DNA from: Thermobaculum terrenum ATCC BAA-798
Lineage (GTDB): Bacteria; Chloroflexota; Chloroflexia; Thermobaculales; Thermobaculaceae
Reading direction: 5' to 3'
Assembly: GCF_000025005.1 (NCBI RefSeq)
Contig: NC_013526.1
Location: 744,001-808,000 of the forward strand
DNA: 64,000 bases
In this document: in pieces, positions 1 to 64,000 of the stretch
Layout: the number at the start of each line of letters is the position of its first letter
Position numbering within the stretch: the first letter of the stretch is position 1
The notes under the pieces: model-generated
Database searches by the model: none
What the model was told of the DNA's origin: nothing
Seen by the model: the letters and a program-made list of their open reading frames with translations, nothing else
Made by a program: the position numbers and the translations under genes

Positions 1-617
1 AAAGCCAGTATGCCCAGCGCGCTCAGCGCCGGAGCGCTCAGAGGGACGGCGATCTGCCAGTAGATCCGGAACTCCGACGCGCCGTCTATCCTAGCCGCAT
101 CCAGCAGCTCCTCCGGCAGGCTCAGCATGTACTGGCGCATCAGGAATATGCCGAAGGCGGTCACGATGTTCGGTACTATCAGTCCCCAGTACGAGTTCAC
201 CCAACCGAGCTCCTTCACTATGTAGAACACAGGGATGAGCACGACGAAGAAGGGGATCATGATGGTGGCCAGCACCAAGACGAAAAGGAGATCGCGCCCC
301 GGAAATTGAAACTTGGCGAAGCCGTACCCGGAGAGCGAGCTGGTGAGCAGTATGCCCAAGGTGGTGGTCAGGGCCACGAAGAGGCTGTTGAAGTACATCC
401 TGCCGAGGGGCAGGACCTCTCGCAGCCGGATGTAGTTCTCAAGCTGCGGGCTGTGCGGGAACCACACCAGGGGACGAGCCATGACCTCCGCGGAGGTCAT
501 CAGCGAGGCCAGGATCATCCAGATGAACGGCAGCAGCATGAGAAACGCCCCCACCGATAGCACCAAGTACTTCAGAGCGTTCAGGAACGCGCTCGATGGC
601 CTGAGTTGTGCGCTCAT
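1..617 (-). CDS. Carbohydrate ABC transporter permease, MalG type (partial, runs off left edge)
   Basis: This is the second inner-membrane permease of a sugar ABC importer (binding-protein-dependent transport, MalG/LacG-like). About 205 codons are in the window and the C-terminus lies beyond base 1. The reading frame starts at an ATG at 617 that overlaps the stop of the MalF-type gene by four bases (ATGA), so the two are translationally coupled. Several hydrophobic segments are visible, with the EAA-loop signature ([11 protein letters not shown]) that contacts the ATPase. It is the fourth gene of a leftward operon: gntR, binding protein, MalF-type permease, this gene. The substrate cannot be read from the sequence; a regulatory link to the beta-mannosidase at 13.8 kb suggests a mannoside. 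Confidence 0.93.
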
Positions 618-1543
618 TCTCTCTCCCTCAACAGGCGTAGCTGGATCAAGGTCATGGCAAACACGACGACGAACAGCAGGATCGCCATAGCTGTAGCTCG
701 TCCCATGCGCAGGAACTGAAATGCCGTCTGGTACATGTACAGCACCAGCGTGTTCGTCGAGTTGACGGGCCCGCCGTTGGTAAGGATGAAAGGCAGGTCG
801 AACACCTGCAGGGACGACAGCGTGATGATCACGGCGACGAACAGGATCGTGGGGCGAAGCAGCGGCAAGGTGATCCTCCAGAACTGCTGCCAGCTACCAG
901 CCCCGTCCACCTTGGCGGCATCGTACACCTCGCCAGGAATGCTCTGCAGCCCCGCCAGGAAGATGATCATGTAGTATCCCAACTCGTGCCAAATGGAGGT
1001 AGCGATAAGGCTGGGCATCGCCTGGCTTGGGCTGTTCGTGAAATCCAGCGTCGGCAACCCCAAGAACTGGAGGACACCGTTGAACAGCCCATACGTGGGG
1101 TGATAGAGGTTAGACCACACGATGGCGATGGCCACAGAAGAGGTAACGTAGGGCATGAAGAAGGCCGACCTCCAGAGAGCCCTCAGCCGCAGGCGGGAGT
1201 TGAGCAGCAGCGCCACCGCCAGGGACAGCGCCATGGTCAGCACAACGTTGCCCAAGGCGAACACGACGCTGTTCCTGAACGTCTGCCAGAACAGGGGATC
1301 CTCGAACAACAGATAGCGGTAGTTCTCGAACCCCAGAAAGCGCGCTCTGCTCAGGGGGACCAGCATGTTCCAGTCGTGCAGGCTCACGTAGATGGTGAAC
1401 AGGAAGGGGATGAGAGCGAAGACCAACAGGAAGGCGATGGAGGGGGCTATGAATAGGTAGCCCGCTACCGCCTTCCTGCCGAGCACCCTGCGGTGCGCGC
1501 GCCTCTCACGTGCTGCTTCCTTTGTGGCACTGATCGTGCGCAT
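614..1543 (-). CDS. Carbohydrate ABC transporter permease, MalF type
   Basis: This 309-residue inner-membrane permease belongs to the MalF/UgpA family of sugar importers. The N-terminus is basic and cytoplasmic, followed by a hydrophobic helix at about residues 28-52 and about six membrane segments in all. The EAA loop reads [15 protein letters not shown], the coupling site for the ATPase. Length is normal for the family. It lies six bases downstream of the binding-protein gene and overlaps the next permease by four bases. No ATPase gene is present in this operon as far as it can be seen; such importers often share a MsmX/MalK-type ATPase encoded elsewhere. Confidence 0.95.
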
Positions 1544-1549
1544 GGGCTG

Positions 1550-2911
1550 CTACTGCCTCTTCTCTTTCAAGATGCGGTCGGCCTCCTGAGCCGCCGTATC
1601 CAGCGCCTCCTTGGGTGACTTCTGCTTGTACCAGGCCGCCTCTATCTGTTTCTGCAGAGACGTCTTGATCTCCTGAGCGCCAGGTATGATCGGCTCGGTA
1701 CGCGCGTTGCGGAGGGCATCTACGAACGGCTTGATGAACGGGTCGTTGATCCTGTTGGCCAGGGCCTTTTGGTCGGACAACTGGCTGGGTAAGGCGTTCA
1801 GCCCGGTGGTAAGGTACTCCCCCATGGGCGAGGCCTTACCGTTCCTGGGACTGTTGAGGCATTCGATGAACTTCCAGGCAATGTCCGCGTGTGGGCTGTT
1901 CTTGTCAACCCCCCACAGCCAGTTGTACTGCAGCGCCACCGACTCATGGCCGTCGTTGTACGGGATGGGTGCAGAGCCAAAGCTCTTGATGCCCAGAGAG
2001 GATGCTCGGAGGGATGCCCCCCACCAGTTGGCCATGATCGTCATGGCAGCTTTGCCGGAAACGAAGTCCTCCAGCCCAAAGCCCAGGTTGACCGAACCGT
2101 CGTTGATCAGGTCCATCTCGAACCCGAGGGTCTGCACACCGGGCTGCTGGTTGAACAGGGCTCGCGAGTAGTCCTTCGAGACGAACTCGCCGCCGTTGGA
2201 CCACAGCAAGGAGAGCCAGGGGTGCACCACCCCTGAGTCCCAGCCCTTTATGAGCATGAATCCGGCCTGGGATATCTTGCCGTTCGAGTCCTTCTTGGTG
2301 CACCGCTTCGCCGCGGCCCTGACGTCGTCCCAGGTCTTGGGCACCTCGTCCACGCCGGCCTCATCGAAGATGCGCTTGTTGTATATCAGCTGATAGGAGT
2401 CGACCTCCGTGGGATATCCCCAGACCTGCCCGTTGTAGGTCACGCCCTCCACGGAGCCTTGGCCGTAGCTGCTCTTGATGTCGTCGACTACGTCCACCGG
2501 AGGGGGCGCCAGGAGGTCGCTGCCCACGAAGTCCGGCAGCCACAGGTTATAGAAATGATAGATGTCTACGGACTGGCCTCCCAGCCTGCCGGTCATGATC
2601 TTCGTCAGCAGCTGGTCGAAGGCGACCGTCTGGTGCACGATGCGGACGTTTACCTTGCGGGCGCACTCCTCGAACCAAGGAGTCAGCGCCTTCAGCAAGC
2701 TCTGGTCCCCCCAATGCGTCAGCACCGTCAACGTGACGCTGGCTCCGCTGGGGCCGCTTACGTGGGGCGCGGCCGTGGGGGTGATGGCTGGCTTGGCCTG
2801 TGGGGCTGTGGGGGTAGATGTGCCAGCGCCCCCGCAGGCCGCGATCAGCGCCGGCAACGCCGCCGCCGATGCCTGCAGAAAACGCCTGCGATTTATCCTG
2901 TAGTGACTCAT
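1550..2911 (-). CDS. Extracellular sugar-binding lipoprotein of ABC importer
   Basis: This 453-residue family 1 extracellular solute-binding protein captures a sugar outside the membrane and delivers it to the two permeases encoded just downstream. The N-terminus has a twin-arginine motif (RRRFLQ, about residues 8-13), a hydrophobic stretch and a lipobox ending in Cys at about residue 26 (LIAAC), then a Thr/Pro/Ala-rich linker. It is therefore probably exported folded by Tat and lipid-anchored. A Shine-Dalgarno sequence (aggagg) precedes the ATG. The gene follows gntR; a 7/8 match to the GntR palindrome sits between the two genes. The exact sugar is not evident. Confidence 0.95.
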   Translation of the reverse strand: MSHYRINRRRFLQASAAALPALIAACGGAGTSTPTAPQAKPAITPTAAPHVSGPSGASVTLTVLTHWGDQSLLKALTPWFEECARKVNVRIVHQTVAFDQLLTKIMTGRLGGQSVDIYHFYNLWLPDFVGSDLLAPPPVDVVDDIKSSYGQGSVEGVTYNGQVWGYPTEVDSYQLIYNKRIFDEAGVDEVPKTWDDVRAAAKRCTKKDSNGKISQAGFMLIKGWDSGVVHPWLSLLWSNGGEFVSKDYSRALFNQQPGVQTLGFEMDLINDGSVNLGFGLEDFVSGKAAMTIMANWWGASLRASSLGIKSFGSAPIPYNDGHESVALQYNWLWGVDKNSPHADIAWKFIECLNSPRNGKASPMGEYLTTGLNALPSQLSDQKALANRINDPFIKPFVDALRNARTEPIIPGAQEIKTSLQKQIEAAWYKQKSPKEALDTAAQEADRILKEKRQ

Positions 2912-2962
2912 CTTGCTCCTCCTGCCTGATCTTTACTGGGTGCTGTTCTCAAGCCCTTAGAC

Positions 2963-2970
2963 CTATATAC
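2963..2970. promoter_or_regulatory. Probable GntR operator, 7 of 8 match to GTATATAC
   Basis: CTATATAC lies between gntR and the binding-protein gene. It differs by one base from the perfect palindrome found at the gntR promoter and at the beta-mannosidase promoter. Its position fits local control of the transporter genes. It is a short site and could occur by chance. Confidence 0.4.
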
Positions 2971-2971
2971 C

Positions 2972-3703
2972 TCACCTCCATTCCCTGGTAAGACGGGTAC
3001 AGAAAGTGTATCTGTCGCCTCTGTAGGTCGACACAGCGTACTCCACTGGATGACCGTGGTCGGTGTACGTGGTCCTACGGGTCAGCAGCACCGGAGACCC
3101 CGGGGATATCCTAAGCAGGTTCGCCTCCTCCTTGCCGGCCAGTCCGGCCTCCACCTCCTGCAAGGCCTCCACCAGGGCTATCCCGTATTTAGTTTCGAGC
3201 AGCACGTACAGCGAGTTGTGTTCGAGATCCTCCTCTAAAAGCCTCTCGCACCCCGGAAAGTAGATGTGGGTGAGCTCCAACGCCAGCGGTTCCCCGTCAG
3301 AGGTCCGCAGGCGGTAGAGCCGGAACACTTCCTGTCCCGGGGGCAACTGGAGCCTCTCGGCCACCATGGAATCGGCCTCGCACATACCGGCGGACAACAC
3401 CCTGGCGTTAGGCGTCTGCCCCCTGTTAAGCATGTCCTCGGTGAAGCTGGTGAGCCTGTCCAGCTGCTGGTTGATGCGAGCCCTGCGCACAAACGTGCCC
3501 CTGCCCTGCTCCCTGTACAATAGCCCCTCGTGAACGAGGTCGGTGATGGACTGCCGGACAGTCATCCGGCTCACCCCGTACTGCTCGCACAGCTCCCTCT
3601 CCGAAGGGAGCCGCATGCCCTCCGCCCACTCCCCGGAGCGGATCTTGTCGCGGATGAGCTCTTTCAGCTGGTAGTACAACGGCACCGGGGCCCTGCGATA
3701 CAA
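2972..3703 (-). CDS. GntR-family (HutC type) transcriptional regulator
   Basis: This 243-residue regulator has an N-terminal winged helix-turn-helix (about residues 8-72, with PLYYQLKELIRDKI, LPSERELCEQYGVSRMTVRQ) and a C-terminal UTRA ligand-binding domain (about 90-235). This is the HutC subfamily layout, whose members usually sense sugars, sugar phosphates or amino acids. It is the first gene of a leftward operon with a sugar ABC importer, so it very probably controls that uptake system. A strong promoter with a HutC-type palindrome just downstream of it precedes the gene, suggesting autoregulation. The same palindrome overlaps the -10 box of the beta-mannosidase gene. Confidence 0.95.
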   Translation of the reverse strand: MYRRAPVPLYYQLKELIRDKIRSGEWAEGMRLPSERELCEQYGVSRMTVRQSITDLVHEGLLYREQGRGTFVRRARINQQLDRLTSFTEDMLNRGQTPNARVLSAGMCEADSMVAERLQLPPGQEVFRLYRLRTSDGEPLALELTHIYFPGCERLLEEDLEHNSLYVLLETKYGIALVEALQEVEAGLAGKEEANLLRISPGSPVLLTRRTTYTDHGHPVEYAVSTYRGDRYTFCTRLTREWR

Positions 3704-3734
3704 CGCACCTCTCCGTACTTTATGATGTCATGAT

Positions 3735-3742
3735 GTATATAC
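3735..3742. promoter_or_regulatory. GntR operator GTATATAC at the gntR promoter
   Basis: A perfect 8-base palindrome matching the published HutC-subfamily consensus GTMTAKAC. It lies about ten bases downstream of the predicted transcription start of gntR, flanked by a GATGT direct repeat. Binding there would block the operon's own promoter. Confidence 0.6.
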
Positions 3743-3758
3743 CAATACTGTTATAGCT

Positions 3759-3787
3759 CTTATAAACCCAAAAGAGGCTGTTGTCAA
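3759..3787 (-). promoter_or_regulatory. Sigma-70-type promoter of the gntR-ABC operon
   Basis: On the minus strand TTGACA (3787-3782) is followed after exactly 17 bases by TATAAG (3764-3759). Transcription would begin near 3752, about 50 bases before the GntR start codon. Confidence 0.7.
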
Positions 3788-4867
3788 TACCCCAAACGGA
3801 CGACCTTGCTGCTCGCGATGTACCCTTAAGGCCATGCTGCGCGTCGAGGTGGATGCTAGCTTGGCCCCGTGAATACCGCCGCGTCTCGATCCCTGTGGGG
3901 TGATGGGCCCCGGGGCTTTGGGGTGTACGTCTCAGCGATCGTACCTGCGGCGTTCGAGGTCCACGCCAGGGTGTTTCATCCCGCCTGCGATCGAGATACG
4001 GCACTCCCGGAGTGAGGTCGCAGCTCGCCGCGGCAAGGTGGCCCATCCAGAGATGCAGCGGCAAGCCATCACCCAGGATGGCCAGTCCTTCCTGCCGCCG
4101 GAGGGTAGTCTACCGGTGGAGATCAGAGGCCGAGTGCTGGGCATCCTACGGAGATGCCCAGCGACGCCCAACGATTGCTTCCTAGGGGCGCGGGCGGGCT
4201 ATGGCGGCGCGGAGTCCTCTGTCCCGCAGCCGCTCGCTTTGGTACCCAAGATAGAGGGCACCTTAGAGGACGCTCTCTCACTCGACGATTCAGGAGAAGA
4301 CCTGGAAGCCCTCGAGGCCTGGCCCTGGCACAGAGCTGATGCCGGCGGCACATGGGCCTCTCGAGGTTTCGGTCCATAGGTAGTTGAAGTGGGGCTGACG
4401 CGTGGTCGTAGCAGCTCCATAGGTTGGGAGACGTCCGGGGAGTCGTTGGGGTTGATGCGCCTGGACACGGGGAGCACTCCGGCCAGTCGGGGACAGGCAG
4501 CAGCCTCAGGCGCAGGGTGAGCCCGCGACGCAGCCCATCCAGCCGTCCCACGGACGGAGCAAGCATCCTCCCATGACTCCCTAGGAGAACGCCTCCAACA
4601 CCGTACAGGCACACCTCCCCGGCAGGCCAGCGACGACAGCCGAGCCCATAGGCAGCGCAGCCAACGGGCATTCAAGAGATATGGACGCCGTGGGACGTCT
4701 CGGGACTGGGGTGGTCAACCAGGGTACCCATCGCTCGCGCACCCCTCAAACGGTGCAGCGGCTGCCGCACCTCACGCGAACCTTGCTCCCGCATCACCAA
4801 CCGGGCAAGGCACCGATCTAGGGCCGACCGCGCGGACGGCCCCGGGAAGAATCCATCTCCGCAGCTC
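3788..4867. other. About 1.1 kb with no recognisable gene
   Basis: No open frame here has a ribosome-binding site, a recognisable motif or homology I can name. Several long overlapping frames exist on both strands, as expected by chance in GC-rich DNA, and their translations look like shadow frames rich in Arg, Pro and Ser. No RNA gene was recognised. A region of decayed genes or an untranslated RNA cannot be excluded. Confidence 0.5.
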
Positions 4868-4896
4868 TTGAATGAACGTTCAATCAACAGTATAAT
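4868..4896 (+). promoter_or_regulatory. tetR promoter with embedded TetR-type operator
   Basis: TTGAAT (4868-4873), a 17-base spacer and a consensus TATAAT (4891-4896) form a promoter. The near-perfect palindrome TTGAATGAACGTTCAATCAA (4868-4887, with perfect core TGAACGTTCA at 4873-4882) covers the -35 box and most of the spacer. This is a typical site for autorepression by a TetR protein. Transcription would start near 4903, which excludes the upstream TTG at 4868 as the start codon. Confidence 0.8.
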
Positions 4897-4927
4897 GGCC
4901 GTGGCACCACTCGGCCAGGAGGGAGGC

Positions 4928-5557
4928 ATGGAAGGTGAGGATCGCAGGCAACAGATCCTGCGCGCGGCGTTCGAGGAGTTCTCTGAGAAGGGTTTCCATG
5001 GCGCCACCATCAAGGGCATCGCCGAGCGCGCCAGCTTGCAGTCCCCGGCCCTCATCTACTGGTACTTTCCGGGAGGCAAGGAGGAGCTGTTCGCCTCCGC
5101 AGTGGAGAGCCAGCTGTCCTTCCTGCAGTCCTTCCGGGATCCGGAGGCGCTCCTGGACCTCCCACCGGACGCCCTGCTCCGCAAGGTGGCGGACGCCTAC
5201 GGGGAGTTCGTGTCCCGCCCGGTGACGATCAGGCTGGCCCGACTGCTCCTGGGGGAGGCCCCGCGTCACCCAAAGCTGTTCGACCCGGTGGTGGCCCGCG
5301 GCCCCATGAGGGTGTTGCGGTTCCTCGAGACGTACCTGGAGCGCCAGGTGCAGCTCGGGAGGCTGCGGCCCCACGACGTGCGCGCGAGCGCGAGAGCCTT
5401 CCTGGGCATGCTGTTCCCCATGGGGCTGTCCCATGTGCTGCTCCCGCAGCTGCGGGAGCACGGCCCCACGGACGAGGAGTACGTCGCCACCATGATCGAG
5501 ACTTTCCTGGATGGCCTTAGACCTCATCCACAGGAGGCAGGAGATGACGGCGATTGA
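4928..5557 (+). CDS. TetR/AcrR-family transcriptional regulator
   Basis: This regulator of 209 residues has an N-terminal helix-turn-helix (about residues 5-52: RQQILRAAFEEFSEKGFHGATIKGIAERA, then YWYF) and a divergent C-terminal ligand-binding domain. I chose the ATG at 4928 because it follows GGAGGGA at good spacing and lies about 25 bases after the predicted transcription start. It overlaps the ABC ATPase gene by 14 bases and the three genes form one operon, so it most likely represses the downstream exporter in the absence of its ligand. The ligand is unknown; regulators paired with ABC-2 exporters often respond to a toxic or hydrophobic compound. Confidence 0.95.
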   Translation: MEGEDRRQQILRAAFEEFSEKGFHGATIKGIAERASLQSPALIYWYFPGGKEELFASAVESQLSFLQSFRDPEALLDLPPDALLRKVADAYGEFVSRPVTIRLARLLLGEAPRHPKLFDPVVARGPMRVLRFLETYLERQVQLGRLRPHDVRASARAFLGMLFPMGLSHVLLPQLREHGPTDEEYVATMIETFLDGLRPHPQEAGDDGD

Positions 5558-6392
5558 GGTACAAGGGTTGACCAAGCTCTACGGCCGCACGGAAGCGCTG
5601 CGGGGGATCGACCTGGCCGTGCCAGAGGGCTGCCTCTTCGGTTTGCTCGGGCCCAACGGCGCGGGCAAGACCACGCTCATCAAGGCGCTCGTGGGGGCGC
5701 TGCGCCCCAGCGGGGGCAGCGTGCGCGTGCTCGGGCTTGACCCCCTCAGGCAGCGCCGGCAGCTTCGCCAGCAGATAGGCTACATGCCGCAGTCGCCCGC
5801 CCTCTACGAGGACCTGTCGGCACGCGGCAACATCGCCTTCTTCGGCGGCGCGCACATGAGCCACGGCCTGGATAAGAGGGTCGAGGAGGTGTTGGAGCTC
5901 ACCGACCTGACCGGCAGGGCCGATGATCCCGTGCACACTCTATCCGGAGGCATGAAGAACCGGGTGTCCCTGGCCGCGGCGCTGGTCCATAGCCCGCGCG
6001 TGCTGTTCCTCGACGAGCCGACCGCAGGGGTGGACCCGCACCTGAGGGCCAGGTTCTGGGAGCTGTTCCGTCGGCTGACCTCAGAGGGCACCACGGTCCT
6101 CATCAGCACGCACCTGATGGACGAGGCGATGCTGTGCGATCGCCTGGCGATTCTCCTGCAGGGCAAGGTGATAGCAGACGCCCCGCCGCGCCAGCTCGTG
6201 GAGCACGGCAGGGCCCACCTCCGCGTGCGGGAGCAAGGGCGCACGCACGAGGTGCTCATAGGGGGCACCCCCGAGGACCTGGCCGAGGCGCTGAGGCCGT
6301 ACGGCCTCAGGCCCAGCGTGGAGGCCGTGAGCGTGAGCCCGGCCTCCCTGGAGGAAGTGATCCTCTCGCTTTGGCAGGAGGTGGCACAATGA
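5544..6392 (+). CDS. ABC-2 type exporter, ATP-binding protein
   Basis: The protein of about 282 residues powers an ABC-2 exporter of the DrrA/NatA/CcmA class. It shows Walker A (GPNGAGKTT), Q-loop, signature (LSGGMKNRVSLAAAL), Walker B (VLFLDEPTAGVDP) and switch His (STHLMDEA). The start ATG at 5544 follows AGGAGGCAGGAG and lies inside the end of tetR. The stop overlaps the start of the permease gene (ATGA), so subunits are probably made in step. The lack of other membrane subunits suggests a homodimeric permease. Drug or lipid export is a likely role but the substrate cannot be deduced. Confidence 0.95.
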   Translation: MTAIEVQGLTKLYGRTEALRGIDLAVPEGCLFGLLGPNGAGKTTLIKALVGALRPSGGSVRVLGLDPLRQRRQLRQQIGYMPQSPALYEDLSARGNIAFFGGAHMSHGLDKRVEEVLELTDLTGRADDPVHTLSGGMKNRVSLAAALVHSPRVLFLDEPTAGVDPHLRARFWELFRRLTSEGTTVLISTHLMDEAMLCDRLAILLQGKVIADAPPRQLVEHGRAHLRVREQGRTHEVLIGGTPEDLAEALRPYGLRPSVEAVSVSPASLEEVILSLWQEVAQ

Positions 6393-7126
6393 GGAGGACA
6401 TCACTGGTGGCCCGCAGGGTGCTCGCGCAGCTGGCGCACGACAGGCGGCTGCTCGGGCTCTCGATAATCGCCCCGCTCGTGATAGTGTACTTCCTGAAGC
6501 TCTTCTTCGACACCATGCCCCCGGGATTCGACGTCGCCCGCTACGCGGTGCCGATCGCGGCGTTCCTCGTGCACTTCCTGGCGTTCCTGCTCAGCGCCAT
6601 CGTGCTGGTGCAGGAGCGGACGGCGGGGACCATGGAGCGGATGTTCATCAACGGCTACCAGAGGCACGAGATCATCGGCGGCTACCTGCTGGGCTACTTA
6701 GGGCTGGCCACGCTGCAGGCGGTCGCGGCGCTCTCGGAGGCGCTCCTGTTGTTCGGCCTCAGCTACAGCGCCGGCACGCTGCTGGTGCTGTTCGTGGTGA
6801 TATGGCTGCTGGCGATCGCCTCGGTGATGCTGGGCATCTTCATCTCAACTTTCGCCCGCCACGAGGGGCAGGTCTTCCCGTTCGTGCCGATGATCATCGT
6901 TCCCTCGGCCTTCCTATCTGGGCTGCTGGTGGATCCGGATCGGCTCCCGACGTGGGCGGACTGGCTGGGCAGGGCGTTCCCCCTCCGCTACGCCAACAAA
7001 GTGATTCAGGAGATGATCCTGCCCGGTGGATCCCTCGGGGATGTCTGGCTGAACTTCCTGGTGCTCGTGCTCTACATCTTCGCCCTCCTTGGGCTGGCCG
7101 CCAGGGCCATGCGCGAGGTGGAGTAA
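6389..7126 (+). CDS. ABC-2 type exporter, membrane permease
   Basis: This protein of 245 residues has about six membrane segments (the first near residues 22-42) typical of the ABC-2 permease family, and it partners with the ATPase encoded just upstream. I chose the ATG at 6389, which overlaps the ATPase stop codon by four bases; the frame remains open further upstream but that part lies within the ATPase gene. The segment with PSAFLSGLLVDPDRLPTWADWLGRAF and the C-terminal hydrophobic helix are family-typical. It is the last gene of the tetR operon; a hairpin follows at 7162. Confidence 0.93.
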   Translation: MRRTSLVARRVLAQLAHDRRLLGLSIIAPLVIVYFLKLFFDTMPPGFDVARYAVPIAAFLVHFLAFLLSAIVLVQERTAGTMERMFINGYQRHEIIGGYLLGYLGLATLQAVAALSEALLLFGLSYSAGTLLVLFVVIWLLAIASVMLGIFISTFARHEGQVFPFVPMIIVPSAFLSGLLVDPDRLPTWADWLGRAFPLRYANKVIQEMILPGGSLGDVWLNFLVLVLYIFALLGLAARAMREVE

Positions 7127-7161
7127 GGGGTCATCACCAGCGCCGGGTCGCGGCGTAGTTG

Positions 7162-7185
7162 GCAGGCGGGGTCTTCCCCGCCTGC
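7162..7185. terminator. Hairpin between convergent exporter and DUF305 genes
   Basis: A perfect 10-base stem, GCAGGCGGGG and CCCCGCCTGC, closes a TCTT loop. It lies between two convergent genes and could stop transcription from both sides, although neither side has a T-tract. Confidence 0.6.
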
Positions 7186-7195
7186 GGTGAATGGA

Positions 7196-7870
7196 TCAGG
7201 GAGCGCCGTACCATGCCTTGCGCCAGCGGCGCATCTGGTCGATCTCGGCCTGCTGGGTCTCGATTATGTTCTGCGCCATCTTCCTCACCTCCGGGTGCTC
7301 GGCTCTGCGCAGCGCCATCCGCGCCATCGAGACCGCCCCCTGGTGGTGAGGGATCATGGCATCTATGAAGGCCTTATCGAAAGGCTTGGCCCGCCGCAGC
7401 TCATCCAGATCGGTGCCCATCATGCCCTCCCCGTGCATCCCGGGCATGGATCCCATCATGTCCTCATCAGGCCGCGGGACCTGGCTTGCGCCGTACCACT
7501 GCCTGTACCAATCGCGCATCTGGTCGATCTCGGCCTGCTGGGCCTTGATGATCTCCCTTGCGAGCTGCTTGACCTCCGGGTGCTCAGCCCTCTGCAGCGC
7601 GATCTTGGCCATGTCGATGGCCGACTGATGGTGCGCCGTCATGCCAATGATGAACATCTGGTCGAAGGGCATGTGGGCCTCTCCCCCGTGACCTCCGTCC
7701 ATGGGCGGCATCATCCCGTGCGCCTCGGTGGGCACAGGGGTCATAGGCATCTCACTGCCTGCCGCTCCCTGCCCAGTGGTCGGTGACGGGGTAGCCCCCG
7801 GAGAGGCTCCGCCCCCGCACGCCACCAGCAGGAGCAGCATCGTCACGGATAGCAACTTTAGGATCCTCAC
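7196..7870 (-). CDS. DUF305 lipoprotein with two DUF305 repeats
   Basis: This 224-residue secreted lipoprotein has a hydrophobic signal and a lipobox Cys at about residue 18 (LLLLVACGG), then a Pro/Thr-rich linker. Two DUF305 (ferritin-like four-helix) units follow, the first at about residues 65-135 (FIIGMTAHHQSAIDMA) and the second at about 155-220 (FIDAMIPHHQGAVSMA). Each carries the MxxHHQxA signature and a Q-x-EIDQM-hW tail. DUF305 proteins often accompany copper-handling genes; the paired His and many Met (MPGMHGEGMMG) suggest copper binding. It is the third gene of the leftward csoR operon. The function is not experimentally settled. Confidence 0.92.
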   Translation of the reverse strand: MRILKLLSVTMLLLLVACGGGASPGATPSPTTGQGAAGSEMPMTPVPTEAHGMMPPMDGGHGGEAHMPFDQMFIIGMTAHHQSAIDMAKIALQRAEHPEVKQLAREIIKAQQAEIDQMRDWYRQWYGASQVPRPDEDMMGSMPGMHGEGMMGTDLDELRRAKPFDKAFIDAMIPHHQGAVSMARMALRRAEHPEVRKMAQNIIETQQAEIDQMRRWRKAWYGAP

Positions 7871-7929
7871 AGTTAGTCCTCCCTTCTATAGCTCACATGC
7901 TGTATGCCCGGCTGCGATGGGGAGGACTA

Positions 7930-8292
7930 CTAAATGCGAAACACCTGCATGGCAGCTCGTAGCTTGTCACGCGACTGCCCGGCATCCAACTGCGCTATGT
8001 GCCCCATCGGCGGACTGGGAACGACACGGTACAGCTGCGTGCGCGCCTGGGGCATCACGGCTACGGCGGCTGCCTTCCTGGCCAGGTCCGCGCTGATGCC
8101 GGCAGCACAGGCATCCCGTGGGTGCTGCCCAGCCCAGACCTGGCCGTCGTGCCCGGCGTCCACCACGGTGTGCGCTGATGAGTGGTCGAGCACGTGCTCC
8201 ACCGTCATCGGCAGGTGCGTGGAGTGCAGGGCCAGCGCCAGCAGTGCGCAGAACAGCAGGCCGAGACCAAGGTGCCTATCCACAGCTCTCAC
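7930..8292 (-). CDS. Small exported His-containing protein, DUF6153-like
   Basis: This 120-residue protein has an N-terminal hydrophobic helix (about residues 8-24) followed by a His-rich segment (THLPMTVEHVLDHSSAH, then GHDGQ and QHPRDACAA), with one or two Cys. The arrangement resembles the DUF6153 family often found beside DUF305 and copper genes in Actinobacteria; that match is by eye only. It starts three bases after the csoR stop and precedes the DUF305 gene, so it belongs to the copper operon. A role in periplasmic or surface copper binding is inference. Confidence 0.65.
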   Translation of the reverse strand: MRAVDRHLGLGLLFCALLALALHSTHLPMTVEHVLDHSSAHTVVDAGHDGQVWAGQHPRDACAAGISADLARKAAAVAVMPQARTQLYRVVPSPPMGHIAQLDAGQSRDKLRAAMQVFRI

Positions 8293-8295
8293 GGC

Positions 8296-8579
8296 TCAAG
8301 CCCTCACGGTCTTGCGCAGGACGCGGATCATCTCCCTGATCGCGGCCTCCCTGCCCTCGCCCTCGACGGCCTCCGCCACGCACTTGCGCAGGTGGTCCTC
8401 GAGCACGATCAGCGCCACCTCCTGGGCGGCAGCGTTCATGGCGCTTATCTGCTGGACGACATCGAGGCAGTAGCGATCTTCCTCGATCATCCTCCGGTGC
8501 CCCGCACCTGCCCCTCTATGCGGTTGAGCCTCCTGACGAGCTCTTCCCTATGGTCGGCATAACTGGATGTTCTCTCCAT
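8296..8579 (-). pseudogene. csoR: csoR copper-sensing repressor, interrupted by a one-base deletion
   Basis: CsoR/FrmR repressors bind Cu(I) and release the DNA of copper-efflux genes. The natural start is the ATG at 8579: the first 27 codons encode the conserved helix (YADHREELVRRLNRIEGQVRG). The frame then breaks near 8497-8505 and hits a stop; adding one base restores MIEEDRYC onward to the stop at 8296. In the restored numbering Cys38, His63 and Cys67 reproduce the Cys-x24-His-x3-Cys copper site of CsoR. An internal ATG at 8490 could give only a 64-residue fragment lacking the first helix. It is divergent from copZ-copB. The break may be a real mutation or a sequencing error; without it this is an ordinary CsoR. 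Confidence 0.8.
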
Positions 8580-8665
8580 ACCTTATAGTTTTACCCCATA
8601 ACTTGACTCGTGTGCTAGTATTATACAGCATACTGGTAATGAGTATATTGTGAGGAGGCGTCAAG

Positions 8666-8914
8666 ATGACAAGCAAGCACACCGAAGTCCTGATCGTACC
8701 CGACATGTCCTGCAGCCACTGCGTGAGCAGGGTGGATAGGGCGCTGAGGAGCCTAGAGGGCGTCGAAGGCGTCTCGGTGGACCTGGACTCGAAGCGGGTC
8801 ACCGTCCAGTTCGATCCCTCCGTCACCTCCCTGGAGAAGATAGAGGCCGAGTTGGAGGCCATAGGTTACCCTAGTGCCGGGAGAGGAGTTACGGATGGCT
8901 CACCACGCACATGA
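8666..8914 (+). CDS. copZ: CopZ-like copper chaperone (heavy-metal-associated domain)
   Basis: This 82-residue cytosolic metallochaperone has a ferredoxin-like HMA fold. The metal motif is MSCSHC with Cys16 and Cys19, in the usual first loop, followed by a standard HMA pattern (VSRVDRALRSLEGVEGVSVDLDSKRVTVQF and an EAIGY end). It would carry Cu(I) to the P-type ATPase encoded next; the genes overlap by about 20 bases. The start ATG follows GTGAGGAGG. It is divergent from csoR and the shared 86-base intergenic region probably holds the copper-responsive operator. Confidence 0.95.
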   Translation: MTSKHTEVLIVPDMSCSHCVSRVDRALRSLEGVEGVSVDLDSKRVTVQFDPSVTSLEKIEAELEAIGYPSAGRGVTDGSPRT

Positions 8915-10979
8915 CACACACCAAGCATCTGGACACACCCATCATGAGATGAGGCACGAGGGGCACCCACATGGAGGTGCGGAGCACGGGCGCGGCACGC
9001 ACGATGCGCACGCAGGCCACTCGGAGGCCGCCTTTGCCCGGGTCTTCTGGGTATCGCTGATCCTCACGATCCCCGTGCTGCTCTACTCCGACCTTCTGCA
9101 GCACATCCTGGGATACTCCGCACCCACGTTTACGGGATCTAGCTGGCTGGCGCCCGTCCTGTCCAGCGTCATCTACTGGTACTGCGGCTGGGTCTTCCTG
9201 AGGGGAGCGGTCTCGGAGGTCGGTCAGGGGCGTCCAGGCATGATGACGCTGGTGGCGCTCGCCATAACCACCGCCTACTTCTACAGCCTCGCGGTCACCT
9301 TTGGGATCCTGCGCGGGATGCCCTTCTATTTCGAGCTCGCCACCCTCGTCACGATCATGCTCCTTGGCCACTGGATGGAGATGAGGGCCATAGGCAGGGC
9401 GCAGAGCGCGCTGGAGGAGCTGGCGAAGCTGCTGCCCGATACGGCCGAGCGTCTGGTGGGCGAGGAGACCGAGGAGGTGCCCGTAGCGGAGCTGCGCGTG
9501 GGGGACCTGGTCCTGGTGCGCCCGGGGGCCCGCGTGCCGGCCGACGGCCAAGTCGAGGGCGGCCGCAGCTCCCTCGACGAGAGCATGATCACCGGCGAGT
9601 CCAGGCCGGTGCACAAGGAGGAGGGAGATGAGGTGGTCGCCGGCACGGTCAACGTGGGCGACGGAGCCCTGCGGGTGAGGGTCACCCGCGTGGGCGAGGA
9701 TACGGTCCTCTCCGGGATCATGAGGCTGGTGCGCGAGGCACAGGCGAGCAAGGGCAGGGCGCAGGTGCTCGCCGACAGGGCTGCCTACTGGCTGACGATC
9801 GTCGCGGTGGCGGTGGCCGTTATCACGTTCGCGATCTGGCTGTCGGTCAGGGGGTTGGACAACTACACCATCGAGAGGGTGGTCTCAACATTGGTCATCG
9901 CGTGCCCCCATGCGCTGGGGCTGGCCATCCCCCTGGTGGTGGCGATATCCACCACGATGGCGGCCCGCAGCGGCATCCTGGTCCGGGACAGGGCTGCGCT
10001 CGAGCGGGCCAGGAACGTGGACGTGGTCGTGTTCGACAAGACCGGGACCCTGACCCTGGGACGTCAGGGACTGGTCGACATGACCACGGTGCAGGGCTTC
10101 GATGCGGAGGCGGCGCTCTCGCTGGCGGCATCCGTCGAGCAGGAGAGCGAGCACGCCGTGGCGAGGGCCCTGGTGGCCGCGGCCAGAGACAGGGGGCTGC
10201 CCCTGCAGCGCGCGGAGGACTTTCGTGCCCTCCCGGGCAGGGGCGTCAGCGCCAGGGTGGATGGTCGCCAGGTACAGGTGGGAGGCCCAGGGCTGCTCGA
10301 GCAGGCGGGGATCGCCCTGCCTGAGGAGTTATCGGCCAAGGCCAAGGAGTGGGGTGGGCACGGGCAGACCGTGGTCTACCTGGTGGTGGACGACGAGCCC
10401 GTGGCAGCCTTCTCACTGGCCGACGTCGTGCGCCCCGAGAGCTTCGAGGCCGTGAAGACCCTCACCGGGATGGGGGTAAAGGTCTCCATGCTGACTGGGG
10501 ACTCCGAGGCGGTGGCCCGGTGGGTAGCCTCCCAGCTGGGGATAGCGGAGTACTTCGCAGGGGTGCTGCCCGAGCACAAGCACGAGAAGATCCTCGAGCT
10601 GCGATCGCAGGGGCTGGTGGTCGCCATGGTGGGCGATGGGGTCAACGACGCCCCCGCGCTGGCGCAGGCCGACGTGGGTATAGCGATAGGTGCGGGCACG
10701 GACGTGGCCCGCGCCTCGGCGGCGATCGTGCTGGTGCGGGACGACCCCCGGGACGTGGCCAGGGTCATAACGCTGAGCCGAGCCAGCTACAGGAAGATGG
10801 TGCAGAACCTGGCCTGGGCCGCGGGGTACAACCTGGTAGCCCTGCCGCTGGCCGCGGGCGTGCTGGCTCCCTGGGGACTGGTGCTCCCCCCGGCGTTGGG
10901 AGCCCTGCTGATGTCGCTCAGCACCATAGCCGTAGCGCTCAACGCGCAGCTCCTGCGCAGGCAGGTCCCCAGCAGATAG
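8895..10979 (+). CDS. copB: CopB-type (P1B-3) copper-exporting P-type ATPase
   Basis: This protein of 694 residues pumps copper, and probably silver, out across the membrane. The N-terminus is His-rich (about residues 1-45) in place of Cys-type HMA domains, and the membrane metal motif is CPH (Cys337), both hallmarks of the P1B-3/CopB group. The TGES actuator loop, DKTGT phosphorylation site (Asp381), TGDS and GDGVNDAP motifs are all intact. The usual SEHP motif reads SEHA. I prefer the ATG at 8895, which has GGAGAGG at good spacing, over a GTG at 8874. It forms an operon with copZ. Two hairpins follow the stop codon. Confidence 0.95.
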   Translation: MAHHAHDTHQASGHTHHEMRHEGHPHGGAEHGRGTHDAHAGHSEAAFARVFWVSLILTIPVLLYSDLLQHILGYSAPTFTGSSWLAPVLSSVIYWYCGWVFLRGAVSEVGQGRPGMMTLVALAITTAYFYSLAVTFGILRGMPFYFELATLVTIMLLGHWMEMRAIGRAQSALEELAKLLPDTAERLVGEETEEVPVAELRVGDLVLVRPGARVPADGQVEGGRSSLDESMITGESRPVHKEEGDEVVAGTVNVGDGALRVRVTRVGEDTVLSGIMRLVREAQASKGRAQVLADRAAYWLTIVAVAVAVITFAIWLSVRGLDNYTIERVVSTLVIACPHALGLAIPLVVAISTTMAARSGILVRDRAALERARNVDVVVFDKTGTLTLGRQGLVDMTTVQGFDAEAALSLAASVEQESEHAVARALVAAARDRGLPLQRAEDFRALPGRGVSARVDGRQVQVGGPGLLEQAGIALPEELSAKAKEWGGHGQTVVYLVVDDEPVAAFSLADVVRPESFEAVKTLTGMGVKVSMLTGDSEAVARWVASQLGIAEYFAGVLPEHKHEKILELRSQGLVVAMVGDGVNDAPALAQADVGIAIGAGTDVARASAAIVLVRDDPRDVARVITLSRASYRKMVQNLAWAAGYNLVALPLAAGVLAPWGLVLPPALGALLMSLSTIAVALNAQLLRRQVPSR

Positions 10980-10993
10980 CCCAACGGCGTAAG

Positions 10994-11026
10994 CTGGCTG
11001 GAGGGTTCCCTGGTCCCTCCAGCTAG
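10994..11026 (+). terminator. Hairpin after copB
   Basis: CTGGCTGGAGGG (10994-11005) pairs with CCCTCCAGCTAG (11015-11026) with one mismatch and a 9-base loop. A second perfect 8-base stem, GCATCGTG (11030-11037) with CACGATGC (11043-11050), follows at once. No T-tract is present. The pair probably ends the copZ-copB transcript and also faces the convergent pcm gene. Confidence 0.55.
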
Positions 11027-11107
11027 TCGGCATCGTGCTCGCCACGATGCTAAGGCCGGCGCGCGGGCCACGTACAGCATAGTCGCCCCGGGCGGAAGCT
11101 GCCCCAA

Positions 11108-11773
11108 CTAACGAGCCCCATTACCCGACCGCTCTGGAGGGAAGCCGTACCTCCCGTACAGCCGGACGAAGTGAGCCCCGATGACCGTGCGCCGGCGCAC
11201 CAGCCCCTCCGGCCTCTGCTCGAACAAAGCGACCTCCTCCTGGCCGCCGGGGCCTATGGGCTGCACAAGCCTGCCGCCGACGGCCAGCTGCTCCACGAGG
11301 GGCGGGGGTACCGCCGGGAACGCGGCGGAGACGAGGATCGCATCGAACGGGGAGTGCTCGGGGAGCCCCAGAGTGCCGTCCCCCACCACGACCTGGGCGT
11401 TCCCAACGCCCTGCCTCGCCAGGTTGGCCCTCGCCACCTCCGCGATATCGGGCCAGCGCTCCATGCTCCACACGCACCTGGACAAGTAGGCCAGCAGCGC
11501 CGTCTGGAAACCGTAGCCCGTACCCACCTCGAGCACCTTCTCCGAACCCTTCAGCTCGAGCGCCTCGATCATCTTGGCGACGAGGGATGGCTGCGTGGTC
11601 ACCTGCCCGTGCGGGATCGGCAGGGGCTCATCGTAGTAAGCGCGCTCCACCAGGTACGGGGGCACGAACCCGGCCCTGGGCACCCTGCGCAGCGCTTCGA
11701 GCACCCGCGGGTCGCGCACGCCCGCGGCCATCACTTGGCGGACGAGGTCCTCCTGATCGGGATGTGCCGGCAT
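11108..11773 (-). CDS. pcm: Protein-L-isoaspartate O-methyltransferase
   Basis: This 221-residue protein repairs damaged proteins: it methylates isoaspartyl residues with S-adenosylmethionine so that they can revert to aspartate. It shows the family features in order: RVPRAGFVPPYLVERAYYDEPLPI, the GQVTTQPSLVAKM substrate loop, the SAM-binding motif I (VLEVGTGYGFQTALLA) and GDGTLGLPEHSPFDAILVSAA. Length is typical. The gene is divergent from the Erm-like gene and convergent with copB. Nothing in the sequence marks special regulation. Confidence 0.95.
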   Translation of the reverse strand: MPAHPDQEDLVRQVMAAGVRDPRVLEALRRVPRAGFVPPYLVERAYYDEPLPIPHGQVTTQPSLVAKMIEALELKGSEKVLEVGTGYGFQTALLAYLSRCVWSMERWPDIAEVARANLARQGVGNAQVVVGDGTLGLPEHSPFDAILVSAAFPAVPPPLVEQLAVGGRLVQPIGPGGQEEVALFEQRPEGLVRRRTVIGAHFVRLYGRYGFPPERSGNGAR

Positions 11774-11823
11774 ACAGCGACATTATCCATACTGCGCCCT
11801 GAGCATGCAACCCACCACAGGGC

Positions 11824-11852
11824 TTGCCCAGGACGAGGCTTGCCCTTATAAT
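11824..11852 (+). promoter_or_regulatory. Promoter of the Erm-like gene
   Basis: TTGCCC (11824-11829), a 17-base spacer and a perfect TATAAT (11847-11852). The predicted transcript begins near 11859, so translation must start downstream of that point. Confidence 0.65.
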
Positions 11853-11908
11853 GGGGAGGTCTTGTAGCTGGCAATTCAGTAACGCACTTTGCAGGGAGGT
11901 AAGGGACT

Positions 11909-12846
11909 ATGGCAGGGGTAATCCGCTGGGTAACCAGGGCCCGTACCAGGGCCGCGGGCGCGGGGAGCAGCAACGGTCTCAAGCTCACAGCTTTCTGTCC
12001 CAAAACTTCCTGCGAAGTCGCCAGCTCGTCGACTACCTGCTCCAAAGCTCCGATATAGGTCCTGAAGACATCGTCTACGAGATCGGACCAGGTCGCGGGA
12101 TCATCACCGAGCGATTGGCCCGTCGCTGCCGGGAGGTGGTGGCGATCGAGAAAGACCCCTCTCTGGTGGCGCGGCTGCGGACCGAGCTCGCCGACCTGCC
12201 GAACGTGCTCGTCCTGGAGGGGGATTTCCTGGAGCACGATCTGCCCAGGAGCCGTTACAAGGTGTTCTCCAACCCACCCTTCAGCATCACGGCGCAGATC
12301 GTGCAGAAGCTCACCGGCGCGCCACGCCCGCCGGAGGATACATATTTAATTGTGCAGCAGGAGGCTGCTTGGAGGTACCTGGGCACTCCCCGTGAGACGC
12401 TCTCCTCGGTGCTGCTGAAGGCGGACTTTGTGCCCTCGATCACCTATCGCTTCCGGCGCGAGGACTTCCATCCGCACCCCGGCGTCGAGGTGGTCATGCT
12501 GCGGTTGCTCCGCAGGGAGGCGGATCCCTTGCCGTCTGGGATGCGGCAGGTGTATCGGGATTTCGTCACCTACGGTTTCACGGCGTGGCGGCCGTCCCTC
12601 AAGGAGACGCTCGGCCCGCTCTTTGCCAGGAGCGGAGTCGACCGCCTGTGGAAGAGGTTGGACCTTCGGCCCGATGCGACCCCGACGTCCCTGGCTTTCG
12701 AGCAGTGGCTGGGGCTGTTCTACTCCTACCTGCTGCTGGAGTATCCTCGAGGCAAGCACCTCTTCTCGGGAGCCGAGGACAGGCTGCGCGCCCAACAGGC
12801 GCACCTGGATAAGCCCCGCCGGACCCGTATCCGGCGGGATCAATAA
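11909..12846 (+). CDS. Erm-like 23S rRNA (adenine-N6) dimethyltransferase, frame break near the start
   Basis: The enzyme would methylate A2058 of 23S rRNA and so confer macrolide-lincosamide-streptogramin B resistance. It has a basic Arg/Gly/Gln-rich N-terminal tail, the QNFL motif, SAM motif I (VYEIGPGRGIIT), DFLEHDLP, and catalytic motif IV as SNPPF. NPPF/NIPF forms mark the actinobacterial Erm group rather than KsgA (NLPY). The main frame, open from before 11851, has no ATG, GTG or TTG after the predicted transcription start. The only ATG with a ribosome-binding site (GGGAGGT, ATG at 11909) is one base out of frame; a missing G in ATGGC would restore MGRGNPLGNQ. The C-terminus is complete. 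The frame break may be a sequencing error, a real lesion or a control device. Confidence 0.85.
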
Positions 12847-12863
12847 CCTTGGAGGTGAGCGAA

Positions 12864-13751
12864 TTGACTTTGCAAGGGCTATGGCGAGGGCCACTGTCTG
12901 GGCTGATGGCCACCGCAGGGGACGAGGACTGGGCATCCCTGCTGAGCGAGATCGCATGGCAGGTGCGCCAGATGCTGGGCAGGGAGCCGCTCTCCGCCCA
13001 CGCCGCGGACGTCAGCCTACTGCTGGTGGGCTCGGCCGCGCTCGGCGTGGTGGACGAGGTCTCGGACGTGGATCTGCAGTTGGTGTGCCGGGAGCAGCTG
13101 GTCGAGGAGCTCAAGCGCTCCCATCGGGAGCTAGGGATCGTGGGCGCGGAGGAAGATCTATTCGTAGAGCTCAAGCTGCGGGGCGGCCGCGGCGGGCACT
13201 ACACCCTGCGGACCGTGGAATCGCTGGCCGAGGAGCTGGCAAGGGGTGAGGACTCGGCCCTGTGGCTGGCGGCCACGGCTTGCGCCCTGCACGACCCGAT
13301 CGAAGTAGCCGGGCTCCTCTCGCAGCACTACCCCTTGAGAGAGGAAGCGTGGCTGCAGCGATGCCGATCGACCTATGTGGCCTTCCGACAGGCAAGCAGG
13401 GTCATGGACAACGCTGCCGAGCGCGGCGACGGGTGGGCGCTGCTCTGGGCCACCACAGAGGCCCTGCGTCAGGCCCACAGGTGCGCGCTGGCCGTGGACG
13501 GGGTGCCGGCGCCCTACGACAAGTGGCTGCACGCGGTGGCCACCAGGTTCCCCACCGGGGCCGCCGTAGCGCAGGCCGCGGACGCCTGCCTGCGGTGGTT
13601 GCCCAACGGCTCCGCCCCTCAACCCCTGCCTCACAAGGAGCACCCCCTCGTGCGAGCCGTGGAGGAGGTCCGCAGGGTGCTGATCGCGGCCCTGCACGGG
13701 CGCGGCATCCACACGCCCTGGATCACCCATTGGTGGAGGCACATGGGGTAG
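12864..13751 (+). CDS. Nucleotidyltransferase-fold protein
   Basis: This protein of 295 residues has an N-terminal polymerase-beta-type nucleotidyltransferase core: the GS motif and paired Asp in LLVGSAALGVVDEVSDVDLQLV (about residues 52-73) and a third acidic residue in LFVELKL (about 97-103). The helical C-terminal half (about 165-295) resembles substrate-binding regions of aminoglycoside or small-molecule nucleotidyltransferases. The start is the TTG at 12864, which follows GGAGGTGAG; an upstream TTG lies before that site. It begins 17 bases after the Erm-like gene and is probably co-transcribed with it. It may modify an antibiotic, a nucleotide or a tRNA; the target cannot be read from the sequence. 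Confidence 0.8.
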   Translation: MTLQGLWRGPLSGLMATAGDEDWASLLSEIAWQVRQMLGREPLSAHAADVSLLLVGSAALGVVDEVSDVDLQLVCREQLVEELKRSHRELGIVGAEEDLFVELKLRGGRGGHYTLRTVESLAEELARGEDSALWLAATACALHDPIEVAGLLSQHYPLREEAWLQRCRSTYVAFRQASRVMDNAAERGDGWALLWATTEALRQAHRCALAVDGVPAPYDKWLHAVATRFPTGAAVAQAADACLRWLPNGSAPQPLPHKEHPLVRAVEEVRRVLIAALHGRGIHTPWITHWWRHMG

Positions 13752-13788
13752 CACCAAGAGCTTGCTCGGCAGCGCGCGGCAACGATTT

Positions 13789-13797
13789 GTATATACT
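13789..13797 (+). promoter_or_regulatory. GTATATAC operator over the -10 box of the beta-mannosidase gene
   Basis: GTATATAC (13789-13796) is identical to the site at the gntR promoter and overlaps TATACT (13792-13797), the best -10 box upstream of the beta-mannosidase. No good -35 box is visible at 17 bases. A GntR-type repressor bound here would block the promoter directly. Confidence 0.55.
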
Positions 13798-13838
13798 GTA
13801 GTTTGTAGCCAAGACGAACACACTCCAAGAGGTTGAAG

Positions 13839-16298
13839 ATGATCGCACAGGTGCTATCTGACAACTGGCAACTGAGGCAGCGTTCTCCGAGGGCAACGCT
13901 GGAGGAGGACCTTGCATCCCACAAGGGCTGGATACCCGCGACCGTCCCTGGCTACGTCCACCAGGACCTGATGCGCGAGGGCGTCATACCGGACCCGTTC
14001 GTCGGGCTGGCGGAGCTCGAGGTCCAGTGGGTGGGCGACGCCGACTGGCTGTACAGGTGCACCTTCGAGGTGGACGACGAGCTGCTGCGCATGCCCTACG
14101 TGGATCTCTGCTGCGACGGGCTGGACACGTTCGCCACCGTATGGCTCAACGGGCAGGAGGTGCTCCACAGCGACAACCAGTTCGTGCCCCACAGGGCGGC
14201 GGTCCGGGAGATCCTCCGGGAGGGGAGCAACGAGCTGTGGATACTGTTCGAGTCGCCACTGCGGGCGGGGCGTAGGCTCCAGGAGCAGCACGGCGAGATG
14301 AGGGCCTGGAACGGCGATCCCAGCCGCGTGTACGTTCGCAAGGCGGGCTACCACTACGGGTGGGACTGGGGGCCGACGCTGCTGGCGATCGGCCCCTGGC
14401 GAGAGATCAGGCTGGAGGGCTACAGCGCCAGGATAGACACCGTGAGGATCCTGCACGAGGTGGCCCCGGACCTATCCTCGGCGGCGGTCAGGCTGTACCT
14501 TGGGCTGGAGGGGGACCTGGAGGGCCGCGAGGTGCTTGTGCGCCTGCTGGATCCCGAGGGGCACCCAGCGCACACCGACCTGATAGTGGCGCGCAACCAC
14601 ATCGAGCACGAGTTCGACCTGCAGTTCCCACACCTGTGGTGGCCACGAGGTCACGGCCCACAGCAGCTGTACACCCTGCAGGTGAGCGTGCGCGAGGGCG
14701 AGGCCACGCTCGCCAGCCGCACCCTGCGCACGGGCTTCCGCCGACTGCGGCTCCTGCAGGAGCCGGTGAAGGGGGAGGAGGGTAGCAGCTTCACCTTCGA
14801 GATCAACAACGTGCCCCTGTTCTGTGGAGGGTACAACTGGATACCCGCGGACTCCTTCACCACGCGGGTGGACCGCCGGAGGTACGAGCGCTGGCTGAGG
14901 TTGGCCGCGGAGGGCAACGCCACCATGCTGCGCGTATGGGGCGGCGGGATCTACGAGGCCGATGCCTTCTACGAGCTGTGCGATGAGCTGGGACTGCTCG
15001 TCTGGCAGGACTTCATGTTCGCCTGCGGGATGTACCCTGCCCATGAGGAGTTCCTCCAGAGCGTCCGCAGGGAGGCGGAGTCGGCCATCACTCGGCTCCA
15101 TGTGCACCCTTCCATAGTGATTTGGTGCGGCAACAACGAGGACTACCAGGTGGCACAATCCATTGGTGCCTACGACCCCGACATCTCGCCGGAGGAGGCC
15201 CGGGACACCTTTCCTGGCCGCATGATCTACGAGCGCGTGCTCCCCGAGGTGTGCGCCAGGCTGGATCCGAGCCGTCCGTACTGGCCGGGCAGCCCGTACG
15301 CGGGCGCGGACCCCAACGACCCCACGCAGGGCGACCGCCACGTGTGGGAGGTGTGGCACGGCCAGCTGGCGCCCTACCAGCGGTATCCCAGCTTCAGGTC
15401 GCGCTTCGTGAGCGAGTTCGGGATGCAGGCCCTGCCCTCCCGGCGCACCATCGAGGCTTTCGCTCCTCCTTCCGAGCGCTACCCAGAGAGCCGGACGCTC
15501 GACCACCACAACAAAGCCCAGGACGGCCCCAGGAGGATAGCGGTCTACCTCTCGGACAACCTGCGCGCGCCGTGTGGCCTGGCGGAAGCGGTGTACGCCA
15601 CGCAGCTGGTGCAGGCCGAGGCCCTGGCGGCCGGGATCCGCGGGTGGCGCAGGGAGTGGAGGGGCAGGGGGAGGTACGGCTGCAGCGGCGCGCTCGTCTG
15701 GCAGCTCAACGACTGCTGGCCGGTCACGAGCTGGGCGGTGGCGGACTACTACCTCCGGCCCAAGGCCGCCTACTACGTGGTGCGGCGGGAGCTCGCGCCC
15801 ATCACCATAGGCTACAGCCGGGAGGGCTCCAGGCTGCAGCTGTGGTGCTCCAACCTCACGGGCGAGCCGTTCTCCGGGCAGCTGGAGGTCACCCAGTGGT
15901 CCCTGCAGGGGGAGAAGATCCTGCAGACTTCCCTGGAGGTCAACGCCCCCGCGTACGGCAGCGTGGAGCTGGGGGAGGCCCACGTGCACGCCTTCCGCAC
16001 CACCGTGGTGGGCCTCCGCCTGCTGGCCGGCGGGAGCGTGATCGCCAGGGCGGCCTCATGGCCGGAGCCCCTCAAGTACCTGCACCTGCCCAAGGGCGGG
16101 CTGGATGTAGCGGTCGACGGGCAGAGGCTGAGGCTGCGCGCCACAAGGCCCCTCAAGGGCGTGCTCCTCGAGGCCGAGGGGGACGTCACCTGGAGCGACA
16201 ACGCCCTCGACCTGTTGCCCGAGGACGAGCAGGTGGTGGTCGCCGAGGGCCTCGAGGGCGAGATCCAGGTGCGCTACCTCGGAGATACCTGGAATTGA
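13839..16298 (+). CDS. Beta-mannosidase, glycoside hydrolase family 2
   Basis: This protein of 819 residues releases mannose from the non-reducing end of beta-mannosides, with retention. The GH2 layout is clear: a sugar-binding jelly roll (about 1-190, with GWIPATVPGYVHQDLM), an immunoglobulin-like domain, then the TIM barrel. The acid/base is Glu434 in WCGNNE and the nucleophile is Glu526 in SEFG; WGGGIYE and WQDF are typical of beta-mannosidases rather than beta-galactosidases. No signal peptide is visible, so it probably acts in the cytoplasm on imported oligosaccharides. I chose the ATG at 13839 (AGAGG six bases upstream). The GTATATAC operator in front links it to the GntR gene and ABC importer near 1-3.7 kb. 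Confidence 0.95.
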   Translation: MIAQVLSDNWQLRQRSPRATLEEDLASHKGWIPATVPGYVHQDLMREGVIPDPFVGLAELEVQWVGDADWLYRCTFEVDDELLRMPYVDLCCDGLDTFATVWLNGQEVLHSDNQFVPHRAAVREILREGSNELWILFESPLRAGRRLQEQHGEMRAWNGDPSRVYVRKAGYHYGWDWGPTLLAIGPWREIRLEGYSARIDTVRILHEVAPDLSSAAVRLYLGLEGDLEGREVLVRLLDPEGHPAHTDLIVARNHIEHEFDLQFPHLWWPRGHGPQQLYTLQVSVREGEATLASRTLRTGFRRLRLLQEPVKGEEGSSFTFEINNVPLFCGGYNWIPADSFTTRVDRRRYERWLRLAAEGNATMLRVWGGGIYEADAFYELCDELGLLVWQDFMFACGMYPAHEEFLQSVRREAESAITRLHVHPSIVIWCGNNEDYQVAQSIGAYDPDISPEEARDTFPGRMIYERVLPEVCARLDPSRPYWPGSPYAGADPNDPTQGDRHVWEVWHGQLAPYQRYPSFRSRFVSEFGMQALPSRRTIEAFAPPSERYPESRTLDHHNKAQDGPRRIAVYLSDNLRAPCGLAEAVYATQLVQAEALAAGIRGWRREWRGRGRYGCSGALVWQLNDCWPVTSWAVADYYLRPKAAYYVVRRELAPITIGYSREGSRLQLWCSNLTGEPFSGQLEVTQWSLQGEKILQTSLEVNAPAYGSVELGEAHVHAFRTTVVGLRLLAGGSVIARAASWPEPLKYLHLPKGGLDVAVDGQRLRLRATRPLKGVLLEAEGDVTWSDNALDLLPEDEQVVVAEGLEGEIQVRYLGDTWN

Positions 16299-16300
16299 GT

Positions 16301-16329
16301 TTGCATGTTATGTCGAGTGTTGCTATAAT
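16301..16329 (+). promoter_or_regulatory. Promoter in front of the hairpin-rich non-coding region
   Basis: TTGCAT (16301-16306), a 17-base spacer and a perfect TATAAT (16324-16329), right after the beta-mannosidase stop codon. The next coding sequence begins only at 16660, so this promoter makes a long untranslated leader or a separate RNA. Confidence 0.65.
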
Positions 16330-16335
16330 AATAGC

Positions 16336-16530
16336 GGATCCCAACTCATTCCCCCCTCCTTGACTCCCGGCTCCCCCAGGCCGGGAGGCCAGCGCCGACG
16401 GGTGCCCCCTCCTCACCCGTCGGCGCGGAGGCCCCTCCCAAGGAATCTACCGTACACCTCCCGCCTAAAACAGCGGGAGGAGCAGTCCGCCACTCCTGCT
16501 CCTCCATATCTATGAGGGATGTCATATAAT
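16336..16530 (+). ncRNA. Candidate structured RNA with four strong hairpins
   Basis: Downstream of the promoter four stems occur in a row. CTCCCGGC (16364-16371) pairs with 16380-16387. A perfect 13-base stem joins 16392-16404 to 16414-16426. CCTCCCGC (16457-16464) pairs with 16473-16480. GGAGGAGCAG (16476-16485) pairs with 16496-16505. The third and fourth stems share 16476-16480 and so exclude each other, as in an attenuator or riboswitch. No open frame with a ribosome-binding site is present. It does not match SRP, 6S, tmRNA, RNase P or any riboswitch I know. It may be the leader of the PH-domain gene or an independent RNA. Confidence 0.45.
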
Positions 16531-16659
16531 TCCGCTGTCCAATCTGAGGTTAGCACAAAGCCCCTGCAGGTACCATAAGCCATTTGGCTTAGTCTGGATA
16601 TGCAACTTTGCTTAACCCAGCTTGCCTCGGGGCCAGCCGGCATCTATCCTTATATCAGG

Positions 16660-17658
16660 ATGGAAATAAGACGCTACCTACAGCCCGGAGAGAGGATCCA
16701 GCTGCTGGCGCACAAGCACGCGCTGTGCCTGGTGCGGGCGCTCGTGCCGCCCATCCTGCTCGTGCTGCTAGCCACCCTCTCATCCTGGGGCTACGATCTG
16801 TACCTGGGCAAGGGACAGCTACCCCTGTGGCTGTTGGCGGTGGTCGCGCTGGTGGCGATCGCGTGGGGAGCCTACGTTTGGCTCGACTGGAGCGGTAAGG
16901 CGCTGATCGTCACCAACAGCCGCGTGCTGTGGGTGGAGCACGTGCCCGGCTTCAAGGAGAAGCACTGGCAATCCCCGCTCAGGGGGCTGCAGAACGTCAG
17001 CGCGAGCAGCAGATGGCTACAGAGGCTGGTGCGCAGCGGTGATCTCCTGCTGGATACCCGCTCCGAGGGAGCCCTCCAGGTCACGTGGATCACCCGCCCA
17101 CACCACATAGCCGCGCGCCTGGGTTCGCTCATCCGGGCCGCCGAGAGCACCCCCATCAGCCCCATCAATGCGGGTGGGGAGACCCTGCCTCCGCTGGTGA
17201 TCCACAGCCACCCGGTGGCGCTGGCCTCCGAGCTGTTGCGCCCCTTGTTGCTGCTGGCGGTCGCGGGGCTCGCCGGCTGGTGGAGCGGCTACCTCGTGGT
17301 AGGCATCGCCGGCCTGTGCATGAGCCTGCTGTGGGCCGGCTGGCTGATAGACTCCTGGAGCAACCATGAGATAACCATCGACGATGAGAAGATAGTCGAG
17401 CACAAGGTATCTCCGCTGGGGCTGCGCGAGGAGACCAAGAGCGCCCCCATCAGCAGCCTCCAGGACATGTCGTACGTCATCAAGTCGCCCCTGGCGTACC
17501 TCCTGCAGTACGGAGACCTCAGGCTGCAGACCGCTGGGGACACCGAGAACTTCTTCTTCCGCCACGTGCCTTCCCCGCGCAAGCTCTGCGACGAGATCGC
17601 GCGCCGCCAACGTGCGCAGCGACGGGTGTCGACGAGCAGCACCACGGTCACGGGCTGA
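16660..17658 (+). CDS. Membrane protein with bacterial PH-like domains
   Basis: This protein of 332 residues has two membrane hairpins, at about residues 26-70 and about 190-230. Each is followed by a soluble segment of bacterial PH (bPH2/YdbS-like) type. The first has VTNSRVLWVEHVPGFKEKHWQSPLRGLQNV; the second has ITIDDEKIVEHKVSPLGLREETKSAPISSLQDMSYV. Such proteins are common single-gene membrane proteins of unclear role, perhaps in envelope stress or lipid contact. The start ATG at 16660 fits the beginning of the conserved region; the ribosome-binding site is weak (cagg). It lies 150 bases after the hairpin-rich region. Confidence 0.8.
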   Translation: MEIRRYLQPGERIQLLAHKHALCLVRALVPPILLVLLATLSSWGYDLYLGKGQLPLWLLAVVALVAIAWGAYVWLDWSGKALIVTNSRVLWVEHVPGFKEKHWQSPLRGLQNVSASSRWLQRLVRSGDLLLDTRSEGALQVTWITRPHHIAARLGSLIRAAESTPISPINAGGETLPPLVIHSHPVALASELLRPLLLLAVAGLAGWWSGYLVVGIAGLCMSLLWAGWLIDSWSNHEITIDDEKIVEHKVSPLGLREETKSAPISSLQDMSYVIKSPLAYLLQYGDLRLQTAGDTENFFFRHVPSPRKLCDEIARRQRAQRRVSTSSTTVTG

Positions 17659-17739
17659 CCACGTGGGGTTCTTTGGCGGTGGCGGCGGTTATAAGGTAGC
17701 ATATAGTGTGAACACATTCCCTCATGGAGAGTGCTGCTA

Positions 17740-18822
17740 GTGATAGCTCAAGATCTGTCTGCTCGCCCTATGAGCGGCGAGGCCAGGATGCTGGCCGCCT
17801 GCAGGCGCCAGCCCACCGACTCCACCCCCGTCTGGTTCATGCGGCAGGCAGGCCGATGCCTTGCCGAGTACCGTGAGCTGCGGCGCAAGTACGACATCCT
17901 CACGCTCGCCAAGACCCCCGAGCTCTGCGCGCAGGTGACGCTCATGCCCGTGGACGCGCTGGGGGTGGACGCGGCCGTGATGTTCGCCGACATCATGCTG
18001 CCGCTGGGGGGCATGGGCGTGGAGTTCTTCATAGAGCCCGAGATCGGGCCCATCATCCCCCACCCGATCCGCACCAGGGCGGATATCGAGGCGATCAGGA
18101 TCGTGGAGGCCGAGGAGGCTACCCCGTTCGTCTTCGAGGCGATCCGGATCGTGCGGCGGGAGCTCGCGGGCAGGGCCGCGCTGATAGGCTTCGCTGGCTC
18201 GCCCTTCACCCTCGCCTGCTACATGATCGAGGGCAGGCCCTCCAGGGACTACGCCCACGCCAAGCGGATGATGTACGGCGAGCCCGAGCTGTGGCACGGC
18301 CTCATGGCCAAGGTCACGGAGGTGATAGTCCGCTACCTGCGAGGGCAGGTACAGGCCGGCGCACAGGTCATCCAGCTGTTCGACAGCTGGGTGGGCATCC
18401 TGGGCCCCGACGAGTACGCCGAGTACGTGCTGCCCTACTCCAGGCGCATCTTCTCCGAGGTCAAGGCACTGGGTGTGCCGACGATCCACTTCGGCACAGG
18501 CGCTGCCTCCCTGCTGGAGCTCATGGCAGAGGCGGGGCCAGACCTGGTGAGCGTGGACTGGCGGGTCAGGCTGGACGAGGCCTGGGAGCGCATCGGCCAC
18601 GACAGGGGCATCCAGGGCAACCTCGACCCGGCGGCCATGCTCGCCCCGTGGCACTACGTGGAGAAGAAGGCGCTGGATATCCTGCGCAGGGCGAACGGCC
18701 GCCCCGGACACGTGTTCAACCTGGGGCACGGCGTGCTGCCCGACACGGACCCGGGCAAGCTGAGGATGTTGGTGGACCTCGTGCACGAGAGCACGAGTAG
18801 ATCAAAGGAGGAAGGCGTATGA
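17740..18822 (+). CDS. hemE: Uroporphyrinogen decarboxylase
   Basis: This enzyme of 360 residues decarboxylates the four acetate side chains of uroporphyrinogen III to give coproporphyrinogen III, in the cytosol. Signatures are the substrate loop WFMRQAGR near the start, FADIMLPL with the catalytic Asp, GFAGSPFTLACYMIEG, TIHFGTG, VSVDWR and GNLDPAAM near the end. I chose the GTG at 17740, nine bases after GGAGAG; the ATG at 17770 is an alternative that begins nearer the conserved part but lacks a ribosome-binding site. It overlaps hemH by four bases, forming a two-gene heme operon. Confidence 0.95.
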   Translation: MIAQDLSARPMSGEARMLAACRRQPTDSTPVWFMRQAGRCLAEYRELRRKYDILTLAKTPELCAQVTLMPVDALGVDAAVMFADIMLPLGGMGVEFFIEPEIGPIIPHPIRTRADIEAIRIVEAEEATPFVFEAIRIVRRELAGRAALIGFAGSPFTLACYMIEGRPSRDYAHAKRMMYGEPELWHGLMAKVTEVIVRYLRGQVQAGAQVIQLFDSWVGILGPDEYAEYVLPYSRRIFSEVKALGVPTIHFGTGAASLLELMAEAGPDLVSVDWRVRLDEAWERIGHDRGIQGNLDPAAMLAPWHYVEKKALDILRRANGRPGHVFNLGHGVLPDTDPGKLRMLVDLVHESTSRSKEEGV

Positions 18823-19781
18823 CCATAGAACAACCGGAGACCATAGGTGTGCTGCTCATGAGCTACGGCGCCGCCAGGACGCCGGAGGACGTGCCCGCCT
18901 ACATGAACCACGTCTACCACGGCAAGGCGCCCCAGGAGCTGATCGAGGAGTTTCAGCGCCGCTACCGGCTGGTAGGCGGATCCCCCCTCATAGAGATCAC
19001 CCGCCAGCAGGCCGAGGCGCTGCGGGATCTCCTGCAGGCGGAGGCCAGGGAGGGGACGCGCTTCGTAGCCGAGGTGGGCATGAGGCATACTCCCCCGTGG
19101 ATAGCCGACGGGCTGCGCAGCTTGGTGGAGCAGGGTGCTCGCCGGATAGTGGCGATCATCATGTCCCCGCAGTACTCGCCAATAATCATGGGCGGCTACC
19201 ACAGGGCGATCGAGGAGGCGCTAAGGGAACTCCCGAGCGATGTGCAGGTCACGATCGCCGGGCCGTGGCACACCGAGCCCGACTTCATAGAAGCGCTTGC
19301 ACAGCGAGTCAGAGAGGCCCTGGAGAGGGTCCCCGCCTCAGAGCGCGACACCGTGCCGATAGTGCTCACCGCCCACAGCCTGCCCAAGAGCGTAGTGGAC
19401 AGGGAGCCCTTCTACATCGACCAGCTCATGGAGACCGCCCGAGCCGTGGCCGACAAGCTAGGCCTGGCGGACGACCGGTGGATGTTCGCCTACCAGAGCG
19501 CCGGGCACACCCCAGAGGAGTGGCTCAAGCCGGACCTCAAGGACGTGCTCCCGGGCATCCGCCAGGCAGGCCATAGCAGCGTGCTCGTGGTGCCCGTCCA
19601 GTTCTTGGCGGACCACCTCGAGATCCTATACGACATAGACGTGGCCGCCCGCGAGGAGGCCGAGTCCGAGGGGCTGAAGTTCTATCGCATAGAGGTGTTC
19701 AACACCATGCCCCTGTTCATCCGCGCCCTGGCCAACGTGGTAAGGAAGGAACTGAAGACCGAGGCCATGGTCGCCCAGTAA
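18819..19781 (+). CDS. hemH: Ferrochelatase
   Basis: This 320-residue enzyme inserts ferrous iron into a porphyrin. Features are LLMSYGAARTPEDVPAYM at the start, SPQYSPIIMGGYHRA, the LTAHSLP motif with the catalytic His, YQSAG, and the VVVPVQFLADHLEILYDID segment with the second acidic site. The length fits the Gram-positive coproporphyrin type (CpfC), which inserts iron into coproporphyrin III; in that route hemE is directly followed by oxidase, chelatase and HemQ, but neither oxidase nor HemQ is next to it here. The start is ATGA-coupled to hemE with AGGAGGAAGG ahead. A strong terminator follows. Confidence 0.95.
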   Translation: MTIEQPETIGVLLMSYGAARTPEDVPAYMNHVYHGKAPQELIEEFQRRYRLVGGSPLIEITRQQAEALRDLLQAEAREGTRFVAEVGMRHTPPWIADGLRSLVEQGARRIVAIIMSPQYSPIIMGGYHRAIEEALRELPSDVQVTIAGPWHTEPDFIEALAQRVREALERVPASERDTVPIVLTAHSLPKSVVDREPFYIDQLMETARAVADKLGLADDRWMFAYQSAGHTPEEWLKPDLKDVLPGIRQAGHSSVLVVPVQFLADHLEILYDIDVAAREEAESEGLKFYRIEVFNTMPLFIRALANVVRKELKTEAMVAQ

Positions 19782-19796
19782 CGAACTTGCACCAGT

Positions 19797-19830
19797 ATAG
19801 GTGGGCGGTAGAGCCGCCCACCTATTTTTA
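19797..19830 (+). terminator. Rho-independent terminator after hemH
   Basis: ATAGGTGGGCGG (19797-19808) pairs perfectly with CCGCCCACCTAT (19814-19825) around a TAGAG loop, and runs into TTTTTA. It ends the hemE-hemH transcript just before the convergent stop codon of the synthetase fusion gene at 19834. Confidence 0.9.
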
Positions 19831-19833
19831 CGC

Positions 19834-22191
19834 CTAATCTCCTTGAAAATGGTAGTGGGGATGATTATGTTGGTGATCCGGCAGGTGCCGATGGGGATGC
19901 ACATGAGGCACACCTGGAGGGGGCAGCTCCTCCGGTGGATGGAAGTGGTCGGCATCCACGTGCCTGGGGTGATCGTGCTCCAGCCAGCGCTCCACCTGTC
20001 CATCTCTGGCCACTAGCAGGCTCTCACCATGATGCCATCTAGCTCTGAACAAGTCGTAGTTGTGCTTGCTCTTGGTCTGACGTTCCTCTGGCAGTAGGCT
20101 GTACCATTCCCGATGGGGGTGTAGGATGATGCGCCGCTCAACCTCCGGCACCACTACGACGCGCAGCCCCGCAGCCTTGAAGAAGAAGCTGTAGTACACG
20201 TCCGCCAGGCGGTAGAACCTGAACTTCTCGTTGTCCAGCAGCCCCACCTCCTCCAGTAGCGCACGCCTGAAGGCGAACAGATACCCCTCCATAGCGTCCG
20301 CATCCGGTCCAGGAGTCCGCTCGAACTCCCGGAGGTCCTCCGTCACCAGGCCAAACGGCCCAGCCACCCCGACCGACCTATCGGCCAGGGCCTCCTCAAG
20401 CGGGGTCCACACATCGCCCGCGAGCTCCACGGAGGTATCCAGCCAGACTACGTACCACCCCTCCGAGGCGCGCATCGTGGCGTTGCGGGAGGCGGCGAAC
20501 CCGATGTTGTGGTCCGCAAAGAGCACCTTGAGGGGTACCCTGACGCCCTCCTCCTCCCAGTAGCCTCGGTGGTACAGCTCGAGCATCAGCCCCAGGGTGT
20601 CATCGGTGGAGCCGCTGTCGACCACTACGACCTCCAAGCTCCTGCCGTGCAGGTGGCGCGCCAGGCTGCGCAGGCACCTCTCCAGGTCCTCCCTGTTGTT
20701 GCGGGCTATGAGGTTCACCGACCACTCGTAGCGGTCGGGCTCGCCCACGCGGCTGGGCACCTCGGCCGAGCTGGTGAACACGTGCGGCAGGCGGTTGATC
20801 CTGAGCCTGTAGGCGCGAGTGCCCTGCCGGGTGTCGCGCAGCTCGACCCCGCGCGCCTCCAGGTCGGAGCGCAGCGCGTCTGCCAGGGCGTAGTCTCCCC
20901 TTGCCCTGACCTCCGCACGCAGAGCCAGCAGCTCGCGCACGTCCTGCCGAGGCTCCAGGAGCAACCCAGAATCGGGCTCAGCGAACACGTCGAGCCCGAG
21001 CACCTCGTCGAACTCCGCCAGCAGCGCCGCCCTCTCCGCAGGTCCCAGGCCGGAGCGGCGCACCACGTCCCATACCACGGCCATGGCAGCCGGGAGGTTC
21101 AGGTCGTCCCTCAGCGAGCGGTCGAAGGCCTCGCGCCAGGGCCGCATGGCCTCCTCATCGGGAGGAGCAACGGCCTCATCCCTGGCTGCCAGGGCGGCCA
21201 TCCTGAGCCTGCGCAGGGAGGTCTGCGCGCCCGCCAGCGCCCGGAAGGTGAAGTTCAGGCGGGTCCTGTAGTGCGCCGTGGTGAAGAGGTAGCGCAGCGC
21301 CAGGGGCTCGAAGCCCCGGGCCACGATGTCGTCCAGGGTGTAGTCGTTGCTCATGGACTTGGACATCTTCAGGCCGTCGGTCAGCAGGTGCTGGGTGTGC
21401 ACCCAGTGCCTCACCCACCTGTGGCCGACGTACGCCTCGCTCTGCGCCCGCTCGTTCTCGTGATGGGGGAAGATGTTGTCTACCCCACCGGTGTGGATGT
21501 CGATCTCGGTACCGAGGTACTTGATCGCCATGGCGGTGCACTCGATATGCCACCCGGGGAACCCCCTGCCCCAGGGGCTGTCCCAGGCCATCAACCTGCC
21601 GGGCTCCGCCTCCTTCCAGAGCGCGAAGTCCAGTGGGCTCCTCTTGTCGGCGGTCGCATCCTCCTGGGAGGAGGTGAGCTCCGGCAGGCTGTTGCCCGAG
21701 AGCTGCCCGTACTGCGGCAGGCGCGCCACGTCGAAGTAGACGTTGCCGCCCGCCCGGTAGGCGTATCCCTGCCGCTCCAGCTCGCGCACGATCTCGATCA
21801 TCTCTCCCACGTGCTGCGTGGCCCGCGGGAAGACCGAAGCCGGCAGGATGTTCATCCTCGCCTCGTCGCGCATGAAGGCGCGGGTGTAGAACTCCGCGAT
21901 CTCCCCCGGGGTGCGCCCCACCCTCCTGGCCTCGGCCTCGAGCTTATCCTCCCCCTGGTCCAGCAGCTCCTGTCGCATGTGCCCTACGTCGGTGATGTTC
22001 TTCACGTGGATCACCTCGTAGCCCTCCCGCAGGAGCGCCCGCCTTATCCAGTCCGCGGTACAGAAGGATCGCAGGTTGCCTATGTGGATGTAGCGATAGA
22101 CGGTGGGGCCACAGGTGTACATCCTGATCCTCCCGGGCTCCACCGGCACGACCTCCTCCACACGGCGAGTCAAGGTGTTGTACAGCCTCAT
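19834..22191 (-). CDS. cysS: Cysteinyl-tRNA synthetase fused to a GT2 glycosyltransferase and a His-rich tail
   Basis: One uninterrupted 785-residue frame carries three parts. Residues 1 to about 465 are a full cysteinyl-tRNA synthetase, which charges tRNA-Cys. It has the HIGN motif (36-39), the zinc ligands Cys27, Cys218, His243 and Glu247, KMSKS (275-279), and the C-terminal DALR and anticodon-binding parts ending near RQGTRAYR. Residues from about 487 to 725 are a GT2 glycosyltransferase: SVNLIARNNREDLERCLRSL, VVVVDSGSTDDT, NIGFAASRN, WLDTSVEL as the DxD-like site, and EGYLFAFRRALLEEVG. The last 48 residues contain 14 His (HVHPHRHLPDHQHNHPHYH) and probably bind metal. A normal cysS is about 460-490 residues. 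This is probably the cell's only copy to judge by its intact motifs, but that cannot be seen here. It starts at ATG 22191 with GGAGGAG ahead. Confidence 0.93.
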   Translation of the reverse strand: MRLYNTLTRRVEEVVPVEPGRIRMYTCGPTVYRYIHIGNLRSFCTADWIRRALLREGYEVIHVKNITDVGHMRQELLDQGEDKLEAEARRVGRTPGEIAEFYTRAFMRDEARMNILPASVFPRATQHVGEMIEIVRELERQGYAYRAGGNVYFDVARLPQYGQLSGNSLPELTSSQEDATADKRSPLDFALWKEAEPGRLMAWDSPWGRGFPGWHIECTAMAIKYLGTEIDIHTGGVDNIFPHHENERAQSEAYVGHRWVRHWVHTQHLLTDGLKMSKSMSNDYTLDDIVARGFEPLALRYLFTTAHYRTRLNFTFRALAGAQTSLRRLRMAALAARDEAVAPPDEEAMRPWREAFDRSLRDDLNLPAAMAVVWDVVRRSGLGPAERAALLAEFDEVLGLDVFAEPDSGLLLEPRQDVRELLALRAEVRARGDYALADALRSDLEARGVELRDTRQGTRAYRLRINRLPHVFTSSAEVPSRVGEPDRYEWSVNLIARNNREDLERCLRSLARHLHGRSLEVVVVDSGSTDDTLGLMLELYHRGYWEEEGVRVPLKVLFADHNIGFAASRNATMRASEGWYVVWLDTSVELAGDVWTPLEEALADRSVGVAGPFGLVTEDLREFERTPGPDADAMEGYLFAFRRALLEEVGLLDNEKFRFYRLADVYYSFFFKAAGLRVVVVPEVERRIILHPHREWYSLLPEERQTKSKHNYDLFRARWHHGESLLVARDGQVERWLEHDHPRHVDADHFHPPEELPPPGVPHVHPHRHLPDHQHNHPHYHFQGD

Positions 22192-22319
22192 GGGCGATGG
22201 CTCCTCCTGCTGGTGTCTGGTTCATTTTACCTCGATCTCGGAGAGGCTTCGACCCTTGCCACTAGACGTCGGGGGCCAAGGCCGTTTACCATACAGGCAA
22301 ACCGCTCTGGAGGTCGGAA

Positions 22320-23834
22320 GTGAACTGCATATTCATCACGGTGGACAGCCTGAACCGCCACTTCCTACGGGCGTACGGAGGCAAGGTGGAGATGGAGGTG
22401 CGCACGCCCAACATAGATCGCCTCGCCGCCCGCGCCGCGGTGTTCGAGCGGCACTTCGCCGGCAGCCTCCCCTGCATGCCCGCGAGAAGGGAGTTCTTCG
22501 CCGGCGTGCAGGAGTTCCTGTGGAGGCCCTGGGGACCGATGGAACCCTTCGACGAGCCCCTGGCGCGCGTGGCCAGGCGAGGAGGGGTCGTGCCCCAGCT
22601 GGTGACCGACCACTACCACTACTTCCAGCACGGTAGCCACGGGTACTACGAGGACTACATGGGATACGAGCTGATCCGCGGGCACGAGTACGACACCTGG
22701 CGCACGACGCCCCGCAGGCCCGACCCCAACTTCCTCCGCCAGATACTCGCCGACCAGCCGGAGGACACGGGCTTCCTCAACCGCGCGGCCTACGCCCGCA
22801 ACGTCGCGGGATTCCGCACCGAGGAGGACTTCTTCCCCGCCAAGGTGTTCTCCAGGGCGGCGGAGTGGCTGCGGGAGAACGGCCAGCAGCAACCCTGGCT
22901 GCTGGTGATAGACAGCTTCGACGTGCACGAGCCCTTCCACTGCCCCGAGCCCTACGCCTCGATGTACACCGATGAGGACCCCACGGACCCGGAGCTGATC
23001 CTCTGGCCCAGGTACGGCAGGGTCGATGAGGGGAGCAGTCGGCTCACGGACAGGCAGCTGGCTTTCGTGCGCGCCCAATACGCTGGCAAGCTCACCATGG
23101 TGGACAGGTGGCTGGGCGTGCTGCTAGACGAGATGGACCGGCAGGGGCTGTGGGCGAACACCCTGCTCATCCTCACCACGGACCACGGGCACTTCCTGGG
23201 GGAACATGGGTAGGTCGGCAAGCCCAACGCCCCGATGTACGACGTCCTGGCCCACACCCCGCTGTTCATCTGGCACCCCCATAGCCCCCTCATGGGTGGT
23301 AGGGTGAACGCCCTCACCTCCGCGGTGGACCTGTACGCGACGATGCTGGATGCCCTGGGGCTGGAAGTGCCCGGGAGCACGCACAGCCGCAGCCTGATGC
23401 CGCTGCTCCTGGGAAGCGTCCGGGAGCACAGGGAGTGGGCGATCTACGGCTACTGGGGCTCAACCGTGAACGTGACCGACGGCCGCTACACCTACCTGCA
23501 CCCCTGCAGGGAGGACGTGGAGGCGACCTGCTACTCCACGATGATGATCGAGCCCATAGACTGGTTCGCCCCCCCGAGGCCCAAGCTGCACGCCACGGCC
23601 GGCAGGTTCCTGCCCTACACCGATTCGCCGGTGTGGCGCTACACCGCCAGATCGACGAGCAGGCACGGCTCTCCCCTCCTGTTCGATATCGAAAGCGATC
23701 CGGAGCAGCAGGAGAACCTGGCCGGACAAGGGGCGAGCGAGGAGGCCGCCATGCGCACGCTCCTCATCAACGCCCTGCAGGAGCTCTCGGCGCCCCCCGA
23801 GCAGTACGAGCGGCTGGGCATCTTGCTGCCGTAG
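22320..23834 (+). pseudogene. Sulfatase interrupted by one in-frame amber codon
   Basis: A sulfatase of the alkaline phosphatase superfamily hydrolyses sulfate esters with a formylglycine residue. The frame opens with GTG at 22320 behind GGAGGT. The catalytic Cys52 lies in CMPAR, the CxPxR formylglycine signal, and the metal-binding TTDHGHFLGEHG is near residue 290. Codon 298 is TAG (23211-23213), then the same frame continues without any further break (VGKPNAPMYDVLAHTPLFIWHP) to 23834, for 504 positions in all. Homologues usually have Tyr at the stop position (GEHGYVGKP), so a TAC or TAT to TAG change is enough. A real nonsense mutation, a sequencing error or readthrough are possible. Confidence 0.85.
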
Positions 23835-23911
23835 CTACGCCCGCTTGCAAGCAGGGTCTTAAGGGAGGGGCAAGCATGAGCTTCGTACTACCGGGTTTAG
23901 CCAAGACGTGG

Positions 23912-24619
23912 CTACTGGGGCTTACGCGCTACCAGCACCTGCGAGAATGGGAAGGTATGGAAGTATCTCCAGATGCACAGGCTCTCAGCGTAGGGGCGTA
24001 GCTGCTGCGCGTACTCGCCCACGTGGTGGATGTCAGAGATCAAGAGGATGCCACCCGGTCGCAACGCTCTCCACATCTCGGCCACGGCCCTTTTCCTGTC
24101 TTCCCTGCCCCTGATGTTATGCACCACGAAGTTCGATACCACGGCATCGAACGTACTATCTGGAAATGGTAGGCTACGGGCATCACCCTCCACCACCCTT
24201 AGCTGTACGCCCTCCTCACGGGCATTTCTCTCCAGTCCGGCTCTGCCGTTGCCGCTCAGATCCCAGACCGACCACATATCGAGAGCCACGACATCAGCCC
24301 CGAGCATGGCCGCGGCCACGGCCAGCAGCCCCAGCCCCGTACCCACGTCCAACACCTTGTCACCAGCTCTCACATCGGCCAACCGCAGCAATGTGTAACG
24401 ATGGCGCAGCTTGATGCATCCCGAGTAGAGCAGCATCCAGCCACCCACTAGCAAGAAGGATAGTGGCCATAGCAGCTCCCACGGGTTGAAATATGCAGGG
24501 GCACTCACCCAGAAGTAGGCAGCAACACCTAGCAGCAAGGTCCCCACGGCCAAGATGCAGGCCACGACGTAGGGAGCATCCAGACCATATCTTAGAGAGA
24601 ACGAAGGGCTCCTATTCAC
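23912..24619 (-). CDS. Membrane-anchored class I SAM-dependent methyltransferase
   Basis: The protein of about 235 residues has two hydrophobic segments at its N-terminus (about residues 13-36 and 46-70) and then a Rossmann methyltransferase. Motif I is VLDVGTGLGLLAVAAA, followed by VVALDMW and an EGDAR motif with DAVVSNFVVHNI. The substrate is unknown. A TATAAT box (24632-24627 on the minus strand) lies seven bases before the GTG at 24619, so this start is probably leaderless; a longer frame to 24700 starts upstream of that promoter and is less likely. It is divergent from the ADP-ribosylglycohydrolase gene. Confidence 0.8.
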   Translation of the reverse strand: MNRSPSFSLRYGLDAPYVVACILAVGTLLLGVAAYFWVSAPAYFNPWELLWPLSFLLVGGWMLLYSGCIKLRHRYTLLRLADVRAGDKVLDVGTGLGLLAVAAAMLGADVVALDMWSVWDLSGNGRAGLERNAREEGVQLRVVEGDARSLPFPDSTFDAVVSNFVVHNIRGREDRKRAVAEMWRALRPGGILLISDIHHVGEYAQQLRPYAESLCIWRYFHTFPFSQVLVARKPQ

Positions 24620-24626
24620 GTTGATG

Positions 24627-24632
24627 ATTATA
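24627..24632 (-). promoter_or_regulatory. TATAAT box giving a near-leaderless methyltransferase mRNA
   Basis: On the minus strand a perfect TATAAT is followed after seven bases by the GTG at 24619. An upstream TTGTGT at 18 bases is the best -35 candidate. Confidence 0.45.
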
Positions 24633-24772
24633 GCCTTCAGTGCAACAAAGACACAAACCCTCTCACCTTGGAAAACTTGTCGCAGCAATGCGTCCCACAA
24701 AGCTAATCTGGACCTTTCAGAGGCTTATTAGTATCATCTATGCATATAAGTAGTAAAGAGAGGCAAGGAAAG

Positions 24773-25870
24773 ATGGCCAACCTGATGGACAAGTTTATAG
24801 GGTGTATCGCCGGCTCATGGGTGGGCTCCGCCATGGGTGCACCAGTGGAGGGTTGGTCCTTTGAGGAGATCGAGCGACGCTACGGCACGCTCGACCGCAT
24901 GCTCCTGTACAAGCACAATATCACCCACACCGATTGGGAGCGCCCTCCGGGCACCACCGAGGACGGCATAGAGCGGCAGAAGCTGATCGCCACGGCGATC
25001 ATCGACAAGCAGGACCGCATCGACTGCTACGACCTGGTGAACACCTGGCTGCGCGACCTCAGCCCCGCCAAGATGCTGTTCAAGATGGAGAAGTTCGATA
25101 TCTCTCTCCTCGAGTGGGCCAGGGCAGGCGTAGAGCCCACAGAGCTTGGCAGACTGGTGCCGTTCGGAGAGCTGGTGACCGTGGCCAGGTCCTCCCACCC
25201 CATAGGGCTGATCAACGCGGGTGATCCCGAGTCGGCCGCCAGGGACACCTTCGAGGTCGGCCGGGTCTATGCCCCCGACGGCAGCGCAGCCCTGAGGTGG
25301 GGGGCGCTGTACAACGCCGCCGTCGCGGAGGCCTGCAGGGAGGAGGCCACCGTGGAGTCGGTGCTCGAGGTGACCCAGAGGTACGCACTCTACCGGGACT
25401 CGCGGGGGCTGAGGTCGATGTACGACTACATAGGGCAACAGCTGGAGTGGGCGCTGGAGCTGGGCACGACGCACAGGGAGCCCCAAGCCCTGAGAGAGGC
25501 GTTCTACCGGCATTACCACGGCGGGGAGCACATCCCCTACGGCGCCTCCTACGCCAGCGAGGTGGTCACGAAGGGGCTAGCTATATTCGCGGCCACGCAC
25601 GGTGATCCCCGGAAGGCCATCCTGTGCGCGGTCAACTTCGGACGGGACACCGACTGCCTGGCGGCCATCGCCGGCGGCCTGGCGGGCGCCCTCCGCGGCG
25701 CCGGGGAGATCCCCCAGGAGTGGATCTCGCAGGTCGACGAGGCTACCCGTCAGGACCCCTACACCAACAACCGCAGGACGATCCGGGAGACGGCCGAGGG
25801 GCTGCACGCCGCCTTCGTGGTCAGGCTCAGGCGGCTGAGGCGATACCTAGACGAGATGGAGGATAGGTAG
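24773..25870 (+). CDS. ADP-ribosylglycohydrolase family protein
   Basis: This protein of 365 residues belongs to the ADP-ribosylglycohydrolase (DraG/ARH) fold, which cleaves ADP-ribose from proteins or small molecules using two Mg ions. It has GCIAGSWVGSAMGAPVEG at the start, the first metal motif as TTEDGIERQKL (the family usually has T-D/E-D), and the second as NFGRDTDCLAAIAGGLAGALRG near residue 290. I chose the ATG at 24773 with AGGAAAG ahead. It directly precedes the PPC-domain gene (same strand, no gap). Many members of this branch act in nucleoside or sugar metabolism rather than on proteins, so the substrate is open. Confidence 0.9.
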   Translation: MANLMDKFIGCIAGSWVGSAMGAPVEGWSFEEIERRYGTLDRMLLYKHNITHTDWERPPGTTEDGIERQKLIATAIIDKQDRIDCYDLVNTWLRDLSPAKMLFKMEKFDISLLEWARAGVEPTELGRLVPFGELVTVARSSHPIGLINAGDPESAARDTFEVGRVYAPDGSAALRWGALYNAAVAEACREEATVESVLEVTQRYALYRDSRGLRSMYDYIGQQLEWALELGTTHREPQALREAFYRHYHGGEHIPYGASYASEVVTKGLAIFAATHGDPRKAILCAVNFGRDTDCLAAIAGGLAGALRGAGEIPQEWISQVDEATRQDPYTNNRRTIRETAEGLHAAFVVRLRRLRRYLDEMEDR

Positions 25871-26281
25871 ATGCGGGTGTCAACGACCTCGGCCGGCAAG
25901 GTAGTGCTGGTCAGGTTTGATCCCGACGAGGACCTGCTGGTGGGGCTGCGCGGCGCCGTTGAGGCGGCGGGGCTGCGACAGGCTGCCATAGTCAGTGGTG
26001 TGGGATCTCTCCGACGCTTCCGGGCGCACGTGGTGGGCAAGCCGGAGCTACCTACAGTGGATAAGTTCTTTCAAGGCGAGGGCCCCTACGACATCCTAGC
26101 GGTCACTGGACTCGTGATAGCAAGCAGGGTACATGCACACATCACTGTGGCCAACACCGAGCGGACGTTGGGCGGGCACCTGGAGGAGGGGTGCAGGGTG
26201 CTGACCTTCGCGGTGGTGACCCTGCTCGAGCTGCCCGAGGCCGAGATCGCCGGATGGGACAGCGTGGGCCCGCTGCGCTAG
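25871..26281 (+). CDS. PPC (DUF296) domain protein
   Basis: This 136-residue single-domain protein has the plant-and-prokaryote-conserved fold, which forms trimers with a metal site. The pattern VSGVGSLRRF, VHAHITVANTERTLGGHLEEGCRV carries the conserved His residues (HAH and GGHL). Bacterial members are usually of unknown function and may bind a metal or ligand. It starts immediately after the ADP-ribosylglycohydrolase stop, so the two are probably co-translated. Its stop codon shares the palindrome CTAG with the stop codon of the convergent methyltransferase gene. Confidence 0.88.
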   Translation: MRVSTTSAGKVVLVRFDPDEDLLVGLRGAVEAAGLRQAAIVSGVGSLRRFRAHVVGKPELPTVDKFFQGEGPYDILAVTGLVIASRVHAHITVANTERTLGGHLEEGCRVLTFAVVTLLELPEAEIAGWDSVGPLR

Positions 26282-27432
26282 ATCTCCTCGGACAGGAGAG
26301 ACAGACCCCGCAGCACGGGCGACATCAGCCCTTTGTGGGCCACGAGCACCTTGAAGCCGCCCAGGCCATCCGGCCTGACGAGCTCCTCCACCTGCGCCCT
26401 GACTTGCTCGAACTCTCGCGTGCTCTTCGCCCTGCGCAGGGCCCACTCCACGGCCTCTCCGATCCCCAGCGCCGCCAGGAAGTAGCCCTGCGTGGTGTAC
26501 CCCGTGACCTCGCCCCCAGCCTCGCGCACCGTCTCCGCCAGCGCGCTGAAGTTGACGTGGGCGGTGATGTCCTGCTCTCCCACGCGCCGCAGGGGATCGC
26601 GGTTCTGGGTGTGGCGGTAGTAGCAGGTCAGGGTGCCGTCCGGATGGTCGGGGCCGTGCACCTCCTCCGCCCTACCACCGTAGTCGATCGTGAGGAAGAA
26701 CCCCCGCCTCAGGGATCGCACGACCCTCCTCGCCCAATCGATCGCGCGCAGGTTGGCCTCCGCCTGCTGCCCGGGCCGCAGCGCCCTCCCCCAACGCTCG
26801 ACGTAGGCCTCCAGGCGCCTATCGGACGGCTCCCCCGGCGCCAGGCCGAGCGCCAGCCCATCATCCACCACCCACAGCTCATCGATCCCCGCACCCGTCA
26901 TCCTGATGCGGTGGAACGGCAGAGCGTCGGCGAGCTCGTTGGACAGGCACACGCCGATGATGCTGTCCTCTTCGAGGTCCGCGTCGTCGGCCCAGCTAAC
27001 CGGCAGCCTCCATAGGTGCTCCCGCTGCCGCTCCCTTGCGGCTGGCGACACCTCCACGATGAGGTAGCGGACGGCACGGTAGAACTCGGGGTGGGCGGCG
27101 CCAGCCCACCCAAGCAGGTCGGCCGCGAGCAGGCCCTTGCCCGCGCCGTGCTCCACGACGTGGAAGGGGTCCGGGCGGCCCAGCAGCTCCCACATCTCCA
27201 CCACCTGCCTCCCGAGGGTGGCCCCGAACAGGGGGGAGACGTCGGTGCTGGTGTAGTAGTCGCCCTCCGGCCCTATCCTCGGTCCTCCCGCCGAGTAGTA
27301 GCCGTGGGCTGGATGGTACAGCGCCAGATCCATAAAGCGCTCGAAGGTGATCCTGCCGCGCTCGGCTATCTCGCGCCTTATGATCCTCAGCAGCTGGGGG
27401 TTACCCTTCGGCTCCCGCGCCCCTGAGCTCAT
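26278..27432 (-). CDS. SAM-dependent methyltransferase, MidA/NDUFAF7 family
   Basis: This 384-residue protein belongs to the COG1565 family. Its mitochondrial members methylate an arginine of the complex I subunit NDUFS2. The start is typical: ITFERFMDLALYHPAHGYY, GDYYTSTDVSPLFGATLGRQVVEMW, then motif I as VVEHGAGKGLLAADLL and the later FFLTIDYGGRAEE segment. The gene overlaps the HIT gene upstream by about 30 bases and is convergent with the PPC gene (overlap of four bases). A role in complex I assembly or another protein methylation is inference from the eukaryotic family. Confidence 0.92.
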   Translation of the reverse strand: MSSGAREPKGNPQLLRIIRREIAERGRITFERFMDLALYHPAHGYYSAGGPRIGPEGDYYTSTDVSPLFGATLGRQVVEMWELLGRPDPFHVVEHGAGKGLLAADLLGWAGAAHPEFYRAVRYLIVEVSPAARERQREHLWRLPVSWADDADLEEDSIIGVCLSNELADALPFHRIRMTGAGIDELWVVDDGLALGLAPGEPSDRRLEAYVERWGRALRPGQQAEANLRAIDWARRVVRSLRRGFFLTIDYGGRAEEVHGPDHPDGTLTCYYRHTQNRDPLRRVGEQDITAHVNFSALAETVREAGGEVTGYTTQGYFLAALGIGEAVEWALRRAKSTREFEQVRAQVEELVRPDGLGGFKVLVAHKGLMSPVLRGLSLLSEEI

Positions 27433-27916
27433 CGGCCAGCGCCTCCTTGAGCTTGTGGTAGCTCTCCTCCAGCCTCTCGGGGATCACCTTCACGTCCGCC
27501 AGGGACGGCATGAAGTTGACGTCGCCCACCCACCGAGGCACGACGTGGATGTGCAGGTGATCGGGCACCCCCGCGCCAGCGCACCTGCCCAAGTTCATCC
27601 CGATGTTGAATCCCTGGGCCCCAAATCCCCTCTCCAGCGCCCCGACGCACAGCTGCACCAGCCTCATCATCTCCAGCATGGTCTGGGGCGGGAGGTCGGC
27701 CATCCGGCCGATGTGCTCGTACGGCACGACCATGACGTGGCCCGGGTTGTAAGGGAAGCGGTTGAGGATGATGTACGCCATGTCTCCCCTGTGGAGCAGC
27801 AGGTTCCCCTCATCGCGCTCCTCCTGGGGAAACCTACAGAAGATGCACCCGTCGCTGCTCGCGTTGCCCGTGACGTACTCGGATCGCCATCCACTCCAGA
27901 GTCTCTGCATGTCCAT
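27401..27916 (-). CDS. HIT-family nucleotide hydrolase or phosphorylase
   Basis: This 171-residue protein has the histidine-triad motif HLHIHVVPRW near residue 115 and a CIFC zinc pair near residue 25, with LNRFPYNPGHVMVVPYEHI between. The layout resembles the Ap4A phosphorylase-like or Fhit-like HIT proteins of Actinobacteria and Chloroflexi. It would cleave dinucleoside polyphosphates or nucleotide adducts through the middle His of the triad. It lies upstream of and overlaps the MidA-family gene, so the two are co-transcribed. Confidence 0.92.
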   Translation of the reverse strand: MDMQRLWSGWRSEYVTGNASSDGCIFCRFPQEERDEGNLLLHRGDMAYIILNRFPYNPGHVMVVPYEHIGRMADLPPQTMLEMMRLVQLCVGALERGFGAQGFNIGMNLGRCAGAGVPDHLHIHVVPRWVGDVNFMPSLADVKVIPERLEESYHKLKEALADELRGAGAEG

Positions 27917-27999
27917 CTCCCTATGCGTTATCTCGCTGCACCGTTATACTGAGTTAGAAGATCTGCAATCTACTGTAGCACACGAGCTCAAGGGGTGAG

Positions 28000-28974
28000 A
28001 TGAGGTACCTGGTGACCGGTGCCACCGGGTTCATAGGTTCGAAGCTAGTCTGGGAGCTACTGCAGCGCGGCCACGAGGTGGTGGCGCTGGTACGCAATCC
28101 CAGGAAGAGCGGTGCCCTGCGGGAGCTAGGGGCTGAGGTGAGGCACGGAGACATCACCGACAGATCCGCGGTGGTGGCGGCCATGCGGGACGTGGACGGC
28201 GTGTTCCACGTGGCCGCGCGCTATAAGATAGGGGATCGCGACAAGCAGGCCCTCTACAGGACCAACGTCGAGGGCACTCGCCAAGTGCTGGAGGCCATGG
28301 CCGAGCTCGGGATACCTCGCGGGGTGTACACCAGCAGCATAGCGGTCTTCTCGGACACCAAGGGCCACATACCAGACGAGTCCTACAGGCACGAGGGGCC
28401 GTTCCTCAACGAGTACGAGCGCACCAAGTGGATCGCTCACTACGAAGTAGCACTGCCGATGATCGCCCGGGGGCTGCCGCTGGTGATCGTCATGCCCGGC
28501 GTCGTCTACGGTCCAGGGGACACCAGCCTCGTGCACACCCTCCTGCGGCTGTACCTGCGAGGCGTGTTGCTGGCCGTGCCTGGAGGCGTGACTTACTCCT
28601 GGACCTACGTCGACGACGTGGTCGAGGGCCACATCTCGGCCATGGAGCGAGGCAGGGAGGGGGAGAGCTACATCCTGGCCGGCCCCGGGGTCTCGCTGCG
28701 GGAGGTGCTGCGGGTGGCCTCCGAGCTCACCGGTGTGCCGGCCCCCAAGCTGGAGGTGCCCCCAAGGCTCATCTCGATGGCCTCCGTGCTCGCCTCGGGC
28801 CTGGAGCGGGTGGTGCCGCTCCCGCCGCTGCTGGCCTCCGAGACGCTACGGACCATCGCAGGCACCACCTACCTGGGGAACAGCGCGAAGGCCGGGCGGG
28901 AGCTCGGGTTCTCTCCCCGCGAGCTTCGGGAGGGCCTGGAGCCCACCCTGCAGTACGAGAAATCAAGGCTTTGA
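28000..28974 (+). CDS. NAD-dependent epimerase/dehydratase, extended SDR
   Basis: This 324-residue extended short-chain dehydrogenase/reductase has the NAD(P) motif VTGATGFIGSKL at residues 4-15, D-I-T-D (cofactor region) near 50, FHVAA near 70 and the active-site YERTK (YxxxK). The overall pattern is close to the HpnA-like/dihydroflavonol-reductase branch (MPGVVYGPGD, YILAGPGVSLRE). It would reduce or epimerise a sugar nucleotide or a polycyclic lipid precursor. The start has AAGGGGTGAG six bases ahead of the ATG. It is divergent from the HIT gene. Confidence 0.9.
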   Translation: MRYLVTGATGFIGSKLVWELLQRGHEVVALVRNPRKSGALRELGAEVRHGDITDRSAVVAAMRDVDGVFHVAARYKIGDRDKQALYRTNVEGTRQVLEAMAELGIPRGVYTSSIAVFSDTKGHIPDESYRHEGPFLNEYERTKWIAHYEVALPMIARGLPLVIVMPGVVYGPGDTSLVHTLLRLYLRGVLLAVPGGVTYSWTYVDDVVEGHISAMERGREGESYILAGPGVSLREVLRVASELTGVPAPKLEVPPRLISMASVLASGLERVVPLPPLLASETLRTIAGTTYLGNSAKAGRELGFSPRELREGLEPTLQYEKSRL

Positions 28975-29041
28975 TGCATCCAATCTAAACCTTTTATCGT
29001 AAACTATAGTATAATCGGTCATAGATCATGGGAGGGGATGT

Positions 29042-32000
29042 ATGGCCGCGCCCTGGATAATACGCTCCAAGCTTAGCGCGCCGGCTCAGAAGTCGGGAAT
29101 TATCCATCGCAGGGCGCTCGTGGCTTGGTTCGCGCGCATGCAAAGGCACAAGCTCAGCCTGCTGACCGCACCGCCGGGCTACGGCAAGACCACCACTCTG
29201 TCCCTCTTCGCTCAGCGGCACCCGAGGACCGTGTGGTACACGCTCTCCAGCGCCGACGAGGATCCCAGCGTGTTCCTGCAGCACCTGGTGGCGGCCATGG
29301 GCACCTGCTGTGTTCTCGGGGAGGGCGAGGATCCATCGGCGTGGCTGCAGGGCTCGGACCTCGACAGGGCCCTGCTCGGCATCATCCACGCCATGCAAGG
29401 CTCGGCGGGCTTCGCCCTCGTGCTGGACGACTTCGATTGCGTCCGTGACCAGAGAGAGGTGCTGCGCCTGCTGGACTCCCTCATCACCTACTCCCCCCAG
29501 CAGGTGGTCTTCACCCTGGCCTCGAGGACGCGCGTCCACCTGCCCTGCATCCCCAAGCTCAGGGCTAGCGGCAGGCTGCTCCGGCTGGACTCCGAGATCT
29601 TCAGGTTCTCACGGGAGGACGTGGCGCAGCTACTTAGGGCCGAGGGCGTGCACCTGGGCACAGACGACCTCGAGACCGTATATGAGCTGACCGAGGGCTG
29701 GCCCCTGGGGGTCAGGATAGTGGCCCAGTACCTGGCCTCGGGTGCTACCCTGAGCGACCTGCGCGCCAAGCTCGCCTACAGGGGCAGCGAGCTGTACGAG
29801 TACCTCGCACAGGAGGTGATAAGCAAGCAACCCTCGGAGGTCGTAAGCTTCATGCTAGAATCCAGCCCGCTGCCGACGCTGGAGCCTGCGCTGCTGGACA
29901 AGGTGCTCGGGCGCAACGACAGCCAGCAGATGCTGGAGGACCTGGAGGAGCGCGGGCTGTTCGTCTCCAGGCTGGGAGAGGACAAGCTCAGGTATCACCC
30001 GCTGGTGAGGGACTACCTCCTAAGGCAGGCGCGTGCCGCCGGGGCACGCGTGGCGGAGGTGGCGCGCCGGGCTGCCAGGTACTACGATACTAAGGGCGAG
30101 CCGGAGCACGCCCTGGAGCTCTGGCTGCTGGGCGAGGACTACGACGAGATCTACAGCATGCTCGCCAGATGGGCGCCGCGCTGGCTGCGCGAGGGGCATT
30201 ACTCGCGCCTATTACGCGCGATCGAGAGCATCCCTGCCCCCAGGCTGGAGGATTACCCTGAGCTGACCTACTACAAAGCCAGGGCGCTGCAGGCCATGGG
30301 CAAGCTGCACACCGCCTTCGAGCTGTACGGCGAGGCCGCCAGGCGGTTCGAGGAGGAGGGAGATGGCAACTGGGTGTCCAGGGCGCTGCTGGGGAGGGCC
30401 AGCATCTACCGTGAGAAGGGACAGATCTCGCGCGCCGGCGACACCTACTTCCGCGTGCTCTCCCTGCTCGAGCCCGAGGACATCTCCACTAGGGCGGAGG
30501 TCGTCATGATGCTGGGGATCAGCGACGCCGCCTCGGGGCTGCTGGGCAGCGCCGAGCGGCGGCTGCGCGACGCCCTCGAGCTGTACGAGCTGGGGGAGGA
30601 CGCGGACGGCCAGTTCCACGTCTGGAACAACCTCGCGCAGGTGGTATACCTACGGCGAGGCGACTTCCCAAGAGCTCTCGAGGCCGCCTCGAAGGCCCGC
30701 CAGATAGCCACCGAGCTGGATGCAGACGTCTATATAGCTAGTGCCAACGCCACCCTAGCCACGGTGCTTTACATGCAGGGGGACTACGCGCGCGCCAGGC
30801 AACTTGCGGACGCCAACTATAACCTCGCAAGCCGCCTGGGCAACCAGGCTGAGACAATCGACGCCCTGGTAGTGAGAGCCCATACCCTGCGGTATGGCAG
30901 CGACCGGGACAAGCGCGCGGCGAAGGAGCTTTACAGTGATGTGCTCAACAGGATGTCTATCCTGGAGACTAATCGTCACCTTGCGGTAGAAGCGCTGCTC
31001 GGGCTCAGCTCCCTCCATCGCCTGCTCGGAGACCCCAAGGGCGCCGAGGGCTACGCCCAGCAGGCGGCGACGACCGCCGAGCGCATAGGTCACGAGTGGT
31101 TCCGGCAGGTGTGCCTCCTCGAAACGGCGTCGATTCTGGCTATGATGAATCGGCGGGAGGAAGCAATTGCCATGGCTTCGGCTTGCCTGGAGTGGTTCCG
31201 GTCCTGCGGAGATAGATACCATCAGGCACACAGCCTGCTGTTGCTGGCCTATCTGGAGGGCGAGGTAGAGCCCATGCTGAAGGTCGTGGAGGAGGGCGGG
31301 TACTGGGCACTGCTCTCCCGTGAGAGGTACTTCGCCCTGCCGCTCCTGGTCAGCGCCTTGGGCAACGCGGGCACAGCCGAGGCGGCCAAGCGCGCCCTCC
31401 TGACCATGGGAAGCGATGTCCTGGGAGACGCCCACAACTGGCTGCTGGGCGACGCCGCCGACGAATCCCAGCAGGGGGGCATGCTCCTGGGCTCGTTGAT
31501 CGACGACGCCGCGAAGTCGGCCACCTCGGCCTCCAAGCTACGCTCCCTGGCTGAGGAGGCCCTGCGACACATGATATCTCGCCCCCCCTACACCCTGTAC
31601 ATCCAGATGCTTGGAGGCTTCAGGGTGCTCCGAGGGGATGAGGTCGTGGGCGAGAGGGAGTGGCGAAGCACCAAGACTAGGATCCTGCTGCAGTTCCTGG
31701 CCTCTCATAGAGGACAGATGTTCCCCAAGGAGAGGCTGCTCGAGCTGCTATGGCCGGATATGGAGCCTGCAGCGGCCGATAACAACTTCAGATTCAGCCT
31801 GAGCATACTGACCAAGGTGCTGGAGCCGCATAGGCCGAAAGGCGCCCCCCCATACTATATCGTGCGCAGAAACGAAGCCTATGGACTGGACATGTCGGCC
31901 GACGTGGTGGTGGATACCGAGGAGTTCGAGGAGCTGGTGCGACAGGGCAAGGCGGCCTACCGTCAAGGCCTGCACGGCAGGGACGAGGCGATCGAGCTGT

Positions 32001-32368
32001 TGCGTAGGGCTATAGATCTCTACAAAGGCGACTACCTGCCGGAGAGCCTGTACGACGATTGGACATTGCTGGAGCGAGAGAGGCTGAGGGAGCTGTTCTT
32101 CGATGCCTCCTCCCACCTCTCCTTGCTGCTGCTGCAGGATGGGGAGTACGACGAGGTGATCAAGCTCGCCTGGCGCACGGTTGAGATGGACCCGTGCAGG
32201 GAGGAGTCCTACAGGCTACTAATCAGAGCGTACGCCGAGAAGGGCGATAGGATAGCCGCCATACGTGCCTACAAGCTATGCGCCTCCAACCTCCAGCGGG
32301 AATTGGGGATGGACCCCATGCCGGAGACACAGGAGCTATACAACCGTCTCCGTCAGAGCGGTTACTGA
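29042..32368 (+). CDS. Large transcriptional activator: STAND ATPase, TPR repeats and BTAD/SARP C-terminus
   Basis: This 1108-residue regulator has a MalT-like STAND ATPase at its N-terminus: Walker A in APPGYGKTTT (about residues 42-51) and Walker B in FALVLDDFDCV (about 124-134). A long helical TPR region of about residues 350-780 follows. The C-terminus (about 855-1105) is the BTAD/SARP part: a winged helix (IQMLGGFRVLRGDEVV, SRK-type contacts) and the bacterial activator TPR domain ending in CASNLQRELGMDPMPETQELY. Here the winged helix is C-terminal, unlike Streptomyces SARPs that carry it at the N-terminus. Such proteins switch on secondary metabolism or catabolic genes after ligand binding. 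TATAAT (29010-29015) and GGGAGGGG precede it; no target gene is obvious. Confidence 0.92.
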   Translation: MAAPWIIRSKLSAPAQKSGIIHRRALVAWFARMQRHKLSLLTAPPGYGKTTTLSLFAQRHPRTVWYTLSSADEDPSVFLQHLVAAMGTCCVLGEGEDPSAWLQGSDLDRALLGIIHAMQGSAGFALVLDDFDCVRDQREVLRLLDSLITYSPQQVVFTLASRTRVHLPCIPKLRASGRLLRLDSEIFRFSREDVAQLLRAEGVHLGTDDLETVYELTEGWPLGVRIVAQYLASGATLSDLRAKLAYRGSELYEYLAQEVISKQPSEVVSFMLESSPLPTLEPALLDKVLGRNDSQQMLEDLEERGLFVSRLGEDKLRYHPLVRDYLLRQARAAGARVAEVARRAARYYDTKGEPEHALELWLLGEDYDEIYSMLARWAPRWLREGHYSRLLRAIESIPAPRLEDYPELTYYKARALQAMGKLHTAFELYGEAARRFEEEGDGNWVSRALLGRASIYREKGQISRAGDTYFRVLSLLEPEDISTRAEVVMMLGISDAASGLLGSAERRLRDALELYELGEDADGQFHVWNNLAQVVYLRRGDFPRALEAASKARQIATELDADVYIASANATLATVLYMQGDYARARQLADANYNLASRLGNQAETIDALVVRAHTLRYGSDRDKRAAKELYSDVLNRMSILETNRHLAVEALLGLSSLHRLLGDPKGAEGYAQQAATTAERIGHEWFRQVCLLETASILAMMNRREEAIAMASACLEWFRSCGDRYHQAHSLLLLAYLEGEVEPMLKVVEEGGYWALLSRERYFALPLLVSALGNAGTAEAAKRALLTMGSDVLGDAHNWLLGDAADESQQGGMLLGSLIDDAAKSATSASKLRSLAEEALRHMISRPPYTLYIQMLGGFRVLRGDEVVGEREWRSTKTRILLQFLASHRGQMFPKERLLELLWPDMEPAAADNNFRFSLSILTKVLEPHRPKGAPPYYIVRRNEAYGLDMSADVVVDTEEFEELVRQGKAAYRQGLHGRDEAIELLRRAIDLYKGDYLPESLYDDWTLLERERLRELFFDASSHLSLLLLQDGEYDEVIKLAWRTVEMDPCREESYRLLIRAYAEKGDRIAAIRAYKLCASNLQRELGMDPMPETQELYNRLRQSGY

Positions 32369-32373
32369 CGGTA

Positions 32374-32511
32374 CTACCAACGGGAGCGCATCATCTCACC
32401 GTCGTCGTAGATCCCCAGCAGGTACAGCACGCAGCACACCAGCATCACCATCAACCACGCGGGCGAGAGCATGAGCCAGCACAACCAGTACTGCAGACTC
32501 CTCCGGGACAT
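32374..32511 (-). CDS. Small single-pass membrane protein, 45 residues
   Basis: This short frame reads MSRRSLQYWLCWLMLSPAW, then a hydrophobic stretch (about residues 8-34) and the polar tail YDDGEMMRSRW. A good ribosome-binding site (GTGGAGG) lies six bases before the ATG. It sits 74 bases downstream of the Gfo/Idh/MocA gene on the same strand and ends five bases from the convergent activator gene. The single hydrophobic helix with positive N-terminus suggests an inner-membrane small protein. I do not recognise a family. Confidence 0.5.
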   Translation of the reverse strand: MSRRSLQYWLCWLMLSPAWLMVMLVCCVLYLLGIYDDGEMMRSRW

Positions 32512-32585
32512 ACGCAGCCTCCACGGGGATTCAAAAGCTCGCTGGCTAATTAACTCCCCCTAGGAGGCGAAAGGTTCCAGCCTAG

Positions 32586-33590
32586 CTAGACGTGCTGCAC
32601 CCTCGATACCTGGGCACTACGGACCGATTCATAAGCTGCGTGTACAACCTCCACCGCACGCAGGCCATCCTCACCACTGGCCAGCGGCGTACGTCCCTCC
32701 CTGATGGCAGCAAGGAAGTCCTCGATCATTAGAGCATCTCCGTCCTCACCCCAGGGCAACTCGGCGGCACGCACTCGGGAGTTGCTGTAGAATTTGCTGT
32801 GCTGCGCCGTGTAGTTGAAGTCGGCGATGCCCTCCGTGCCGACCACCTGCAGAGTAACATCTCCCCAAGTGGGAAACGCCTTATTGGGCCGGGACCAGCT
32901 AGGGTCTAGGGTAACCACCACCCCGCCTTCCAGGCGCATCACTAGCAGGCCACAGTCCTCCACTCCCAAGTCCTCGTAGAAGCGTGTATCCGCCTCGGCA
33001 TACACGGACTCGAACTCACGCCCTGTCACGAAGCGCACCAGGTCCACGACGTGCACGGTGTGATCCGTGACGGCCCCACCCCCCGAGAGCTCGGGCTGCA
33101 CGAACCAGCCCCCAGGCATCGTGCCTCGGTTGGTACCCCTGATGGATACCAGCTCGCCCAGCTTGCCCCCCTCCAGGGCGGCCCTCAACTCAAAAGAGGC
33201 CGTGGCGTGGCGGACCGGAAAGGCGGTCCCCAGCAGCACGCCGGCCCTGCGGCAGGAGTCGACCATCTCGCGAGCGTCCCCCGGAGAGGTGGCCAGCGGC
33301 TTCTCGCACAGCACGTGCACCCCGGCGGAGGCGGCCGCCAGGGCGAGCTCCCTGTGCCGGGAGTTCTCCGCACAGATCACCACCCCATCGCAGGCCCCCA
33401 GCGCCCTCTCCAGGTCGGGCTCGTACCGCGTGTGGTACTCCTCGGCCTTGGCCTGGCCTCGCGCCGGGTCGTCGTCCCACAGGCACACCAGCTCGGCGTC
33501 CTCGCGACCACCCAGCACCCGGGCGTAGGAGTCGGCGTGCAGGTGGGCCGCGGACAATATGGCTACTCTTATCTTGGCGTTAGCGCTCAC
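32586..33590 (-). CDS. Gfo/Idh/MocA-family oxidoreductase (copy 1)
   Basis: This 334-residue NAD(P)-dependent sugar or polyol dehydrogenase has an N-terminal Rossmann fold (VAILSAAHLHADSYARVL near residue 9) and the EKP signature (HVLCEKPLA, about 93-101). Its central part includes WFVQPELSGGGAVTDHTVHVVDLVRF with the catalytic-region Asp/His. Family members oxidise sugars, inositols or related compounds. It is the last large gene of a leftward set with two further Gfo/Idh/MocA genes, a hexosaminidase and a beta-lactamase-fold hydrolase, suggesting catabolism of a modified amino sugar or other glycoside. Confidence 0.93.
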   Translation of the reverse strand: MSANAKIRVAILSAAHLHADSYARVLGGREDAELVCLWDDDPARGQAKAEEYHTRYEPDLERALGACDGVVICAENSRHRELALAAASAGVHVLCEKPLATSPGDAREMVDSCRRAGVLLGTAFPVRHATASFELRAALEGGKLGELVSIRGTNRGTMPGGWFVQPELSGGGAVTDHTVHVVDLVRFVTGREFESVYAEADTRFYEDLGVEDCGLLVMRLEGGVVVTLDPSWSRPNKAFPTWGDVTLQVVGTEGIADFNYTAQHSKFYSNSRVRAAELPWGEDGDALMIEDFLAAIREGRTPLASGEDGLRAVEVVHAAYESVRSAQVSRVQHV

Positions 33591-33602
33591 CTCAAGACCT
33601 CC

Positions 33603-34583
33603 TCACAGCGTTACTGGCACATCCCTCTGTGCCGATTCCAGGGCGGCTAGCCCGACCCTCAGGGAAGCCAGGGCATCCTGGCCGCTGCACCTGGGCTCGG
33701 GCCCACCAAGCAGCCAGCGCACCCAGGCGTGGTCCTGCTCCTCGTAGGGCCCCCTGCGGGCGGGCATCCTCACAGGCACCTCCACCGCCGGGCGCTCCCC
33801 CTCGGGCCGCTTGAGCTGCAGCTCAAGCGGCCTGGTGGACGCGCTGTCGGTCGTCAGCAGAGCCTCGCTCCCGGCCACCTCCAGGGAGGTGGCGAAGCCC
33901 ATGTGGGCCCAGCTACCCTCCACGTAGGAGATCGCGCCGCTCTCGTGCCGCAGCGAGACCATCCCCACCATGCGCTCGGGGCTGTCGCTGGTCAGCTGGG
34001 CGTAGACCCTTCTGACCGGGCCGAAGGTCCACAGGAGCCAGTCGATGTCGTGGATGGACATGTCGAGGATGACCCCCCCGCTGAGGCCGTAGTCGGCATA
34101 CCAGTTGCGAGTGCCCCTGGGAAAGGCATTCACCCGGATGGTCCTCACCGTGCCAACGGTGCCCAAGGCCCCCTGCTGGACCAACTCCCTTGCCTGGTAG
34201 TACTCCGGGAACCAGCGCACGACGTGGCCCACACCAAGCTTGACACCCGCCTTGGTGACGGCGTCCACCATCGCCTCGCCGTCCTCCAGGGTGCGGGCGA
34301 GTGGCTTCTCGCAGAAGACGTGCAGCCCTGCCGAGGCCGCCAGCTCCACGTACTCCCTGTGGTACGGCGTAGGGGTAGCCACGACCACGGCCTCCAGGTC
34401 ATCCCTCTGCAGCAGCCCACGCGGGGACTCCTCCACCTGCGCCCCCACGCTCTCGGCGAGCGCCCTGGCCCTCTCCGGGCTGGTGGAGGCCACCGCGACT
34501 ATCTGCGCATCCGGCTCCTGCGAGAGGATGCGCGCATGGTAGTTGGCCATGGTGCCAGCACCTATGATGCCTATCCTGATCAC
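33603..34583 (-). CDS. Gfo/Idh/MocA-family oxidoreductase (copy 2)
   Basis: This 326-residue dehydrogenase has the nucleotide-binding GIIGAGTMANYHARIL (residues 5-20), EKPLA near residue 94 and GGVILDMSIHDIDWLLW (catalytic Asp/His) near residue 170. It ends 12 bases ahead of copy 1, which supports co-transcription. The pattern is close to inositol/scyllo-inositol and sugar dehydrogenases. Substrate is not evident. Confidence 0.93.
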   Translation of the reverse strand: MIRIGIIGAGTMANYHARILSQEPDAQIVAVASTSPERARALAESVGAQVEESPRGLLQRDDLEAVVVATPTPYHREYVELAASAGLHVFCEKPLARTLEDGEAMVDAVTKAGVKLGVGHVVRWFPEYYQARELVQQGALGTVGTVRTIRVNAFPRGTRNWYADYGLSGGVILDMSIHDIDWLLWTFGPVRRVYAQLTSDSPERMVGMVSLRHESGAISYVEGSWAHMGFATSLEVAGSEALLTTDSASTRPLELQLKRPEGERPAVEVPVRMPARRGPYEEQDHAWVRWLLGGPEPRCSGQDALASLRVGLAALESAQRDVPVTL

Positions 34584-34644
34584 TTCTCCCTCCCTATGCA
34601 GCGGTATGTGCTCATTATAGGGCTAGTCGCCACAGGGTACCAAG

Positions 34645-35721
34645 TCACGCGAGGGCGCACACCACGGCGTTGTGGAAGCGCCGGCGCAGGGAGACGATCC
34701 CTGGGCGCAGCGTGGCGTGCACCCTGTTGGTGAGCAGCACCACCTTCAGCCGGTACTCGGGATCCACCCACAGGCTGGTGCCCGTGTAGCCGGTGTGCCC
34801 GAAGGCCCGTGGCGAGGTCAGCTGCCCGCTGTTGTCGTAAGGGTCCCCCTTCAGCACCCAGCCCAGCCCCCTGTGCCCCCCAAGCCCCGCGGTGTAGTCC
34901 CGCAGGGCCGCGGCCACCAACGGCTTGGGGAAGAACCCTCCCTCGGTCCAGGGCAGCCAGCAGGCGTCCAGGTAACGCGCCAGGTCCTGGGCGGTCGAGA
35001 AGAGCCCCGCGTGCCCGCTCACCCCGCCCAGCGCCCAGGCGTTGTCGTCGTTCACCTGCCCGCGCTGGTAGCCCCCAAGGTAATCCCTGTACTCGCACGC
35101 CGCGATCCTGTCCCGGAGCTCCGGCGGCGGCGAGAACATGGTATCCCTCATGCCCAGGGGCTCGTAGAGGCGGACGCGGGTCCATTCCCCCAGATCCTGG
35201 CCGGTCACCCTGCGCACCCATTCCCCGAGCAGGATGTATCCCAGGTCGCTGTAGATCACCTTGACGCCGGGCGGGTGCACCAACGGGGTGGCGAGCACCT
35301 GCTGGAGGATCTCCTGGGGAGGCCAACCGTGCTCGTACAGCTTGACGTGGGCCGGCAGCCCCGAGGTGTGCGTCAGCAGGTGCAGGAGCGTTATCCCCCC
35401 CTTGCTGGGGTCGTCGGCCCACTCCTCGAACACCTCCGCCGCGGGAGCCTGCAGGTCGGCCACGCCCTCACTGACCAGCAGGAGCATGGCCGGCAGGGTG
35501 GCCACCACCTTGGTGAGGGACGCCAGGTCGAAGATCGTGTCCGCGCGCATCGGCACGCGCTCGTGCGGCAGGTCGACCGCATGGCCCACGACGTGCGGCT
35601 CCAGCCAGCCCCGGTCCACCCCCACCAGCGCCACGGCTCCTGGGATCAGCCCGGCCGCCACGGCCTCGTCCAGGATGGCGTAGGCCCTCTCGATGCCGCT
35701 CCTGACCAACCCTGGGTTCAC
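34645..35721 (-). CDS. Serine hydrolase of the beta-lactamase/penicillin-binding fold
   Basis: This 358-residue class C beta-lactamase-like protein has the catalytic SLTK tetrad (SxxK, about residue 69), a YSDLGY motif (YxN-like site as Tyr-Ser-Asp, about 157) and the C-terminal GHTGYTGTSLW in place of KTG. The lack of a clear signal peptide suggests a cytoplasmic esterase or amidase-like role rather than drug resistance. Its GTG start overlaps the hexosaminidase stop by four bases (GTGA), and in some phyla NagZ-like GH3 enzymes are fused to such a domain. Together they may act on muropeptides or N-acetylglucosamine conjugates. Confidence 0.9.
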   Translation of the reverse strand: MNPGLVRSGIERAYAILDEAVAAGLIPGAVALVGVDRGWLEPHVVGHAVDLPHERVPMRADTIFDLASLTKVVATLPAMLLLVSEGVADLQAPAAEVFEEWADDPSKGGITLLHLLTHTSGLPAHVKLYEHGWPPQEILQQVLATPLVHPPGVKVIYSDLGYILLGEWVRRVTGQDLGEWTRVRLYEPLGMRDTMFSPPPELRDRIAACEYRDYLGGYQRGQVNDDNAWALGGVSGHAGLFSTAQDLARYLDACWLPWTEGGFFPKPLVAAALRDYTAGLGGHRGLGWVLKGDPYDNSGQLTSPRAFGHTGYTGTSLWVDPEYRLKVVLLTNRVHATLRPGIVSLRRRFHNAVVCALA

Positions 35722-37349
35722 CTCCCGCGCCCCCCGCGCTTGAGGCCGTGCCCGCGGGGGTACAGGCCGGGCAAGCTGACCGGCAGCCTGCCCCTGGGCT
35801 CCACCTCCCCGAACATCACCCGCACGGCCGCCTCCACCGCGCCGGGCGTGTACTCGTAGGTGGCCAGGTAGGTCCCCAGGGCGGGGAACGCCAGCAGGTC
35901 GTAGGGGTTGCGGACGGCGATGCCTATCACCCTCACCTGCGCCTCCAGCAGCTCCCTCATGAGCGCCGCCTGGTCGGGGTAGAGGTGGGCGTTGAGCGTG
36001 GCGTAGATCACCAGGTCCGCGCCCTCCACCTGCCGCAGGATGGCCGCCCGCGTCTCTGCGTCGTGGGCGGCGGGCACGGGCATGCCCTCCACCGAGACTC
36101 CCCTCCTGGCCACCGCGGCCGCCGCGAAGCCCTGGGGGAACCTGTTGTCCTCAGCCCAGGTGACCTCCTCCCTGGCAGGGTACAGCACGGCCACCCTCTC
36201 GAGAGCGGAGGCATCCAGGGGCAGCAGCCCCCAGTCGTCCCTGACCAGCGTCACACTAGCCTCGTAGACCCGCTGCGCGAGGCGAGCGTGCTCCTCACCT
36301 CCCACCCAGTCCGGGACGCCGCCCCCCAGGGCCTCCCGCCACGAGAGGCGCTCCTTGAGGCACATCACCCTGTCGGCGGCCTCTTGCAGCCTGTCCTCGG
36401 AGAGCGCGCCCTCCCGCAGCGCAGCGTACAGGGCGCGCACCGCGCCCACCTGCCTGTCGTGCCGGTGGGAGACGAGCGCGACGTCGGCCCCGGAGGCGAT
36501 CGCCAGGACGGCCGACCTCTCAGTGCCTATGGTCTCCGACACGGCCCTCATCTCCAGGCAGTCGGTGATCACCAGCCCACCGAAGCCCAGCTCCCCCCGC
36601 AGGAGGCCATCTATGACCTCGGGCGATACCGTGGAGGGCGCCTCGTTCGCCATGATCGCCGGCAGGTGCAAGTGTGCCACCATGATCGAGTCCGTACCGG
36701 CCTCTATGCCCCTCCTGAACGGGGGCAGCTCCACGCTCTCCAGCCTGGCCCTGTCGTGGGGCACTACGGGCAGCGCCAGGTGCGAGTCCACCGCGGTGTC
36801 CCCGTGCCCTGGGAAGTGCTTGAGGCAGGAGATCACGCCCGCCTCCGCGTAGCCCTCAACCGCGGCCGCGACCATGTCGCCCACGGCCTGTGGGTCCTCC
36901 CCAAAGGACCTCACACCTATGACGGGGTTGGCCGGGTTGTTGTTGACGTCCGCCACGGGCGCCAGGTTCATGTTGACGCCGAGCGCGCGCAGCTCCCTGC
37001 CAGTGGTGAGCGCCACCTGCCGGGCGCACTCGGGATCCCCAGCGGCCCCGAGCGCCATGCTGCCGGGCAGGACGCTGGCCCCCTGGCCCAGGCGTCGCAC
37101 CACGCCGTTCTCCTGGTCGATCATGATCAGCAGGGGCTGCCTGTGCCCTGCATCGAACGCCGCGCGCTGGAGGGTGGCCGTCAGCTCCCTCAGCTGCTGG
37201 ACGTCCCGCACGTTCCGCGAGAACAGGATCACGTTGCCCACCCGGTAGCGCTGGATGAGCTGCAGCACCTCGGGCGTGGGTGCGTGCCCCGGGAAGCCCA
37301 CCGCCACCACCTGTCCCACTAGGTCCTCTATCCTCAGATCTTCAGGCAA
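35718..37349 (-). CDS. nagZ: Glycoside hydrolase family 3 beta-N-acetylhexosaminidase, NagZ-like
   Basis: This 543-residue GH3 enzyme would remove terminal N-acetylglucosamine. NagZ signatures are present: GNVILFSRNVRD, MIDQENGVVRRLG, KHFPGHGDTAVDSH with the catalytic Asp-His dyad (about residues 178-191), and the nucleophile Asp in VITDCLEM (about 262). It also has a C-terminal domain of about 180 residues (DLVIYATLNAHLYPDQAALM), as in Bacillus-type NagZ. No signal peptide is visible, so it is probably cytoplasmic and acts in wall-sugar recycling or on imported chito-sugars. It lies between a Gfo/Idh/MocA gene and the beta-lactamase-fold gene that it overlaps. Confidence 0.9.
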   Translation of the reverse strand: MPEDLRIEDLVGQVVAVGFPGHAPTPEVLQLIQRYRVGNVILFSRNVRDVQQLRELTATLQRAAFDAGHRQPLLIMIDQENGVVRRLGQGASVLPGSMALGAAGDPECARQVALTTGRELRALGVNMNLAPVADVNNNPANPVIGVRSFGEDPQAVGDMVAAAVEGYAEAGVISCLKHFPGHGDTAVDSHLALPVVPHDRARLESVELPPFRRGIEAGTDSIMVAHLHLPAIMANEAPSTVSPEVIDGLLRGELGFGGLVITDCLEMRAVSETIGTERSAVLAIASGADVALVSHRHDRQVGAVRALYAALREGALSEDRLQEAADRVMCLKERLSWREALGGGVPDWVGGEEHARLAQRVYEASVTLVRDDWGLLPLDASALERVAVLYPAREEVTWAEDNRFPQGFAAAAVARRGVSVEGMPVPAAHDAETRAAILRQVEGADLVIYATLNAHLYPDQAALMRELLEAQVRVIGIAVRNPYDLLAFPALGTYLATYEYTPGAVEAAVRVMFGEVEPRGRLPVSLPGLYPRGHGLKRGGRGR

Positions 37350-37364
37350 GACGTCACCTCCACT

Positions 37365-38390
37365 CTAGATAGTTATGTCCACCGGCAGGCGTCGCTCGGC
37401 GCTGTCGACGGCCGCGAACACCATCGCCAGGCTGCGGATGTTGTCCGAGGCCACGGTGTCCACCTGCCCGCCGGAGAGCACCGCCTGCACGAAGTCGCGG
37501 ATGAGTCCTGCATGCCCCCCTACCTTGTCGCCCTCGTACGGGGGCACCTGCACGTCCTCCAGCTCTGAGAGGAATCCGCCCGTGGCCTTCACCACCTGGG
37601 CGCGGAAGCCGTCCTCGCCGTCCCAAGACACGCTGCCCTTGGGCCCTATCACCCGCCATTGGCCCGACCATGAGGTGTTGAGGCCCTCCGCGCACCAGCT
37701 GCCCCTGAAGTTGAACACGAGGCCACCCGAGAGCTCGAACACCGCCACCGCCGAGGCACCGTGGTCGTACCATGAGCCCTCCGGGTTCCACTCCTTGCAG
37801 TAGACCGACACAGGGTCGGCGCCCGTGATGAAGCGCGCCATGTCGAAGATGTGGATCGCCATGTCCACCAGCAGCACGTGACGCATGTGGTCGCGAAAGC
37901 CCCCGAAGTGGGCGCCTATGTAGAAGTCTACGTTCACGGTGTGAGGACTGCCTATGACGCCCTCATCCAGGAAGCCCTTGAGGGCACGCACGCCGCGGTT
38001 GTACCTGTAGTTCTGCATCACCGCCAGCATCTTGCCGGAGGACGCCGCCGCCTCCACCAGCCTCCGCGCCCCCTGCAGCGTGTCCGCCAGGGGCTTCTCG
38101 GTGAGAACGTGGCAGCCATGGCTCAGGGCCTCCAGCGTCACCTCCACGTGTGCCTCGGGGATCGTGCAGTTGAACACCACGTCGGGCGCCGTGGCCGCCA
38201 GCACGGACTCCAGGTTGCTGCCGATGAAGGCCGACCCCAAGTTGAACTCCTCCGCCCTGTTGTGCGCGGCCTCCTCCACGACGTCCACCAGCCCCACCAC
38301 CTCCACCTCGGGCATCTGGGACAGGGCGCCCAGCCAAGCCCGGCTTATCCCTCCACAACCCACAAGCACAGCTTTGATCTTATCAGGCAA
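37365..38390 (-). CDS. Gfo/Idh/MocA-family oxidoreductase (copy 3)
   Basis: This 341-residue dehydrogenase has VLVGCGGISRAWLGAL at the N-terminus, HVLTEKPLADT (EKP motif) near residue 95 and FRDHMRHVLLVDMAIHIFDMARF with the catalytic-region residues. It is the first gene of the leftward cluster ending near 32.4 kb and is 15 bases from the hexosaminidase gene. Having three paralogues in one operon suggests sequential oxidations or several sugars. Substrate not evident. Confidence 0.93.
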   Translation of the reverse strand: MPDKIKAVLVGCGGISRAWLGALSQMPEVEVVGLVDVVEEAAHNRAEEFNLGSAFIGSNLESVLAATAPDVVFNCTIPEAHVEVTLEALSHGCHVLTEKPLADTLQGARRLVEAAASSGKMLAVMQNYRYNRGVRALKGFLDEGVIGSPHTVNVDFYIGAHFGGFRDHMRHVLLVDMAIHIFDMARFITGADPVSVYCKEWNPEGSWYDHGASAVAVFELSGGLVFNFRGSWCAEGLNTSWSGQWRVIGPKGSVSWDGEDGFRAQVVKATGGFLSELEDVQVPPYEGDKVGGHAGLIRDFVQAVLSGGQVDTVASDNIRSLAMVFAAVDSAERRLPVDITI

Positions 38391-38890
38391 TGTACCACCC
38401 CCTTCACAAAGATATCTAAGTTAGGATAGCCCAGGGCACTCGGCGGCACAAACCGTCACCCCGCCTCCCACTAGCTCTCTATCATACATACGAGGCGGGC
38501 TCGGTGCCAGAGGCCGAGGCCAACGCGCCGAGCAACCTCCCACAGAGTACGCACCCAAGATGCGCTACCTCGAGAGGCAGCCCCTCATGAGCTCGACGCC
38601 CACGTCGCTCTCCCTCCCGCCAGGGAGGGTGGGCGCTCCACGCGCACCACAAGCTCACCCCCGGTCCTCAGGGTCAAGATGTAGCGCACGGGGCCCCCAC
38701 GTTGCGGGCGCACACGCCCACGATCACGAGAGCGGCGTAACCGGGGGTAGAGCCGAGGCGGGCCCCTCTACCCACAGAGAAGCCCGCCGGATGGCCCCGT
38801 CCTAGCCCGATGGCGGCCGCGGGCCATCGAGGCCCCGCACCAGCACTTGATCCCGCTCCCCTCCGGGCAGAGCTCAACCCCAGGCATCCG
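38391..38890. other. 500 bases without an intact gene; possible remnant
   Basis: No intact coding sequence is seen. On the minus strand, in two frames, 38700-38560 encodes GGPVRYILTLRTGGELVVRV and then a shifted frame ending in VGVELMRGCLSR. This resembles the C-terminal TOBE part of a PotA-like ABC ATPase, so it may be a decayed gene. Nothing else was recognised. Confidence 0.3.
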
Positions 38891-39742
38891 CTACTGTCCG
38901 CCCGCACGCTCGCCCGAGCCCAGCATCTGCCTGATCTCGTCGGCGTACAGCACCTCGGAGTCGTCCTGGGGGTCGTAGCCGACCACCCTGCGGGCGTTGA
39001 CTATGCTCCAGAACTTGCGGGCGTTGTTGGAGACGCCGTAGAAGATGTGGAAGGGCACGCCGTGCTCGTCCTCTATGTTGGGGGTCTCTATGGACCTGCA
39101 GAAGAGCTGCTGGAGGTCCCGCGGGGAGACGTAGCCCGCCAGGTCGCGCAGGTACCGGAACAGCGGCTTGTCGGCGTAGTCCCGCGCACGGATCTCCCTA
39201 GGGGCCACTATGCGGATCTGCACCACCTCCAACTTCCTACCTAGGGCCCCACACGCGTACACGAAGCCCAGCGACTCGTAGGCAGCCTTGGCCCAACCAT
39301 AGAAGCTGTCCGGCCTAGGGTAGTCCTCTGGGCTGACCGTGTCGCGTAGGCCGCGCGACCAGGGCTGTTCGTACCACTTGGCGGCCTGGTTGGTACTGGC
39401 AGCCACGACTCTGCGGACACCGTTGTCCAGAGACAGCTGGTACACCCTCTGCATCATGTCCACGTTCGTGCGCTCGACCTCGTACTGGACCCGGGGATCC
39501 GAGCCCTCCGGGCGGACGTAGGCCAGGTGCACCACCACGTCCACGCTCTGGAAGAGCAGGGCCAGCGCCTCCTCCCTCTCGCGCAGCAGGTCCACTACCT
39601 GGACGCCTTTGACCGGGCGGCCCTCGGCGTCGTGCGTGCGCAGATCGATCAAGGTCAGCTCGTACCTCTCCCTGAAGGCCGGCAGCAGCTGCTTGGCTAT
39701 GTAGCCTGTGGCGCCCGTAACCAGCACCCTGAGCCTAGGCAT
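38891..39742 (-). CDS. NAD-dependent epimerase/dehydratase
   Basis: This 283-residue extended SDR has VTGATGYIAKQLLPAF near the start and SFYGWAKAAYESL with the YxxxK pair (about residue 147). It resembles uronate dehydrogenase or UDP-glucose epimerase-like proteins (RIVAPREIRARDYADKPLF). It is downstream of the ABC exporter genes on the same strand, nine bases from the permease gene. Substrate unknown. Confidence 0.9.
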   Translation of the reverse strand: MPRLRVLVTGATGYIAKQLLPAFRERYELTLIDLRTHDAEGRPVKGVQVVDLLREREEALALLFQSVDVVVHLAYVRPEGSDPRVQYEVERTNVDMMQRVYQLSLDNGVRRVVAASTNQAAKWYEQPWSRGLRDTVSPEDYPRPDSFYGWAKAAYESLGFVYACGALGRKLEVVQIRIVAPREIRARDYADKPLFRYLRDLAGYVSPRDLQQLFCRSIETPNIEDEHGVPFHIFYGVSNNARKFWSIVNARRVVGYDPQDDSEVLYADEIRQMLGSGERAGGQ

Positions 39743-39751
39743 GCTCCCCTC

Positions 39752-40486
39752 CTACACGTAGTTCTGGCCCTCGTCCCGACGGTAGAACCAGAGCGCCACG
39801 ACGAGGAACAGCAGGGTGTAACCCAGCAGCCACAGCCAGTCCTGGAGCCTCCAGGGATCACCCCGCACCACGTCCCACACGATGTTGCCCCAGCGCCTGG
39901 TCGGCAGGTAGGGCGACACCTTGGCGGCAGCGCTCGGCAGCGCGTCCGGGGGCACCCACAGCCCGCCCAGGAAGGACAGCGGCAGCCAAAGCATGTTGGC
40001 GACCGCTATCGCGGCCCTGGGCCCCGTGGAGTACCCTATGGCTATGCCGAGCAGCGTGAACGGCACCAGCCCCAGCAGGATCGCGACCGCGAAGCGCGCC
40101 CACTGCCCTGCCCCCATCGACACCGGCGTGGTGAGGAGAGCGAGCACGAGCACCGCCAGCCCGGTCAGCAGCGCGAACAGGAAGGAGTTGAGGAAGCGGG
40201 CGGCCGTGCGCACGCTCATGGGCAAAGGCAGGGTGCGCAGGTAGACCTCCCAGGGCGTGCTGCGCTCGGTAGCGATCCCCACCCCGAACTGGAAGATCGC
40301 TACCCCCAGCACGGCGAACACCATGAAGGAGCCCAGGACGAAGTTGGCCGCGCTGGAGCTATCGGCGTTAGGCACCGCGAAGAAGAGGAACAGCACCAGC
40401 GGCAGGAGCAAGGTACCGGTGATGTACTCCGGCGTCCGCAGGTACAGCAGGACCATCGATCGAGTGTGCGCCCACAGCAACCTCAT
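39752..40486 (-). CDS. ABC-2 type exporter, membrane permease (second system)
   Basis: This 244-residue membrane protein has about six hydrophobic segments and the ABC-2 permease pattern (LLPLVLFLFFAVPNA near the start, LSFLGGLWVPPDALPSAAAKVSPYLPTRRW near residue 180). Its start overlaps the ATPase stop by four bases. With that ATPase it would form an exporter of drugs, lipids or polysaccharide. It is distinct in sequence from the exporter at 5.5-7.1 kb. Confidence 0.92.
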   Translation of the reverse strand: MRLLWAHTRSMVLLYLRTPEYITGTLLLPLVLFLFFAVPNADSSSAANFVLGSFMVFAVLGVAIFQFGVGIATERSTPWEVYLRTLPLPMSVRTAARFLNSFLFALLTGLAVLVLALLTTPVSMGAGQWARFAVAILLGLVPFTLLGIAIGYSTGPRAAIAVANMLWLPLSFLGGLWVPPDALPSAAAKVSPYLPTRRWGNIVWDVVRGDPWRLQDWLWLLGYTLLFLVVALWFYRRDEGQNYV

Positions 40487-41394
40487 CTGCTACCCTCCGT
40501 GATCGCGATGAATGCCTCCTCGAGGCTAACAGCCAGCACCTCCAGGTTGGCGAAGCTCACGCCCGAGGTGACCAGCGCCCTCACCAGGGCATCCGAGTCC
40601 TTCGTGTAGACGGTGTAGGTGCAGCCCTCCTGGTGGACGCTGACGACCTCCGGCAGCGCCGGCAGCGAGGGAGCCTCGAAGCGCACCCGGCGCACGCCAA
40701 CGATCGCCTTGATCTCGTCGACCCGGCCCTCCGCCACCACCTTGCCCTCGTTGATCACCACCACCCGGGTGGCCAACGCCTCGGCCTCCTCCAGGTAGTG
40801 GGTGGTGAGCACCACCGTCCTCCCCTGGGAGACGAACTCGCGGGTGGCGTCCCACAGAGATCGCCGGGACTCGACGTCCAGCCCGGTCGTGGGCTCGTCC
40901 AGAAAGACCACCTCCGGGTTGCCCACGAAGGCCAGCGCCACCGCCAACCTGCGCCGCTGGCCGCCGCTGAGGGCGCTCGTGCGCCTGCCCGCCACGTCCT
41001 CCAGCCCGAACCTGGCCATGGCCTCCTCAGCGGTCATAGGCCTGGGGTAGTGCGCCCGCACGAGCTCCAATACTTCCCTCACCTTCAGCTCCCCTGGGAA
41101 GCCTATGTTCTGAGGGGTCGCCCCCACCCGCAGCCGGCACCTCCAGTCCCGGGGATCACCACCGAACAACCTGACCTCGCCCTCGGTCGCCCTCCGCAGA
41201 CCGAGCATGATGTTGATCGCGGTCGTCTTGCCCGCACCGTTGGGGCCCAGCATCGCCAGGAGCTCCCCGGGACGCACGTCGAGGTCGATCCCACGCAGCG
41301 CCTCCACGCTGCCGTAGAGCTTGCGCACCCCCCTCATGGTCACCACCGGGGACCCCACCCCGGCGTCCTCGTCGCCTACCAGCCTAGCATCCAT
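40483..41394 (-). CDS. ABC-2 type exporter, ATP-binding protein (second system)
   Basis: The 303-residue ATPase has Walker A (GPNGAGKTT), signature (LSGGQRRRLAVALA), Walker B (VVFLDEPTTGLD) and the switch His (LTTHYLEEAEAL). A C-terminal region of about 75 residues resembles the regulatory tail of DrrA-type ATPases. It partners with the overlapping downstream permease gene. A GGGAGG ribosome-binding site precedes the start. Confidence 0.95.
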   Translation of the reverse strand: MDARLVGDEDAGVGSPVVTMRGVRKLYGSVEALRGIDLDVRPGELLAMLGPNGAGKTTAINIMLGLRRATEGEVRLFGGDPRDWRCRLRVGATPQNIGFPGELKVREVLELVRAHYPRPMTAEEAMARFGLEDVAGRRTSALSGGQRRRLAVALAFVGNPEVVFLDEPTTGLDVESRRSLWDATREFVSQGRTVVLTTHYLEEAEALATRVVVINEGKVVAEGRVDEIKAIVGVRRVRFEAPSLPALPEVVSVHQEGCTYTVYTKDSDALVRALVTSGVSFANLEVLAVSLEEAFIAITEGSR

Positions 41395-41474
41395 GCCTCC
41401 CTCCCATGCGCCATCACGACGCGTCGTATGGATTCGAGTACAAATATGTCACAATCGGCCGAGGATTTCCACCC

Positions 41475-42908
41475 CTATGGGCAGGTGAAGGCCCGACAGC
41501 CCTCGTACTCCCGCAGCTGCTGGTGGAGCCTCTCCAGGGGTAAGCCCTGGCTAGTGGCTATCCCGCTCAGCAGGTTGTGCAGCTCCCAGGGATCTCTACG
41601 CAGGTCGTAGTACTCCCTGAACGTCATGTGCCGCAGTCCCCAGTCGTGGTAGTACTCCACGTACTGGTAGCCGGGGGTGATCAGCGACGACCAGGTGGGG
41701 GACCAGTGCTCCAGAAGCAGCGCCGACCGACGGAAGCGCCTGTCCAGCAGGGAGTGGCCGTCCATCGGCGCATCAATCTGGACGCCGGTGGCCTGCGCTA
41801 TCGTGGGAGCTATGTCTATGTTGGCCACTAGGCGATCGTCCACCGCACCGGCGGGCACGTGCCCGGGCCAGCGCATCATCATGGGCACCTGCACGGACTG
41901 CGTGTAGGGCCAGGACTTGGACACCAGCCCGTGCTCGCCCCAGAGGAAGCCGTTGTCCGAGATGTAGATCACCAGGGTGTTGCGGTCCAGCCCCGTGCTG
42001 TGCAGCGTGCTCATCACCCTGTTCACTAGGTCATCGGCGGCCATGAGCATCCTCTCCTGCTGGGTGGGGATGATCTGTGTGAAGTAGCGCTGCCGCTGCG
42101 CACTCGACCAACGCATGCGCCCTCGGTCGTCCGGAGGCAGCTGGTAGTGCTCCACGCGGTGGGTACGCTCCAACCTGCGCACGAAGGGAGGCTTGTCGGA
42201 TATGTCCCGCTCACATGTGGCAGGATCACCACGGAAGGGAGGCACAGGCGCGTCCGCGTACCTCTCCGGAGGTTGGAACGGGGCGTGCGGCACGTGGGGG
42301 GCAACGTATAGGAAGAATGGGCGCCCGTTGCCGGCTGCTGCCCTCTCGCGGATGAACTCCACGGCGTCGTCCGCGACGTGGTCCGTGGAGTACCCCGGCA
42401 CGCGCTCCACCCTGCCCTGCTCGTTGAAGAGCGCGTTGACATGTACGGGCTCCTGTATCCCCCATCGGTCGAAGTAGGGAGGAGCCCGGTACACGTCCCA
42501 GTAGTTGAGGTACTTGCCGAAGATCGCCGTCACGTAGCCGGCGCGCTGGAGGTAGTGCTGGATCGTGAGCTGCTGAGGGAGCCTGTCGCCGTACACGTTC
42601 TGCACGACGTGGTGGTTGTGGGCGTAGAGGCCGGTGAAGATCGAGCTCCGGGAAGGACAGCACAGCGGCGTGGTGACGTAGGCGTGGCTGAAGTACGTGC
42701 CCCCGCGCACCAGCCAGTAGCGAGTACGAGGCATAACCCCCAGCGTGCCCACCCGCTGATCGTCCGTGACGATCAGCACGACGTTGGGGCGAGGGTGCAT
42801 GCTGTGGACCCGCCGAGCGTCGAGGTGCAGCCCCAACACCACCATCAGGGCCAACAGCCCGGATATCAACGCCCTGCGCCAGCCAGGAGACGCCAAGTAT
42901 TTCCCCAT
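41475..42908 (-). CDS. Sulfatase, membrane-anchored
   Basis: This 477-residue sulfatase has an N-terminal hydrophobic helix (about residues 12-29) and then the catalytic part RPNVVLIVTDDQ with metal ligands. The formylglycine motif is CCPSR, with Cys83 as the CxPxR cysteine to be oxidised. DNGFLWGEHGL and later His/Asp ligands complete the site. It resembles N-acetylglucosamine-6-sulfatases and similar glycan sulfatases. The signal or anchor suggests action outside the membrane. It is upstream of the ABC exporter on the same strand and divergent from marR. Unlike the sulfatase at 22.3 kb, this one is intact. Confidence 0.93.
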   Translation of the reverse strand: MGKYLASPGWRRALISGLLALMVVLGLHLDARRVHSMHPRPNVVLIVTDDQRVGTLGVMPRTRYWLVRGGTYFSHAYVTTPLCCPSRSSIFTGLYAHNHHVVQNVYGDRLPQQLTIQHYLQRAGYVTAIFGKYLNYWDVYRAPPYFDRWGIQEPVHVNALFNEQGRVERVPGYSTDHVADDAVEFIRERAAAGNGRPFFLYVAPHVPHAPFQPPERYADAPVPPFRGDPATCERDISDKPPFVRRLERTHRVEHYQLPPDDRGRMRWSSAQRQRYFTQIIPTQQERMLMAADDLVNRVMSTLHSTGLDRNTLVIYISDNGFLWGEHGLVSKSWPYTQSVQVPMMMRWPGHVPAGAVDDRLVANIDIAPTIAQATGVQIDAPMDGHSLLDRRFRRSALLLEHWSPTWSSLITPGYQYVEYYHDWGLRHMTFREYYDLRRDPWELHNLLSGIATSQGLPLERLHQQLREYEGCRAFTCP

Positions 42909-42954
42909 CTAGCCACCTCCAAGGATAAAACCCTATGATGTGGGCAAAAGTTCC

Positions 42955-42982
42955 TTGACAAACAATTAGGATGTAATATACT
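42955..42982 (+). promoter_or_regulatory. Promoter of marR
   Basis: TTGACA (42955-42960) with a 16-base spacer and TATACT (42977-42982). The region just downstream is unusually AT-rich for this genome. Confidence 0.65.
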
Positions 42983-42990
42983 AAACGTAG

Positions 42991-43001
42991 TTAATAATTA
43001 A
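42991..43001. promoter_or_regulatory. Probable MarR operator TTAATAATTAA
   Basis: A perfect 11-base palindrome, placed just after the -10 box and over the likely transcription start. MarR proteins bind such AT-rich palindromes; autoregulation is inferred. Confidence 0.45.
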
Positions 43002-43036
43002 AATATCTTAATTACCGGGAACGAAAGGTGATAAGG

Positions 43037-43519
43037 ATGCATGCGACACAACAGCAATGCGCCGAGCTGCTCTTCTCGCTGCTGTTCCACCTCCGGTGGG
43101 TGCTCTCCCACACGCTGAGGCAGGAGAGCCAGCAGCTGGGGTTGAGCATCCAGCAGCTGTTCGCGTTGGGGGCCATAGCCTATGGTTGCAGGCAGCCCAG
43201 CGACCTAGCGCGCAAGATGTTCGTCTCCCTGCCAGCTGCCACCAGCATGGTGGACACCCTGGTGGAGCATGGGCTAGTGCACCGCGAGAGGGGCAGCGAC
43301 GACCGCAGGGCGGTCTACCTGTCGCTGACCGACAAGGGTCAACGGCTCCTGGAGTCGGGCAGGGAGAGGGTGTTGGGCGCCATAGGCGACGTGATCGCCT
43401 GCCTGGAGGCGGACGAGCAGGAGGAGCTTAGGCGCATACTGCAGAAGATGGACGAGTGCGCGGCGGGCCTCAAGGAGGCTTACCTGACGCACCGCGAACC
43501 GGATCGATCAGTTGAGTAA
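43037..43519 (+). CDS. MarR-family transcriptional regulator
   Basis: This regulator of about 160 residues has a winged helix-turn-helix (about residues 40-110: LSIQQLFALGAIAYGCRQPSDLARKMFVSLPAATSMVDTLVEHGLVHRE, then the wing DDRRAVYLSLTDKG) and flanking dimer helices. I chose the ATG at 43037 with AAAGGTGA ahead, over a GTG at 43028. It is 17 bases upstream of a multidrug exporter and so is very probably its repressor. Its own promoter carries an AT-rich palindrome. Confidence 0.93.
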   Translation: MHATQQQCAELLFSLLFHLRWVLSHTLRQESQQLGLSIQQLFALGAIAYGCRQPSDLARKMFVSLPAATSMVDTLVEHGLVHRERGSDDRRAVYLSLTDKGQRLLESGRERVLGAIGDVIACLEADEQEELRRILQKMDECAAGLKEAYLTHREPDRSVE

Positions 43520-43536
43520 GAAGGAGGGATAGATAC

Positions 43537-45234
43537 ATGGCGCAAACCACCGTTGCTGCACCCAAGGCCACAAGCCTGAGCGAGCTGCCGCGCAGGCAGG
43601 TCTACCTCACCCTAGCGGGGCTGCTGCTGGCGATGCTGCTGTCGGCGTTGGACCAGACGGTCGTCGGCACCGCGATGCCCAGGGTGATAGCCGAGCTGAG
43701 GGGCTTCAACCACTACGCCTGGGTGTTCACCGCCTACATGGTGACCTCCACCACGATGGTGCCGATATTCGGCAAGCTGTCGGATATCTACGGCCGCAAG
43801 TGGTTCTACCTGGGGGGAGTGGCGCTGTTCCTGGTCGCCTCCTGGCTCTGCGGCCTCAGCCAGACCATGACCCAGCTCATCCTGTTCCGGGGACTGCAGG
43901 GAGTGGGGGCAGGCGTGATGCAGGCCATAGCCTTCACGGTGGTGGGGGACCTGTTCCCGCCCGCGGAGAGAGGCAAGATCCAGGGAGTGTTCAGCGCCGT
44001 GTTCGGCCTGGCCAGCATAGTGGGGCCGACGCTCGGCGGCTGGATCACCGATAACCTGAATTGGCGCTGGGTGTTCTACGTGAACGTGCCGATAGGGGTG
44101 CTGGCGCTGGGCACGCTGTTCCTGTTCTTCCCCAACATCAGGCCCCACGGTCACGAGCGCTCGATCGACTACTGGGGAGTGCTGGCGCTGATCTTCGGCG
44201 TGGTGCCGATGCTGATCGCGTTCTCCTGGGCGGGCACGGAGTACCCCTGGGGCTCCAGCCGGATAATCGGGCTGCTGGCGTTCTCCGCGGTCATGATCCT
44301 GGGGTTCATCTGGCTTGAGACCAGGGCCCAGGAGCCGGTGATACCGCTCTCCCTGTTCCGCAACCGCACATTCACGGTCTCGGTCATCTCGACCTTCATC
44401 ACCTCCGCGGGGATGTTCGGCGCCATCATGTACATCCCCCTGTTCGTGCAGGGAGTCATCGGGACCTCCGCCACCAGCAGCGGCACGATCCTGATGCCGA
44501 TGATGTTCGCGCTCATCTTCTCCAGCATCGTGTCCGGGCAGATCATATCGCGCACCGGCAAGTACAAGGTGATCACCATCGTGGGGCTGCTGGTCATGAC
44601 CGGAGGCCTCTACCTGCTATCGAGGATGGATGCCTCCGCCACCAACGCCCTGGTGGTCCGCAACATGGTCATCACGGGCCTCGGGCTGGGCGTCACGATG
44701 CCCGTGTTCACCATGGCGGTGCAGAACGCCCTGCCCTACAAGATGCTGGGCGTGGGCACCAGCTCGCTCCAGTTCTTCCGGGCCATAGGCGGCACGATAG
44801 GCGTGGCGATCTACGGCTCGCTGCTCAACAACCGGTTCCAGGACGCCCTGCAGACCAACCTGCCTAGGCAGCTGACCCAGATCGTGCCCGCCGACAGGCT
44901 GAAGGCGCTGGACAACCCGCAGGTGCTGGTCAGCCCCGAGGCTAGGCAGGCGATGCAGCGAGCGTTCGCGCAGCTGGGCCCGCAGGGCGAGGCGATCCTG
45001 CGGCAGCTGATGGAGTCGATCAAGGTATCGCTCTCCTCGGCGATCACCGGCATATTCCTGGTGGCCGCAGTCGCGGTGCTCGTATCCACCGTAGTTACCC
45101 TCTTCCTGCCCGAGCTCCCGCTCCGGCGCAGCCACCAGGCCGCGCCCGTGGTCGAGACCGGGGAATTCTACTACTCCGACGAGGAGGAAGAGGAGGAGCG
45201 GCCCAAGCGCAGCCCCTCCTATGAGGTATCTTGA
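43537..45234 (+). CDS. DHA2-family (14-helix) MFS multidrug exporter
   Basis: This 565-residue membrane protein has about 14 hydrophobic helices, typical of the EmrB/QacA group, with proton antiport as the expected mechanism. Motifs include LSALDQTVVGTAMPRVIAEL in helix 1 and the KLSDIYGRKWFYLGG loop (motif A) after helix 2. A long hydrophilic loop after about residue 430 precedes the last helix, and the tail is acidic (DEEEEEE). The ATG follows AAGGAGG. It is in an operon with marR. A perfect palindromic terminator follows at 45263. Confidence 0.93.
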   Translation: MAQTTVAAPKATSLSELPRRQVYLTLAGLLLAMLLSALDQTVVGTAMPRVIAELRGFNHYAWVFTAYMVTSTTMVPIFGKLSDIYGRKWFYLGGVALFLVASWLCGLSQTMTQLILFRGLQGVGAGVMQAIAFTVVGDLFPPAERGKIQGVFSAVFGLASIVGPTLGGWITDNLNWRWVFYVNVPIGVLALGTLFLFFPNIRPHGHERSIDYWGVLALIFGVVPMLIAFSWAGTEYPWGSSRIIGLLAFSAVMILGFIWLETRAQEPVIPLSLFRNRTFTVSVISTFITSAGMFGAIMYIPLFVQGVIGTSATSSGTILMPMMFALIFSSIVSGQIISRTGKYKVITIVGLLVMTGGLYLLSRMDASATNALVVRNMVITGLGLGVTMPVFTMAVQNALPYKMLGVGTSSLQFFRAIGGTIGVAIYGSLLNNRFQDALQTNLPRQLTQIVPADRLKALDNPQVLVSPEARQAMQRAFAQLGPQGEAILRQLMESIKVSLSSAITGIFLVAAVAVLVSTVVTLFLPELPLRRSHQAAPVVETGEFYYSDEEEEEERPKRSPSYEVS

Positions 45235-45262
45235 CATCACCCACTACTCCTACCCCCTGCGC

Positions 45263-45290
45263 GTGGGGGGAGGCGATCGCCTCCCCCCAC
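45263..45290 (+). terminator. Rho-independent terminator after the MFS exporter gene
   Basis: A perfect palindrome with a 12-base stem, GTGGGGGGAGGC and GCCTCCCCCCAC, and a GATC loop, followed by ATATTTT. It ends the marR-MFS transcript. Confidence 0.8.
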
Positions 45291-45314
45291 ATATTTTGGC
45301 CCGCGCACCACAAA

Positions 45315-45354
45315 CGATCATAAAAGAGCATCTACGATCATATTCGAGCGATCA
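45315..45354. promoter_or_regulatory. Three CGATCA repeats, probable DeoR operator
   Basis: CGATCA occurs at 45315-45320, 45335-45340 and 45349-45354, the first two as CGATCATA at a 20-base interval (two helical turns). They lie directly upstream of the -35 box of the DeoR gene. DeoR proteins often bind tandem repeats; autoregulation of the operon is inferred. Confidence 0.45.
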
Positions 45355-45358
45355 AATA

Positions 45359-45387
45359 TTGACATTTGCGCTTGGCAGTAGTAGTAT
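45359..45387 (+). promoter_or_regulatory. Promoter of the deoR-sugar operon
   Basis: A consensus TTGACA (45359-45364) with a 17-base spacer and TAGTAT (45382-45387), about 33 bases before the start codon of the DeoR gene. Confidence 0.7.
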
Positions 45388-45419
45388 TACCTCACCTCAG
45401 GATGAGAGGTGGGGCCAGG

Positions 45420-46193
45420 ATGCTGGATGCGGAGCGACGGCAACAGATAGTCAGCTTCATCGAGGAGAACAACGGCGCCACCGTGGCCGAGCTGAGCAGG
45501 CAGTTCGGCGTGAGCGAGGCGACCATCCGGCGCGACCTCCTGCTACTCAGCAGGAAGGGGCTGATCGAGCGGGCCCACGGCGGGGGCGTGCCCCGCAGGA
45601 TGAGGCACACCCAAGGCTTCCCGGAGCCCCCTCTCCTCAGCCGCGCCGCCCTGCAGGTGGAGGAGAAGAGGCGCATCGGGAGGGCCGCCGCGCAGTACGT
45701 CGATGACGGCGACTCCATCATGGTATCGGGCGGCACGACCACCGCCGAGATGATCCCCTACCTGGCGGACAAGCGGGACCTTACGGTGATCACCAGCGCG
45801 CTCAACATAGCCACTCTGCTGGCCTCCTACCCCAACATCACCGTGATCGTCCTGGGGGGCGTCCTGCGGCACGGCCACCTCAGCCTGCTGGGCGTGCTGA
45901 CGGAGGAGGCGCTGGAGAACATACGGGCGGATAAGCTCTTCATGGGCACCCCCGCCATCCACGCCGACTACGGCCTCTCGGCGGACGACATGGCCGAGGT
46001 GCAGGTGGATAGGGCGCTGATGGACGCCTCCCGGGAGGTGATCGTGTTGGCCGATCACACCAAGTTCGGCAGGGTGGCCACCATCCGGGTAGCCCCGATC
46101 AGGAGGATACGCAGGGTGATCACGGACAAGGCCGCCCCGCAGGACGACATCGCCGCGCTGCGGGAGCAGGGCATAAAGGTCGACGTCGTCTAG
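45420..46193 (+). CDS. DeoR-family transcriptional regulator
   Basis: This protein of 257 residues has an N-terminal helix-turn-helix (ERRQQIVSFIEENNGATVAELSRQFGVSEATIRRDL, about residues 4-40) and the DeoR C-terminal sugar-phosphate sensor domain (about 75-235: GDSIMVSGGTTTAEM, VLGGVLRHGHLSLLG, VLADHTKFG). It leads an operon with an ABC sugar importer and a GH4 glycosidase, which it very probably controls in response to a phosphosugar. I chose the ATG at 45420 as the natural start of the family; the frame is open a little further upstream. Confidence 0.94.
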   Translation: MLDAERRQQIVSFIEENNGATVAELSRQFGVSEATIRRDLLLLSRKGLIERAHGGGVPRRMRHTQGFPEPPLLSRAALQVEEKRRIGRAAAQYVDDGDSIMVSGGTTTAEMIPYLADKRDLTVITSALNIATLLASYPNITVIVLGGVLRHGHLSLLGVLTEEALENIRADKLFMGTPAIHADYGLSADDMAEVQVDRALMDASREVIVLADHTKFGRVATIRVAPIRRIRRVITDKAAPQDDIAALREQGIKVDVV

Positions 46194-46269
46194 GCACGGA
46201 GGTGATGTCTATAGGGCACGAGGACCGTCTTGGCAGAACCTAGAGACTATAAAGTGCAGGAGGAGCAAG

Positions 46270-47655
46270 ATGTCACAGGGACGCATTCCCAAGCAAGTCC
46301 TAACCCGGAGGCGGTTCCTACAGGCCGCGGCGCTGGCGGGGCTGTCGCTGGCGGGCTGCGGCGCGCCCGGGGGAGGCGCCCAGCCCACGCTGCCCCCGGC
46401 CAGCCTGACCGCTACGGTCGAGGCCAAAGGGGTGTCGGTGTCCACCCCCATCGCCGGCAAGACCAACGTCACGTGGTGGACCCACAACAACCCGGCGTTC
46501 GTCGCCGCTAATAAGGAGATGATCCGCAGATTCGAGCAGGCAAATTCCAACATCCACATCGTGTATCAGTATTTTCCGTACGACGTGTTCATCCGCAAGC
46601 TGCAGGCGGGTTATAGATCCGGTACCGTGGCAGATATGCAGCAGATGTTCGGCACCTGGGTGACGGACTACGCCAAGAACGGCCTCCTGGAGCCCGTGCC
46701 GCCCGACATCGCGGGCTCGATGGAGGACAGGTTCTGGCCCGCGGCGCTGGGCGCCTACAAGTGGGAGGGCAAGTACTACGGCATGCCCAACGAGTACAAC
46801 CTGGAGAACGGCGGCATGCTGGCCAACCCCAAGCTGTTCCAGGAGGCCAACATCAAGGCCTACCCGCAGACCTGGGCGGAGCTCATCTCGGACGCCCAGC
46901 GCCTGACGAAGAGGGACCAGAAGGGGAAGATCCAGCAGGTGGGCTTCGCCTTCACCAACAACGACAGCATCACCTTCCTGTTCCTGTCGATGATCCTGCA
47001 GCAGGGAGCGACCTACTGGGCCAAGGACGGCGTGCACGTCGACTTCTCCACGGAGGCCGCCAAGAAGGCCTGGGCCGACGAGACGGCCCTCGTCACCAAG
47101 TACAAGGTGGACAGCGAGCAGGCCTACACGGGCGACTCCTACGAGATCTTCTTCCGCGGCAAGGCAGGGATGGCCATGCGGGGCCCCTGGGTCATAGCGG
47201 TGGCGAAGGAGCAGTTCCCCCAGTTCAAGTTCGACTACGTGCCCATGCCCCCCTACGCCGGCACCGAGCCCAAGTTCGCGGCCGAGTCCGGCTGGGGAGA
47301 GGTGGTCAACGCCAAGGCCAAGCCCGAGATCAAGGAGGCCGCCTGGAAGTTCATCGAGTTCATCCACCAGCCGGAGAACCTGCGCGACTGGAACATCCTG
47401 ACGTTCACGATCCCCTCCCTCAAGGAGCTCAAGGACGACAAGAAGATCCTGCAGAACGCTCCCCAGATGAAGACCTCCTTCGAGGTGCTGCAGTATGGCC
47501 AGTGGGTGGGGCCCGTGCAGGACAGGGATCGCTTCTGGCAGTACGTGCACGACGCCTTCACCTCCGTCGAGCTGGGCAAGATGTCGCCGGAGGACGCCCT
47601 CAAGGACGCCGAGAAGAAGATCAACGCCATGATCGATGAGCACGTGGGGCCCTAG
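46270..47655 (+). CDS. Extracellular sugar-binding lipoprotein of ABC importer (second system)
   Basis: This 461-residue family 1 binding protein has a Tat motif (TRRRFLQ, about residues 12-18) and a lipobox with Cys at about residue 30 (LSLAGCG). Mature regions include TWWTHNNPAFVAANKEMIRRFEQAN and the MPNEYNLENGGMLANP segment that shapes the sugar site. It would be lipid-anchored outside the membrane and feed the two permeases that follow. GGAGGAG precedes the ATG. Confidence 0.95.
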   Translation: MSQGRIPKQVLTRRRFLQAAALAGLSLAGCGAPGGGAQPTLPPASLTATVEAKGVSVSTPIAGKTNVTWWTHNNPAFVAANKEMIRRFEQANSNIHIVYQYFPYDVFIRKLQAGYRSGTVADMQQMFGTWVTDYAKNGLLEPVPPDIAGSMEDRFWPAALGAYKWEGKYYGMPNEYNLENGGMLANPKLFQEANIKAYPQTWAELISDAQRLTKRDQKGKIQQVGFAFTNNDSITFLFLSMILQQGATYWAKDGVHVDFSTEAAKKAWADETALVTKYKVDSEQAYTGDSYEIFFRGKAGMAMRGPWVIAVAKEQFPQFKFDYVPMPPYAGTEPKFAAESGWGEVVNAKAKPEIKEAAWKFIEFIHQPENLRDWNILTFTIPSLKELKDDKKILQNAPQMKTSFEVLQYGQWVGPVQDRDRFWQYVHDAFTSVELGKMSPEDALKDAEKKINAMIDEHVGP

Positions 47656-47668
47656 GGGAGGTGGAGCC

Positions 47669-48592
47669 ATGGTGATCACTAGACAACTCGGCGCCAGAAG
47701 GGTCCGCAGCCGGCCGCCCGGTCACTCCAGGCGGATGGTGTTCGTCGCCACCTGGCTGACCCCGATCATGCTGCTGTTCGTGGTCTTCTCGTTCCTGCCC
47801 ATAGCGATGGTGATATGGCTCAGCCTGCACAGGTACAACCAGCTGTCGCCCACGGTGCCGTTCGTGGGGCTGCGCAACTACACCTTCGCCTTCACCAAGG
47901 ACCCGTTCTTCCTCAACGCCCTGGGGAACACGCTGAAGTTCGCCCTGGTGGCAGTGCCCCTCAACATCGTGACCTCGCTGCCGATCGCCATAGGGCTCAA
48001 CAGGATCTCCAGGCTGCGAGCGCTCTTTCGAGCCTCCTTCTTCATGCCCACGATCACCTCGGCGGTGATCGTGTCCCTTATCTGGCAGCCCATCTACGAC
48101 CCCATGGCGGGGTGGCTCAACACCTTCCTGAGCGCCCTCGGGCTGCCCACGAGGGCCTGGCTAGCGGACCCGAGCACGGCGCTGTGGGCAGTGATGGTGG
48201 CGGCGCTGTGGCAGGACCTGGGGTACAACATCATCGTGTTCCTCGCCGGCCTGCAGGGCATACCCGAGGAGTTCTACGACGCCGCCAAGGTGGACGGCGC
48301 CGGCGCCTGGGCGCGCTTCCGGTACATCACCCTGCCGCTGCTGCAGCGCACGCTGGCCTTCGTGCTCGTGCTGACGATGATCTCCTACCTGCAGGAGTTC
48401 ACACACGTCCAGGTCATGACCGGCGGCGGGCCCATCCACGCCAGCGAGACGCTGGTGCTCTACATCTACCTCAAGGGCTTCCAGGACTTCCAGATGGGCT
48501 ACGCCTCGGCCATGTCCGTGGTATTGATGCTCATCATCCTGCTGATCACGCTCGTGCAGCTCAGGCTGCTGCGCGCGAGATGGGAGTACTGA
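47669..48592 (+). CDS. Carbohydrate ABC transporter permease, MalF type (second system)
   Basis: This protein of 307 residues has a basic N-terminus and about six membrane helices (the first about 24-50). The EAA loop is [22 protein letters not shown] chose the ATG at 47669, which follows GGGGAGGTGG; the frame is open upstream but that part overlaps the binding-protein gene. It ends one base before the MalG-type start. Confidence 0.94.
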   Translation: MVITRQLGARRVRSRPPGHSRRMVFVATWLTPIMLLFVVFSFLPIAMVIWLSLHRYNQLSPTVPFVGLRNYTFAFTKDPFFLNALGNTLKFALVAVPLNIVTSLPIAIGLNRISRLRALFRASFFMPTITSAVIVSLIWQPIYDPMAGWLNTFLSALGLPTRAWLADPSTALWAVMVAALWQDLGYNIIVFLAGLQGIPEEFYDAAKVDGAGAWARFRYITLPLLQRTLAFVLVLTMISYLQEFTHVQVMTGGGPIHASETLVLYIYLKGFQDFQMGYASAMSVVLMLIILLITLVQLRLLRARWEY

Positions 48593-48593
48593 T

Positions 48594-49478
48594 ATGACGG
48601 TTAGAACCACTCAGACCGCGGCGCTGGCGGAGCGAGAGCACGTCGTCGCCCGGGCCCGCAGGCGCCTCAAGGCCGGCGACCTCGCGCTGTACCTGGTGCT
48701 CACCCTGTTGGCCCTGGTGTTCGCCATGCCCTTCTTCCTCATGCTCTCCAACGCCTTCAAGACCTCCGCCGAGATCATCCAGATACCGCCGACGCTCATC
48801 CCCGAGCACCCCTCGCTGGACAGCTTCCGCGAGGTGCTGCGATCGGCACCCTACCTCACCTGGTTCCGCAACAGCATCGTCGTGGCCTCGTCGGTCACCC
48901 TGATCACGCTGTTCACGAGCTCGATCGCCGGCTACATCTTCGCCAAGTTCGACTTCCCTGGCAAGGGGCTGCTGTTCGTGCTCCTGCTGAGCACAATGAT
49001 GGTGCCGTTCTCGGTGCTGCTCATCCCCATGTACCTCATAGCGGACTACCTGCACCTGCTCAACACCCTGTGGGCCCTGATAGTGCCCGGGATGGTGAGC
49101 GCCTTTGGGGTGTTCCTGCTGCGCCAGTTCATAGCCAACATCCCCAACGACCTGATCGAGGCGGCGCGGATGGACGGCGCCTCCGAGTTCTCCATCTACT
49201 CCCGGGTGATCGTGCCGCTGGTGGGCCCGCCGCTGGCCGCGCTGGGCATATTCACCTTCCTGGGATCCTGGAACGACTACCTGTGGCCGTTGGTGGTGGT
49301 CAACGACCTGAACAAGATGACGCTGCCCCTGGCGTTGAGCTTCTTCAACAGCGCCCACGCGCAGCGGTACGACCTGGTGATGGCCTCGGCGACGATGATG
49401 GTGCTGCCGGTGTTCGTCGTCTTCGGCATCTTTCAGAGATACATCGTCAACGCCTTTGTGCTGACGGGCATAAAGTGA
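48594..49478 (+). CDS. Carbohydrate ABC transporter permease, MalG type (second system)
   Basis: This 294-residue permease has about six helices (the first about residues 29-50) and the EAA loop LIEAARMDGASEFSIYSRV. It has a long basic N-terminus (AEREHVVARARRRLKAGD). Length and pattern are normal for MalG-type subunits. No ATPase gene is in this operon, so a shared MsmX-type ATPase is likely. Confidence 0.95.
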   Translation: MTVRTTQTAALAEREHVVARARRRLKAGDLALYLVLTLLALVFAMPFFLMLSNAFKTSAEIIQIPPTLIPEHPSLDSFREVLRSAPYLTWFRNSIVVASSVTLITLFTSSIAGYIFAKFDFPGKGLLFVLLLSTMMVPFSVLLIPMYLIADYLHLLNTLWALIVPGMVSAFGVFLLRQFIANIPNDLIEAARMDGASEFSIYSRVIVPLVGPPLAALGIFTFLGSWNDYLWPLVVVNDLNKMTLPLALSFFNSAHAQRYDLVMASATMMVLPVFVVFGIFQRYIVNAFVLTGIK

Positions 49479-49491
49479 GAGGAGGAGATGC

Positions 49492-50835
49492 ATGGCCAAA
49501 CCCAAGATAGTCATCATAGGCGCGGGCAGCACGGTGTTCACACCCGGGCTAATCGCTGACCTGACCCGCTCGGAGTCGTTGCACGATGCCGAGGTGGTGC
49601 TGGTGGACATCGACCCGCGCGCCGTGGAGGTGATGGTGAAGCTCGCCCGCCGCCTGGCAGACCAGAAAGGGGTGGCGCTGCGGGTCGAGGGCACCACGGA
49701 CCGCCGCCAGGCGCTGCCGGGGGCGGACTTCGTGACCACGACTATCGCCGTTGGGGGCGCGCGGGCGTGGGAGCGGGACCTGCGCATCCCCGAGCGGTAC
49801 GGCATCTACCAGACGGTGGGCGACTCCGTGGGGCCTGGAGGGGTGTCGCGAGCGCTGCGCCACGTACCGGAGTTGGTGGCCATCGCGCGCGACATGGAGG
49901 AGCTGTGCCCCCAAGCGTGGCTCCTGAACTACACCAACCCCCTGAGCGTCAACGTCCGCGCCGTGCGCAAGGCCACGTCCATCAGGTGCGTGGGGCTCTG
50001 CCACGGCATCCTGCACACCCGCCGGGCCATCGCCCAGGATCTGGGAGTGCCCCCGGACGAGCTGCACCTCGTGGCCGCCGGGGTGAACCATCTGTCGTGG
50101 GTGCTGGACATGCGCTACCGAGGGGAGGACGTGTACCCCCGCTTTCGGCACCTGGTCGCTCAGAGGCTGCGCGAGCCCGAGCGCTGGGCAAGCCGTGACC
50201 CCTACGGCGGCCTGCAGCGCGTGAGCGCCACCCTGATGGAGGTCTACGGGCTGTACCCGTCGCCGGGGGATCGCCACGTGGCGGAGTTCTTCCCCTACTT
50301 CCTGCGCGTGGAGGGCGGGCAGCTGGCCTACGGCCTCCAGCCTGGGCTGGACCTGACCAACGACATCCTCGCGGGCAAGGGCTCTCTGTGGGACCACCTA
50401 CGCGCCGAGGCGGAGGGCACCGCGCCCATAGACCCTTCCCTCCTGGACGAGGCTCGGGAGGGCGAGAGGGCCGTCAGCATCATGGAGGCCATCCTGCGCG
50501 ATCGGCCGCAGCACGAGCTCGCGGTGAACGTGCCCAACGAGGGGCTGATACCCAACCTGCCGCCGGAGGGGATCGTGGAGGTACCGGGGGTCGTCAGCGG
50601 CTACGGGGTGCGCGGCGTGGCCGTGGGGGAGCTGCCGGAGGGCATCGCCGCGGTGCTGAGCGCGCGCATCCATCAACAGGAGCTCACCGTGGATGCCGCC
50701 CTTACGGGAGACCGGGAGCTGGCGTTGCAGGCTATGCTAGCCGACCCACTAGTGCAGGACGTGGAGGCAGCCCGCGCCATGTTGGACGAGCTGCTCGAGA
50801 CCCATGCCAGATACCTGCCTCAGTTTGCATTGTGA
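49492..50835 (+). CDS. Glycoside hydrolase family 4 alpha-glycosidase
   Basis: This 447-residue NAD- and Mn-dependent glycosidase has the GH4 Rossmann start (KIVIIGAGSTVFTPGL), the active-site VGPGGVSRAL loop, NYTNP and the metal-site CHG (GLCHGILH) with the later GVNHL His. The CHG form is typical of alpha-glucosidase and alpha-glucuronidase members, while alpha-galactosidases usually have CHSV and the phosphoglycosidases CDMP or CN(V/I)P. It therefore probably cleaves an unphosphorylated alpha-glucoside or -glucuronide, which fits the ABC (not PTS) uptake encoded before it. GAGGAGGAG lies before the ATG. It is the last gene of the DeoR operon and overlaps the convergent cas6 by 16 bases. 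Confidence 0.92.
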   Translation: MAKPKIVIIGAGSTVFTPGLIADLTRSESLHDAEVVLVDIDPRAVEVMVKLARRLADQKGVALRVEGTTDRRQALPGADFVTTTIAVGGARAWERDLRIPERYGIYQTVGDSVGPGGVSRALRHVPELVAIARDMEELCPQAWLLNYTNPLSVNVRAVRKATSIRCVGLCHGILHTRRAIAQDLGVPPDELHLVAAGVNHLSWVLDMRYRGEDVYPRFRHLVAQRLREPERWASRDPYGGLQRVSATLMEVYGLYPSPGDRHVAEFFPYFLRVEGGQLAYGLQPGLDLTNDILAGKGSLWDHLRAEAEGTAPIDPSLLDEAREGERAVSIMEAILRDRPQHELAVNVPNEGLIPNLPPEGIVEVPGVVSGYGVRGVAVGELPEGIAAVLSARIHQQELTVDAALTGDRELALQAMLADPLVQDVEAARAMLDELLETHARYLPQFAL

Positions 50836-51623
50836 GAACATACCTCCGGCTCCTCCATCACCTGCCGCGGCCGTAGGACGTCGAACATGCCGAAGCCCTG
50901 GGCGTTCTTGGCGCCCAGGCCGGCATCGTAGGCCAGCCAGAAGTAGGGCTCCGGGAGCCGGAGCTCGTAGATGCCCAGCCATCCCTTGATGATGTTGCCC
51001 TTGTAGTTGACCACGCTCATGTCGCGGGTGGTCACGCGCAGGGGCTTGAGATACGAGCCCTCGAGGTCCCGCTCCGGGTCGGTCTGCCAGCACAGGGACT
51101 TGGCCTTCCTGGCCAGGTTGGAGATGATGCCCTGGCTCCACTCGTCCTCATAGGGCGAGTAATAGTAGGTCTTCCTGCTACCCCTGATGGTTGTAAGGGT
51201 GCTGTACACGGTGATGGGGGAGGCTGCCCTCACCACCAACCTGTCCTCCTGACCCACCTCGGGCTTGGGCTCCACCGCCACCTCGTCCACCCGGCAGACC
51301 TCGTTGCCCAGGCGTACCTGCGGCCGCTTGAGCAGGTGCTCGGCGATGGAGGCGAGCAGGTCCGCGTCCACCGCAGCTATGCGGATCGTCACCCCCTCTA
51401 GGAAGCTGATGCGGCCCTGGTGTATGCGGTACCTGCCCCCGAGGCGCGCGAAGGTGAACATCTTGAAGTTGCGGCGGAAATAGGCGTGGCCCTCGTCGTG
51501 CACCCAGCGCGCCAGACCGGCATCCAGGTTGCTGTAGACGAACCCCTGCACCGCGTGGTTGTAGTGCAGGGGCAACACAAGCTCATCGTGCTCTTCGGGG
51601 TAGAGCTTGACCCTGATCCTCAA
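50820..51623 (-). CDS. cas6: Orphan CRISPR-associated endoribonuclease Cas6
   Basis: Cas6 cuts CRISPR precursor RNA in the repeats. This protein of 267 residues has the family start RIRVKLYPEE, LPLHYNHAVQGFVYSNL, and the C-terminal glycine-rich loop GLGAKNAQGFGMFDVL. I prefer the TTG at 51623 (GGAAGGGG eight bases upstream) because families begin with this segment; a GTG lies at 51641. No cas effector, adaptation gene or CRISPR array is in the window, so it must act in trans or have another target. It overlaps the convergent GH4 gene by 16 bases. A 12-base inverted repeat lies just upstream. Confidence 0.9.
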   Translation of the reverse strand: MRIRVKLYPEEHDELVLPLHYNHAVQGFVYSNLDAGLARWVHDEGHAYFRRNFKMFTFARLGGRYRIHQGRISFLEGVTIRIAAVDADLLASIAEHLLKRPQVRLGNEVCRVDEVAVEPKPEVGQEDRLVVRAASPITVYSTLTTIRGSRKTYYYSPYEDEWSQGIISNLARKAKSLCWQTDPERDLEGSYLKPLRVTTRDMSVVNYKGNIIKGWLGIYELRLPEPYFWLAYDAGLGAKNAQGFGMFDVLRPRQVMEEPEVCSHNAN

Positions 51624-51647
51624 GAGGCGTTCCCCTTCCACAAAAGA

Positions 51648-51688
51648 CGTTGACGTTTGTTACACAAGGTTACACCCAAACGTCAACG
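51648..51688 (-). repeat. Inverted repeat between the small membrane gene and cas6
   Basis: CGTTGACGTTTG (51648-51659) and CAAACGTCAACG (51677-51688) form a perfect 12-base inverted repeat with a 17-base spacer that also contains GTTACAC twice (51659-51665 and 51669-51675). On the minus strand it is followed by TCTTTTG, so it may be a terminator, an operator or a hairpin in the cas6 leader. Confidence 0.6.
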
Positions 51689-51698
51689 AAAGCAAGGA

Positions 51699-51878
51699 TC
51701 AGTTGGTGGGTTCCTCGAAGAGGCTGCCGAAGACTCCTCCGTAGTAGAACCCCAGCGTGCCCACAAGCATCACCACGCCCGCTAGAGTATGCAGGTCCCT
51801 GCCCGTCGCGAACCCCACCACCAGGGTGAGGACTATCAGCAACACGCCACCGATGATCGAACCCAAGAACGCCTTCAT
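51699..51878 (-). CDS. Small two-helix membrane protein, 59 residues
   Basis: The frame starts MKAFLGSIIGGVLLIVLTLV and has two hydrophobic segments (about residues 4-24 and 30-50) and an acidic end (FEEPTN). GAAGGAG lies eight bases before the ATG. It sits between cas6 and the divergent ribD, and it is upstream of cas6 on the same strand. I do not recognise a family; its two tightly packed helices and Gly-rich pattern suggest a small inner-membrane protein. Confidence 0.6.
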   Translation of the reverse strand: MKAFLGSIIGGVLLIVLTLVVGFATGRDLHTLAGVVMLVGTLGFYYGGVFGSLFEEPTN

Positions 51879-51929
51879 GCCTTGCTCCTTCGGGAAAGTT
51901 GTACAGCTTACATGTTACCATTATGTAGC

Positions 51930-53066
51930 ATGCAGGAGAAGCTGGCAACCACGAGCACGCACGAGGAGGCCATGCGCAGGGCGCTGGAGCTCGCCGAGAG
52001 CGCCCTCGGGCGCACTTGGCCCAACCCGGCGGTGGGCGCCGTGGTCGTGAGGGACGGCCTGGTGATCGGCAAGGGCGCCACCCAGCCGCCCGGCGGGCCC
52101 CACGCCGAGGTGGTGGCGCTGGCAGAGGCTGGGGAAGCAGCCAGGGGAGCCATCCTCTACGTCACCCTCGAGCCTTGCTCTCACTGGGGAAGAACCCCTC
52201 CCTGCACGGAGGCGATCATCCGGGCGGGCGTGCGGGAGGTGCATGCCGCCACCCTCGATCCCAACCCCAAGGTGCACGGCAGGGGTGTGGCGCAGCTCAG
52301 GGAGGCCGGCATAGAGGTGCACCTCGGGCTTTGCGAGCGCGAGGCCACGCGGATCAACGAGGGCTTCTTCAAGAGGGTGAGGACCGGCCTGCCGTTTGTG
52401 ACCCTCAAGTACGCCATGACGCTCGACGGGCGCATAGCCACCCGCACCGGCAGCTCCAAGTGGATCACCGGCGAGGAGGCCCGGACTTGCGCGCACAGGC
52501 TGCGGGACAGGGCGGACGCCATCATGGTGGGCGTGGGCACGGTCCTCGCCGACGACCCGCTGCTCACCACCCGCCTCCCACCCGAGCTGTGCGGCTACGG
52601 CGGCCCGCACCACCCCCTGCGTGTGGTGGTCGACAGCCGCGGCAGGACTCCCGCCAGGGCCGCCATGCTCCGGCGGGACACCCCGGGGAGGACGCTCGTA
52701 GCTTGCACCACCCTGGCCCCCGAGGACAGGAGGCTGGCCTGGCAGGATGCTGGCGCGGAGGTGGCGGTGTTCGCCCCGGAGGACGGCAGGGTGCCCCTGG
52801 AGGCGCTCCTGAGGTACCTGGGGGACACGGGAGTCAACACCGCGCTGGTCGAAGGCGGGGGAACGCTGCACGGCGCCCTGCTGGATGTGGGCCTGGCCGA
52901 CAAGATAGTGGCGTTCGTAGCTCCCAAGCTGATCGGTGGCGAGGGCGCCCCCGCGCCGGTGGGTGGTCGCGGCGTGGCCGACATGGCCTCCGCTCTCGAG
53001 CTGGCCGATGTCCGCGTGACCCAGGTCGGGCGTGACCTCCTCATCGAGGGGTACCTCCGGATATAA
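51930..53066 (+). CDS. ribD: Bifunctional riboflavin biosynthesis protein RibD
   Basis: This 378-residue enzyme carries out two steps of riboflavin synthesis: deamination of the pyrimidine (about residues 10-150) and reduction of the ribose with NADPH (about 155-375). The deaminase zinc site is clear: PHAEVVAL (HAE) and EPCSHWGRTPPC. The reductase has TLKYAMTLDGRIATRTGSSKWITGEEAR and VEGGGTLHGALLD. The ATG at 51930 is the natural start of the deaminase domain. The other rib genes are not next to it. The gene is followed by the cobalamin riboswitch of the reductase operon. Confidence 0.95.
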   Translation: MQEKLATTSTHEEAMRRALELAESALGRTWPNPAVGAVVVRDGLVIGKGATQPPGGPHAEVVALAEAGEAARGAILYVTLEPCSHWGRTPPCTEAIIRAGVREVHAATLDPNPKVHGRGVAQLREAGIEVHLGLCEREATRINEGFFKRVRTGLPFVTLKYAMTLDGRIATRTGSSKWITGEEARTCAHRLRDRADAIMVGVGTVLADDPLLTTRLPPELCGYGGPHHPLRVVVDSRGRTPARAAMLRRDTPGRTLVACTTLAPEDRRLAWQDAGAEVAVFAPEDGRVPLEALLRYLGDTGVNTALVEGGGTLHGALLDVGLADKIVAFVAPKLIGGEGAPAPVGGRGVADMASALELADVRVTQVGRDLLIEGYLRI

Positions 53067-53083
53067 AAATCCCATATGTAGTA

Positions 53084-53112
53084 TTGACAACTGTCACATA
53101 CCTCAATATATT
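53084..53112 (+). promoter_or_regulatory. Promoter of the riboswitch-nrdAB unit
   Basis: A consensus TTGACA (53084-53089), 17-base spacer and TATATT (53107-53112). Transcription would start near 53119, exactly where the riboswitch P1 stem begins. Confidence 0.8.
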
Positions 53113-53118
53113 GTAATT

Positions 53119-53289
53119 ACCGTCGGTTCGCTGGTACGGCCAGCGAGGCAAGAGGGAATCCGGTGAGAATCCGGGACTGCCCCGCAGCGGTGAGCGGGAA
53201 CGAAAGCCGCAGTACGGCACTGGGAGGTCCTCCTGGGAAGCCGCGGCGAGTAGGCCATCGGCCCGCAAGTCCGAAGACCTGCCGACGGT
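53119..53289 (+). promoter_or_regulatory. Cobalamin (B12) riboswitch
   Basis: The leader holds the cobalamin aptamer: the conserved GGGAATCCGGTGAGAATCC and GGGACTGCCCCGC segment (53153-53185) and GCAAGTCCGAAGACCTGCC near the 3' end. The P1 stem closes with ACCGTCGG (53119-53126) and CCGACGGT (53282-53289). A small hairpin, CCACGC with GCGTGG (53290-53304), follows as part of the expression platform, leaving about 150 bases to the nrdA start. B12 binding is expected to turn the ribonucleotide reductase genes off. Confidence 0.93.
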
Positions 53290-53458
53290 CCACGCGGTGC
53301 GTGGTTGCGGTGCCGACCTTCGAGGGTGAGGCGGACCGAGGAAAGATGCCATGGTGGAGCAGCATGCCTGGTGCTGTTCTCTCCCGCTGCTCTTGCCTCG
53401 TCCTACCTCTCCAGGCCCCCGGGTCGGCTCTCCCACAAATCTAGCAAGGAGTAAGGAG

Positions 53459-55918
53459 ATGTCGACTGCAATCAGGGAGCTGGAGACTCAACGAGTCAGG
53501 GTGGTATCTCCGGAAGGCGGCCTGGTGCCGCTGGATCCGGATCGCGTACGACGACACCTACAGCATGCCTGCCGGGGACTACCGGAATGCGATCCCGATG
53601 AGCTGGCGAACGAGGTGGTGCGATCCTTGTACGACCGCGTGACCCCCGAGCAGATCAGGTCCGCGATGATCCTGGCGGCCCGGGCGCGCATCGAGCGCGA
53701 TCCCGCATACGACAAGGTGGCATCGCGCCTGATGCTGGAGCAGATCTACCAGGAGTCCTGGGGGTGGGTACCCTCGGAGGCGGAGCTGGCGGCCACGTAC
53801 AGGGAGATGTTCCCGCGATACGTGCACGCCTGCATCTCCGCTGGCAGGCTCTCGGAGGAGCTGGCCAGGTTCGATCTGGCGCGCTTGGCCTCCGCCCTCA
53901 GGCCCGAGAGGGACGAGAAGCTGCGCTACATAGGGCTGCAGACCCTGTACGATCGCTACCTGCTGGATGTCGAGGGCAGGCGCCTGGAAGCCCCGCAGTA
54001 CTTCTGGATGAGGGTCGCGATGGGGCTGGCGCTGCGGGAGGACGATCCCAACGCCCGCGCGGCCCAGTTCTACGACCTGCTGTCCTCGCTGCGCTTCGTC
54101 AGCGCCACGCCCACCCTGTTCAACAGCGGTACGCCTCATCCACAGCTCAGCTCATGCTACCTGTCCACCGTGGAGGACGACCTGGAGCACATCTTCAAGG
54201 TCATAGGGGACAACGCCAAGCTCTCCAAGTGGGCCGGTGGCCTGGGCAACGACTGGACGCGAGTGCGGGCCACGGGCGCCCTCATCAGGGGCACGCACGG
54301 CAAGAGCCAGGGGGTCATCCCCTTCCTCAAGATCGTCAACGATACGGCCGTGGCCGTCAACCAGGGAGGCAAGCGCAAGGGCGCGGTGTGCTGCTACCTC
54401 GAGCCCTGGCATCTGGACTTCGAGGAGTTTCTCGAGCTGCGCAAGAACACGGGCGATGAGCGTCGGCGCACGCACGATATGCACACCGCCAGCTGGGTGC
54501 CCGACCTCTTCATGCGGCGCGTCCAGGAGGGAGGTACCTGGACCCTCTTCTCCCCCAACGAGGTGCCAGACCTCCATGAGCTGTACGGGAGGGCGTTCGA
54601 GCGACGGTACGTGGAATACGAGCGCATGGCAGAGGAGGGCAAGCTCCGGCAACACAAGAGGGTGGACGCCAAGATGCTCTGGCGGAAGATGCTCTCCATG
54701 CTATGGGAGACCGGACACCCCTGGATAGCTTTCAAGGACCCCTCCAACATCCGGTCGGCGCAGGACCACGTCGGGGTGATCCACTCCTCCAACCTGTGCA
54801 CCGAGATCCTCCTGCCCACCAGCCGCGAGGAGACGGCGGTATGCAACCTGGGGTCGATCAACCTGGTGGAGCATCTGTCGGGCGACGGCCTGGACGAGGC
54901 GAAGCTGGCGGAGACGGTCAGGACCGCCGTGCGCATGCTGGACAACGTGATAGACATCAACTTCTACCCCACGCCCGAGGCCAGGAGGTCCAACCTCAGG
55001 CATCGACCGATCGGGCTGGGCATCATGGGATTCCACGACGCGCTGCTCGCGCTGCGCATCCCCTACGCCAGCCCGCAGGCCGTGGAGTTCTCCGACCAGA
55101 CGATGGAGCTGATCTCCTGGCACGCCATCATGGCCTCGAGCGAGCTTGCGGCCGAGCGCGGCCGATACCCATCCTATCAGGGCTCCAAGTGGAGTCGCGG
55201 TCTGCTGCCGATCGACACGATCGAGTTGCTGGAGCGCGAGCGCGGGGGCGATCTCGAGATGGACCGCACGGCCAGGCTAGACTGGGGGCCGGTGCGCGAG
55301 GCGGTGGCCCGATGGGGCGTGCGGAACTCGCAGATCATGGCAATAGCTCCCACCGCCACCATCTCCAACATCGCCGGCGTCTCCCAGTCGATCGAGCCCC
55401 ACTACCGCAACCTGTTCGTCAAGTCGAACCTATCCGGGGACTTCACCATCGTCAACCCGTACCTGGTGGAGGACCTCAAGCGGCTGGGGCTGTGGAGCCA
55501 GGAGATGCTCGACAGGATCAAGTACTACGACGGCTCCATCCTGCCGATAGAGGAGATCCCGGACGAGGTCAAGCACCTCTACCTGACGGCGCACGAGATC
55601 GACCCGCTGTGGCTCATCGAGTGCGCCAGCCGCAGGCAGAAGTGGGTGGATATGGGGCAATCCCTCAACATCTACGTTGCGGAGCCCAGCGGCAAGAAGC
55701 TCCACGAGATCTACTTCGCCGCCTGGAGGAAGGGGCTCAAGACCACCTACTACCTGCGGGCCGTCGGCGCCACCAACGTGGAGAAGGCCAGCATGGATAT
55801 CAACCGCTTCGGGGTGCAGCCCCGCTGGATGAGATCCCGATCGGCCTCCAGCCGCGTGCGGATCGTGCGCGAGGGGAGCACCTGCCAGCTGGGCGAGGAC
55901 TGCGAGGCCTGTCAGTAA
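53459..55918 (+). CDS. nrdA: Class I ribonucleotide reductase, large subunit
   Basis: This 819-residue subunit reduces ribonucleotides to deoxyribonucleotides. The N-terminus is an ATP-cone domain (about residues 10-95). The active site is complete: redox cysteines Cys233 (SSCYLS) and Cys462 (CNLGSIN), the thiyl-radical Cys447 in NLCTE, and the YY pair in TTYYLRAVG. The tail [11 protein letters not shown] carries shuttle cysteines. I chose the ATG at 53459 (AAGGAGTAAGGAG ahead); the frame is open upstream into the riboswitch region but that part has no family sequence. It forms an operon with nrdB, under the cobalamin riboswitch. Confidence 0.95.
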
Positions 55919-55957
55919 TCCACAGGGAACATAACTACAGAGAAGGAGGATATCTAG

Positions 55958-57019
<1,062 letters not shown>

Positions 57020-57036
57020 CTCCCACACCAGCTTCT

Positions 57037-59439
57037 TCATCTGCGCGCGTACCGCTTGACGGGAGGCTGCACGAGCGGCAGCAGTGGAGGAGCGCCGAAC
57101 GACGCCCTGCGCCGCTCCTCAGGCACATCGCCGTACAGCGTAGTCCTCTGCCTGGGCTCCCTCCCTATGGAGGTTATGATCTCCTCCATCCTCTCCGGCG
57201 GCAGCTCCTGCCCGTTCTCGCCACCGGCGGCGCGGGTGATGCTCTCGTTCATGAGCGTGCCCCCCAGGTCGTTGGCTCCCGACCGCAGGCAGAGCTTCAC
57301 CCCCTCAACCCCCATCTTCACCCAGGAGGTCTGGATGTTCGTGATCTCGGGATAGAGCACGAGGCGGGCGACCGCGTGCATGAGCACAGCCTCCCTGAAG
57401 GTCGGCCCACGCCGGGCCATCCCCTTCCAGAACATCGGAGCCTCCATGTGGACGAAGGGCAGCGGCACGAACTCGGTGAAGCCCCCGGTCTCCCTCTGCA
57501 ACCCCTTGATCCGCAGGAGGTGCCGCGCCCAGTGCACCGGGCTCTCCACGTGCCCGTACATGATGGTGGCGGTGGTGCGGATGCCGAGCGAGTGCGCCTG
57601 ACGTATCACCTCCAGCCACTGCTCCGTCCGGATCTTGTCCGGGCAGATGATCGCCCTGATCTCGTCGTCGAGGATCTCGGCAGCCGTGCCCGGCAGGGTA
57701 CCCAGGCCGGCGGCCCTCAGCTCGGATAGAAACTCCCGCACTCCCATCCCCAGGGTCTGTGCCCCCTGCCACACCTCCAGTGGGGAGAAGGCGTGGATGT
57801 GTATGCCGGGCACGGCCTCCTTCACCGCCCGGCATATGCGCAGGTAGGTATCACCCGTGTACTCGGGATGGATGCCCCCCTGCATGCACACCTCGGTGGC
57901 CCCCCTGTCCCAGGCCTCGCGGGCCCGCCGCACGATCTCCTCCAGTGGCAGGTCGTAGGGTGCACCCCGCAGGTTCTCCGAGAGCTTCCCCTTGGAGAAG
58001 GCGCAGAACTTGCACCGGAAGTAGCAGATGTTGGTGTAGTTGATGTTCCGATTGACGACGTAGGTCACCACGTCACCGGACGCCCGGCGCCGCAGCTCGT
58101 CGGCGGCCTCGCACACCACACGGAACTCCTTGCCCCTGGCGCCAAAGAGACGCACCAACTCCTGCTCCCCCAGGTCTCGACCGGCCATGGCGTCGTCGAT
58201 GATCGCCAGGAGCTCTCCCGACACCTCGCCTCCGCCGTGCACCACGGGCAGGTCGCCCGAGCTGCCGGGTGACCAGTCATCAGTCCGGGCATAACCCTCG
58301 CTGTCGGCGTGGTGCAGGAGCTTGGGCAGCACCCTTGGATCCACCCACCTGGAGGACTCGCGCACATATTCGGGATAGATCGCCAACCTCTCCACGAGCT
58401 CCTTGCCCGCCTCCTCCGTCCTCTGGGCCAGCTCCCGCAGGTGCGGCCAGGGAGCCTCCGGGTTGACGTGATCGGGCGTCACGGGCGATACCCCTCCCCA
58501 GTCGTTGATGCCGGCCTCGATCAGCCGGCCGTAGGTACCAGGGCTCAGGTTGGGCGGCGCCTGCACGTTCATCTCCGGCCCCAGGAGGATGCGAGCGACG
58601 GCCACCGTCCACAGCAGATCCTCCAGGGATGGCTCGGGCGCGTTAGCCATCCGCGTGCCCGGCTTGGCCCTGAAGTTCTGCACTATCACCTCCTGGATGT
58701 GCCCGTAGCGCTGGTGCAGAGCGCGCAGCGCCAACAGCGACTCTATCCTCTCCCTGCGAGTCTCACCTATCCCTATCAGGATGCCGGAGGTGAAGGGCAC
58801 GGCCAGCTCGCCAGCGGCCTCGATCGTCGCCAGGCGCACCTGTGGGTGCTTGTCCGGCGAGCCGTAGTGAGGGCCGCCCTTGCGGGACAGGCGCTCGGAG
58901 ACGGTCTCCAGCATGATGCCCTGGGACACGGTCACGCCCCGGAGCAGGGCGATCTCCTCCCGGGTCATCACCCCGGGGTTGGCGTGCGGCAGCAAGCCCG
59001 TCTCGCGCAGCACGAGATCGCACATCGCCGCCAGGTAGTCGATGGTGCTTGAGTACCCGAGCCTATCCAGCTCCTCGCGGGCAACTCTGTAGCGCAGCTC
59101 GGGTTTATCCCCCAAGGTAAACAGCGCCTCCTTGCAGCCGGCCCTGGCGCCGGCCCTGGCCACCTCCAGCACCTCCTCGGGGGTCATGTAGGCCCTCTCC
59201 ACCCTGCGGGGGGACCAGGCAAAGGTGCAGTAGTGACAGACATCTCGACAGAGGTGGGTTAGCGGGATGAACACCTTGCGGGAGTAGGAGACCCTGTTGG
59301 CGTGGGTGGAATCCCTCATCGCCGCCGCGACCTGCATGAGGGTCACCAGGTTGTCATAGTCGGCCAGCAGCAGCGCCTCCTCCGTAGACGGCAGGCTCCC
59401 ATCCAGCGCCCGCTCGAGTACTTGGTGCACAACGGTCAC
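57037..59439 (-). CDS. fbiC: FbiC: fused CofG/CofH, deazaflavin (Fo) synthase
   Basis: This 800-residue protein joins both radical-SAM enzymes that build Fo, the precursor of cofactor F420, from tyrosine and a riboflavin precursor. The N-terminal CofG part has the iron-sulfur cysteines Cys64, Cys68 and Cys71 (CRDVCHYC); the C-terminal CofH part has Cys472, Cys476 and Cys479 (CYFRCKFC). Both domains carry the usual downstream motifs (GILIGIGETRRERIESL; HVESPVHWARHL). I chose the GTG at 59439, eight bases after AAAGGAGGG; the longer frame lacks a ribosome-binding site. The fused form is typical of Actinobacteria and Chloroflexota. It is convergent with nrdB. Confidence 0.95.
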   Translation of the reverse strand: MTVVHQVLERALDGSLPSTEEALLLADYDNLVTLMQVAAAMRDSTHANRVSYSRKVFIPLTHLCRDVCHYCTFAWSPRRVERAYMTPEEVLEVARAGARAGCKEALFTLGDKPELRYRVAREELDRLGYSSTIDYLAAMCDLVLRETGLLPHANPGVMTREEIALLRGVTVSQGIMLETVSERLSRKGGPHYGSPDKHPQVRLATIEAAGELAVPFTSGILIGIGETRRERIESLLALRALHQRYGHIQEVIVQNFRAKPGTRMANAPEPSLEDLLWTVAVARILLGPEMNVQAPPNLSPGTYGRLIEAGINDWGGVSPVTPDHVNPEAPWPHLRELAQRTEEAGKELVERLAIYPEYVRESSRWVDPRVLPKLLHHADSEGYARTDDWSPGSSGDLPVVHGGGEVSGELLAIIDDAMAGRDLGEQELVRLFGARGKEFRVVCEAADELRRRASGDVVTYVVNRNINYTNICYFRCKFCAFSKGKLSENLRGAPYDLPLEEIVRRAREAWDRGATEVCMQGGIHPEYTGDTYLRICRAVKEAVPGIHIHAFSPLEVWQGAQTLGMGVREFLSELRAAGLGTLPGTAAEILDDEIRAIICPDKIRTEQWLEVIRQAHSLGIRTTATIMYGHVESPVHWARHLLRIKGLQRETGGFTEFVPLPFVHMEAPMFWKGMARRGPTFREAVLMHAVARLVLYPEITNIQTSWVKMGVEGVKLCLRSGANDLGGTLMNESITRAAGGENGQELPPERMEEIITSIGREPRQRTTLYGDVPEERRRASFGAPPLLPLVQPPVKRYARR

Positions 59440-59717
59440 TCGTAAGCCCTCCTTTCCCAAATATGCGTGCATCAAATACGGCAGTATGAAGCGTCCGCGA
59501 GAGCTTTGCACCACCTCGCGCGCAGGCAGATATGTAGCTGTACACAGGGCTTGGGGATCGTGGGAGAAGGGCAAGGCTCACCCGTTGCGGGTACGGTGCC
59601 TGCGGTTTGCCCGCGGAGGCGCGGCGCCCCACGCAGCAGCCGCGCCTCTATTGAGTTGTTGGCTGGGTTAACGTATCTGGGCTCTAGGTTAGCACACGCG
59701 CTGGCAGCTGTGCAAGC

Positions 59718-59900
59718 CTAGTACTGTCTACGGCGCTGGAGGCTGGAGAGGTCGAGCTCGCCCTCGATATACATCCCCACCAGGTAGCCCACTATACCGC
59801 CGAGGATGATGAGCGCGGTGGCCCCCCAGCCCAGCCACAGTATGAGCAGGACGATCAGGGCGCCCACCAAGGCTCCCAAGTACTTCGCATTGATCACCAT
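59718..59900 (-). CDS. DUF2273-like small membrane protein
   Basis: This 60-residue protein has two hydrophobic helices (about residues 6-23 and 26-46: LGALVGALIVLLILWLGWG, ALIILGGIVGYLVGMYIEG) and a polar tail. This is the pattern of DUF2273 proteins, which accompany Asp23/AmaP genes in Firmicutes. I chose the ATG at 59900, which has a ribosome-binding site (AAGGAG) ahead. It is the last gene of the leftward Asp23-like cluster. Confidence 0.85.
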   Translation of the reverse strand: MVINAKYLGALVGALIVLLILWLGWGATALIILGGIVGYLVGMYIEGELDLSSLQRRRQY

Positions 59901-59910
59901 CTGGTACTCC

Positions 59911-60474
59911 TTATCGCTTCTTGCTAACTTCCGACAGCACGACAAGCACTCGCCGCACAGGCACTCGCTGCAGCTGCAGCTCCTGTGTGACGCGCGTCTT
60001 GATCCCCTCACCGTAGTCCGCAAGCTTGATGCCCATAGGGCAGGCCACATCACAGCGGACTTCAAAAGCTCCTCGGTGCCACCGCAGGCTCACGCGCGGC
60101 GAACTCGCCCCGGCAGCGCGCGCCGCTTGACCCGCCAGTTTGGCCACAGCGCCCGAGGATATCCTCAACTCCCGCCCAGGAGTGTCGTCCACGACCACTT
60201 CACGTGGGTTACGCACCACGGACAGCTCACGCAGCAGCAGGGCCAGGCCTATCACAGCCACCACCAGCGCCACGATCGCGATGATGGCCCTGCTCGCCGG
60301 TGACACGCCCTGAGGGGATAGGCGAGAGAACGCATCCACGGCCGATCTGTAGCCTGTGTAGTAATTGAGATCCGACGGGGAGATAACCCCGAAGTTCACC
60401 AGCAGCAGCAACAGGGACGCCGCGCCCACGAGCAGCGCGAGGAGCAGGATGACTACTCTATTGAAAGCGTTCAC
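59911..60474 (-). CDS. AmaP-like membrane anchor of Asp23 (copy 1)
   Basis: The protein of about 187 residues has two N-terminal membrane helices (about residues 5-30 and 60-82) and a C-terminal alkaline-shock-like domain (LRISSGAVAKLAGQAA, VSLRWHRGAFEVRCDVACPMG, then LQRVPVRRVLVVLSEV). AmaP anchors Asp23 to the membrane in Staphylococcus. The GTG at 60474 overlaps the previous gene's stop by four bases. It is one of two tandem AmaP-like genes here. Confidence 0.85.
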   Translation of the reverse strand: MNAFNRVVILLLALLVGAASLLLLLVNFGVISPSDLNYYTGYRSAVDAFSRLSPQGVSPASRAIIAIVALVVAVIGLALLLRELSVVRNPREVVVDDTPGRELRISSGAVAKLAGQAARAAGASSPRVSLRWHRGAFEVRCDVACPMGIKLADYGEGIKTRVTQELQLQRVPVRRVLVVLSEVSKKR

Positions 60475-61052
60475 TTTACCCTCACCTTCGCCCTTCTGGG
60501 ATCTATCTCCCTGCAATCCAAGGACATCTTCCGCAAGGGCACGCCCCAGGACTCCACGAGCGACCTGCGCAGGTTTGCATCCAGCCTGGCCCTCACCTGC
60601 GATAGGTCCTCACCCCGCCTGACCAGCGCCAAGGCCCTTAGCCCCACTCCCCCCCGCCGGTAGAGCTTGACCCCGCGTCTGGAGTCCAGCACCGCGGCAT
60701 CGGACTCCAACACCTGCTCAGCGCCAGCATCCACCACCCTGGGATGGAGGCAGACGTCCTCGGTCAGCCTCGCACAGGCAGGGCGAGCCGGCCGCAGCTC
60801 GAGCACGAGCAGCACCAGGCACACCAGCAACACCAGCACGAGCACCGCCACGGTGGCCGCGGGAGCCCTGCCCTGCTCCAGCTGGGATACCAGCTGCACG
60901 ATGGAGTCGCGCCATGCACTCAGCTGGGCTCCCTCCCACAGCGATTGCAGGTCGTAGCCGAAGAGCCCCAAGCTATAGATAAATACTATGATACCCCCCA
61001 CAAGCAGTGCCGCCGACAGCAGCACCATAAGCAGTCTATTGAGAGCGTTCAA
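60471..61052 (-). CDS. AmaP-like membrane anchor (copy 2)
   Basis: This 193-residue protein starts MNALNRLLMVLLSAALLVG and has two hydrophobic helices (about residues 6-30 and 68-86), like copy 1, then a diverged soluble domain (RALALVRRGEDLSQVRARLDANLRRSLVESWGVPL). It overlaps Asp23-like gene 1 upstream by 17 bases and copy 1 downstream by four. The two copies differ a good deal and may anchor different Asp23 partners. Confidence 0.8.
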   Translation of the reverse strand: MNALNRLLMVLLSAALLVGGIIVFIYSLGLFGYDLQSLWEGAQLSAWRDSIVQLVSQLEQGRAPAATVAVLVLVLLVCLVLLVLELRPARPACARLTEDVCLHPRVVDAGAEQVLESDAAVLDSRRGVKLYRRGGVGLRALALVRRGEDLSQVRARLDANLRRSLVESWGVPLRKMSLDCREIDPRRAKVRVK

Positions 61053-61341
61053 CTTCAGGTACCCCCTCCAGGTCCTCCACCACGATGGTCAGCCGACGAT
61101 CGCCCACCAAGGGGGTGACCGCCGCCCTTACCCGCTCCACCAATAGGGGCACGGGCACGCCATCCGGGTAGGCAGCTATGACGTGCACCCTCACGTCCGA
61201 GGGAGTCACCACCACACCCTGGACCTTCTCTCCGGCCCCGTACGTGGCGGCCTCGGCGTAGGTGCCCTTTCCAAGCGAACTAACCCCATGGACCGCGAGG
61301 GCGGCTTCAGCCACCGCCCTCGCCAAAGTTATCTCATCCAA
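61036..61341 (-). CDS. Asp23/Gls24-family protein (copy 1, short)
   Basis: This 101-residue protein has the Asp23 pattern VAEAALAVHGVSSLGKG and later VRVHVIAAYPDGVPVPLLVERVRAAVTPLVG. It lacks the longer N-terminus of the second copy. Asp23 proteins form a membrane-associated network and respond to alkaline or cell-wall stress. It overlaps the AmaP-like gene and follows the other Asp23-like gene by 12 bases. Confidence 0.82.
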   Translation of the reverse strand: MDEITLARAVAEAALAVHGVSSLGKGTYAEAATYGAGEKVQGVVVTPSDVRVHVIAAYPDGVPVPLLVERVRAAVTPLVGDRRLTIVVEDLEGVPEVERSQ

Positions 61342-61353
61342 CTTGGGCTCTCC

Positions 61354-61791
61354 TTACCGCACTCTCTGCGTCTCTGCTTCCTCCTCTGACTGCTGAGGCT
61401 GTGGCAGGATCACATCGTTGACGGTTATGTTGACCTCGGTCACCTTCAGTCCCACAAGGTTCTCCACGCGGTTGATGATGTTCCTGCGCACCGCCTCCGC
61501 TACGGCGGGGATAGCTATCCCGTAGTCGACGGCGAGGTTCAGGTCTATGGCGGCTTCCTGCTCGCCCACCTCGACGTGCACACCCCTGGTCACGCTGGGG
61601 GAGCCGGTAGCCCTTTCAACCAAGCCACCTATGGCCCTGGAGGCGCCGCCTCCCATATGCACGCCCTCTACCTCCTGCGCGGCCATGCCGGCTATCTTGG
61701 CCACCACCACGTCTTCAATGGTGGTCTTGCCGCGCTCGGTCTGCAGCGGGCTGGTGCTCTCCGTGATAGACCTCTCCTGTGTGTTGGACAT
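61354..61791 (-). CDS. Asp23/Gls24-family protein (copy 2)
   Basis: This 145-residue protein is a clear Asp23 family member: TTIEDVVVAKIAGMAAQEVEGVHMGG, VTRGVHVEVGEQEAAIDLNLAVDYGIAIPAVAEAVRRNI, and VENLVGLKVTEVNITVNDV. Length is normal. It follows the GlsB-type gene and leads the Asp23/AmaP set. AAGGAG lies ahead of the ATG. Confidence 0.93.
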   Translation of the reverse strand: MSNTQERSITESTSPLQTERGKTTIEDVVVAKIAGMAAQEVEGVHMGGGASRAIGGLVERATGSPSVTRGVHVEVGEQEAAIDLNLAVDYGIAIPAVAEAVRRNIINRVENLVGLKVTEVNITVNDVILPQPQQSEEEAETQRVR

Positions 61792-61831
61792 CTATAATCT
61801 CCTTTCCTTACAACACGTGATGTTTATTTGT

Positions 61832-62092
61832 CTAGACGCTACGGCCACGAACTACCAATCTGTAGAGCGCGAGGAGTACTATCGACCCCACGACAGCTAC
61901 AAGAATGGACCAGAGGTTAATGCCGGTCACGCCCTCCTGGCCGAATAGGTTGGCTATCCAGCCACCGATCACCGCTCCTATGATGCCGATAATGATCGTG
62001 ACTATAATGCCGCCCGGGTCGTCACCTGGCATGATCCACTTGGCGAGTACGCCTGCAATAAGCCCTATAACGATCCAAGATATGATTCCCAT
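61832..62092 (-). CDS. GlsB/YeaQ/YmgE-family stress membrane protein
   Basis: This 86-residue protein has three hydrophobic helices and the GlsB signature (ISWIVIGLIAGVLAKWIMPGDDPGG, IGIIGAVIGGWI, VVGSIVLLALYRLV). Members are small membrane proteins raised in stress. It is the first gene of the leftward cluster, divergent from the ECF sigma gene, so the two clusters probably share a regulatory region. AAGGAGG precedes the ATG. Confidence 0.95.
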   Translation of the reverse strand: MGIISWIVIGLIAGVLAKWIMPGDDPGGIIVTIIIGIIGAVIGGWIANLFGQEGVTGINLWSILVAVVGSIVLLALYRLVVRGRSV

Positions 62093-62275
62093 TCCTTTCG
62101 CCTCCTTATTGTTCCGATATATAAGACAATGCTACGGGCTGTTTGTTACAGCCTCTAGACTTTATCTCCGGCCGCTCCAGCGACCACCCGCTATATAGCA
62201 GGTAATGTGCCATGCTGGTGCACTTCTTGCTAAGAATCGGTGTGATCTATTGTTGGGGAGGAAGGCACCTCACAG

Positions 62276-62836
62276 TTGGAGAATCCTGAGGGTACCAGAG
62301 AACTCTTGGCAGAGATGGAGCTGGTGAGAGCAGCACGTGATGGCGACAAGGAAGCCTTCTCGGCGCTCGTACGGCTCTACCAGCAGGACGTGTACCGTCT
62401 CTGCTACCGTGTGCTGGGCAACCACCACAATGCCGAAGACGCATCCCAGGAGGTGTTCCTGCGGGCGTACGATCGTCTCAAACAGCTAGAAAGCAACGAT
62501 AAGTTTCGCAGCTGGCTAATGCGCATCGCGGTCAACATCTGCCTAAACGAGCGTCGACGTCGCCACCCTATCACAGAGATAGAGGAGTGGCACCATCCCG
62601 ATACACAGGATCCAGAGACCAACACGCTCCGCTCGGAGAGACTACAGCTAGTAGAGAGGGCTATTCAGGAGCTGCCAAGAAACCATAGAATAGCATTGGT
62701 GCTCAAGGATCTGGAAGGGGTAGATTACGCGCAGATCGCAGACTATCTGGAGGTGCAGGAGGGCACAGCCCGCGTGTGGGTCTACAGGGGCAGACAGAAG
62801 CTGAAGGAGATCATAGAGCGATGGAATGGGACATGA
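62276..62836 (+). CDS. ECF-type RNA polymerase sigma factor
   Basis: This 186-residue sigma factor has region 2 (about residues 22-95: DKEAFSALVRLYQQDVYRLCYRVLGNHHNAEDASQEVFLRAYDRL) and region 4 (about 125-180: LVERAIQELPRNHRIALVLKDLEGVDYAQIADYLEVQEGTARVWVYRGRQKL). Alone it directs RNA polymerase to a stress regulon. The TTG at 62276 follows GGGGAGGAAGG; an ATG at 62315 is possible. It is followed by an overlapping small gene and a channel gene, and is divergent from the Asp23-like cluster, a likely target. Confidence 0.93.
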   Translation: MENPEGTRELLAEMELVRAARDGDKEAFSALVRLYQQDVYRLCYRVLGNHHNAEDASQEVFLRAYDRLKQLESNDKFRSWLMRIAVNICLNERRRRHPITEIEEWHHPDTQDPETNTLRSERLQLVERAIQELPRNHRIALVLKDLEGVDYAQIADYLEVQEGTARVWVYRGRQKLKEIIERWNGT

Positions 62837-63123
62837 TCCTCCAAAGATACGTCTGGGGAGAGCTAAGCGAGGAGGAGAGGGCTTCGCTTGAGCTCGAGCT
62901 GGAGCACAGCCCTGAGCTGAGGGCCACGCTGGAGGCTTATGTCCGCCTGCACTCTGCCCTGGAGGATATCTCCAAACAGGGGGTGACAGCCCCCGACCTG
63001 AGCAGATCAATCGAGAGGAGGGTACAGTTGGCATCGTACTTACGCGGCATGCTGCAGCTGTGTGGGGGGGTAGTAGCCTCCTACGCAAGGGCTATCCTCG
63101 CCATGCTGGGGTTGAGCCGATGA
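62821..63123 (+). CDS. Small protein after the sigma factor, possible anti-sigma factor
   Basis: This 100-residue protein starts MEWDMILQRYVWGELSEEERASLELELEHSPELRATLEAY, the pattern often seen at the start of anti-sigma factors (a short helix, then a helical hairpin), and ends in a weakly hydrophobic region (about 72-97) that may be a membrane segment. The zinc His-Cys-Cys motif is absent, and its start overlaps the sigma gene. The position makes an anti-sigma role likely, but the family is not clear. Its stop overlaps the next start (ATGA). Confidence 0.65.
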   Translation: MEWDMILQRYVWGELSEEERASLELELEHSPELRATLEAYVRLHSALEDISKQGVTAPDLSRSIERRVQLASYLRGMLQLCGGVVASYARAILAMLGLSR

Positions 63124-63941
63124 TCACCATGGCAGACCTGAGGGAGGTCCTCGTAAACTACATCCCACGGGTGACCGTAGCGCTCCTGGTGTTCATCATC
63201 GGGGTGATCGTCGCCCTGGTCATCCGACGGCTACTCGTGTTCATGCTGCGGCGAGCGCAGTTCGACCGTCTATGTCAGCGCCTGGGCATCGCGGAGGTAC
63301 TGGGCGTTGTGGGGCGTAGCCCCTCCAGCACGGTGGGGGCGATCGCCTTTTACCTCCTGTTGGGGCTGGCTTTCCTGCTAGCTCTGGGGCCTCTGGGCGC
63401 GCAGTTTATATCAGATACCCTGAGCCAGCTGCTGCTCTACGTACCCAGGGTGCTGGCCGCAGCGCTACTATTGGTGCTGGGGATCGCCATCGCGCGAGTC
63501 CTTGCCGAGATGGCAGACAGAACCCTGCTAGGGTTCGGAGTATCAGGCAGTAGGTGGCTGCAAGGGGCCGTACAGGGTTTTGTGTTGTTCGTAGCTGCCC
63601 TGCTGGCTGCCACGATGCTCGGGATAGATGTCACCGTCATCGTCGTGCTGATGGTGGTAGCACTGGGCGGAGTCGTGCTCACGGTAGCCCTGGCGCTAGG
63701 GCTGGGCCTGCGCACCATGTCGGAGAATATAGCCGCCGGAAGGTACATCTCTCAGGAGGTATCCAAGGGCGATGAGATAGCCGTAGAGGGATACGTGGGT
63801 CGCGTGCAAAAGATCAGCTACACATTCACAGTTATCAGCGCGCGCGATGGTAGGACGTACATAGTACCCAATGCCTACCTCATGCGGCACGTAGTGGAGA
63901 AGAGGAGTCCCGGCCAAGATACCACACAGGACAATCTATAG
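63120..63941 (+). CDS. Mechanosensitive-channel-like membrane protein (MscS/TM-helix type)
   Basis: This 273-residue protein has about five hydrophobic helices (about residues 14-42, 68-90, 95-125, 145-168, 172-195), with repeated TM-helix segments rich in Leu and Val. A soluble part with EVSKGDEIAVEGYVGRVQKISYTFTVISARDGRTYIVPNAYL follows, which is the MscS beta domain. It may release ions or solutes under turgor. It lies in the sigma operon (ATGA overlap), which suggests a shared response to envelope stress. The C-terminal part is shorter than in classical MscS. Confidence 0.88.
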   Translation: MITMADLREVLVNYIPRVTVALLVFIIGVIVALVIRRLLVFMLRRAQFDRLCQRLGIAEVLGVVGRSPSSTVGAIAFYLLLGLAFLLALGPLGAQFISDTLSQLLLYVPRVLAAALLLVLGIAIARVLAEMADRTLLGFGVSGSRWLQGAVQGFVLFVAALLAATMLGIDVTVIVVLMVVALGGVVLTVALALGLGLRTMSENIAAGRYISQEVSKGDEIAVEGYVGRVQKISYTFTVISARDGRTYIVPNAYLMRHVVEKRSPGQDTTQDNL

Positions 63942-64000
63942 GCAAAGCTAGTCACGCGATTGCCTGGCCTTAAGCCGATCTTAATGCACCCGCTCTATCC

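Follow-up and report, generated by a model that had tools for sequence, protein, structure and literature searches.

Cysteinyl-tRNA synthetase–glycosyltransferase fusions of the Chloroflexota and their possible action on tRNA(Cys)

The fusion gene of Thermobaculum terrenum and its surroundings

The window analysed here, a stretch of 64,000 nucleotides from chromosome 2 of Thermobaculum terrenum (positions 744001-808000), carries on its minus strand a reading frame of 785 codons and a stop, uninterrupted by any internal stop codon, in which a cysteinyl-tRNA synthetase (CysRS) is followed by a CysRS-type anticodon-binding mini-domain (CysS_C), a GT2 glycosyltransferase domain and a histidine-rich tail (Table 1). 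Residues 1-461 match the cysS model TIGR00435 with 417 bits against a cut-off of 340, which places this part of the protein among the CysRSs, and PF01406 matches residues 14-322. Mapping on E. coli CysRS located the zinc ligands at C27, C218, H243 and E247, the HIGN motif at 36-39 and KMSKS at 275-279, all intact. The CysS_C domain was recognised by our own HMM (59 bits, match 382-460), and PF00535 matches the GT2 domain at residues 491-628 with 53.3 bits, well above the Pfam gathering cut-off of 23.3. The sequence-only reading, which had described a complete CysRS with these motifs, a complete-looking GT2 domain and a tail with its count of histidines in a single frame, is thus confirmed in nearly all points; the GT2 domain, though well recognised, is not canonical, since the second Asp of its DXD motif is replaced. 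AlphaFold2 models built with two sequences (the window protein and that of locus L037) reached a pLDDT of only 44 and 39 and were unusable.

Table 1. Features of the window, with the basis of each assignment
Feature	Position	Strand	Basis
CysRS-CysS_C-GT2-His tail fusion gene	19834..22191	-	ORF, Pfam/TIGR profiles, 42 further full-length homologues
CysRS catalytic and connective/DALR part, residues ~1-400	20992..22191	-	profiles, motif conservation
CysS_C anticodon-binding mini-domain (CysRS-type, C-terminal), residues ~415-460	20812..20949	-	own HMM; PF23493 on relatives
GT2 domain, residues ~488-735	19987..20730	-	PF00535 491-628 and conservation
His-rich tail, residues ~736-785	19837..19986	-	14 His in last 48 residues; conserved core
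Sulfatase-like gene, divergent to the fusion	22320..23834	+	
P-type metal ATPase-like frame	8874..10979	+	by eye
KsgA/Erm-like rRNA adenine methyltransferase frame	11824..12846	+	by eye
Cobalamin riboswitch	53107..53300	+	120.8 bits

The sulfatase-like gene is broken by an in-frame TAG at 23211-23213, after which 199 amino acids continue from position 23235; it is a pseudogene, a case of readthrough or a sequence error. The P-type metal ATPase-like frame, about 9 kb from the fusion, has a very His-rich N-terminus. Neither a T-box nor another known RNA control element was found near the fusion gene in the window or in nine fusion loci.

Distribution, origin and selection

The homologue survey covered the Chloroflexota, where a query with the GT2 half found a relative in 116 of 400 genomes. 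Retrieved loci, several of them from fragmented and probably metagenome-derived assemblies, yielded 42 further full-length CysRS-GT2 fusions from independent genomes, giving with the window protein a set of 43 from 14 families. The same single frame in 42 other genomes rules out an assembly artefact, the outcome that would have undone the sequence-only reading; the search for GT2 domains downstream of CysRS, which that reading had wished to see extended to all CysRS sequences, has in this way been carried out for one phylum. A scan of genome contigs returned a single relative only, and a tblastn search of plasmids with CysS_C-GT2 gave generic GT2 matches only, with 25-47% identity. The architecture had been regarded as uncharacterised, and indeed no report of a CysRS-GT2 protein was found in literature searches, which lacked most subscription journals.

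A tree calculated from 126 CysRS sequences unites the 43 fusions in one clade (SH-aLRT 99), which lies within the CysRS type that has NITDVGH instead of NxTDxDD; the CysRS halves of the fusions accordingly go back to a single ancestor. Among the Thermogemmatispora-type copies dN/dS is 0.05-0.10 in the CysRS part, 0.07-0.10 in the GT2 part and 0.08-0.18 in the tail, a sign of purifying selection on each of the three. The closest GT2 relatives of the T. terrenum protein are those of Thermogemmatispora (69%), and the gene may have reached T. terrenum by transfer.

The fusion is an additional CysRS. Two more CysRS homologues are encoded by T. terrenum, an ordinary stand-alone CysRS of 468 amino acids, whose gene adjoins an rRNA methyltransferase-like gene, and an MshC-like protein of 409 amino acids, which scores 397 bits on the MshC model (cut-off 485) and 409 bits on cysS; a second cysS, which the sequence-only reading had proposed to look for, is therefore present. 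Most of the 51 genomes with this GT2 carry two or three PF01406 proteins, and a separate CysRS is kept in nearly all fusion genomes; those with one or no PF01406 protein besides fragments (G220, G137, G014, G212, G342) are incomplete assemblies. With other CysRS genes present, the housekeeping role probably belongs to one of them, and the possibility that the fusion is the sole housekeeping CysRS, merely provided with a tail, is ruled out.

The CysS_C-GT2 unit

Stand-alone relatives of the GT2 domain occur in families f16, f24, f25, f27 and f83, and their N-terminal stretch resembles xRxxARxxxDWxxADxLRxxIxxxGWxVxD. An HMM of CysS_C built solely from the C-termini of stand-alone CysRSs matches this N-terminus in every one of the 24 stand-alone GT2s examined, with 28-51 bits, as well as 42 of the 43 fusions, the exception being L077, which has lost the domain. 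The Pfam model PF23493 (CysS_C, cut-off 23) gives 32 bits for the stand-alone protein L091, 22.9 for L178 and 20.7 for L080. When the CysS_C-GT2 protein L091 served as the query, matches were obtained in 117 of 399 Chloroflexota genomes, with alignments that mostly start near residue 8 and extend across the two domains. What varies is the presence of the CysRS core, and the anticodon-binding domain and the glycosyltransferase remain together. Fused and stand-alone copies interleave in a few groups of the GT2 tree, which indicates that over long periods the unit has existed in either state, fused or separate, without the tree deciding which of the two is the older. The CysS_C domain of the stand-alone proteins may be a relic of fission or a protein-binding hairpin.

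The conservation of both halves is high. The four zinc ligands and HxGN are invariant in all 43 fusions, as is KM(S/A)K, whose third place is mostly A and is S in the window protein; positions equal to R427, D436, R439 and D451 of the E. coli anticodon-binding domain are kept in 42-43 of the 43. The GT2 family has the signature DxSxE, RFYRxxD and HxH, seen in the window protein as DTSxE (585-589), RFYRxxD (658-664) and HxHRxW (691-696), within which D585, E589, R658, Y660, R661, D664, H691 and H693 vary little or not at all among the 43 fusions and are mostly kept in 18 stand-alone proteins. The first D of DXD is retained in all 61 sequences compared, and the second is replaced by S, G, A or N (His in L068). 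No member has the metal Asp, so that glycosyl transfer is uncertain; a metal-independent GT-A mechanism is conceivable, in which the basic residues of RFYR would replace the metal.

The histidine-rich tail is a genuine and ancient feature. Its core, GHDH...HxHxHWPDHxHxHPHxH, is present in 24 of the 43 fusions, which make up exactly one subclade (families f1, f8, f17, f24, f36 and f43), and missing from the remaining 19, a distribution explained by one gain or loss. His-rich tails occur in metallochaperones, and by this analogy metal binding is plausible. The idea that the tail stores Zn for the synthetase is possible as such; the 19 fusions without a tail keep all four Zn ligands, so that delivery of Zn to the synthetase does not seem to be a necessity.

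Gene neighbourhood and co-occurrence

Where the two parts are encoded separately they may still lie together. In six genomes of family f27 (L178-L183) the gene for a NITDVGH-type CysRS is located tail-to-tail with a CysS_C-GT2 gene, the ends ranging from an overlap of 49 bp to a distance of 774 bp, with five of the six within 50 bp. In a set of 400 genomes, the NITDVGH motif is found together with the GT2 domain 94 times, against 22 and 36 times for one of them alone (odds ratio 29, uncorrected for kinship).

A recurrent neighbour is a gene for an S51 peptidase, found at most 2 kb from the fusion in 12 loci (families f8, f17, f37, f43 and f49), mostly directly downstream and with the GxSxG serine intact. 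In L068 (G318; 8237-10039, minus strand) S51, CysS_C and GT2 are joined in one chain of 601 amino acids, the S51 part of which has no GxSxG. T. terrenum and G068 have no S51 gene, hence it is not obligatory. The stand-alone GT2 gene of family f24 adjoins a mannose-1-phosphate guanylyltransferase-like (GDP-mannose-pyrophosphorylase-like) gene, a hint from this one family that GDP-mannose might be the donor. No neighbouring tRNA(Cys) gene was found in 46 loci. A link between translation and cell-envelope synthesis, as had been suggested from the sequence, finds no support here: the conserved partners are the S51 peptidase and the CysRS-type anticodon-binding domain, and envelope genes do not recur beside the fusion in the loci examined. 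In a single genome (G009) a QueA-type queuosine synthesis gene lies directly upstream of the fusion (L060, 10557-11657, minus strand).

Proposed activity and its alternatives

The reading that we favour, with a probability of about 0.4, is that the GT2 domain, tethered to tRNA(Cys) and in most cases part of the same chain as a dedicated CysRS, attaches a sugar to tRNA(Cys) or Cys-tRNA. The CysRS half, judged by its complete catalytic, zinc and tRNA-binding signatures, would bind tRNA(Cys) and charge it with Cys, and the CysS_C domain would grip the anticodon arm. The GT2 domain could then move a sugar from a nucleotide-sugar donor to the tRNA, either to a nucleoside near the anticodon or to the Cys carried by the tRNA. 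A GT2 encoded by a separate gene retains its own CysS_C and would still be able to dock on tRNA(Cys); the S51 GxSxG serine hydrolase often encoded next door might, at a guess, trim or recycle the product. Slightly more tentative is the wider proposal that CysS_C-GT2 proteins constitute a new bacterial family of tRNA(Cys)-directed glycosyltransferases, and that tRNA(Cys) or Cys-tRNA(Cys) of the Chloroflexota bears an undescribed sugar. The case for such an activity is built on what was observed, namely the architecture and conservation of the proteins, the single origin of the fusion, the co-location of the genes and the constant CysS_C-GT2 unit, from which tRNA(Cys) as substrate, sugar transfer and the role of S51 are inferred. 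Counting against it are the missing DXD metal Asp, the loss of CysS_C in L077, the lack of a tRNA(Cys) gene near the loci, and the chance that CysS_C of the stand-alone GT2s is a relic or a hairpin that binds protein; nor, to our knowledge, has bacterial tRNA glycosylation by such an enzyme been reported.

Should the GT2 domain act on tRNA(Cys), the family would comprise tRNA glycosyltransferases of bacteria that are coupled to a synthetase; the sugars on tRNA that we found described are those of queuosine in animals. Such an activity would also show how a synthetase can share its anticodon-binding domain with another enzyme, and would explain the two or three CysRS homologues in so many Chloroflexota. 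Even with a different chemistry, this would still be a widespread and old family maintained by selection.

The strongest competitor, itself unlikely, is a GT2 without catalytic activity that senses nucleotide sugars, acts as a scaffold or mediates dimerisation in an otherwise ordinary second CysRS used under particular conditions. The absence of the DXD metal Asp from all members and the presence of another CysRS in the genomes agree with it, and duplicated synthetases are commonly such condition-specific isozymes (PMC9437257); it fits poorly with the near invariance of the eight GT2 residues in fused and, largely, in stand-alone proteins, with the low dN/dS of this domain (about 0.07-0.1), with its presence without a synthetase in several families, and with the GDP-mannose-pyrophosphorylase-like neighbour in f24. 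More doubtful is a route resembling that of mycothiol, in which the CysRS half would activate Cys and couple it to an amino sugar that GT2 makes or attaches, yielding a cysteinyl-sugar thiol on which S51 would act as amidase or peptidase. Here the CysRS paralogue MshC, which joins Cys to GlcN-Ins, is a precedent (PMC2922099, PMC9437257), an S51 amide hydrolase is often encoded nearby, and in f16 the stand-alone GT2 is found 6-20 kb from an MshC-like gene. However, the fusion scores just 217 bits on the MshC model TIGR03447 (cut-off 485) and retains an anticodon-binding domain, which is absent from MshC-type enzymes; the same genomes have a separate MshC-like CysRS homologue of about 400 amino acids, and work independent of tRNA would leave CysS_C on the stand-alone GT2s unexplained.

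Two further explanations have little in their favour. Peptide-nucleotide inhibitors can be destroyed by certain transferases and peptidases, and one could imagine a resistance or immunity system in which an inhibitor-insensitive extra CysRS is combined with GT2 and S51 enzymes inactivating an inhibitor directed at CysRS, extra synthetases being well known as resistance enzymes (PMC9437257). The occurrence of one clade across 14 families with low dN/dS, the retention of CysS_C-GT2 without an extra synthetase and the lack of any recurring biosynthetic or mobile context make this very improbable. Least probable, and already disfavoured, is a chance fusion of an ordinary CysRS duplicate with an unrelated GT2 as a bystander, the two having no joint function. 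Synthetase gene fusions are common, and the possible transfer into T. terrenum might be read in the same sense; the single old origin of the fusion and its maintenance in 43 sampled genomes speak against it, as do the tail-to-tail split genes of f27, the constant CysS_C-GT2 unit and the S51-CysS_C-GT2 chain.

Comparison with known systems

Fused synthetases have been described, among them LysX, a LysRS joined to MprF, and ErdS, an AspRS joined to DUF2156 (PMC9437257). In both a full synthetase and a transferase form one chain that is extra to the housekeeping copy (PMC9437257), as is also found here; their transferase moves the amino acid off the tRNA, whereas CysRS is combined here with a sugar transferase of GT2 fold. 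Another synthetase paralogue, Glu-Q-RS (YadB), modifies a tRNA anticodon nucleoside (PMC9437257), to which the activity proposed for the fusion would be analogous; unlike the fusion it derives from GluRS and has no GT2 domain. Together, LysX, ErdS and Glu-Q-RS make a tRNA-modifying design tied to a synthetase credible. A further parallel is the CysRS* of Desulfobacterales, a second CysRS set apart for charging SelC*; it has no anticodon-binding domain (PMC9437257), which the fusion keeps. MshC, the mycothiol cysteine:GlcN-Ins ligase, resembles the fusion as a CysRS-derived enzyme tied to sugar chemistry and differs from it in its length of about 410 amino acids, without anticodon-binding domain or glycosyltransferase, the fusion remaining far below the MshC cut-off. 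The animal RNA glycosyltransferases QTGAL and QTMAN act on the queuosine of the anticodon (PMC12518689). Like the proposed activity theirs is that of a glycosyltransferase on a tRNA anticodon nucleoside, a likeness that would be one of functional analogy only; their substrate is the queuosine of tRNA(Tyr) or tRNA(Asp). Queuosine is not expected in tRNA(Cys), and we know of no synthetase fusion of QTGAL or QTMAN.

Other CysRS homologues

The survey also brought to light a clade of Chloroflexota CysRS homologues of about 400 amino acids, short at the C-terminus, which comprises L002 from the T. terrenum genome itself (C1:1310478-1311374) together with some 24 relatives; two members compared with the MshC model resemble MshC, with 397 and 374 bits, below the cut-off of 485, and are named cysS by the models. 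Among plasmid records, large replicons of Paraburkholderia, Burkholderia and Vibrio coralliilyticus carry CysRS homologues with 40-45% identity, possibly extra CysRSs of secondary metabolism; one of them adjoins a phosphopantetheinyl transferase gene.
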